30,320 nt of DNA from a virus: positions 1 through 30,320 of the IMG/VR virus record IMGVR_UViG_3300017728_000063; one strand, 5' to 3'. Positions 1 to 30,320 of this stretch are shown piece after piece. The position numbers and the translations under genes are program-made. Each line of letters opens with the position of its first letter. The stretch's first letter is position 1. The notes beneath the pieces are model-generated. The model had not been told where the DNA came from and did no database searches. It worked only from the letters and a program-made list of their open reading frames with translations.

Positions 1-1292
1 CGAAGTGTAACACTTAAGTTAACCTGTGTTTCTGCGGGTAAAAAATCAGGCATTTCTGAAAAATCTAAAAAGAAAGAGATGCCGTCGTTGGAAGCACTCC
101 CACCGCCAGTTGTGCTAAAAACAGAAGGTATGTAACCCACATCAAAACCAATGAAGTCCTCTGGCTTTTCTTTATAAATTACCTCAGCTGTTGCCGTAGT
201 ACCTGATTTGTTAAATCCATCTAAGTAGTTCCCGTACATAAGTCTGTTAGATGAGACAGACTGTGATTTAGCGGTCCTAGGCACTGAATCGAACTGCTTA
301 TTCACCTCATCCGTACTAACGCCTTTCAGTATCTTGTCGTTATAGAAGCTGTACTGTATTGTGTCAGTAGAAAACTCGTCGATAATAAAAAAAGAACCGC
401 TATTCCCTTGCCTTCCCAAAAGCCTTACACGAGATATCTCTGGCCCCTGCTCAGGAAGGGTTAAGACACACCTGTTGTACGCACTGTGATCAACATATGT
501 TTTGGCCCCTTGGTCTATCACGCTTGGGGGAAAGGCAATATCAGAGTAAGAAGATATAGCGCTTTCCATACCATCTACGTATATGTTTTGGTAGGCAAAC
601 TGAAACCCATCGGTTCTTTCGAAATTACTTACAGACCTCGTTTCGTCATTATCAAACTGAAACGTTATAGGCTTTAGCTGAGTCTTAGGACAGGCCGTGA
701 TAAAGTCAGCTTCCGAAAACTCATCGCTACCGTGTATAGCGCTACCAGCCTGGAAAGCCCTATATGCGTTTATCTTTCTAGGCTCGTTTACCCCGTCGGT
801 AAAGTAAATAATAGCATCTTTCTCAAAGTCCTCACCGAGGTCCTTGAACGTTCTAACAGCAGAGCTATAAACAATATCTGCTTTTACAAACCCGTTTTGA
901 GGAAAGTTGAACTGAGAGCTTGTGTATATTTTTCTTAAGGTTGGTCCATCAGAATCAGGCAACAAACCCTCGCTGTCATAAGCAAAAACACCTTGATAGT
1001 CGGCGTTTGGGTGATAAACAAATATGTATGTTATACGAGTCTTCTTGTCTTCAACACCACCTATAACCCTCGTGCCATCAGGAAGCGCTCCCTCTACCTT
1101 TTCATTACCCTTGATGTTCTTAAGTATTCCGTTACCTGCGTCCGACTTAGTTAGCTTACCCTCTACAATGGTTAGGCTGTCGTTGTCTGGGCCTGAGTAC
1201 AGGTTCAAAGCATCAAGCATAGAAACCTTACTGATGGTTTTGTTGTCAGCGTCGGAGTCTAGTTGTCTTGGGGTTAATTTATCTATCGGCAT
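1..1292 (-). CDS. Tail nozzle/muzzle-type virion protein, N-terminal 430 residues (runs off the left edge)
   Basis: An open minus-strand frame begins with ATG at 1292 (MPIDKLTPRQLDSDADNK) and stays open for 430 codons to position 1, so the C-terminus lies outside the window. The ATG overlaps the previous stop by one base (TGATG), which fixes the start and implies translational coupling. The protein is rich in short beta-strand stretches (for example TRITYIFVYH near residue 88) and has no signal peptide or membrane segment. Its place directly after two connector-type genes matches the muzzle/tail-tube gene of crAss-like podoviruses, and the opening residues resemble that family from memory. 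The role in forming the tail nozzle is inferred. Arginine is encoded by AGA or AGG in 13 of its 15 visible Arg codons, matching the tRNA-Arg(UCU) gene in this window. Confidence 0.55.
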   Translation of the reverse strand, partial: MPIDKLTPRQLDSDADNKTISKVSMLDALNLYSGPDNDSLTIVEGKLTKSDAGNGILKNIKGNEKVEGALPDGTRVIGGVEDKKTRITYIFVYHPNADYQGVFAYDSEGLLPDSDGPTLRKIYTSSQFNFPQNGFVKADIVYSSAVRTFKDLGEDFEKDAIIYFTDGVNEPRKINAYRAFQAGSAIHGSDEFSEADFITACPKTQLKPITFQFDNDETRSVSNFERTDGFQFAYQNIYVDGMESAISSYSDIAFPPSVIDQGAKTYVDHSAYNRCVLTLPEQGPEISRVRLLGRQGNSGSFFIIDEFSTDTIQYSFYNDKILKGVSTDEVNKQFDSVPRTAKSQSVSSNRLMYGNYLDGFNKSGTTATAEVIYKEKPEDFIGFDVGYIPSVFSTTGGGSASNDGISFFLDFSEMPDFLPAETQVNLSVTL

Positions 1293-2113
1293 CAGTACTT
1301 AGGTGCTTGCATAAAGTTCTTACGAATCGTCTTCAACGCCTCTTCCTTAGTGAAGTTGCTTAATCGGGCGTTAGCCTTTCTTCTTTCGTTATAGTACTCT
1401 GCTCTAGCCCTAGACTTCTCATTTGCTGGGACGGATGATTTACGCTCTATAATCTTGTAGTACATATACGACCTCAACGCCTCCTCTGCGTACACATGAA
1501 CCTCTGGGTCGCCAGCACGAGCTTCGTCAGCAACGTACTCTATAACGACTTCAGAGTAACCACTATTCGTCTCTACCTCAATTCTGTCTTGATCTAAGTT
1601 GAGTCTATACTCACCAGCTAAATGACCACCCCCAGCCCCGTACAGCCTTCCTGCACCGCCTTGATAGATGTAGTTCTCGAATACATACTGACCGAAATCA
1701 TTATCTGATCCAGTTGAAGTTCCAGTAGCTGTTTTGTCGTCCTCTCTATCAAGTATTGAATTAGAATCTATATTCAAAGGGCTGGCATCAAATTCTGTTG
1801 ATTCAATCTTAAGCTTTCTAGAGTAGTTTACGTTTTTGTTGTTTCCAAAAACCCTTACAATGCCGTCGTCGTCAACAACCCCAACCTTCAGTAGGTCTAC
1901 AAAATCATCGGGAAGAGAAACCGTGTCGTTAGACCCTATCGACAGCTTTAACGACTTAATTTTTTTCCCGAAATCAAAACCAATCTCTCTAATACCCCTT
2001 AGCGCGAAGTTTCTTATAGCGCTGTCTGAAGCGTTACTTGCGTAGTCGTCTCCATCAAGCGTGATAATAAAGTCCCTGATTATTTGACTTAGCTTTACTT
2101 TATTGTGTGCCAT
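1292..2113 (-). CDS. Head-tail connector (ring protein-like), 273 aa
   Basis: The protein begins MAHNKVKLSQIIRDFIITLD and has the layout of podoviral connector/ring proteins. An N-terminal helical region comes first (SAIRNFALRGIREIGFDF near residue 31), followed by a beta segment with a VSLPDDFVDLLKVGV-type motif near residue 65. A long helical C-terminus follows (EEALRSYMYYKIIERK and a charged tail). The pattern 'helix, then LP-D-F/Y-V hydrophobic strand, then EA-R-Y-Y-K helix' recurs in crAss-like ring proteins and T7/P22-type gp4-like adaptors. It overlaps the upstream gene by one base (TAATG) and the downstream gene by one base (TGATG), so all three are probably translated together. The connector role is inferred from fold pattern and synteny; the exact ring number cannot be assigned. 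Confidence 0.6.
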   Translation of the reverse strand: MAHNKVKLSQIIRDFIITLDGDDYASNASDSAIRNFALRGIREIGFDFGKKIKSLKLSIGSNDTVSLPDDFVDLLKVGVVDDDGIVRVFGNNKNVNYSRKLKIESTEFDASPLNIDSNSILDREDDKTATGTSTGSDNDFGQYVFENYIYQGGAGRLYGAGGGHLAGEYRLNLDQDRIEVETNSGYSEVVIEYVADEARAGDPEVHVYAEEALRSYMYYKIIERKSSVPANEKSRARAEYYNERRKANARLSNFTKEEALKTIRKNFMQAPKY

Positions 2114-2877
2114 TATTCAGATGCTTCTTCTTGTGCTGCGAACTGAGTTACATTAGGGTCTCGCAACCTAACACCTATTAACTTGGCAATCTCCATAACA
2201 ACCTCATTGATATAATGAGGAGGAAGCATAAAATCTCTACAGGAGCTAGACGGAAGTTCTAAATCATCTCCATTGTAGGTTACAACATCGTAATCATAAT
2301 AAGGAGATCCCTCACTTATGTTTCCGTCCTTGTCAAAAGAAGTTGGCTTGGCGTAGTAAGTTAAACTCACCAACGTAAGGTTAGAGGGAAAGATTTCTAT
2401 ATCCTTAGCAGACACTAAAGCTATAGGAAACGAAGGCGTTGGGTAAGAAAGATTGCTTCCGACTATACTGTCTATTTTTTCTGGATCGTATACAATCTCA
2501 GCTTTTACTATCTCGCCATCTTCCAGAGCAACAAGCTGAGGATCTGCCGAATCAACATAAATGGATATAATCTTAGATAGGTCTTTAGGCTTTTCTAAGA
2601 GTCCATTTACATAACTTAAATCAAGAGAAGATGTTTTTCTTCTGTGATAAAAAGAAAGGTCTTCTAGCTTTTGTTTTCTTACAGACTTGTCTCTGCCTGG
2701 ATCGAAGTTCTGCCTGCTTATACGCTTAGCGTCCACAAGCTCTGAGAACATCTCATTGTAGATATTCATCTGCGCTATAGGGGCAAAGGAATTGAACACG
2801 CCAGGTGTAATAAAGCCCTTCTGCTCCTTATTGGCGATATCCTTTACGGCGTTATATACTTGTAATACGCTTACCAT
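2113..2877 (-). CDS. Head-tail connector/ring-type structural protein, 254 aa
   Basis: The predicted protein (MVSVLQVYNAVKDIANKEQK) has an N-terminal helical part with an aromatic/MF-containing helix (AQMNIYNEMFSELVDA near residue 35). A beta-rich middle follows. The C-terminal helix follows an LP-P-HYI motif (MLPPHYINEVVMEIAKLIGV near residue 218) and runs into an acidic Gln/Glu end. This LP-x-HY motif before a final helix, and the position next to a second connector gene, are what one expects for a crAss-like ring protein. The start is preceded by a TATATTTG box four bases upstream, so the message may be nearly leaderless. Function as a connector is inferred from pattern and neighbours. Confidence 0.55.
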   Translation of the reverse strand: MVSVLQVYNAVKDIANKEQKGFITPGVFNSFAPIAQMNIYNEMFSELVDAKRISRQNFDPGRDKSVRKQKLEDLSFYHRRKTSSLDLSYVNGLLEKPKDLSKIISIYVDSADPQLVALEDGEIVKAEIVYDPEKIDSIVGSNLSYPTPSFPIALVSAKDIEIFPSNLTLVSLTYYAKPTSFDKDGNISEGSPYYDYDVVTYNGDDLELPSSSCRDFMLPPHYINEVVMEIAKLIGVRLRDPNVTQFAAQEEASE

Positions 2878-2881
2878 AAAA

Positions 2882-2889
2882 CAAATATA
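2882..2889 (-). promoter_or_regulatory. Bacteroidota-type -7 box (TATATTTG) upstream of the connector genes
   Basis: On the minus strand the sequence reads TATATTTG followed by four bases (TTTT) and the ATG of the connector gene. It matches the TAnnTTTG -7 consensus of Bacteroidota sigma-ABfr promoters. No clear TTTG -33 box is seen at the usual 19-21 bp distance. If active, transcription would start at or next to the ATG, giving a leaderless mRNA. Confidence 0.5.
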
Positions 2890-2896
2890 CGAAAAA

Positions 2897-2914
2897 CAAA
2901 TAGGCTGTTATTTG
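2897..2914 (-). terminator. Weak A/T-rich hairpin with T-run
   Basis: On the minus strand CAAATA and TATTTG form a six-base-pair inverted repeat around the loop ACAGCC, followed at once by TTTTT. The stop codon of the LamG-like gene lies inside it. The stem is A/T-rich, so termination is probably inefficient. Confidence 0.3.
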
Positions 2915-4236
2915 CCTCGATATAAGGCGAATAGCTGATTGGCTAAGTTGGCAGCCTCGTTAGCCCCTATGTCTCTGTTTATTACTCCAAATCTATTTAG
3001 AATAACCTTTCCAGATATGCTTTCGCCTCCAGTCTCACCTATAGCATTCAACACAAGGTCTCCGTCAGTCCTTCCTGGTATTCCAGAATCCGTTACGCTA
3101 CCGCCTAATACTGGGCTCCCGCTAGGGTTAACGGCTGGTATTCTAGCTACTATATCTCCATCTCTGTTGTGAAGGTACATATTGAAGTCTTTGTCCCTCC
3201 TAATTATAAAAACGTTATTGGGCTGGTACGAGGGTGATGTAGGGTCTGGGTCTGGAATCTCAAAAGACTTTGTTCCATCAGCAGTTGATGTTGTATCAAC
3301 AAAAGCTGGGTATCCATTCAGGCCAGAGTGTCTAACGCAGAAAACATTTCTAGATAAGTGAAAGTCCTTATTCGTTGATGTAACCCGTCCGCTGCTCGAT
3401 GGTCGTGCGCCAAAACCAAAAGCCTCTCCAGCCGCATCTCCATAAAGAGCGCCTATACCATATTCGCTAGCGGTAGCTATACTATTGGTATTGAAGACAG
3501 CATAAATGGTGTAATCATTGGATATTGTAAAGTCGTTTGCTAGATTGTATGAGTTGGTACTCCCTATGTTTACACCCTTTTTAGCCATAGTAGATTCTCC
3601 GCTAGCATCAGACGGGTCGTTTACTCTTGTGCTTCCAAGATCTTGAGTTAAATTATGGGCTGATCCAGCTGTTCCGCTATTAGGGAATGGATTAAGCGTC
3701 GCGTTGTGTGCAAGCCCAGACATACTTGTGTGGTTGTAGTCCAACTCTGGTAAGTTCTCTCCGAAGAATATCTCACCTATAGTGCCTTGAAACTTCTTGG
3801 CTTCATCGCCAACAGCAAGTTCCTTTGTGGTTGTTTTGATTGGAGAAGCAGGGATAATAGATCTCACGTCATCTACTGTATCAACTACAGCCTTGTCAAA
3901 TGTAGACTTACCCTCTACCACATCAAACTTCATGATGTTCTTGGCTGTGTCTCTAGACATAAAGTTAATCACATCTTCTATCAGCCCAGCCTCATCCCCC
4001 TCTTTACAGGCTACGGTAATGTTTGCTTTAGGTATTGACTCACCCTCTTGAAGGACAGACTCATCAAAGCCGTTGCAATCCTTGAACGTAAAGACTACTT
4101 TCTTTTTGCCAGCTGTGATAAAAGTAAGGTTCTCTGAAGGGATGGCGATAGTGCTCAATCCCACACCTGTGTCTGAGAACGAAGTGCTAGTCTCTGACTC
4201 TGGCTCCCTACGGAAAAAGAAGAATTTTCTGTCCAT
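2908..4236 (-). CDS. Structural/appendage protein with LamG-like C-terminal half, 442 aa
   Basis: An upstream in-frame Met exists at 4251, but the TATATTTG box overlaps it. The ATG at 4236 (MDRKFFFFRREPESE) is preferred because its four-base spacing from the box equals that of two other genes here. The N-terminal ~150 residues hold a compact alpha/beta segment (ITVACKEGDEAGLIEDVINF). From about residue 195 the sequence becomes beta-rich with DYTIYAVFN and a C-terminal VILNRFGVINRDIGANEAAN stretch. Such ends are typical of LamG/concanavalin-like modules in phage appendage proteins. It sits alone between a terminator/promoter junction and the connector genes. A carbohydrate-binding or decoration role is inferred. 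Confidence 0.5.
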   Translation of the reverse strand: MDRKFFFFRREPESETSTSFSDTGVGLSTIAIPSENLTFITAGKKKVVFTFKDCNGFDESVLQEGESIPKANITVACKEGDEAGLIEDVINFMSRDTAKNIMKFDVVEGKSTFDKAVVDTVDDVRSIIPASPIKTTTKELAVGDEAKKFQGTIGEIFFGENLPELDYNHTSMSGLAHNATLNPFPNSGTAGSAHNLTQDLGSTRVNDPSDASGESTMAKKGVNIGSTNSYNLANDFTISNDYTIYAVFNTNSIATASEYGIGALYGDAAGEAFGFGARPSSSGRVTSTNKDFHLSRNVFCVRHSGLNGYPAFVDTTSTADGTKSFEIPDPDPTSPSYQPNNVFIIRRDKDFNMYLHNRDGDIVARIPAVNPSGSPVLGGSVTDSGIPGRTDGDLVLNAIGETGGESISGKVILNRFGVINRDIGANEAANLANQLFALYRGK

Positions 4237-4240
4237 GAAA

Positions 4241-4248
4241 CAAATATA
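4241..4248 (-). promoter_or_regulatory. -7 box (TATATTTG) four bases before ATG
   Basis: TATATTTG on the minus strand is followed by TTTC and the ATG at 4236. It lies directly downstream of the U-run of a strong terminator, so termination of the upstream gene and re-initiation for this one share about 40 bases. No canonical -33 TTTG at standard spacing; a TTTG repeat abuts the box instead. Confidence 0.5.
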
Positions 4249-4250
4249 CA

Positions 4251-4276
4251 AAACAAAAAAGCCACCCGAAGGTGGC
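4251..4276 (-). terminator. Rho-independent terminator with UUCG loop
   Basis: The minus strand reads GCCACC, TTCG, GGTGGC and then TTTTTTGTTT. The six-pair G/C stem with a stable UUCG tetraloop and an immediate U-run is a textbook intrinsic terminator. It lies seven bases beyond the stop of the gene at 4284-5117. Confidence 0.9.
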
Positions 4277-4283
4277 CTTTCTT

Positions 4284-5117
4284 TTATGCTAGGCGTTCAA
4301 GCCTCTCCTCAAGGGAGGATAGAACGGAAGATCCTTTCTCTGTTAGGCAGAACCTAACCATTACATCTAGTGGGTCTTGGCCTACAGGCACAGATACAAT
4401 CAGCCCATTAGAGTCAAACCAGTAAACACCATCAGACTTTACGTTGATGATTTGATAGTCTTTAGCTTGAGTTACAACAGATCGGGCCTGCACTTGTGGT
4501 GAATCAAAGGACTCAATAAACTCCTGGGGCTTGTTCTTAGCGATTCTAAGGAGATTAAAACGAATCTCTGATACTGGAGAGTTAATGTTTACTTTAAAGT
4601 ACATAGCGATAGGCAGTAACTCATGTATGTCCGTGTCTCTAACTAAAGCTACAGCGTCGGTAAGCAAGAACTCTCTCTTGAGTTCCATCTCAGCGTCTTT
4701 CTTTTTGTTCACCTCAGAAAATACAGAGCCTCCATTAGCCTTGTTTAAGGGGTGCAGCTCAATAAACTTTCTCATGTTGGGTTTATCCTTGGGGACAAAC
4801 AATTTTCCCTCCCTGAAAGCTATAGATTCTCGTCGAGCGTTTGGAGATTGTTCGTCTCGAAATATAGACTGTTCGTTAGGGCAGTATCGTATTTCTCTGA
4901 CAACGTCGTTATCAGCGTCATAAACAGTAACGCCTTTCTGGGGTAGCATAAACACAATACCTCCACCTGTTGTAATCTCATACTCTTTGTTGTGATTAAC
5001 CTCTTCCTTCCTTTTAATGGTAGGCTTCTTCCTTTTGGCTGGGGTGGGAGGCGCTACTTGAGCGTCGGGTTGGACTTTTTTAGGCCGTCCAGGAGCCTTC
5101 TTAGTTGGGGTATTCAT
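4284..5117 (-). CDS. Virion-module protein with basic Pro/Lys-rich N-terminus, 277 aa
   Basis: The first ~42 residues are basic and proline-rich, including an AT-hook-like APGRPKK and a KRKKPTIKRK run, which suggests contact with DNA. From about residue 45 a folded region follows with an EITTGGGIVFMLPQKGVTVY strand pair and the stretch EQSIFRDEQSPNARRESIAF. Next come a PNMRKFIELHPLNKANGG segment, then a helical DAVALVRDTDIHELLPIAMYF segment. The C-terminus ends in a leucine-rich helix (SSLEERLERLA). I do not recognise a named family, though the central motif recurs in structural modules of tailed phages from memory. It is a single-gene transcription unit: a TATATTTG box lies upstream at 5139 and a strong terminator downstream at 4251. 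Confidence 0.75.
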   Translation of the reverse strand: MNTPTKKAPGRPKKVQPDAQVAPPTPAKRKKPTIKRKEEVNHNKEYEITTGGGIVFMLPQKGVTVYDADNDVVREIRYCPNEQSIFRDEQSPNARRESIAFREGKLFVPKDKPNMRKFIELHPLNKANGGSVFSEVNKKKDAEMELKREFLLTDAVALVRDTDIHELLPIAMYFKVNINSPVSEIRFNLLRIAKNKPQEFIESFDSPQVQARSVVTQAKDYQIINVKSDGVYWFDSNGLIVSVPVGQDPLDVMVRFCLTEKGSSVLSSLEERLERLA

Positions 5118-5138
5118 ATTGAATTAAATTAATTACTG

Positions 5139-5146
5139 CAAATATA
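5139..5146 (-). promoter_or_regulatory. -7 box (TATATTTG) for the basic-tailed protein gene
   Basis: TATATTTG on the minus strand, 21 bases before the ATG at 5117, separated by an A/T-rich leader (TAATTAATTTAATTC). It directly follows the U-run of the terminator at 5150-5179. The spacing would give a short 5' leader of roughly 14 nt. Confidence 0.55.
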
Positions 5147-5149
5147 GGG

Positions 5150-5179
5150 AAAATAAAAAAGGGGACCGAAGCCCCCTTT
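5150..5179 (-). terminator. Rho-independent terminator with UUCG loop downstream of the capsid operon
   Basis: On the minus strand AAAGGGGGC, TTCG, GTCCCCTTT form a nine-pair stem (one G-T) closed by C-G around a UUCG loop. The U-run TTTTTTATTT follows. It sits 20 bases past the stop of the 124-residue protein gene and ends the capsid transcription unit. Confidence 0.92.
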
Positions 5180-5199
5180 CTCGTAGTAGTTTTTAATTA

Positions 5200-5574
5200 T
5201 TAAGATTGGTCAGCCTGAACCGTAAAGTCAGAAACCGCACTAATATCTCCCACAATGTAATCACCTGTAACATCATCAGCCACGACCAAAAATGTTTGCT
5301 TTGACAAAACAAACGCCTCAGCTAAGCCTTGCATTACAGCCTTTTGATTATTTGTGCTTACTGTCAACGTAACGCTATCATTCTTTCCAAAAGCAGCATC
5401 ATCATGAGATGCAAAACTATTGTGCTTTTGAGCAAAGAAAAGGGTCAAGGTAGTGTCACTTACAGACTCCATTCCTTTGAATGAAGAAAGCGGGTACACA
5501 TTTGATCCATCAGCAGCATCATCGTCACTACCAAGGGTGGCATCGCCACGAAAGTATAGATATTTTTCAGCCAT
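5200..5574 (-). CDS. Small structural protein after the major capsid gene, 124 aa
   Basis: The protein MAEKYLYFRGDATLGSDDDA is acidic, soluble and beta-prone, with no cysteine, signal peptide or membrane segment. A VTLTVSTNNQKAVMQGLAEAF segment lies near residue 70 and ends in a short Asp/Ser tail. It lies 28 bases after the capsid gene and just before a strong terminator, so it is co-transcribed with the capsid. Size and position fit a decoration or head-completion protein, which is inference. I do not recognise a family. The start is supported by an A-rich leader (TTAGAAAATATGG) and no Shine-Dalgarno, as in its neighbours. Confidence 0.7.
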   Translation of the reverse strand: MAEKYLYFRGDATLGSDDDAADGSNVYPLSSFKGMESVSDTTLTLFFAQKHNSFASHDDAAFGKNDSVTLTVSTNNQKAVMQGLAEAFVLSKQTFLVVADDVTGDYIVGDISAVSDFTVQADQS

Positions 5575-5602
5575 ATTTTCTAAGTATTTATAAGTTTAAT
5601 AA

Positions 5603-7027
5603 TTAGCCTTTGATAACAACGTGTTGATTTGCAGCACGAGTACATAAAGCAACTTCAGATCGGTAGTGGAACGTAGCAACGTCCTTACCAGCATCTCCGT
5701 TATTGCTGTGACCCAATACACCGCCACCAGTTACCCAGTGCTCCATTTCTCTGTTGTAGCCGTTAGCCTCTTTGTAGTACAAAGCAAGTGAAGGTGCTTT
5801 AGCTCCAGTTCGAGCATCAGCAACCTGGCTCATAGGAATCATAGCTCCTTGGAAAGCGTTAGACGCGCCCAACAAAGTAGGATCGTTCAACAGCTTCCAG
5901 TCATGCTTGTGGAAAGTGTATCCACCACGAGTAAACGACTTAAAGCCAAGCTTTACAGCCATGTCAGAGTCGTTATTAAACGCGCCGAACTGACCAGCCA
6001 AACCAGCAGTAACGCCAGTAGAGATACCTGACGCCAACATGTCGTCAATAGCCAAGTCTTGCTTTCTGTTCAAGTACATAGCGTACTCAGAAGGAGCTCC
6101 TTGCTTGTCGAGTTCAATAATGATGTCATCAAATTCAGCGAATGAATCGAGTGGGTTAGCGTTAGCATTACTTACGTTAATTCCTCTGTCTTCAAGGGCT
6201 GTGAAGTAACCTTCAGATCCAGCCAGGGTCTTTCCGAGGTCGTTGTCACCGTCATCGCTAGCGGTGATTGCGTTCTTTTGACCAAACAGCATCATCATTT
6301 CACGACGGTCTTCAAAGCGCTTTCGTGCTTCTTGCTCACCATACATGAACCATCGGTATTCACCTCCGCCGAGGTCAACCCACCCGATGTTCGTTGCTTG
6401 AGAGCCGTTCACTTGGTAGCGGTCCTTAACAATCATAAATGGATTTTTACGTCTTATGATATCTGAATCAGTAAAGTGAGTCGGCTGATCAGAACCCTGA
6501 GGGTACATATTTCCGAGGTGGATCATTGTAACTCCACTAGCATCTTCGGCTGGAGATGCAGCAAGACCGTCAAGACGCTCCATTTTAAGAACAGGGTCAG
6601 TAGCTGTTGAAGCCTCGTTAACCAAGTATCTTGTTCCAGTGCTTGCGTTCATCAAAACGTCAAACTGCTGAATTAATCCCGCTACGTGAGCAACACCGTC
6701 GCCTGAAGCAGAAGTGTCGATTGTATAAGTAGCAACACCAGGACCAGTAGAGGCGCCAGCGGCTGAGGCCGAAATTGCACCAGTGTATTTTCTGTGACGA
6801 CGACCAGCTTCCCACCAATCAACTTGATCAGCAGTTCCGCCAGCGTTTACCGCGCCAGTAAGTTTTAAAAAGCCAGTGATACCTTGATCACCATATGATT
6901 CGACAAGCTGAGGAATAACGAAATCTTTAGTCGCTTTCAACAGATTGTCTACAGTTGTATATCTCTCAGGAGTCAACCTTAAGTCTGGTGACGCCTGATC
7001 AATAGTAGCTCCAGTTGTAGTAGCCAT
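5603..7027 (-). CDS. Major capsid protein, 474 aa
   Basis: Length, composition and position (after a scaffold-like acidic protein) fit a HK97-fold major capsid protein of the crAss-like/marine podovirus kind. The N-terminal arm (to about residue 60) leads to QVDWWEAGRRHRKYTG. The middle has GGGEYRWFMYGEQEARKRFE and FEDRREMMMLFGQKNAI, a long helix typical of the E-loop/spine region. GYFTALEDRGINVSNANANP and DSFAEFDDIIIELDKQGAPS follow, and the C-terminus is FHYRSEVALCTRAANQHVVI. An F-x-YRSE-x-L-x-x-RAAN-type end is common in capsid proteins of this group. No protease domain or delta-domain is evident. It starts at ATG 7027 with an A-rich leader and is preceded by the 377-residue acidic gene. 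Confidence 0.8.
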   Translation of the reverse strand: MATTTGATIDQASPDLRLTPERYTTVDNLLKATKDFVIPQLVESYGDQGITGFLKLTGAVNAGGTADQVDWWEAGRRHRKYTGAISASAAGASTGPGVATYTIDTSASGDGVAHVAGLIQQFDVLMNASTGTRYLVNEASTATDPVLKMERLDGLAASPAEDASGVTMIHLGNMYPQGSDQPTHFTDSDIIRRKNPFMIVKDRYQVNGSQATNIGWVDLGGGEYRWFMYGEQEARKRFEDRREMMMLFGQKNAITASDDGDNDLGKTLAGSEGYFTALEDRGINVSNANANPLDSFAEFDDIIIELDKQGAPSEYAMYLNRKQDLAIDDMLASGISTGVTAGLAGQFGAFNNDSDMAVKLGFKSFTRGGYTFHKHDWKLLNDPTLLGASNAFQGAMIPMSQVADARTGAKAPSLALYYKEANGYNREMEHWVTGGGVLGHSNNGDAGKDVATFHYRSEVALCTRAANQHVVIKG

Positions 7028-7039
7028 AATTTTCTAGTT

Positions 7040-8173
7040 TTAGATTTTAAAAGTCATTTTGTTAGACTGACCGCCAAGAATATTTTTAAGTTGGTCAGCT
7101 AACGGATTATTTTGATTTTGATTCGTGGTAGGGGCCGTCTGCGTAGATACGTTAGCCGCTGTGTTCACGATAGTTTTTTGACCGTCACCCAACCCTTGGG
7201 TGTAAACAGACTTGACAATTTTGTCAATGTTATCAATCAAAGCCCTATGCGAAGACAGCATATCGTAATCCCAGCTTCCGTCCTCCCTCACGTAATCATC
7301 GAAGTACTCGTCAAGACGAGCATTCTTATTTATTAGTTGCGACTTGTAGTTGTCGTCAAGGCCAAATTCGAAAGTCTTCTCGTTCCCTAGGTCAAACTCT
7401 AGACCTGTGAGATCGTTAACTTCCTTAGACATTGCCGCCACCCATTCGTCATTGATAAGCGATTGAGGCGCTGACTCGACAGCTTCAGGGGCAGAGTATT
7501 TACCTCTAATCCCTTCGATGTCTCGACGCGCTTTATCACCATCAATTTTAAGCTGTAGTTGTGCAAGCTGAACCTCTCCCTCAGTATTAAGGTCTGGATC
7601 AACTTTGTACTTGCTGTTAACGAGTAAGTCTAGCTCATCATAAGATAGGTTAGGGTATTCATTCGCCATTTGAATGCGAATAGCTGTCATATCATCCATA
7701 CCTTCTGGATTCAATGACTGATACCTAAACCAATCCTCTGGTGCTCGGCCCGTTTCCTCTACGAACTTCGCGATGGCTTCAACACGCTCGTCAATAGCGC
7801 TTGCTTCAGCTTGTTGAGTATTTTCAAACTCATCAAAAGAACTGATCTCCCTTCCCAAGCGGTTGCTTAGAAATTCCATAACAGCTCCTTCGAGTTCGTC
7901 TTCAGAATACTCTGTATTAGATGTTGGCTCGGCAGTTTCCTGCTGAACCTCGTTCTCTTGTGTTGGTTGCTCCGCCTGCATCTCCTGTACGGGAGTTTCT
8001 TGCATTGGAGTCTCTTCTACCGTAGGCTGTTCAGTTGTTGCCTGTTCAGCTTGTGGTTGCTCTTCAGCCTGTACAGCTGGTTGTTCTGGTGTGCTGTTCA
8101 TAGACGCAGCAAGGTCCTCAGGATTACTGAAGACCTTCATTCCACCAATCTCTTCGATTGTATTTTGTTCCAT
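7040..8173 (-). CDS. Probable scaffold-like acidic protein, 377 aa
   Basis: The N-terminal ~95 residues are very acidic and low in complexity, built of Glu/Gln/Pro/Thr runs such as EEQPQAEQATTEQPTVEETP. The remainder is predicted helical and still acidic, with SEDELEGAVMEFLSNRLGRE near residue 90. A C-terminal Asn/Gln-rich linker precedes NPLADQLKNILGGQSNKMTF. Long acidic helical proteins directly upstream of the capsid gene usually act as scaffolding or internal core proteins, so that role is inferred from position and composition. No catalytic motif is seen. The gene ends 12 bases before the capsid start, and its own start has the A/T-rich leader AATTAATTAAATATAATG. Confidence 0.6.
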   Translation of the reverse strand: MEQNTIEEIGGMKVFSNPEDLAASMNSTPEQPAVQAEEQPQAEQATTEQPTVEETPMQETPVQEMQAEQPTQENEVQQETAEPTSNTEYSEDELEGAVMEFLSNRLGREISSFDEFENTQQAEASAIDERVEAIAKFVEETGRAPEDWFRYQSLNPEGMDDMTAIRIQMANEYPNLSYDELDLLVNSKYKVDPDLNTEGEVQLAQLQLKIDGDKARRDIEGIRGKYSAPEAVESAPQSLINDEWVAAMSKEVNDLTGLEFDLGNEKTFEFGLDDNYKSQLINKNARLDEYFDDYVREDGSWDYDMLSSHRALIDNIDKIVKSVYTQGLGDGQKTIVNTAANVSTQTAPTTNQNQNNPLADQLKNILGGQSNKMTFKI

Positions 8174-8197
8174 TATATTTAATTAATTGTGTTCAAT

Positions 8198-8578
8198 TTA
8201 TCCTGCGTAAGCGAATCCAGTAAAGGTTCCGTCACTCTTAAGTGAGTCAAATCTACCGTAAATTGTCTGGCCTGCAATCATCACTAAATCAGTATCTTGA
8301 GTAGAGATGCTTTCGTAAAAGCCGTCACCAGCGGTGTTCATAGCAGCGTCATTAGCAAAGGCGACACCAGTGGATGGGTCGATGTAGTTTTGAAACGTAT
8401 CGGTAGCATCGCTGATATCAACATATTCAAAAACTCCACCACCTTTTACTTTAGCCGTACCAGCAACACTACAAGTGATTGAAAAAAACTTACCAGACCT
8501 GGGGGTTGCAAAAACATCTGTTGTTGTTGCAGAAATTACGTAAATGCTTTTAGCTAAAGCTTCTGAAGGATGTGCCAT
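8198..8578 (-). CDS. Small virion/decoration-like protein, 126 aa
   Basis: The protein (MAHPSEALAKSIYVISATTT) is beta-prone with Gly/Asp-rich loops (SVAGTAKVKGGGVFEYVDIS; DDAAMNTAGDGFYESI overlapping the middle). It lacks a signal peptide. The size and the place among other ~130-residue beta proteins just upstream of the scaffold and capsid genes suggest a decoration or head-surface protein. It shares general style, but no clear alignment, with the two paralogues upstream. Function is inferred. Confidence 0.6.
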   Translation of the reverse strand: MAHPSEALAKSIYVISATTTDVFATPRSGKFFSITCSVAGTAKVKGGGVFEYVDISDATDTFQNYIDPSTGVAFANDAAMNTAGDGFYESISTQDTDLVMIAGQTIYGRFDSLKSDGTFTGFAYAG

Positions 8579-8590
8579 GTCTTATTTATT

Positions 8591-8998
8591 TTATGCTAGA
8601 GAAACTGCTGAGTTGTCATTACCAAACACACCGTACTCAATAAGGCTGTCAACTCTAGTTGCAATAACCTCGTAAGTCTTGTCTGGAGCTAAAGGAATAA
8701 AAGCGAACTCACCACCTCCAATCTTGGCTACAAGTGCGGTGTTGCTTTCGGTTTCATTTCTTACGTAGATGTAATTCTCTAGCTCCCCTTCTAAATTCTT
8801 GATATAGATATAAGCTCTTTCGCTTTTATCGTTTGCTTTATATACAACCAGATCGTCCGTATCCGCAGCCGTGCCTTTTACCTTGGCTCTGATCAAACTA
8901 CCAGAATCGCAAGTGAGGTTAGCCACTGTGCTTAAGGCCAACGCGCTTGTAAGCACGTCAGCACTATTAAGGCTGAGTGAAGCGCGTACTATTGCCAT
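8591..8998 (-). CDS. Small beta-rich structural protein, paralogue A, 135 aa
   Basis: It starts MAIVRASLSLNSADVLTSAL and aligns by eye with the upstream protein. SLNSADVLTSALALSTVANL here matches TLSSGDLTGDALALSTTATL there, and SERAYIYIKN matches DDRAHKVYIKN. The shared order (N-terminal ALALST strand, central Y-I-K-N strand, a GG/AG-x-F or W-C-x-x-P turn and a hydrophobic end) indicates one fold. The genes overlap by one base (TAATG). Likely a capsid-surface or fibre-anchoring protein, by position only. Confidence 0.65.
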   Translation of the reverse strand: MAIVRASLSLNSADVLTSALALSTVANLTCDSGSLIRAKVKGTAADTDDLVVYKANDKSERAYIYIKNLEGELENYIYVRNETESNTALVAKIGGGEFAFIPLAPDKTYEVIATRVDSLIEYGVFGNDNSAVSLA

Positions 8999-9393
8999 TA
9001 TGCTTCGTAGATAACAGCGAACTCAATAGTAAAGGCAGTAGAAACGCTAGGGGTAATCTTAATGTCTTGATTGCCATTGAATGGAAGCAAGCACCAGTCA
9101 CCAGCATACAAACGACCGAGCAGCTGAGACTCGATAGTTACAATAGCGTGTTCAGTGGCTACCGTACTGGTATTCTTAATATAAACCTTGTGAGCCCTGT
9201 CGTCAGTATAATCCGCTTTATCAACGAGAATGTACTGAGAACTAGATGATGTTGTTTTGCGACCAACTCCAGTTGTTTGGTCTAAGCCAGTGAGCGTTCC
9301 CGCCTTGGTTAGTGTCGCCGTAGTTGACAGCGCAAGAGCGTCACCCGTAAGGTCCCCGCTCGAAAGTGTGATTGTTGCAGTAGTAGTAGCCAT
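8998..9393 (-). CDS. Small beta-rich structural protein, paralogue B, 131 aa
   Basis: The N-terminus (MATTTATITLSSGDLTGDAL) and the DDRAHKVYIKN segment pair with paralogue A. It carries an extra Ser/Thr-rich loop near residue 47 (GRKTTSSSSQYILVDKADYT) and a single cysteine in AGDWCLLPFNGNQD. No signal peptide. A TATATTTG box lies 20 bases upstream of the start, so it probably heads the transcription unit running through scaffold and capsid to the terminator at 5150. Decoration-type function is inferred. Confidence 0.65.
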   Translation of the reverse strand: MATTTATITLSSGDLTGDALALSTTATLTKAGTLTGLDQTTGVGRKTTSSSSQYILVDKADYTDDRAHKVYIKNTSTVATEHAIVTIESQLLGRLYAGDWCLLPFNGNQDIKITPSVSTAFTIEFAVIYEA

Positions 9394-9413
9394 TGTTGTT
9401 GGTTATATGAACG

Positions 9414-9421
9414 CAAATATA
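9414..9421 (-). promoter_or_regulatory. -7 box (TATATTTG) heading the decoration-scaffold-capsid unit
   Basis: TATATTTG on the minus strand lies 20 bases before ATG 9393 in a 32-base gap between genes. It matches TAnnTTTG. A -33 TTTG at the usual spacing is not seen. Confidence 0.55.
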
Positions 9422-9425
9422 AGCA

Positions 9426-9743
9426 TTATTTTTTCTTCCCTTTTCCAGCCCTGATCTTAGCTGCCTCCTTCTTACCGAAGTCACTCTTCACCCTTGCCAT
9501 CGCCCAAGCGTGTTGAGACACTTTAGGTCTGTTACCTGAAGACATATACGCAGCTAAGCCGCGCTTATAAACTTCTTTTTGAGGACCGCTCAGGCTAGCC
9601 ATGCCGCCTTTCTTGTACATCTTCATTTTGCCCCCCATCTTAAATACCTTTCGGCCTTTCAGGATGTCAGCTTGAGTGACTTTACCATCACCTGTCAAGT
9701 CAGGGAACTTACCCCCCTTCTTATATTCTTTTTTTGCTTTCAT
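9426..9743 (-). CDS. Small basic protein with dockerin/EF-hand-like loop and YKKGG motifs, 105 aa
   Basis: Very basic (ends GKGKKK). Residues 7-11 (YKKGG) and 43-47 (YKKGG) repeat a motif also present at the N-termini of two nearby small proteins. Between them D15-L-T-G-D-G-K-V-T-Q-A-D26 reads as a calcium-binding EF-hand/dockerin-type loop. The C-terminal half, KEVYKRGLAAYMSSGNRPKV followed by HAWAMARVKSDFG, is a conserved arrangement I recall from marine phage small proteins. The ATG overlaps the stop of the preceding 48-codon gene (ATGA). Function unknown; DNA or capsid association is plausible from charge. Confidence 0.7.
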   Translation of the reverse strand: MKAKKEYKKGGKFPDLTGDGKVTQADILKGRKVFKMGGKMKMYKKGGMASLSGPQKEVYKRGLAAYMSSGNRPKVSQHAWAMARVKSDFGKKEAAKIRAGKGKKK

Positions 9744-9886
9744 AATGAATCTCTTTGTTTCATAAGTTGATCTAAGTTCTTTGGGTATGGTTTACCCTTC
9801 TTGTATATAGCTGCAATTCTTCTAATTAGAGCAGCACGACGCTTAGGGTCTTTACTCCCAGCTAAATATTTTTTATTAATCTTCAT
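9740..9886 (-). CDS. Small basic protein, 48 aa (hidden gene)
   Basis: An ATG at 9886 (MKINKKYLAGSKDPKRRAAL) opens 48 codons and stops with TGA at 9740-9742. It fills the 139-base gap between its neighbours exactly. Its start overlaps the upstream stop as ATGA, and its stop overlaps the downstream start as ATGA. The product is highly basic and helical (RRAALIRRIAAIYKKGKPYP), in keeping with the other small basic proteins here. The tight double overlap is strong evidence that it is translated. Function unknown; DNA binding is possible. Confidence 0.75.
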   Translation of the reverse strand: MKINKKYLAGSKDPKRRAALIRRIAAIYKKGKPYPKNLDQLMKQRDSL

Positions 9887-10074
9887 GACTTGGGGTGATT
9901 AGCAATCTTAAACTTTGCTTTAGCCACAGCGCCAGGGTGCGGCTTGTAATCCCCCTTCATAAGATAGTATCTTCCTTGCTCCTCCATCCAATGATAACCG
10001 CTTGGTGGGTCTACAGATACTTTTTTACTAGAGACAGAAAGCTTTCCGCCTTTTTTGTACTTCATGGTTTTCAT
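9883..10074 (-). CDS. Small basic protein with N-terminal KYKKGGK motif, 63 aa
   Basis: The protein starts MKTMKYKKGGKLSVSSKKVS, so it has the YKKGG tag at residues 6-10. It continues with PPSGYHWMEEQGRYYLMKGD and a basic end (AVAKAKFKIANHPKS). Its ATG overlaps the stop of the thioredoxin-like gene by one base (TGATG), and its stop overlaps the next small gene (ATGA). No signal peptide or membrane segment is seen. Function unknown; the shared tag links it to the proteins at 9426-9743 and 15411-15704. Confidence 0.7.
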   Translation of the reverse strand: MKTMKYKKGGKLSVSSKKVSVDPPSGYHWMEEQGRYYLMKGDYKPHPGAVAKAKFKIANHPKS

Positions 10075-10439
10075 CAGAACGAGCTCATTAGTATTTCATC
10101 AATAACGCTTTGCACGTCTTTCTTGGTGGCGTCTATAGCCATCATAATGTTAGCTTGAAACCTATCAGCTTCTTCGCCATCATTAAAAACGATAATCGTA
10201 GGGACTACAACTATCTTGTGTTCTTTTTGCATATCAGGACTAGCTAGGATGTCTACCCTAGCAACCTCGCAGTCGCTTAGCTTGTCGATCCACTCAACGC
10301 TATTCTGAGAGTTAAATGCGGCGTTAAATTCAACCACGCAAATCCCAGACTGGCAAACGGGTGATTCCTCAGCCGTTACAACAGCCACAAAAGCTGTTGC
10401 TGATAATAGCGCAAATAATGTGATTGCAAGAGTTTTCAT
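10074..10439 (-). CDS. Exported thioredoxin-fold protein lacking the CxxC site, 121 aa
   Basis: Residues 1-23 form a signal peptide (Lys2, a hydrophobic core and an AxA-like end at VTA), so the mature protein should be periplasmic. The rest follows the thioredoxin plan. A first strand ICVVEFNAAF is followed by a helix, then VARVDIL, then IVVVPTIIVFNDGEEADRF, where P80 is the conserved cis-proline. The active-site WCGPC position (after NAAF) holds NSQNS, so the canonical redox pair is absent. Three other cysteines (29, 34 and 57) remain. It lies three bases after a membrane protein gene in the envelope cassette. A redox or chaperone role on the Cys-rich cargo proteins nearby is possible but unproven. 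Confidence 0.75.
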   Translation of the reverse strand: MKTLAITLFALLSATAFVAVVTAEESPVCQSGICVVEFNAAFNSQNSVEWIDKLSDCEVARVDILASPDMQKEHKIVVVPTIIVFNDGEEADRFQANIMMAIDATKKDVQSVIDEILMSSF

Positions 10440-10442
10440 TTC

Positions 10443-10727
10443 TCATTTTAGTTTATCTATTTTCTCCTCGATCCTTTTCATATCATCCTTGATCTCAGTG
10501 ACATCTTCTTGAGTAGACATAATTGTCTGTCTGATTAGCTGATCTTTCATGTCAAACTCCATTCGAGTTATCTCTGGTTCGGATGGTAGCGGAAGTTCTT
10601 TTGCTTCTGCAATATCAGCTTGTAAAATAAACCAGCCGCTAATGACGGCAGCCATTACAGCACCAATACCAGCTAATGTCTTTACGCTTACCTGGAAGCT
10701 AGTGTCCTCGTTCAACTTCTTTGCCAT
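10443..10727 (-). CDS. Single-pass membrane protein with C-terminal coiled coil, 94 aa
   Basis: One membrane helix covers about residues 18-37 (TLAGIGAVMAAVISGWFILQ), preceded by a short Lys-containing N-terminus and followed by an acidic linker (PSEPEITRMEFDMKDQLIRQ). The end is a charged coiled coil (DVTEIKDDMKRIEEKIDKLK). The order 'one helix, MEFD-x-KDQ, coiled coil' recurs in marine tailed phages, usually unannotated. Holin, spanin or infection-associated inner-membrane roles fit equally. It starts one base after the stop of the beta-barrel gene (TGATATG), so it is part of the same operon. Confidence 0.7.
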   Translation of the reverse strand: MAKKLNEDTSFQVSVKTLAGIGAVMAAVISGWFILQADIAEAKELPLPSEPEITRMEFDMKDQLIRQTIMSTQEDVTEIKDDMKRIEEKIDKLK

Positions 10728-10728
10728 A

Positions 10729-11769
10729 TCAAATAATTACATAATTTAATCCTACAGAGAAGTTGTGCCACTCCCTGTTCCAATACTTATGGTATCTGCC
10801 TTCGAGAAACATCCCCAGGCTTTTGTTTAGTTTCCAACCGAAGATCAATCCTCCTGAGTAATCAAACCACTGATCTCCGTCAATAAAGTTCTGATAAGAG
10901 AACTCACTGTCGGAAGCAAGGTGATAGGGAAGGGCATTTGCCCAGCTGTGCAACCAGAAGTCTTTTGTGAAGTGATAGAAATCAAACCCAGCAACAACTG
11001 AGTAGTTCCACTGGCTTGGTAGTTCGCCTCTCTTTCTGTTTACGTAATTTCCAATAACCTCTGGAACCACTACAGACTCCCATACCTCAGAGTTTTCTGC
11101 AACCACATCACCATCGGGATTTAAAAACTCCCCAGTAGTAAAGTCTACATTATACCCTTCCTGTATAGCAAGCTGAGTGTAGTGTATGCTGTTATTTGCT
11201 AGCATCCATTCTCCTAAAGGGTCATACCCGTATGGCTCTGACAGCCTTTGCACAACACCTAGGTTTAGCGACAGCTTCTTGCCCAAGTTGATTCTACCCC
11301 TTTGAGACCCCTCGAAGTAACTTACGTCGGCGAACCCATCCTGCAAGAACTCTACCTTTCCTATCCAGTGCTCCCCTACATATCTTAAAAAGTGATCTTG
11401 ATTTAGGAACTCTATTCCTTGCTGTCTCTGATAGGAACCCTGAAACAAAAACTCAAAACCCTTGATCTTGCCGATTGTAGCTGCGTCGCTATATGATGTT
11501 TCGCTTCCGCTATAGAAGTTGTTGGCTCTATTTTCGTATCCAAACCTAGCTATCTTTCTTACACCTGCTGTGAAAGCATAATCGAATGGGGTCTTAATTA
11601 CGTCTGTTTGCAATGGACCATTAGAAACTGAGAATACATCCACATCAGATACGGAGTTGTTTCCGCTAAACGCTGTGTAGAACGTGGCAAACTTAAATGT
11701 CTTCTTTAAGAACTGAGCCTCAGCAGTAAGGCTAAAAAAACAAAACAATATAGCGAGTAACAGCCTCAT
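10729..11769 (-). CDS. Outer-membrane beta-barrel-like protein, 346 aa
   Basis: A signal peptide (MRLLLAILFCFFSLTAEA, cleavage before Q19) sends the protein out of the cytoplasm. The mature part is rich in aromatic, alternating strands and ends in strands terminated with WNREWHNFSVGLNYVII, close to the aromatic-rich last strand of outer-membrane barrels. Internal stretches such as RQQGIEFLNQDHFLRYVGEH and WQ/F-rich turns repeat through the chain. It overlaps the T9SS cargo gene by four bases (ATGA) and is followed directly by the membrane protein gene. The T9SS partner PorP/SprF often follows cargo genes, but the PorP/SprF N-terminal signature is not seen. The barrel assignment is by pattern. 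I recall related sequences in marine phage collections; their role is unknown. Confidence 0.65.
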   Translation of the reverse strand: MRLLLAILFCFFSLTAEAQFLKKTFKFATFYTAFSGNNSVSDVDVFSVSNGPLQTDVIKTPFDYAFTAGVRKIARFGYENRANNFYSGSETSYSDAATIGKIKGFEFLFQGSYQRQQGIEFLNQDHFLRYVGEHWIGKVEFLQDGFADVSYFEGSQRGRINLGKKLSLNLGVVQRLSEPYGYDPLGEWMLANNSIHYTQLAIQEGYNVDFTTGEFLNPDGDVVAENSEVWESVVVPEVIGNYVNRKRGELPSQWNYSVVAGFDFYHFTKDFWLHSWANALPYHLASDSEFSYQNFIDGDQWFDYSGGLIFGWKLNKSLGMFLEGRYHKYWNREWHNFSVGLNYVII

Positions 11770-13331
11770 CTCTTTACAATCTTTTTGGTTAAAGCTAATT
11801 CTCCATCAACTATCCAGTCAACAAAATAGATTCCGCTTCTTAGTAGATTCATGCTAATAACAGCGGACATAGTTCTTTCAATGACGATTCGTCCATTTAT
11901 ATCCCTTACCCTACAGAGAGATCCAGGAAGAGTAGACACGTAAATCACATTATCGAAAGGATTAGGATAAACGTTCAGATCTTCTACATCGTTTACCTCG
12001 CGGGCAAGGTTTATTGTATACTCGCAAGTCCCGTCATCATCTGTGGCTAATGGGTTGTAGTTATCTGCGTTTAAGTCCGTGCAGCCAGGGACTTCAAACT
12101 GATCGCATATTCCGTCTTGGTCTGTATCGTATAGGCAGTTTCCATCGCAATCATATCCTTCTTCTCCGTACTCACAAGATCCGTCATCAACATTAGAGCC
12201 GATCGTAAAGTTACATGCAGCCTCATCGGTACACCCATTCAAAGGAAAAATGCAGCACTCGTCAATTGGGACGCAAGTGATGTTAGCTAAAGGGTTGTAA
12301 TTCAAGGCTTCTGGAATCATACACCCTACAATAGATTCTATACAGCTTCCATCATCGACAGTTGCAAAAGGGCTGTAATTAATAGCTGTTTCGTCAGTGC
12401 ACCCTAAAACATCGTACACGCACATACTTGGGTTATTTATAGTTGCGCTAGGGTCGTAATTAGAAGCCTCAGAGTCCATGCACCCAACACACGACTCGAA
12501 ATCGCAAGACCCATCATCTACAGTTGCTTCAGGGTCATAATTACAAGCCTCCTCAATAGTGCATCCAGACGGGCACCAAGAAGTAGAAATATTGGGCAAT
12601 ATCTCCACGTATGTGTTGTTGTATGAGTTCTCATCAAACCCAAAGTCCATCCACCAGAACTCAGAACCTCCATTGACATGTAAGAGGTGAAGACTAAGAA
12701 CTCCGTCTACATACACCCTGGGCCATTGCTGAACAGCCATAGAACCAGGAGCCAGGGGGAGATAGCTTTGACTAGTAAAACAAACAGTGTCATTTGTTTG
12801 GCCTAGTATCTGAAACTTTACACAGAACTCAGTTACATCTTCGGTGCCGTGATTGGACATAAATATCGTTGGCTCTAAGTAAGGTCCTAGTAAATCACAA
12901 CCACTTTCGTACAGTACTGTATCTAAGCTAAGATCAATCTCTAGTGGGGGGCACTCGTGTTGATCTGGAATAATAATGGTTGATGAATTATTTAACGTGT
13001 TTACTTCGTATTCATCGTTTACAAGCTCAACAGTTAAGGGGTCACCAAAATTATTGAAATTAAGCCAACCCACACTGAAGGATCTATTACTGCCTGGATT
13101 CAACGGGTAAGTGCCGTCAGAAGTGTCTGGACAAGCTTCGTTTCCGTCTAGCTCGTAGCAGAAGTAATCGCTAACCTCATCACCCTCATTGGTTACGACG
13201 AAGTGAATAGAGTAGTAAGCTATACCGCTAACACACAAGCTATCCGTGTAAAGATCACTTACAATTAAGTCTGGCTGAGATAATGAGAATAAGCTCGTAA
13301 AGGCCATCAAAAAAGCTAACCAGTACTTCAT
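11766..13331 (-). CDS. Secreted T9SS cargo protein with CARDB-like domains and GCTD repeats, 521 aa
   Basis: The signal peptide covers residues 1-18 (SLS before Q19). Residues 20-120 and 130-245 look like two CARDB/Ig-like beta domains (PDLIVSDLYTDSLCVSG; IDLSLDTVLYESGCDLLG). From about 257 to 438 there are six Cys-containing repeats of the type GCTD-x-x-A-x-NY-x-P-x-A-x-x-DDGSC. A DCDGNCLYDTDQDGICD calcium-binding-like element at 394-410 lies among them. Residues ~451-521 are a type-A T9SS sorting domain: NVYPNPFDN, DINGRIVIERT, LLRSGIYFVDW and a basic KKIVKR end. The product should cross the inner membrane by Sec and the outer membrane by the host T9SS, and be anchored or released. It overlaps both neighbours by four bases. 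Unusual in a phage; role unknown. Confidence 0.85.
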   Translation of the reverse strand: MKYWLAFLMAFTSLFSLSQPDLIVSDLYTDSLCVSGIAYYSIHFVVTNEGDEVSDYFCYELDGNEACPDTSDGTYPLNPGSNRSFSVGWLNFNNFGDPLTVELVNDEYEVNTLNNSSTIIIPDQHECPPLEIDLSLDTVLYESGCDLLGPYLEPTIFMSNHGTEDVTEFCVKFQILGQTNDTVCFTSQSYLPLAPGSMAVQQWPRVYVDGVLSLHLLHVNGGSEFWWMDFGFDENSYNNTYVEILPNISTSWCPSGCTIEEACNYDPEATVDDGSCDFESCVGCMDSEASNYDPSATINNPSMCVYDVLGCTDETAINYSPFATVDDGSCIESIVGCMIPEALNYNPLANITCVPIDECCIFPLNGCTDEAACNFTIGSNVDDGSCEYGEEGYDCDGNCLYDTDQDGICDQFEVPGCTDLNADNYNPLATDDDGTCEYTINLAREVNDVEDLNVYPNPFDNVIYVSTLPGSLCRVRDINGRIVIERTMSAVISMNLLRSGIYFVDWIVDGELALTKKIVKR

Positions 13332-15403
13332 TTTTTCGAAATTTTCTTTACAGTGTATCTATCGTTGTACCTAATAACAACCTGATAAAAACCAGAAGGA
13401 AGAGAAGACATATCTAGCTGTCTATCAATAGTTTGAGGAATAACCAATCTACCCAGAACGTTATAAACTTCAGTAGTTATTTTTTTGTCTGTTCTAATGT
13501 TTAGTCTTTTTGAGACTGGATTTGGGTATACCCTTATGGAGCTGTCAAGGTTAAAATCAGCGACGCCTGTTGCTGACCCTTCTTCACAGTACTCATACAG
13601 ATCAACACAAGCATTATCCCATCCTTGCTCACAACAGTAGGGGTCTACTTCGATCACCCAAGAGTAACACAAGTCGTTGGCCCAGTACGGGTCTCCAGGC
13701 TCACCAATACACCCTGCATCATACAGGCAAGACTCGCTGTCTGGGGTGTTTGCATTTTCGTTGTAGTTAGCGGCATCTATGTCCATACAACCAACAACTA
13801 CAGGTATGCACCCGTTGTTATCTACATTGGCAGCTAGGTCAAAGTTGATTGCCTCTGGATCTGTACACCCGAACACGGCCAACTCTTGACAGCTTCCGTC
13901 ATCGAAGTCAGCTTCATACCCCTGAGTGTAGTATTCTAGATATCCAGCCTGCATACAACCAGCGGCGTAGTAGCAACTCTCGTCACTTGTGTTGGCTAAC
14001 TCATTGTAGTTCTGAGCCTCCAGGTCTACACAACCATAAATAAAAGGAAGGCAGCTATTACCGCAGTAAGGGGTAAAATGATACACATTCCACTCTGGAT
14101 TACCGAAAGGCTGTAGTGCGCCCTGACCGTTATCGAAGAAAGGGTTATCACCCTCAATAAGAAGCGTGTCCCCAAAGCTGTTGGTTACAACTACAGCATT
14201 GTGAAGTGTCTGAAACTCAGTTTCCTGTGGGGGCTGTTGTGGACCTCCGATCTCAAAATAGTATATATCAACCTCCTCGTCTGAGTCAAGTGTAAGATCC
14301 CATGACTGAGAAAACTCATCAGGCCCAACAGTAAATATCCACTGCTGTGCACCTTGTGCAACACCAAGGTGAGAGTTACCCCACCCGTCTCCAGCGTCAT
14401 CCTCAAGCGTGATAGTGATCGAGCAAGGACTGATGATGTCTGATATTGTAGCTGTGCTGTCGTAGTTAAAAGACTCAGAGTCCATACAGCCCCAGGTATG
14501 TAAAGTCAAGCAATCAGCAGGCTCAGTAGCCTCTGGGTTGTAATCAACGTAGTCATCATCCATGCATCCCACAACAACCTCCTCGGCAACGCAAGGTTCT
14601 ACAAACACAGCACCTGAGTAGTGAACGTTACCCCCATCAGCAGTAAAAGCTAAATCATCAAGCTCCCATATAATGCTGTCCTCACAAGACGTGATTACTA
14701 CAGCTCCGTCCTGTCCGCCACTGGTAGATCCATTGAGGCCATCCCCGTATGTATCTGTTAGTATTAACTCAAAGCCAAGAGATACGCAGAAATCGTATGT
14801 ATATGTAGATAGCTGATCCCCGAAGTTAAACTGACCTGGAAGCACCTGATCGTAAAACTCACCTACAGCTAGGTTGACAAGAGTAAACCCAGTTTCATTA
14901 GGCCAATTGTCTAGCGTAAGCTCCATAGACACAAACGCTTCTCCTTCTGGGCATTGGCTCACATTACAGCTACCGTTGTCTACTGTAGCCCAAGGGTTGT
15001 AGTTATTTGCCTCTTCTTCCATGCAGCCAAACACTAAGGGGGCGCAAGGCTCCAAGACAAAGGGGATGTTCATTTGAGGTAGAGCAAAGTCGTACACAGC
15101 GGTGTCCAAACCGCAAGTATTGTTTAGACCGAACCAACCCTCACCGAAAGCACAGCATATGCCGTCCCCGAAAGAGTCGTATATAACAAACTCATACTCA
15201 CCAGCTGGCAAGAACACCATGCTGTTAGAGAGAGCGTTGCTAAATAAAACCCCAGAAGACTGAGCGACAACCTCTGGACCGTCGTATATCTCCCAGCTGG
15301 TTTCACCACCATAGAGGTCGCTAAATATAGATACGTTTACCCAGCTTGGCTGAGAAAAGGCAATTGCTGGAAACAGCAATAAAAATATCAGAGTTCTTAT
15401 CAT
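13328..15403 (-). CDS. Secreted T9SS cargo protein with DxxGDG domains and GCTD/GCMD repeats, 691 aa
   Basis: An in-frame ATG exists at 15460 inside the upstream gene. The start at 15403 is chosen because it begins a clean signal peptide (MIRTLIFLLLFPAIAFS before Q18) seven bases after the upstream stop. Three beta domains with DSFGDGICC (~76), DTYGDGLNG (~217) and DDAGDGWGN (~335) are interleaved with seven repeats of the GCMD/GCTD-x-x-A-x-NYN kind (starting near 126, 279, 305, 457, 482, 512 and 538). A Cys cluster, DPYCCEQGWDNACVDLYEYC, lies at 587-606. Residues ~620-691 are a type-A T9SS sorting domain: RVYPNPVSK, NVLGRLVIP, LPSGFYQVV and a basic KKISKK end. Surface display or release by the host T9SS is inferred. 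Its stop overlaps the next cargo gene start by four bases. Confidence 0.85.
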   Translation of the reverse strand: MIRTLIFLLLFPAIAFSQPSWVNVSIFSDLYGGETSWEIYDGPEVVAQSSGVLFSNALSNSMVFLPAGEYEFVIYDSFGDGICCAFGEGWFGLNNTCGLDTAVYDFALPQMNIPFVLEPCAPLVFGCMEEEANNYNPWATVDNGSCNVSQCPEGEAFVSMELTLDNWPNETGFTLVNLAVGEFYDQVLPGQFNFGDQLSTYTYDFCVSLGFELILTDTYGDGLNGSTSGGQDGAVVITSCEDSIIWELDDLAFTADGGNVHYSGAVFVEPCVAEEVVVGCMDDDYVDYNPEATEPADCLTLHTWGCMDSESFNYDSTATISDIISPCSITITLEDDAGDGWGNSHLGVAQGAQQWIFTVGPDEFSQSWDLTLDSDEEVDIYYFEIGGPQQPPQETEFQTLHNAVVVTNSFGDTLLIEGDNPFFDNGQGALQPFGNPEWNVYHFTPYCGNSCLPFIYGCVDLEAQNYNELANTSDESCYYAAGCMQAGYLEYYTQGYEADFDDGSCQELAVFGCTDPEAINFDLAANVDNNGCIPVVVGCMDIDAANYNENANTPDSESCLYDAGCIGEPGDPYWANDLCYSWVIEVDPYCCEQGWDNACVDLYEYCEEGSATGVADFNLDSSIRVYPNPVSKRLNIRTDKKITTEVYNVLGRLVIPQTIDRQLDMSSLPSGFYQVVIRYNDRYTVKKISKK

Positions 15404-15410
15404 ACCGCTG

Positions 15411-15704
15411 TTAACAATTCCACTTCCGTAACGCAAGAGCCTTTCTGGTTGGTTTACCATTAGGCTTCTTCATAGGTCCTTTTACGCCAGACATCCTAGC
15501 GCAGAAAGACTTCCTTCTTTTAGCCGCTTTGCTTCCTTTTTTTAGTTTAGACGGTGGTGTAGTGACAGCAGTTTTAAGGTTACTTCCTGTTTCTCTGTTG
15601 TATTTCCTTACACCTTCAGCCGTTAGTCCTCCAGAACGAGACTTGTGCTTACCCATCTTGAGGCTTACGTTACCCCCCTTTTTATACTTCTTGCAACAGC
15701 GCAT
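15411..15704 (-). CDS. Small basic Cys-containing phage protein (DUF6321-like), 97 aa
   Basis: Starts MRCCKKYKKGGNVSLKMGKH, with the YKKGG tag at residues 7-11. It has a conserved core SRSGGLTAEGVRKYNRETGS and an RRKSFCARMSG followed by GKPTRKALALRKWNC at the C-terminus. The combination GGLT-x-x-G-x-x-x-YNR, RKSFCARM and a terminal RKALALRKWNC recurs in small proteins of marine and cyanophages, recorded from memory as DUF6321. Function is not known; the basic, Cys-containing tail suggests metal or nucleic-acid contact. It is the first gene after a TATATTTG box four bases before its ATG, so it heads the envelope cassette operon. Confidence 0.75.
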   Translation of the reverse strand: MRCCKKYKKGGNVSLKMGKHKSRSGGLTAEGVRKYNRETGSNLKTAVTTPPSKLKKGSKAAKRRKSFCARMSGVKGPMKKPNGKPTRKALALRKWNC

Positions 15705-15708
15705 AGTG

Positions 15709-15716
15709 CAAATATA
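15709..15716 (-). promoter_or_regulatory. -7 box (TATATTTG) heading the envelope cassette
   Basis: TATATTTG on the minus strand is followed by CACT and ATG 15704, the same four-base spacing as two other sites here. The genes from 15704 down to about 9426 run without another gap over 7 bases, so this is the likely promoter for the T9SS cargo and barrel genes. A clear -33 TTTG at standard spacing is not visible. Confidence 0.55.
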
Positions 15717-15760
15717 ATAAAAAGAAAAAAGGCCCTTAGTGCGTTGTGACTTATTTAAGG
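15717..15760 (-). terminator. Possible imperfect terminator upstream of the envelope promoter
   Basis: After the stop of the appendage gene, CCTT and AAGG plus AGT and ACT can pair around a bulge and a CACAACGC loop. GCC and a long T-rich run (TTTTTTCTTTTT) follow on the minus strand. The stem is imperfect, so efficiency is doubtful, but the position just before a promoter repeats the terminator-promoter layout seen at 4241-4276 and 5139-5179. Confidence 0.4.
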
Positions 15761-16555
15761 TTATGTAGATTTCTTTAAAGAAACATGACCAGAGACGATA
15801 CCGTCTGAGTTCTGAGCTGTAGCCGTGGTTGCTCCTGTCCCCGTAGTCGCTCCAATATTAGAATACCCCCAAGAAGCTGATAAACCAGAGGCGGATGATG
15901 GGTTAGCAGGACTGTCTTCATTACCCCCTGAGGTTATGGTAAAATTACTATTACTATACGTAATTGGCTCGCCGTCACTTCCATCAAATGCTGTTACGAC
16001 TATGAAGGTTCCTGCATCTGTAGTTGTGATGCTTGGAGTAGAAACAGAGGAAGCGGCTGCCGTTGCTGCTGAACCTACAGTATCTATGGGGTCTGATTTA
16101 TCTATGTTGTTTACAATCATAGACCAAAAAATACTATAAGAACTGCTATCTAGGAAATTATGATAACAATCAATTGTAGAGCCTTCACTTCCATCAAAAA
16201 CTCTATAGAGTATTCCTATTTCAGAGTCTGATGTTGTGTCGCCCCAGTAAGAAGAGTTAACGAAAGTCCATCCAGTAGCCCCCACCATATTTAAGCTTGT
16301 GCTATCGTCATTTGCCCAAATAACCAAAACAAAATCACCAGAAGAAGCTGAGGATGGCAAATTTCCTGAGTGTGAGTTTGAGCTAGAGTTTATAGCTTGA
16401 GCATCTATAATTGTAGTTGTAATATCAGAAAAAGATATTTCAGAAGAGGCCGCAGGAACGTTTGTACCTAGAATGTTATCTATGCCAGAAGCTGTGATAC
16501 CACTAACCTTCGATATATTATCCCAGTCTGTACTTGAAACTTTATCTATAGCCAT
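15761..16555 (-). CDS. Tail appendage/fibre-associated protein, 264 aa
   Basis: The N-terminus (MAIDKVSSTDWDNISKVSGI and ASGIDNILG) is a helical anchor style often seen in phage appendage proteins. Residues from about 60 are beta-rich with SSGDFVLVIWANDDS and a GATGWTFVNSSYWGD strand pair. IGILYRVFDGSEGSTID comes next, then a Ser/Thr/Gly-rich end (ATTGTGATTATAQNSDG). The pattern resembles beta-sandwich tail-associated proteins that bind surfaces. It overlaps the fibre gene stop by one base (TAATG), so the two may assemble together. Function inferred. Confidence 0.65.
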   Translation of the reverse strand: MAIDKVSSTDWDNISKVSGITASGIDNILGTNVPAASSEISFSDITTTIIDAQAINSSSNSHSGNLPSSASSGDFVLVIWANDDSTSLNMVGATGWTFVNSSYWGDTTSDSEIGILYRVFDGSEGSTIDCYHNFLDSSSYSIFWSMIVNNIDKSDPIDTVGSAATAAASSVSTPSITTTDAGTFIVVTAFDGSDGEPITYSNSNFTITSGGNEDSPANPSSASGLSASWGYSNIGATTGTGATTATAQNSDGIVSGHVSLKKST

Positions 16556-19500
16556 TACGATAATTCTATCCAGTCATTAGATGGATTAAACCAAATCTGT
16601 CCGTGGGTGCTGTCTAGGCAGTAGCCTACTACGCGAACGACGTCTCCAGACCCTGAAGGTGCAGTACCCGTGATGTCTCCAGCTGTAGTGGAAACGTATA
16701 GCTCGTCAGCAATGGTTCCTGGATCATGATCTAAGGTGAACATACCACGAAGCAACATACCATCAGAATCGGGATCAGTACCTAAAGCAATTGCCAATAG
16801 TACGCCGCCAGCGGTAGCTGTAGCGTCAGCGTCAGCCGCTGCCCATGTCCCATCAGACTTGTAGTAACAAAGCTCACCCTGAGTAGTGCTACCTGTACCT
16901 ATCTTAATAATATCACCCTGTGCGCTAAAGTCCGTGTTTGCAGTTTTTTCAAATAAAAAACCATCGGATTTAATATTACCCACAACATGAAGCTTCTCTG
17001 TGGGGCTAGACGTTCCAACCCCAAGGTTTCCGTTTACTGTAGCGCCTGTCTCTACAAGCAATGCCTCGTCTAAAGTAAGATCGCTAGACTGAATGACCTT
17101 TTGAACAATGCTATTAAACTTCCAGTCCCAAGCCTCGTCAGCTGTTCGCGCATGAGTAGCACCAACTCCAAATCCAGAAGAGTGGGCGCTGTCATAAGGG
17201 AAACCGTCTATAGTGTATCCCAACAACACAGGAGTACCGTTTACATATATATAGCTTTTCCCGCTAATATTTCTAAACTTAACCTCTACATTGGCTGTAC
17301 CTGCCGATATTGAATTATCTCCAAGGCAGGCAGCGATATCATCTAAAACGAGACTAGTGGAGCCGCTTGCTCTTTTATTTAAATCAGAATTGCCTCCCAA
17401 ACTTGAAGAAAGAGTAAACCAAAAGTAGTTGTCGGCATCGACAGCCCCAACAACAAAATTAGCGAGGTAGCCGTTGTTAAGTGCGCTTGCCCAATCTACA
17501 TTCCATATAATTTCATAATCTCCAGATGTTGTAAAGCTAGACTTAACCGTAACCCCTTCGTTAGTGGTGTTTGCACTAATCTGAGCATATCCATTACCGC
17601 CAGAAACATTCAGCGTTGGGCTACCCCCAGTGTCATCATACAAAACAGAGTAAGTGTGCCCGCTGTCAGATGTGTGAGAGGTGATTGAGGTGTCCGAAGA
17701 CTCAGTAAAAGTTTCATTAAATACGGTAGAACCAGTTGCCGTAATCCCATTGTGCGCAACTAAATCCTTAAGCCCTTTAGCTGTTAGCTTCCCATAAGCG
17801 TTAGAAGTGGCCCTTAAGTGAGTAACCCCGTTAACGTCTAAATAACTGTTTGGGCCTGGTGTGCCAACATGAACGCTAGAACTGCTTCCATAGCCAGCCT
17901 CGTTACCGACAGTATTTAAAGATGTGTTGGGGTTGGTTGTTCCCTTACTAGACGTGCCAAGCCAAATTTTCTTAGACTCAAGGCTTTTAAATGGGTAGGC
18001 ACCCATATTCATAGATGAATACCCATTTAAATTATCAGAAAGGTGAAGACTATTCCCTGTATGTCCTATTCGTCCGCCGCCGTCGCAAAAGAAATTAGAT
18101 GAATGTAGTGAACCTGCTATTAATCTATCCCCAGAAGTAATATTACCAGCAGCCTCAATAGTATTTCCTGAGAAAATATTGGCATGTGAGGTTAAGACTT
18201 GAAAGGTTGTTTGATTGTCACTTCTATGGTCTACAGATCCAGCTATATACTCGTAAACCCTGTTGGAGTAATCACCTATAACAAAGGCTTTGTTTATTGA
18301 ACTAACATAGGTTATTGCGGTGAATTGGGATTCAGGAAAGAATTTATCCTTAACGCCCACATATGACGCTGTAGAAAAATCCCAAGCAGTAGAGAGGGAA
18401 AGCTCAAATATTCTTTCTTCTTCATCTGTTATAAAAACCTTAGAGCCATCTGAGTCTATAAATAGTGAACTTAAATTCTTATTTACAGAAGTTAAGGTTG
18501 GTATATCTGTTGCGTCAACAAAAGATAATGTACTTAAATCCCAGGCAGTGGATAATGTAAACTCAGATACATCTCTTGTGCTCCTATCAACAGCGAACAT
18601 TTTCGTACCGTCTGTCTTAAATACAACGCCTCTAGGATCGTTTACCCCGTCACTCGTTATGTCTCCTTCGTTGCTATTTAATGAAAGCGTTGAAGTGTCC
18701 CAAGCCGTAGATAAATCATGTCTTTTTATTCTATCGTTACTGTCATCTATTACGAAAAATTTTGTACCATCTGGACTAAAATTTAAACCGTAAGGATTTT
18801 GAAACCCGCCTGAAGATATTGAGTCTCCGCTTGTAAAGGTCGCAGTAGTTACATCAAAGGCCGTAGACAACGCAAACTCTTTAATTTCGTCGTCGTTTTT
18901 ACCAACGATAAACATCTTAGAACCGTCTGGCTTAAATGCAATTCCATTTGGATTTGACTCGCTGTTTCCAAACCCGTCAAAATCAAAAAACTTACCCGAA
19001 TATTGCCATAAAGTAATGTCAGAAGAAAAAGAAGATCCACCTTGATCGACCCATTCAAGTACACCGCTACCGTCTGTTTTTAAAACCTGATTTGCATTCC
19101 CATCATTAACAGGAAGCGTAAGGGTATAAGTAGCCAAAGCAGAGTGGGAAGGACCCTTTATGGTTACACCGTGAGAGTTATCTTCACAGTTAAAGCGTAT
19201 AGCGCCAGCGTTAGTATTTCCTTTTAACTCTACAAATCCAGTCCCATTAGCAGCCAGTAAAAGGTTTCCGTTGGTGTCTGTTGTGCTTACTGTATTTGCA
19301 TCTAGATTGATGTTATCAACCTGAATGCTGTCACTGAATGTTTTTGCCCCGCTAAAGGTTTGAGTACCAGAAAGATGAGCTGTATCAGCATCCAGATACG
19401 CGCTAGCTATAGCGGTTCCATTCCAAATTCCAGAGCTTACCGTACCAACAGTTGTTATTGCAAGGGCGTTTATATCGGATTTGGTTTGATCTGCCGTTGC

Positions 19501-20361
19501 TCCAGTCTCTATGCCTGATAACTTAGTATGATCCGTAGATGACATTACACCTGAAACAGAATCTGTAGCTACTGGTATTACCGCGTCAGTTCCGTCAGAA
19601 GATGTAATAGTTCTGGCCCCAGTTGTTCCAGTTATAGCTAGGTTGGTTGATACATTGGTAGCTTTAGCTGTATTGGCGTCTATCTCAGCTAATAGCGTAT
19701 TATCTAGCTTATCTTCTGTTACTGAATCATCGGCTAACTGAGTAGTTCCAACGCCACCATCTGTGATAGCTATATCATTGGCGTTAGCGGTTATACCTGT
19801 GCCTCCTGCAACATTTAGGGTAACGTCACCCGACGTACCCCCGTCAGTCAATCCAGTTCCTGCAACCACAGAAGTTATATCTCCACTGCCCCCTCCTCCA
19901 GATCCAAAGTCACCAAAGTCGACATACTTTAGGTTGTTACTATCAGACGTGTCTTGAATCAAAACCTTGTCGTCAGAGGCTGGGGTGCCAATATCAGAAA
20001 GGGCGTCACTTGTAGTTCCTGATCCAAGTCTAGATTGTAGGTTTGAGATTGATGTATTTAAAGAAGAGTCTGCTGCTATTCTAGCGGTTGCTTCAGCTAC
20101 CAATCCATCAGTCGCATTATCAAATAAAGCTTTAACAGACTGCTGAGTGGGAACCTTAGTGGCTGAGTTAGAAGAGAAGTTATCCTCGTCAATGACAAAA
20201 TCAAAGTCAGCAGCAGATGTTGCTGTCTTCATAACAGCGCCAGTAGCGGCTACATTAGCAGCCGTGGGTGAACCACCTTTCTCTGTTACTACTACCGAGC
20301 TTGAGGCTGGGGCTGTAACTGTTACTGAGGTAGACCCGTTTGTTGTAACTGTTATAGCCAT
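16555..20361 (-). CDS. Large fibre protein with five-blade beta-propeller-like repeats, 1268 aa
   Basis: A Gly/Ser/Thr-rich shaft runs to about residue 445 with collar-like stretches (GSGDITSVVAGTGLTDGG; SGIWNGTAIASAYLDADT). Residues ~470-708 contain five propeller-type repeats: NPNGIAFKPDGSKMFIVG, NPYGLNFSPDGTKFFVID, DPRGVVFKTDGTKMFAVD, then two weaker copies, most ending in L-S-TA-W/F-D. A LamG-like region follows with FNETFTESSDTSITSH and YEIIWNVDWASALNNGYLAN. Near 1120 comes GNLGVGTSSPTEKLHVVGNI, common in phage fibres, then a C-terminal trimer/knob-like domain ending GQIWFNPSNDWIELS. No intramolecular chaperone protease was seen. Likely a receptor- or glycan-binding fibre, or a head fibre. 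It starts two bases after the small anchor gene. Confidence 0.75.
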   Translation of the reverse strand: MAITVTTNGSTSVTVTAPASSSVVVTEKGGSPTAANVAATGAVMKTATSAADFDFVIDEDNFSSNSATKVPTQQSVKALFDNATDGLVAEATARIAADSSLNTSISNLQSRLGSGTTSDALSDIGTPASDDKVLIQDTSDSNNLKYVDFGDFGSGGGGSGDITSVVAGTGLTDGGTSGDVTLNVAGGTGITANANDIAITDGGVGTTQLADDSVTEDKLDNTLLAEIDANTAKATNVSTNLAITGTTGARTITSSDGTDAVIPVATDSVSGVMSSTDHTKLSGIETGATADQTKSDINALAITTVGTVSSGIWNGTAIASAYLDADTAHLSGTQTFSGAKTFSDSIQVDNINLDANTVSTTDTNGNLLLAANGTGFVELKGNTNAGAIRFNCEDNSHGVTIKGPSHSALATYTLTLPVNDGNANQVLKTDGSGVLEWVDQGGSSFSSDITLWQYSGKFFDFDGFGNSESNPNGIAFKPDGSKMFIVGKNDDEIKEFALSTAFDVTTATFTSGDSISSGGFQNPYGLNFSPDGTKFFVIDDSNDRIKRHDLSTAWDTSTLSLNSNEGDITSDGVNDPRGVVFKTDGTKMFAVDRSTRDVSEFTLSTAWDLSTLSFVDATDIPTLTSVNKNLSSLFIDSDGSKVFITDEEERIFELSLSTAWDFSTASYVGVKDKFFPESQFTAITYVSSINKAFVIGDYSNRVYEYIAGSVDHRSDNQTTFQVLTSHANIFSGNTIEAAGNITSGDRLIAGSLHSSNFFCDGGGRIGHTGNSLHLSDNLNGYSSMNMGAYPFKSLESKKIWLGTSSKGTTNPNTSLNTVGNEAGYGSSSSVHVGTPGPNSYLDVNGVTHLRATSNAYGKLTAKGLKDLVAHNGITATGSTVFNETFTESSDTSITSHTSDSGHTYSVLYDDTGGSPTLNVSGGNGYAQISANTTNEGVTVKSSFTTSGDYEIIWNVDWASALNNGYLANFVVGAVDADNYFWFTLSSSLGGNSDLNKRASGSTSLVLDDIAACLGDNSISAGTANVEVKFRNISGKSYIYVNGTPVLLGYTIDGFPYDSAHSSGFGVGATHARTADEAWDWKFNSIVQKVIQSSDLTLDEALLVETGATVNGNLGVGTSSPTEKLHVVGNIKSDGFLFEKTANTDFSAQGDIIKIGTGSTTQGELCYYKSDGTWAAADADATATAGGVLLAIALGTDPDSDGMLLRGMFTLDHDPGTIADELYVSTTAGDITGTAPSGSGDVVRVVGYCLDSTHGQIWFNPSNDWIELS

Positions 20362-20362
20362 G

Positions 20363-20809
20363 TTATCTAGAGATATCTTCGTTTACAGTGAATGAACCCC
20401 TTAATATAGTGGTTACCACTTCGCTAACTTTTTGTTGAATATCATAAGTAAAGGAGCCAACAGGTAGTTCCTTCATGGTATCCGCTGAAGCTGTAACAGT
20501 AACCACACCAGAAGTGGTGCCGTCGCTAAACACAAAACCATTACTTAGTTTTGATCGTTGTTCTTCGCTTAAACCCTTAGCATCAGAAGTAGAAGAAGAA
20601 AGGCTACTAGAAGCAATCACCTCCCTTTCAGAAACTCCTGTTCGGGATCGAATGGGATTAGTCTTTACGTCCATTAAAAACTCATATCCAGTCAAATCTA
20701 AGGCGGTTCCACTAGAGTCATTCAATGTAAGCGTGAGGGAAAAAGTGTCTCCTCTCCTACAGGTGATATCAAGCTTTTCAGCTACGTCTAAGTTTACTTT
20801 ACTTGCCAT
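20363..20809 (-). CDS. Baseplate/fibre anchor-like protein (BppU N-terminus-like), 148 aa
   Basis: The stretch GDTFSLTLTLNDSSGTALDL followed by TGYEFLMDVKTNP is the beta-strand pattern of BppU-like and related N-terminal domains that anchor tail fibres to baseplates. The protein ends with GSFTYDIQQKVSEVVTTILR and GSFTVNEDI. It is short and has no fibre of its own, so it may form a plug or adaptor for the large fibre encoded next. The gene is spaced one base from both neighbours (TAA-C-ATG). The assignment is by pattern and position. Confidence 0.55.
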   Translation of the reverse strand: MASKVNLDVAEKLDITCRRGDTFSLTLTLNDSSGTALDLTGYEFLMDVKTNPIRSRTGVSEREVIASSSLSSSTSDAKGLSEEQRSKLSNGFVFSDGTTSGVVTVTASADTMKELPVGSFTYDIQQKVSEVVTTILRGSFTVNEDISR

Positions 20810-20810
20810 G

Positions 20811-23255
20811 TTATCCTAATAGTGAGTTTACAATATTACCTGCATTATCTCCAGAGTCTTCTAATTCACCTCTTTTGCCCTGTCTTTGAGATATAAGTTT
20901 ACTTTGTTCGGAAGACTGTTTTTTAACCCTATCGTCCTTCCTGTCTTCTTTAAGAACTTCTATCTTTTCCTTAAACTCTTGATCGTCAGTTTTAAATCCA
21001 AGGGTTGCTTGAGCTTTTATTATCTCTATTTCCTTCCTAAATCCATGCTTAACTTGCTCAAGCTGAGCTTCTAGTTGAGCTTTAAGCTGCATCTGTTGAG
21101 CCTCTATTTGAGCCTCCATTTGCATTTCTTGTTGCTTGGCCTGAGAAGTAGACTGAGCTGCCATTTGAGCTGACTGAGCTTGCATCTGAGAGTTTTGAGC
21201 GGCTATCTCTTGCTGTTTAGCTATTCTTTTTTTGCGCCTTACAACCAAAAGCCTTTCAGCTTGATTCACATCCTTTAAAGACCTTATAGAGATAGCGTCT
21301 TCTATGTCTAGCTCTTTTTGTTGCAAAGAAATCTGAATGTTTTGCTCTAAATAAGCCCTGTCTTTATCCTCCATCTCTCTAACAACTTGAACTCCAAAGT
21401 TGTACATAGGGAGTTCGTTAAAAGAAGAAAGAACAGACATATTTTCTTTACCTATTGCGTTGCTATATATATCATGAAGAACAGACTCTTCTGGTATGAT
21501 TTGCAAGCATTTAACTATATCCTCACAAACTTTCTTATAAAGCACCATAGAGGCGTTAGTGATATCGTATATAGCGTTGTTTCCTGCTGCGATAGCATTC
21601 TGCTGAACCCCCACCAGAGTATCACCTTTAGGTGTGGAGGCGTCCATCATCTCATTAACGCCTGTAGCGTCTCGGATCATTCGCAAGTAATGGTTGTAAA
21701 GGCCAATGAGCTCGTTGATGTTTCGAATACTATTGCCTATCTCTCTTACTGGCGGGTTCTGGAATCCCCCTTCTGGGTTTTTACTTCTGTAGTAGAATAC
21801 ACCAGTCTGCTCGTAGATATCGTGCAAGTCCAAAGGCTGTAGGTCTCCGCCTTTACCTAGCTGAACATTCTCCAACCCTTCGATATCAATTATCAATCCG
21901 TCTGGTTTTGCCTTAGCAATAGCCTGCTGAATCTTAAGGTGGGTCAGCTGAAGCATATCAGCAAATCCAGTACAGCTTTCTACCATAGACTTCGGCATCA
22001 TGTCCCGAATGTTAGTAGCTACTGGAGAGTAAGATAATCTCACAGATGATATGTCGTGTATATTTTTTGGTACGTTCTTAGACCTCCCGTAATTAAATAC
22101 GATATTAGATCCGTTCATGACATACATACCCCCATAAACGGTAGCGACATCCATCTTAACTGGATTTCTTTCGTATACACTACCTGGTTTTTCAGTGTAC
22201 TCAAGCCCTTTCATGAAGAAGTTTACGTTACCAAAGCGGTTTTGCTTTTCTTCAAAGTATATGCAGTCAACAGAAATAAACTCGAACTCAAGCACATCCA
22301 CCATGTACTCGTCATATCCGTAATCAGTTCTTTGAGATAGATTGTTATATCCGTTTTTACCAAAAGAACTAGGGTTATTGCCGTACTTACCCTTAACAGA
22401 CTTCGCGATATCCTCTAACTCCTCTTCTGTAATTTCACCAGCAGATATCCTTCTTAATTCCTGTATAGAAATAGATTTAACGTGACCCGCATAAATCAAG
22501 TCTTCGAAAAACGGGTCTTCTGTGTGGCTATGAATAAACGTAGAGGGATCTACATAATCAGTCTTGATTCCGTGATTAGGGTCGTTACTTCTTTTCACAA
22601 CACACATACCTAGAGCAACGAGGTCATTAACGCATCTACGTAGAGTCCCGTCATTGAAGTTGTTCCAAGAAAGGGTCATATTGGTGCCTATCTGGGCAGC
22701 CAACTCTGCATCGGTTTTTACATTGGTACCCAAAAGGATTTCAGCCTCCTCTAATGTATCTGGAAGCTCATCTGGATCAATGTCCAATACCAATCCTCTT
22801 TTTTCTTTAAGCGCTTTTAGCTTTTCTTTATTCTCAATCTGAACTTCGATCCTTCTTTTCTTATTGTTTTTCTCAGATGAAGACAAAGGATCTATAGCCT
22901 CTAGGTTTGGGTAAGGATCTTTAGAGAGTATTTTATTTACTACAACCCTAACAAACTTAGGTAAGATAGGAACAGGGGTGTAATCCATGTTCATCAAGCT
23001 TCCGTCTCCATCATTAGGATTGAGTGATCGGAGAAGCTTCTTGTATATGTTAGTGTCTTGAGTACCGTTAGCGTAATCTCTGCTTCTTTCAAAAACAGTA
23101 TTTCTTTTTCCATAAAGAGATGTAGCCTCTCTTATTTTGCCCCACTGATTCTCAATAGCCTTTGCGTACTGTAAACCATATGACTTACTCTGTTTAGTTG
23201 ATGCGTCTGCCAGAGGGTTCGGGAAAGAATGCTTGCTATTTTTATTGAGGCTCAT
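20811..23255 (-). CDS. Portal protein, 814 aa
   Basis: The portal signature is the long central helical region with NPPVREIGNSIRNINELIGL and HYLRMIRDATGVNEMMDAST followed by GDTLVGVQQNAIAAGN. This is very like crAss-type portals (IRDATG-x-NE-x-x-D-x-STP-x-x-x-x-LVGVQ). The N-terminus has a helical clip/wing region and a conserved PVPILPKFVRVVVNKILSKD stretch near residue 95. The C-terminal ~120 residues are a Gln/Met-rich coiled coil (QAKQQEMQMEAQIEAQQ) and a charged tail, as in portal barrel/crown extensions. It follows the terminase gene after 45 bases containing a TATATTTG box. Confidence 0.9.
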   Translation of the reverse strand: MSLNKNSKHSFPNPLADASTKQSKSYGLQYAKAIENQWGKIREATSLYGKRNTVFERSRDYANGTQDTNIYKKLLRSLNPNDGDGSLMNMDYTPVPILPKFVRVVVNKILSKDPYPNLEAIDPLSSSEKNNKKRRIEVQIENKEKLKALKEKRGLVLDIDPDELPDTLEEAEILLGTNVKTDAELAAQIGTNMTLSWNNFNDGTLRRCVNDLVALGMCVVKRSNDPNHGIKTDYVDPSTFIHSHTEDPFFEDLIYAGHVKSISIQELRRISAGEITEEELEDIAKSVKGKYGNNPSSFGKNGYNNLSQRTDYGYDEYMVDVLEFEFISVDCIYFEEKQNRFGNVNFFMKGLEYTEKPGSVYERNPVKMDVATVYGGMYVMNGSNIVFNYGRSKNVPKNIHDISSVRLSYSPVATNIRDMMPKSMVESCTGFADMLQLTHLKIQQAIAKAKPDGLIIDIEGLENVQLGKGGDLQPLDLHDIYEQTGVFYYRSKNPEGGFQNPPVREIGNSIRNINELIGLYNHYLRMIRDATGVNEMMDASTPKGDTLVGVQQNAIAAGNNAIYDITNASMVLYKKVCEDIVKCLQIIPEESVLHDIYSNAIGKENMSVLSSFNELPMYNFGVQVVREMEDKDRAYLEQNIQISLQQKELDIEDAISIRSLKDVNQAERLLVVRRKKRIAKQQEIAAQNSQMQAQSAQMAAQSTSQAKQQEMQMEAQIEAQQMQLKAQLEAQLEQVKHGFRKEIEIIKAQATLGFKTDDQEFKEKIEVLKEDRKDDRVKKQSSEQSKLISQRQGKRGELEDSGDNAGNIVNSLLG

Positions 23256-23281
23256 GATTTACTTGCATTGTGCATATCCTG

Positions 23282-23289
23282 CAAATATA
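23282..23289 (-). promoter_or_regulatory. -7 box (TATATTTG) between terminase and portal
   Basis: TATATTTG on the minus strand lies 26 bases before ATG 23255, with a TTTG one base upstream of the box. It suggests the portal and fibre genes can be transcribed separately from the terminase. Confidence 0.5.
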
Positions 23290-23300
23290 ACAAATCGTCA

Positions 23301-25415
23301 TTAGACCTTATATCGCCTGAAAAAAGTCTTTTCTTTAAAGTCTGACTTTGGTTTTTCTTTTGATTTTTGAGCCGCAAGTAATGCTAACCCAGAGCTAATC
23401 GTTAAGTCAAACTTAGTACGTTTATCTATCTTAAATCCAATCCAATCCTCAAGGGTTTTATTGAAGTACATATTTCCTGTTTCTCCGCTCTCATAATTTA
23501 CGCCAACATGATCGTGAATATACTTCTCTATAGATTGGGCGTGAGACTGTATCACATCCTGAGAGTTAGATGGTATGCCTTTTGTCTTTACGTTTACATG
23601 AGAAGAGCTACTCATGAGATGCCTGGGTCTATCCATCAGGTAACCGTCGTAACCCCTTGACTCAAAGTACCTTACGATACCGTACTTATTGTTTTCTACA
23701 AGTAAAGGATACCCATAATAAAACGCACACATAAGGACATCCTCATAGAATATACTAGCCAGGTCTGGCCGAGAAGCATACTCCACAACAAACATATTAG
23801 AAGGGCGGTTCATGCTAAACTTATTGTACATGTGTAGCGCTCCTTTCGACCCCCTATTATCTACCGTGGCATCTAAATCATAAGAGTCAACACCGCCGCA
23901 ACCGTAGTTTGAAAAAGGGGCAACTTTTTTGTTTCTGTCAAGTTTAGATATATTTCTTTCAGAAGGGTCAGGCATCCAAGAAACCCTAAACCTACCGTTA
24001 GGGGTGGGGGAGAAAACAACTTCCTTGTCTTTTTCCCTCCACGTAAAGTTACCTACAACAACAGGGTTGGGGAAAAGCTCATCGTTGTATTCTATTTGCT
24101 GGTATATCTTACCTATATTAAATAAACTTCCCTCAATGCTGTCTCTAAAGGCTTCGTCCTCGGTAAAGGGAAACTGCCTAGTAACCTCGTTTAGTTCAGA
24201 TGGGTTGTCTTTAAAGGACTTGCGTTCATTCTTGAGATAGGTCTTACTACCAATTTCAATAAGGTCCCCGTCTATACCATGTATGTTTTCGCTCTGGGGT
24301 GGGTCTTCCACAACAGCATTCCCATATATATCGAAGAAACCCTCTAGAGCATCATAAGCTGGTATGAATATCCTATAAAGCCCTGTCTTGGTTCTGTCGT
24401 TATTGTTTCGCTCGTTAGGATCAGAATCATACCACAGACCTTTGTATTCCTCACCCCCTTTATTCATGGGGTTTACCGTACTACCTACAATAGCCTTTCC
24501 GACTACCTTGCGACCTACAATTAAGCAAGTACGCTCAATCCTCCAGGCTTCTCTAATATCGGTTGGTTTTTCCCACTTGCCAGCCTCATCTAGATAAAGC
24601 ATGTGTAGCTTCTCACCGTCATATGCGTTGTTGGTGGTGTTCTTCCAGTTTATCACTGTGTTTAGAGCATCACCCCTGTGTGACGTCTTGTTGTTTTTGG
24701 TGATTCGCTTTGATGGCTCACGAAAAGCAAGCTCCATGCGCGGGTTGGTGGTACCGTCCTGAATAGGCTTGAAGAAGAACGGGTAGCTGCGAAAAATCGC
24801 AACCACCTTCTTCATGAAAATATTTTCTTGCGAGTCTTTACCAGTTTTCGACTGTATACCAAGAAGCTTCTCTTTAACTTGACTAGCTTCATCCACAAGG
24901 ACAGCAGAGCATATATTAGTGTAACCAGAACGACGACACTTAGTATAAAGCTGACCGAAACAACGAGGATCAGCTTCACAAGCAGCCATGTGAGTAAAGA
25001 TTTCTTTTTGGAAAGCAAGGTATGATGGATATCCGATATCAATTTTAGACCACTGTAGAAACATATAATGTCTCCCTGTAATATACGTAGGCTCCCCATT
25101 ATTGTAAAACCATACACCGTCGCGCCTACGCTGAAACTCTTGCTCGATGTAAGAACGAAACTTGTTTCGAAACTCGGCAGGTTTTTCGAACCACTCATCC
25201 ATACTGCGTATCCTACGCATTTCCTCTGGCATAGGTGAGCGCTTCCACAGCTGCAACTTCTTTGGTTGGTCATGGAAGAGAATTTCCGATTTGCTCGGTT
25301 CCTTTGGTAAGACCATGAGTAGCCCATGGAGCTCAACATGCTCTCCCTCTGTACCATTAGGGTCGATCTTAATCCCTTTAGATTCATAACCTTTTATATC
25401 TACTAAAACAGACAT
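23301..25415 (-). CDS. terL: Terminase large subunit, 704 aa
   Basis: The frame opens at 25442 (MPYLFKLNKMSVL), but the ATG at 25415 (MSVLVDIKGYESKGIKIDPN) is chosen. It follows an A/T-rich leader (AAATTAAATAAAATG) like those of neighbouring genes. The ATPase half has an adenine-binding-type NNGEPTYITGRHYMFLQWSK near 105, a deviant Walker A CRRSGYTN at 160-167, Walker B MLYLDE at 272-277 and a coupling motif GSTVNP at 311-316. The nuclease half has GVDSYDLDA with D510, VVEYASRP with E545 and further acidic residues. It packages the genome into the head. This pattern, including CRRSGYT, is close to crAss-like terminases. Confidence 0.93.
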   Translation of the reverse strand: MSVLVDIKGYESKGIKIDPNGTEGEHVELHGLLMVLPKEPSKSEILFHDQPKKLQLWKRSPMPEEMRRIRSMDEWFEKPAEFRNKFRSYIEQEFQRRRDGVWFYNNGEPTYITGRHYMFLQWSKIDIGYPSYLAFQKEIFTHMAACEADPRCFGQLYTKCRRSGYTNICSAVLVDEASQVKEKLLGIQSKTGKDSQENIFMKKVVAIFRSYPFFFKPIQDGTTNPRMELAFREPSKRITKNNKTSHRGDALNTVINWKNTTNNAYDGEKLHMLYLDEAGKWEKPTDIREAWRIERTCLIVGRKVVGKAIVGSTVNPMNKGGEEYKGLWYDSDPNERNNNDRTKTGLYRIFIPAYDALEGFFDIYGNAVVEDPPQSENIHGIDGDLIEIGSKTYLKNERKSFKDNPSELNEVTRQFPFTEDEAFRDSIEGSLFNIGKIYQQIEYNDELFPNPVVVGNFTWREKDKEVVFSPTPNGRFRVSWMPDPSERNISKLDRNKKVAPFSNYGCGGVDSYDLDATVDNRGSKGALHMYNKFSMNRPSNMFVVEYASRPDLASIFYEDVLMCAFYYGYPLLVENNKYGIVRYFESRGYDGYLMDRPRHLMSSSSHVNVKTKGIPSNSQDVIQSHAQSIEKYIHDHVGVNYESGETGNMYFNKTLEDWIGFKIDKRTKFDLTISSGLALLAAQKSKEKPKSDFKEKTFFRRYKV

Positions 25416-25466
25416 TTTATTTAATTTAAAAAGGTATGGCATATGTTGGCCTCCCTTTTTATGTAG

Positions 25467-25540
25467 TACACCAGACAGGATTCGAACCTGTGGCCGTCTG
25501 CTTAGAAGGCAGATGCTCTATCCAACTGAGCTACTGGTGC
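25467..25540 (-). tRNA. tRNA-Arg, anticodon UCU
   Basis: Reverse complement folds as a complete cloverleaf of 74 nt. The acceptor stem is GCACCAG/CTGGTGT with a G-U first pair, the D arm is GCTC/GAGC, and the anticodon stem is TCTGC/GCAGA with loop CTTCTAA. The T arm is ACAGG/CCTGT with TTCGAAT, and the discriminator is A. The anticodon UCU (25504-25506) reads AGA and AGG. No 3' CCA is encoded. The first ten bases overlap the 3' end of the HNH gene. Confidence 0.96.
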
Positions 25541-25878
25541 GTTCTTCTTTCGTGTGTTTTTTTACGATGGCAATTTGCGCACCTTACCTCACATTTCCTG
25601 ATCTCTTTCTTTATTGTTTCGATGCAGTAGGACCAACGAACCATATCTGATATATTACCTCTTTTACTGCCCTTTACATGATCAAACTCAAGAACGACAG
25701 GGTTATTTTCTCCGCAATCAACGCAATTAAACATCCGTTTTACCCTCCAGACAAATTCTTTATTTTTTTTTCTTTGAGATGTATTCCTTCTCTTTGACCT
25801 AGCCTTTACTTTTTCGCAATTATCCTTATAGTGTTTGGCCCCCGCCCTAGCCTGATCTTCTTTCTTTTTATAGGCCAT
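25531..25878 (-). CDS. HNH endonuclease, 115 aa
   Basis: A basic N-terminus (KKKEDQARAGAKHYKDNC) is followed by a zinc-stabilised HNH core: CVDC at 52-55, LEFDHVKG at 63-70 with the catalytic D66-H67, and CANCHRKK at 100-107. These C-x2-C and D-H and C-x2-C-H features define small free-standing phage HNH nucleases. Such genes act as homing endonucleases or assist DNA packaging next to the terminase. Its last codons, THQ and TAG, are the first bases of the tRNA acceptor stem. The gene begins 13 bases after the stop of the small 53-residue gene. Confidence 0.9.
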   Translation of the reverse strand: MAYKKKEDQARAGAKHYKDNCEKVKARSKRRNTSQRKKNKEFVWRVKRMFNCVDCGENNPVVLEFDHVKGSKRGNISDMVRWSYCIETIKKEIRKCEVRCANCHRKKTHERRTHQ

Positions 25879-25891
25879 TCTAGAATTATTG

Positions 25892-26053
25892 TTACTTAGA
25901 CTTACTGATCTTAAAGTTTACCTTTAAGTGATCTACAGTAACTGACTGATTATCAAAGTTATAGTCATCCCAATATATTAAACCGCTGGCTTCATTTAGA
26001 GAATCTTTCTGCGAATCCTCCTGAGTAGTCTTTGTCTTGTTCGATTTCTCCAT
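25892..26053 (-). CDS. Small hypothetical protein, 53 aa (hidden, out-of-frame overlap)
   Basis: An ATG at 26053 opens MEKSNKTKTTQEDSQKDSLN and runs 53 codons to TAA at 25892-25894, ending VDHLKVNFKISKSK. The first third lies within the 3' end of the candidate small terminase gene in a different frame. The rest explains the 113 bases between that gene and the HNH gene. It has an acidic/polar N-terminus and a GLIYWDDYNFDNQSVTV strand-like middle. Coding is supported by the clean open frame across an otherwise gene-free gap and a plausible start; no homologue is recognised. Confidence 0.55.
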   Translation of the reverse strand: MEKSNKTKTTQEDSQKDSLNEASGLIYWDDYNFDNQSVTVDHLKVNFKISKSK

Positions 26054-26285
26054 TTGTCTTTAGTTCTTTAACCATTTGTTCTAACCTTTGGCGCTCCACC
26101 AAAAGCTCTTTACAATCTACGGCAGTTTGCTTTATGGATTGGAGCTCAGCCTTACGAGCCGAACCCCCTGCTTCTGGATCGACGGGTTTTTTTATCTCTT
26201 CAATCATATTATTGATTGCGATCTCCATGCTCTCCATAAGTTTCCTGGCCGCGCTTACTGTCGTGAATTTACTCGCCATACCCAA
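25992..26285 (-). CDS. Helical coiled-coil protein, candidate small terminase, 97 aa
   Basis: Two starts are possible, ATG 26285 (MGMASKF) or ATG 26279 (MASKF), both overlapping the upstream stop by 17 or 11 bases. The protein is helical: SAARKLMESMEIAINNMIEE is followed by a Gly/Pro linker (PVDPEAGGSARKAELQ) and a heptad-like VDCKELLVERQRLEQMVKEL helix. Size, helical oligomer-like build and location before the large terminase fit a small terminase subunit. A classical N-terminal HTH is not obvious, so the call is an inference. The HNH gene, a 53-codon gene and the tRNA lie between it and terL. Confidence 0.5.
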   Translation of the reverse strand: MGMASKFTTVSAARKLMESMEIAINNMIEEIKKPVDPEAGGSARKAELQSIKQTAVDCKELLVERQRLEQMVKELKTNGEIEQDKDYSGGFAERFSK

Positions 26286-26538
26286 AAACGAATATTGGCG
26301 TCTTAGGGCCTACGTATCCCCCAGCTATATTGTAATCAAAGTGTTCCATAGCATCCTCGTCGGTCATCTCATCGTCTTCGCAAAGTATAGCAATGATCTT
26401 TCCTATATCGTATACAGCTCTTGATACGTCGTGAGCTTGGTGGCTAATACCTATTACGGCGTCATCAAACCCATCAGCAAGCAAACACTCTTCTTCCTCT
26501 AGCAAATGCCAGAGGTGATCTTTATCCATTTCAAACAT
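26269..26538 (-). CDS. Conserved phage hypothetical protein, 89 aa
   Basis: It starts MFEMDKDHLWHLLEEEECLL and has the stretch FDDAVIGISHQ, then AVYDIGKIIAILCED, then EMTDEDAMEHFDYNIAGGYV ending PIFVFGYGE. The order D-x-A-x-x-G, VYD-x-x-K-x-x-x-IL, 'MT-E/D-E/D-A-x-E-F/H-F-x-YN-x-x-G-Y-VG-x-x-TP' is a pattern I recall in many large phages, where it stays unnamed. It is acidic and soluble. It is placed in the short-gene run between the GroES-like gene and the candidate small terminase. Its function is unknown. Confidence 0.75.
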   Translation of the reverse strand: MFEMDKDHLWHLLEEEECLLADGFDDAVIGISHQAHDVSRAVYDIGKIIAILCEDDEMTDEDAMEHFDYNIAGGYVGPKTPIFVFGYGE

Positions 26539-26543
26539 GTCAA

Positions 26544-27128
26544 TTAAATTTCTTTGTAAAGTAAATCCTCAACCCTCGTCCTGTAGTATTCCTTACCGTC
26601 GATGGTAATTCTGTAGTCACGGTTTTCTTTGAATCCAACTACATCACCTACGGAGAGTCCTATTTCTTCAATCCCAGAACTCGTAAATGCGACTCTACCC
26701 CTTGTTGGTAGTTTCTCTTCAAGTTTAACAACCTCAATAATCGACGACTCTTGAACTTCCTCTTCTTCGATGGGTTCAAGAAGGCTCCAACCCGCGAGGG
26801 GATGGACATCACCAGTGTCGCTATCTTTAAAAGCAATAGCTTGATTATTAATAGCGTAATCTTCATCATACTTGACAAGGTAGTGATTGTCATCACCAGT
26901 AAGTGGCTGGCCTTCATTGATAACCACGAGGTGGTGGAAGTAAAGCGTGTCGCCAGGCTTGACGCCAGTTTCGTACTTAAAAGGGACAGAGACGACAGGG
27001 CCTTCTGTGATTCTGTTTTCAAATTCATTGAATCTATTGTCTATATAAAGTTCTAGACCACCACTCGTTGTGATGGTGTCGTCTATTGTCTTGTCTAACT
27101 CGACAACAAACAAATTAAAAGTCCTCAT
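26544..27128 (-). CDS. GroES-like double-domain co-chaperonin-type protein, 194 aa
   Basis: The first half (residues 1-115) holds LELYID near 25, the GPVVSVPF strand near 43 and VKPGDTLYFHHLVV near 57, the GroES pattern of 'G-x-V-x-x-P ... V-x-x-GD-x-V-x-F'. The second half (~142-194) repeats it: RGRVAFTSSG, GLSVGDVVGFKENRDYRITI and DGKEYYRTRVEDLLYK, matching the GroES C-terminal 'GEEY-x-x-x-x-EDIL' end. An acidic linker lies between (EPIEEEEVQESS). Such proteins help fold capsid proteins with a host GroEL. No GroEL is encoded here. It begins three bases after the preceding stop with an A/T-rich leader. Confidence 0.65.
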   Translation of the reverse strand: MRTFNLFVVELDKTIDDTITTSGGLELYIDNRFNEFENRITEGPVVSVPFKYETGVKPGDTLYFHHLVVINEGQPLTGDDNHYLVKYDEDYAINNQAIAFKDSDTGDVHPLAGWSLLEPIEEEEVQESSIIEVVKLEEKLPTRGRVAFTSSGIEEIGLSVGDVVGFKENRDYRITIDGKEYYRTRVEDLLYKEI

Positions 27129-27131
27129 TAA

Positions 27132-27368
27132 TTAAAAATTTAAATCAAATTCAAGAACACATGGCATTTCATCTACTGCTTTCCACAGCATAGTGCCTTC
27201 ATCGTTTTCAATGTATATAAGATATCTTTGCTTTCCAAACTTATGTAGGTGTCTTTCGTCTTCTACAATAGCAGACACCTCTCCAGATCCTGCTCTCATG
27301 CCTACATAATAGGCCATGCCGTTTTTAGGGTCTCGTCCGACCACAATCTTTCTAATAAGTCCTTCCAT
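27132..27368 (-). CDS. Small hypothetical protein, 78 aa
   Basis: An in-frame ATG at 27407 lies inside the upstream gene, but the ATG at 27368 directly follows the upstream stop with one base between (TAA-A-ATG), so 78 residues are preferred. The product begins MEGLIRKIVVGRDPKNGMAY and is beta-prone, with YYVGMRAGSGEVSAIVEDER and YLIYIENDEGTMLWKAVDEM. A basic N-terminus and acidic C-terminus are seen, no signal peptide or membrane helix. Function unknown; part of the small-gene run that leads to the terminase genes. Confidence 0.65.
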   Translation of the reverse strand: MEGLIRKIVVGRDPKNGMAYYVGMRAGSGEVSAIVEDERHLHKFGKQRYLIYIENDEGTMLWKAVDEMPCVLEFDLNF

Positions 27369-27369
27369 T

Positions 27370-27672
27370 TTAGTTAAGTGATATTCCCAAGTCACCGAGT
27401 AGGCCATCTAGTGACTCATCATCACTGCTTTGATAGGTGGTATCCATTATTTGCTTCAGTGTCTCTAGCTCTTCTCTATTCTCTAAATTAAAGCTGTACA
27501 TAGTCTTCATTTCAGCGCCTTCATCTTCATTTTCGACAGCATCGTAATCTATTACGCCTATTACAATAGCGGCTAGGGTACGATCTTTCATTTCAAATTC
27601 GATTATGGTATCCTCCATCTTCTTAACCAGAGAATACATTTCGGCAAAAAAGAGGGTGTCTTTAGGGTTCAT
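27370..27672 (-). CDS. Small acidic hypothetical protein, 100 aa
   Basis: Starts MNPKDTLFFAEMYSLVKKME and contains a strand-rich KDRTLAAIVIGVIDYDAVEN segment, then an acidic NEDEGAEMKTMYSFNLENRE and a helical end (LETLKQIMDTTYQSSDDESL, GLLGDLGISLN). No family is recognised. A TATATTTG box 19 bases before its ATG suggests it heads a transcription unit through GroES-like, terminase and beyond. The start lies 36 bases from the start of the divergent wHTH gene, so both are likely controlled from the same short intergenic region. Confidence 0.65.
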   Translation of the reverse strand: MNPKDTLFFAEMYSLVKKMEDTIIEFEMKDRTLAAIVIGVIDYDAVENEDEGAEMKTMYSFNLENREELETLKQIMDTTYQSSDDESLDGLLGDLGISLN

Positions 27673-27691
27673 GGTGTAAATTCGTTTAAGT

Positions 27692-27699
27692 CAAATATA
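27692..27699 (-). promoter_or_regulatory. -7 box (TATATTTG) in the divergent intergenic region
   Basis: TATATTTG on the minus strand lies 19 bases before ATG 27672, with a CTTTG directly upstream. It is only nine bases from the plus-strand start at 27709, so a protein bound here could affect both directions. Confidence 0.55.
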
Positions 27700-27708
27700 C
27701 AAAGTAAT

Positions 27709-28128
27709 ATGCCGAGGTCTCAAGTAAGAAAAACAAGGATGTTCAGGGAAATGTCTAAGCTGCCAGCTAGGTATGTTAAACAAAACCATTTAAAGAACTT
27801 AAGAACTGGTACGAACGACTTCATAGAAAGTAACCCTGACCTCACTAGAGGGTACTTATATTTTATGCTGTTCATTTACGATCTAGAGTTCTTTACTATA
27901 TCGTGGGTTGCGGAAGAGTATGACATGAATAAAAACAACCTATCAGATAGGATGGTGTACCCTTTAATGAAGCTTGGCTATATATACAAGCACTTCGATA
28001 AGCTGACACCTTCTCAAACCTTAGAAGATCATCTATTCCGAGATGAAACTAAATTTAACTACCGAGTAAGATATGCGCTATCTCAGAAAGGCAGAATGGC
28101 GGTACAGCGTTTCTATAACTCACTATGA
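27709..28128 (+). CDS. Winged-helix (MarR-like) DNA-binding protein, 139 aa
   Basis: The only plus-strand gene. A basic N-terminus (MPRSQVRKTRMFREMSKLPA) precedes a conserved GYLYFMLFIYDLEFFTISWV helix. A winged-helix-like segment VAEEYDMNKNNLSDRMVYPL follows, and then YIYKHFDKLTPSQTLEDHLF. It ends RYALSQKGRMAVQRFYNSL, where the strand-turn and final helix fit a wing plus dimer helix. I recall this arrangement in crAss-like and marine phages. Its stop abuts the stop of the appendage gene with no bases between (TGA-TCA). Regulation of late genes is inferred from its orientation and the shared intergenic region with 27672. Confidence 0.65.
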   Translation: MPRSQVRKTRMFREMSKLPARYVKQNHLKNLRTGTNDFIESNPDLTRGYLYFMLFIYDLEFFTISWVAEEYDMNKNNLSDRMVYPLMKLGYIYKHFDKLTPSQTLEDHLFRDETKFNYRVRYALSQKGRMAVQRFYNSL

Positions 28129-29586
28129 TCATCTAAAATCCGTGTGAGAGACCCTAATGCTATCTATGAATATTTTTGCTCCAGAAACAAACGTAAAGCT
28201 GGGCGGATCAAAGCTAATAATCATTATGTCGTCGCTACCCCCCGCATCTAAATCTCCATTTACTGTAATCCAAGTGTTGAATGTTTGTGAATTCACACCC
28301 GAATAATCATCAGAAGAACCACCGTCCCCGTTTAGAACTTTATCAAGCCCAGTATATGTAATTCCGCTTGGGTTTGCCTGAGGAATAGAATAAACCAACT
28401 CATAGTAAAGGACTGAAGAAGAGTTATATCCGCTAAGCGAACTCAAATCAAAACTTATTCTTGATTGGTTACCGTTATTCTCCCTCTGAATTACTAATAT
28501 TCCTGTTTTTTCAGAATCGTTTGACGGGGTATAAGAAGCCTGATGGGAAACATTTGCGTTCGGTACATACTCAGTCCTAGTCCATCCCTCTACATTTGAG
28601 TCAAACGAAAAAGTCTTGTCGAATGAAGATGAACCACCACCTCCGTAGATTGAATAGAAGGTGTTGATGTTGGTTTCAATTGCTGTGCGGTTGGTGGATT
28701 GGTCGGAGGTGTAAACAATACCTTCTTGAATTTTACCTGTAACTCGTCCATAGCTGATACCACCGATGCCGCCTCCTAATGATACGGCTTCGAATCCATC
28801 AGAACCTACGTCCGCAGTATAAATGAAGTTAGAATCCACGTGCAATGAACTGTTAGCACCATTAAACAAAGCAAACATTAAATGTGTGTTTCCAGCTACA
28901 GGGCTAGACGAAGCGCTCGCAATAGTACCCGAATAAATGCGCCATTTACCTGTACTGTCATAGCCTACTTGTTGTCTATTTCCAGATGTCCCATCTTGGA
29001 AACCTTCCCCCAATCCATATAATGGAGATGCTGTTGTCGCGACTGAAATACGGCTTGTTGGTTGTGCTACTAAAGTGATAGCTGATGTTTGTAAAATGTC
29101 GCCGCTTGAATAATCAACCGCAGGCTTCCCGTTCTCCGTCACCAACGCCCCGCTTGAAACGATTTTAGGTTGTGAGCCTGCCGTGTTCTGAGTAGCGTGA
29201 TTTCCAGATCCAGACTGATCATACCAACACTGCACTAGCGCAGAATCAGTAGATCCTAGGCTGTCTGCATCTGTGTAGCTAGAGTTAGCAACAAACTCCC
29301 CAAGAGTTGTGGCAGAAGTAGTCAGGCTAGTAGAAGAACCTGTAGTCTCTTCCGTTACATTAGTAATACTTGAGTTCAAGGAAACAACACCATTAGTGTC
29401 AAAGCTTACATCAACCTCTACGTTGTCGCTCGCTCTCCTAATTTGAAGTACGGGTCCAGAATAAGAATTAGAGAGCTGCCGCAAAGAATAAGCAGCTGCT
29501 GCACCTGAGTACGTATCAAGAAGTTTCGCAGCAGGTGCTGCGCTGACAAACCCACTTTTATTTACCCCTGTTCCTAGTCCTAGCAT
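28129..29586 (-). CDS. Tail appendage with arabinofuranosidase-B/LamG-like module and C-terminal beta domain, 485 aa
   Basis: Starts MLGLGTGVNKSGFVSAAPAA. Residues ~22-315 form a module with AAAAYSLRQL, GPVLQIRRASDNVEVDVSFD, QCWYDQSGSGNHATQNTAGS, QPKIVSSGALVTENGKPAVD and a final TNRTAIETNINTFYSIY. This is the arabinofuranosidase-B/LamG-like fold common in phage receptor-binding proteins (YDQSG-x-GN-x-A-x-Q). After a GGGGSSS linker a ~165-residue domain with FDSNVEGWTRTEYVPNANVS is carbohydrate-binding-module-like. Catalytic acids were not identified, so binding is more likely than hydrolysis. Its start overlaps the previous stop by one base, and its module is a recent duplicate of the upstream gene. 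Confidence 0.75.
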   Translation of the reverse strand: MLGLGTGVNKSGFVSAAPAAKLLDTYSGAAAAYSLRQLSNSYSGPVLQIRRASDNVEVDVSFDTNGVVSLNSSITNVTEETTGSSTSLTTSATTLGEFVANSSYTDADSLGSTDSALVQCWYDQSGSGNHATQNTAGSQPKIVSSGALVTENGKPAVDYSSGDILQTSAITLVAQPTSRISVATTASPLYGLGEGFQDGTSGNRQQVGYDSTGKWRIYSGTIASASSSPVAGNTHLMFALFNGANSSLHVDSNFIYTADVGSDGFEAVSLGGGIGGISYGRVTGKIQEGIVYTSDQSTNRTAIETNINTFYSIYGGGGSSSFDKTFSFDSNVEGWTRTEYVPNANVSHQASYTPSNDSEKTGILVIQRENNGNQSRISFDLSSLSGYNSSSVLYYELVYSIPQANPSGITYTGLDKVLNGDGGSSDDYSGVNSQTFNTWITVNGDLDAGGSDDIMIISFDPPSFTFVSGAKIFIDSIRVSHTDFR

Positions 29587-30320
29587 CAGTAAATAGAATA
29601 AAAGGTGTTGATGTTCGTTTCAATGCCCGTGCGGTTGTTTGCTTGGTCGGATGGATATACAATAAGCTCACTGAAATAACCTCGGAAATTTGGAACGTTA
29701 AAGCCTCCAATACGGATACCAGAAATTCCGCGTGTTCCTGGGTTTCCTGTTAAAATCGAACTACCATTAAAAAATATTTCAGAGTTTGCACCATCAAACA
29801 ATGAGAAATCCAGCCTTTGCGTATTTGCACCAGATGTACCTGTTATAAAAGAAGAGCCAGCATACATTCGCATCCTGCTACCGTCGTCTTGTATTCCAGC
29901 AAAAGCAGTCAATCCTATACTATAAAACCATCCCGCTTGGCCTGTGCGACCTGTTGTGTCTACTACTGATATCCCTGTCACTGGTTGGGCTATTGCTGTT
30001 ATGCTTGCGCTTTCAAGTTGTTGCGTTCCTGTAAAATCCATTGCGGGATTTCCGTTCCCCGTCACCACGCCCGTGCTGCCGTCGTAAATCTTTGGCTGAT
30101 TGGCAGTCGTGGTTTGTGTCGCGTTGTTGGAGCTTGATTGATCGTACCAGGTTACGACAAACCCGTCACTTGAACCGCAGTGAGCTGCTAACGCAACAGT
30201 ATCAAGCTCTTTAAACACGTTGAAACCTATATCGGCTTCTGCGTTGTCGCTGGCTCTTCTAACTTTTACTGCACTTCCAGAGTAGTCGGATCTGAGTTTA
30301 CGCAGTGAATACGCGGCTGC
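29586..30320 (-). CDS. Arabinofuranosidase-B/LamG-like appendage, C-terminal part (5' end beyond the window)
   Basis: The frame is open to the right edge: codons before the GTG at 30218 still encode the module start (AAYSLRKLRSDYSGSAVKVR, ASDNAEADIGF), so the gene begins outside the window. It continues with VVTWYDQSSSNNATQTTTAN, QPKIYDGSTGVVTGNGNPAM and ends RTGIETNINTFYSIY. The end coincides with the module end of the downstream gene, so this one lacks the extra C-terminal domain. At DNA level the last ~70 bases are near-identical to the equivalent stretch in the downstream gene. Probable receptor- or glycan-binding appendage. Confidence 0.75.
   Translation of the reverse strand, partial: AAAYSLRKLRSDYSGSAVKVRRASDNAEADIGFNVFKELDTVALAAHCGSSDGFVVTWYDQSSSNNATQTTTANQPKIYDGSTGVVTGNGNPAMDFTGTQQLESASITAIAQPVTGISVVDTTGRTGQAGWFYSIGLTAFAGIQDDGSRMRMYAGSSFITGTSGANTQRLDFSLFDGANSEIFFNGSSILTGNPGTRGISGIRIGGFNVPNFRGYFSELIVYPSDQANNRTGIETNINTFYSIY

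What the first reader, a model, noticed from the sequence alone, without database searches (positions are those of the whole stretch)
25467..25878. HNH endonuclease gene overlaps a phage tRNA-Arg(UCU)
The last codons of the HNH gene (THQ-stop) are the first ten bases of the tRNA. Processing the tRNA would therefore cut the HNH mRNA's end, and the HNH may home near tRNA genes. The tRNA reads AGA/AGG, and in the partial gene at 1-1292 13 of 15 Arg codons are AGA or AGG, so it supports late translation.
Basis: partly seen in the sequence, partly recalled or inferred. Interest (0 to 1): 0.6.

Follow-up and report, generated by a model that had tools for sequence, protein, structure and literature searches.

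The report
Homing nuclease gene ending inside tRNA
A small phage HNH nuclease gene has slotted in exactly at the start of a tRNA gene and uses the tRNA's own nucleotides 8-10 as its stop codon; the same nuclease family sits against tRNA genes in many unrelated phages, and following it led to an apparently undescribed kind of tRNA.

Summary
The HNH ORF (25531-25878, minus) overlaps tRNA-Arg(UCU) by exactly 10 nt, and its TAG stop is U8-A9-G10 of the tRNA. Relatives show a patchily distributed, mobile-looking gene placed precisely at the tRNA 5' end. In the three nearest HNH-less phages, homology resumes at tRNA nucleotide 1 and a tRNA-Met fills the slot. In another set the HNH lies between a variant tRNA-Met and tRNA-Arg. 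HNH and terminase trees conflict, and dN/dS is about 0.1.

Of 65 unique relatives, 33 end at a tRNA start, against 2 of 352 control ORFs. Eight sampled isolate phages also carry it in tRNA arrays. It is best read as a free-standing tRNA-gene HNH homing endonuclease, comparable to T4 SegB but of another nuclease family. Cleavage and mRNA severing by RNase P are inferred. The overlap itself is not HNH-specific: other ORFs here also end in tRNAs. The codon argument fails.

The larger by-product is a non-canonical tRNA scaffold abutting many HNH relatives, with the anticodon arm nested in the D-stem. It shows strong covariation, carries only Ile/Met and Arg anticodons, and at two loci stands where a relative has a canonical tRNA with the same anticodon. 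I found no description of it.

The parts
25531..25878 (-). HNH endonuclease ORF, 115 aa, long N-terminal helix plus CxxC-DH-CxxCH beta-beta-alpha nuclease core
   Evidence: PHROG 2255 E 3.8e-26; invariant C52 C55 D66 H67 C100 N102 C103 H104 across 16 relatives; AlphaFold pLDDT 92.4; dN/dS 0.084-0.087 against its nearest relatives
25466..25540 (-). canonical tRNA-Arg(UCU), no encoded CCA
25531..25540 (-). 10-nt overlap: tRNA nt 1-10 = last base of ACG, CAC, CAG and the HNH stop TAG (25533-25531 = U8 A9 G10)
25541..25906 (-). HNH cassette that occupies the place of tRNA-Met in the nearest relatives L002-L004
   Evidence: homology to L002-L004 stops at 25907 and resumes at 25540
25892..26053 (-). 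small upstream ORF ('IYWDDY' protein); in HNH-less relatives this ORF itself runs into tRNA-Met or tRNA-Arg
23301..25442 (-). terminase large subunit just downstream of the tRNA (the conserved start is probably 25415), used as phylogenetic yardstick
   Evidence: PHROG 6681 E 8.7e-210

Best explanation
The gene is a free-standing HNH homing endonuclease of a family that lives in phage tRNA regions. It has been inserted exactly at the 5' boundary of tRNA-Arg(UCU), so the tRNA stays whole and its conserved U8-A9-G10 supplies the HNH stop codon. Inferred mechanism: the enzyme cuts or nicks an HNH-less tRNA gene or tandem-tRNA junction of a co-infecting relative, and repair from the HNH+ genome copies the gene with flanking DNA, sometimes with or in place of the neighbouring tRNA-Met; insertion splits its own target. 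Because both genes share a transcript, RNase P cleavage at tRNA nucleotide 1 would remove the HNH stop codon, so a transcript that yields the tRNA would yield little HNH. Shown: position, precision, patchiness, tree conflict, purifying selection and association with tRNA starts. Inferred: a shared transcript, cleavage, homing and mRNA severing.
For: Overlap verified. HNH patchy on the terminase tree: 5 changes, at least 4 forced, 0 of 500 shuffles as low, window nested among HNH-less L002-L004. Homology to L002-L004 ends at 25907 and resumes at 25540 = tRNA G1; a tRNA-Met fills the slot there. In group B the HNH lies in the spacer between a variant tRNA-Met and tRNA-Arg; among loci with a tRNA-Met, 6 of 6 with the variant carry this HNH and 0 of 13 with the ordinary one do. 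Tree conflict: HNH rejects the terminase clade L058+L060+L065 (AU p 6e-4); terminase rejects window+L065+L044 (p 8.6e-5) and L019+L058 (p 1e-57). dN/dS 0.084-0.125. 33 of 65 unique relatives end at a tRNA start against 2 of 352 control ORFs. Isolate phages nickie, ArcherS7, Lacusarx, D254, Tribute, Vetrix, LilhomieP and wV8 carry it in tRNA arrays. Empty-site comparison in isolates: TomSawyer's HNH (47% to this one) is inserted at the tRNA 5' end where Yaboi and Karimac have none.
Against: No cleavage, transfer or transcript data. Running into a tRNA is not special to the HNH: unrelated ORFs here do it, so the overlap may be compaction rather than regulation. In group A a tRNA-Met is missing, so the event was a replacement, not a clean insertion. 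32 of 65 relatives, mostly below 54% identity, are not next to a detected tRNA. AU groups were named after seeing the trees. Several loci come from related metagenome contigs.
Confidence: 0.75

Rival explanations
1. Plain modular recombination: the tRNA gene is a conserved joint at which phages swap neighbouring modules, and the HNH is a passenger rather than the driver. The stop inside the tRNA is a by-product of joining any ORF to a tRNA.
For: The slot 5' of tRNA-Arg holds many alternatives: nothing, tRNA-Met, HNH, another HNH (L055), a non-canonical tRNA (L073, L080). Homology between window and L083 also breaks just past the tRNA 3' end. Unrelated ORFs end in the same tRNAs.
Against: The HNH family is tied to tRNA starts in phages of Pseudomonas, Mycobacterium, Streptomyces, Vibrio, Escherichia and Sphingobium hosts, which a mere passenger would not be. 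Its nuclease residues are invariant.
Confidence: 0.35
2. The overlap is selected as a regulatory switch: RNase P cleavage and ribosomes terminating at tRNA nt 8-10 compete, keeping HNH low or coupling it to tRNA supply.
For: The same 10-nt overlap is kept in every tRNA-overlapping copy of the group and in remote copies. Transcript processing by RNase E is proposed to lower free-standing endonuclease transcripts in T4 (segB, segG; PMC2988022).
Against: Copies beside the non-canonical tRNA, which has U8-A9-U10 and so no stop there, carry their own stop directly before the tRNA; L115 also has its own stop before a canonical tRNA. The stop is borrowed when available, not required. No expression data.
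Confidence: 0.2
3. The tRNA is kept chiefly to read AGA/AGG late genes and the HNH is incidental.
For: AGA+AGG is 67% of Arg codons in the window; AGG is 29% against 14% in a host proxy.
Against: Host proxy AGA+AGG is 74%, higher than the phage; the head/structural gene at 5603-7027 uses only 8 of 22.
Confidence: 0.15

Closest known systems
T4 SegB (GIY-YIG homing endonuclease in the tRNA-Arg/tRNA-Ile intergenic region; PMC2988022, PMC13096335)
   Same: Free-standing endonuclease gene inside a phage tRNA region next to tRNA-Arg; SegB cuts within tRNA genes and is tied to spread of the region; transcript processing proposed to limit its level.
   Different: HNH not GIY-YIG, 115 aa; the 3' end of the ORF is part of the tRNA; no cleavage shown.
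T-even Mob HNH endonucleases (mobE and others)
   Same: Free-standing HNH homing genes between phage genes; overlapping neighbour ORFs are common.
   Different: Mob genes carry a separate C-terminal DNA-binding region and overlap protein genes, not tRNAs.
PHROG 2255 small HNH endonucleases
   Same: Direct profile match; relatives sampled here (nickie, ArcherS7, wV8 and others) sit in tRNA arrays.
   Different: Family definition says nothing about tRNA targeting; the exact 10-nt overlap is a feature of some members.
HEGs as boundaries of genetic exchange (PMC10448857)
   Same: The slot marks where phage genomes switch modules.
   Different: That paper treats mainly protein-gene neighbours; a text search of it found tRNA mentioned only in satellite integration and the SegB reference.

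Membership tests
HNH endonuclease (PHROG 2255) | Profile match over the nuclease core | tested here: met
   E 3.8e-26, residues 6-113
HNH endonuclease (PHROG 2255) | Conserved His/Asn/His and zinc cysteines | tested here: met
   C52 C55 H67 C100 N102 C103 H104 invariant in 16 relatives
HNH endonuclease (PHROG 2255) | beta-beta-alpha metal fold matching a solved HNH structure | tested here: inconclusive
   Confident model with strand-strand-helix order, but best PDB match is a weak one, Cap5, E 0.65; no Pfam hit
Free-standing homing endonuclease gene | Patchy presence at one site, with empty-site relatives | tested here: met
   isolates TomSawyer against Yaboi and Karimac
Free-standing homing endonuclease gene | Horizontal movement relative to neighbours | tested here: met
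   HNH and terminase trees reject each other's groups; groups named after seeing the trees
Free-standing homing endonuclease gene | Cuts HNH-less alleles at or near the insertion site and is over-inherited | not testable with these tools
   needs enzyme and mixed infection
SegB family | GIY-YIG nuclease domain | tested here: not met
   the match is HNH
Canonical bacterial-type tRNA-Arg(UCU) | Cloverleaf detected by covariance model, anticodon UCU | tested here: met
   ARAGORN, Rfam 74 bits

The most novel reading that the evidence does not exclude
The HNH family is a tRNA-gene-specific mobile nuclease found in very different phages, placed at tRNA 5' ends, borrowing a stop codon from the tRNA where it can, and sometimes travelling with or replacing tRNA genes. 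Many of its relatives abut an undescribed class of functional tRNA in which the anticodon arm is nested inside the D-stem and the D-loop lies 3' of it, and which replaces canonical tRNAs of the same anticodon. The second part concerns related loci, not the window.
Probability: 0.6. Interest if true: 0.85.

Novelty: new variant of a known kind. Interest (0 to 1): 0.55.

Why it matters
It links a widespread small HNH family to tRNA genes as insertion sites and shows a simple way for an inserted gene to leave a tRNA intact: end inside it and use U8-A9-G10 as stop. Gene callers that mask tRNAs may miss such ORFs; the HNH is unannotated in nickie and Lacusarx. Following it exposed a tRNA architecture that ARAGORN misses and that the Rfam tRNA model, where scored, places below its threshold. 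If it is used in translation, it would add a new topology to tRNA structure and change the counted tRNA sets of many phages, including isolates with laboratory hosts.

Tried and rejected
Codon argument tested and rejected. The overlap as unique to HNH rejected. Degenerate tRNA-Met remnant upstream of the window's HNH: no convincing similarity in the alignment. Pfam gave no hit for the HNH; Foldseek against PDB only weak HNH (Cap5) matches. A shared DNA target motif across tRNAs was not derived; the common 'GTAGNTCAG' D-arm sequence is only a guess. HNH data do not reject L012+L018 (p 0.30) or L058+L060 (p 0.15) as clades, so those are not claimed as transfers. For the by-product: chance hits of the DNA pattern (L287, L293, L318, L327, L350, L352) were removed by an acceptor/T-arm pairing score. 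Literature searches and the review PMC7609411, which covers tRNA-Sec, allo-tRNA, tRNA-Pyl and mitochondrial tRNAs, did not yield this topology. Only open-licence papers were searchable. The segB homing paper PMC2330249 is not held.

Full report
WHAT IS THERE. The window is a 30.3-kb IMG/VR virus record whose terminase and portal match PHROG 6681 and 6547. The nearest cultured relatives by terminase infect Flavobacterium and Cellulophaga; identity to any catalogued phage is 45% or less. On the minus strand lies a small ORF (25892-26053), then the HNH ORF (25531-25878), then tRNA-Arg(UCU) (25466-25540), then the terminase. The last 10 nt of the HNH ORF are tRNA nucleotides 1-10, and its TAG stop is U8-A9-G10. 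The tRNA is a good canonical cloverleaf (Rfam 74 bits). The HNH protein has invariant C52-C55, D66-H67 and C100-N102-C103-H104 in 16 relatives, a confident model (pLDDT 92.4) and dN/dS of 0.084-0.087 against its two nearest relatives, so it is a maintained nuclease.

RELATIVES AND EMPTY SITES. Eighty loci were fetched by terminase and eighty by HNH. Most terminase relatives carry tRNA-Arg(UCU) just upstream; 10 of 54 rows on the tree carry this HNH, scattered, with at least four forced changes. The window sits beside L002, L003 and L004, which lack it. Against them, homology ends at 25907 and resumes at 25540, nucleotide 1 of tRNA-Arg; the slot there holds a tRNA-Met separated from tRNA-Arg by two bases. 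In a second set (L012, L019, L021, L022, L058) the HNH lies between a variant tRNA-Met and tRNA-Arg, starting 3-4 nt after the former. HNH and terminase trees conflict (AU p 6e-4 in one direction, 8.6e-5 and 1e-57 in the other; groups chosen after seeing the trees). L083 matches the window at 93% through HNH and tRNA, then breaks just past the tRNA 3' end and resumes in the terminase at 88%.

THE OVERLAP. The HNH keeps its own reading frame into the tRNA: 16 unique copies end at nt 8-10 of tRNA-Arg and 3 remoter ones at nt 8-10 of tRNA-Met, one of them Pseudomonas phage nickie. It is not a private feature of the HNH. The small 'WDDY' ORF ends at the same place in tRNA-Met or tRNA-Arg when the HNH is absent, and an HNH ORF in L055 that tblastn with this HNH did not find ends there too. 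Where the HNH precedes a tRNA with U8-A9-U10, which offers no stop, its own stop codon lies directly before the tRNA. So the ORF borrows the tRNA's stop when one is on offer.

THE FAMILY LIVES AT tRNAs. Of 65 unique HNH relatives in IMG/VR, 33 end within -60..+15 nt of a tRNA start (30 of 40 at 54% identity or more), against 2 of 352 other ORFs in the same loci (Fisher 2e-28; related contigs make this too optimistic). Eight isolate phages of Pseudomonas, Sphingobium, Vibrio, Streptomyces, Mycobacterium and Escherichia hosts carry it in tRNA regions; a ninth (Mandalore) has a tRNA-Asp 175 nt upstream and none found downstream. In ArcherS7 it overlaps tRNA-Trp by 49 nt; in D254, Tribute and wV8 it ends 3-14 nt before a tRNA. 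In Streptomyces phage TomSawyer an HNH 47% identical to this one is inserted at the 5' end of a tRNA and runs about 43 nt into it, while Yaboi and Karimac have no HNH there.

MECHANISM. Best reading: free-standing homing endonuclease that targets tRNA genes, comparable to T4 SegB, which sits between tRNA-Arg and tRNA-Ile and cuts within tRNA genes (PMC2988022; PMC13096335). It is not a member of that family, being HNH rather than GIY-YIG. RNase P cleavage at G1 would strip the HNH stop codon; this follows from the overlap and established tRNA processing but is not shown. The codon argument fails: AGA+AGG is 67% in the window (8 of 22 in the head/structural gene at 5603-7027) against 74% in a Flavobacteriales proxy; the real host is unknown.

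BY-PRODUCT: A NON-CANONICAL tRNA CLASS. Thirteen unique HNH relatives directly abut a 77-nt element that ARAGORN does not see; where scored ('tikkala'), the Rfam tRNA model gives 24.5 bits against a gathering score of 29. Layout: 7-bp acceptor, TA, T-C-Y-C, CT, a 4-bp anticodon stem with 7-nt loop, six bases, G-R-G closing the D-stem around the anticodon arm, then TA-R-NN-GG...ACA-Y, a 5-bp T-arm, the acceptor and a purine at position 73. RNAalifold recovers this on 45 sequences without being told. 98.0% of cells pair against 67.1% after shuffling and 37-47% with the 3' partner slid; cells changed on both sides number 288 against 86.5. A pair equivalent to the R15-Y48 contact also covaries (AU 34, GC 8). 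Rows had been filtered on acceptor and T-arm pairing, but not on the anticodon stem, D-stem or that contact. D-stems outside the search pattern covary too: ACC/GGT in Karimac and, by eye, CGA/TCG in L111. Anticodons are only UAU, GAU and CAU (all A73) and UCU, UCG, ACG and CCU (A or G73), in loops like those of normal tRNA-Ile and tRNA-Arg. Covariance scores are 76-98 bits for true copies (43 for the L111 variant) and at most 30 for canonical tRNAs.

Two further facts speak for function. First, among 48 loci with at least four canonical tRNAs only 3 also hold a canonical tRNA with the same anticodon (no null computed). Second, there are same-site swaps. Karimac has a canonical tRNA-Arg(CCU) where Yaboi has the non-canonical form with the same acceptor strand GTCTCCA and the same anticodon. 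crAss001 has a canonical tRNA-Ile(GAU) where 'tikkala' has the non-canonical GAU form. In the exact-pattern scan of 84,980 bacterial and archaeal species genomes one contig matched, in a Cryomorphaceae MAG; with the covariance model, 1 of 52 genomes of that family matched, the same MAG. It therefore looks phage-borne. No charging or expression data exist here, and only open-licence papers could be searched.

SCORES. The finding itself (HNH ending in a tRNA, tRNA-tied homing family) deserves about 0.45; the by-product reached through it would deserve 0.85 if the RNA is charged. Overall 0.55.

Noticed in passing
L090 449-525, L073 3520-3596, L283 2495-2571 (OQ198717.1 'tikkala'), L372 901-977 (NC_048730.1 Yaboi), L371 589-665 (MH590599.1 Karimac) and over 100 other copies: Undescribed tRNA scaffold: anticodon arm nested inside the D-stem, D-loop-like GG 3' of it, strong covariation, anticodons UAU/GAU/CAU and UCU/UCG/ACG/CCU only; orthologous swaps with canonical tRNAs of the same anticodon (Karimac/Yaboi CCU, crAss001/tikkala GAU). 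Missed by ARAGORN and not annotated as tRNA in the records examined..
   Followed up: yes
L111 482-1075: A non-canonical tRNA appears split in its anticodon loop by an insert holding an HNH/endonuclease VII-like ORF and a second non-canonical tRNA-Ile(UAU); the displaced 3' half follows. It looks like an invading element that brings a replacement tRNA.
   Followed up: partly
L002-L070, L024-L062 and others, small ORF and membrane-protein-like ORF upstream of the tRNAs: In this phage group ORFs next to the tRNA cluster often end inside the tRNA, at nt 8-10 or in the D-loop, whatever the gene.
   Followed up: yes
L055 4296-4725: An HNH ORF not found by tblastn with the window's HNH lies between tRNA-Met and tRNA-Arg and also ends at TAG of tRNA nt 8-10.
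   Followed up: partly
window 25415-25442: The terminase ORF as called starts at 25442, but homology to relatives starts at about 25415 (MSVLVDIKGY...), so the true start is probably the inner ATG.
   Followed up: partly
window 26544-27128: Phage-encoded GroES-like co-chaperonin (Cpn10, E 4.2e-07; PHROG 13932); a GroES gene also lies beside the terminase in Flavobacterium phage elemoA.
   Followed up: no
window 11766-15460: Two long ORFs with repeated Cys-rich 'GCTDxxAxNYxxxAxxDDGSC' units and a C-terminal tail resembling type IX secretion sorting signals (from memory, not tested), odd for phage proteins.
   Followed up: no
MG018927.1 770-1276 and KY629563.1 about 69636-69992: Clear HNH ORFs are unannotated in Pseudomonas phage nickie and Sphingobium phage Lacusarx; in nickie the ORF overlaps an annotated tRNA-Met.
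   Followed up: yes
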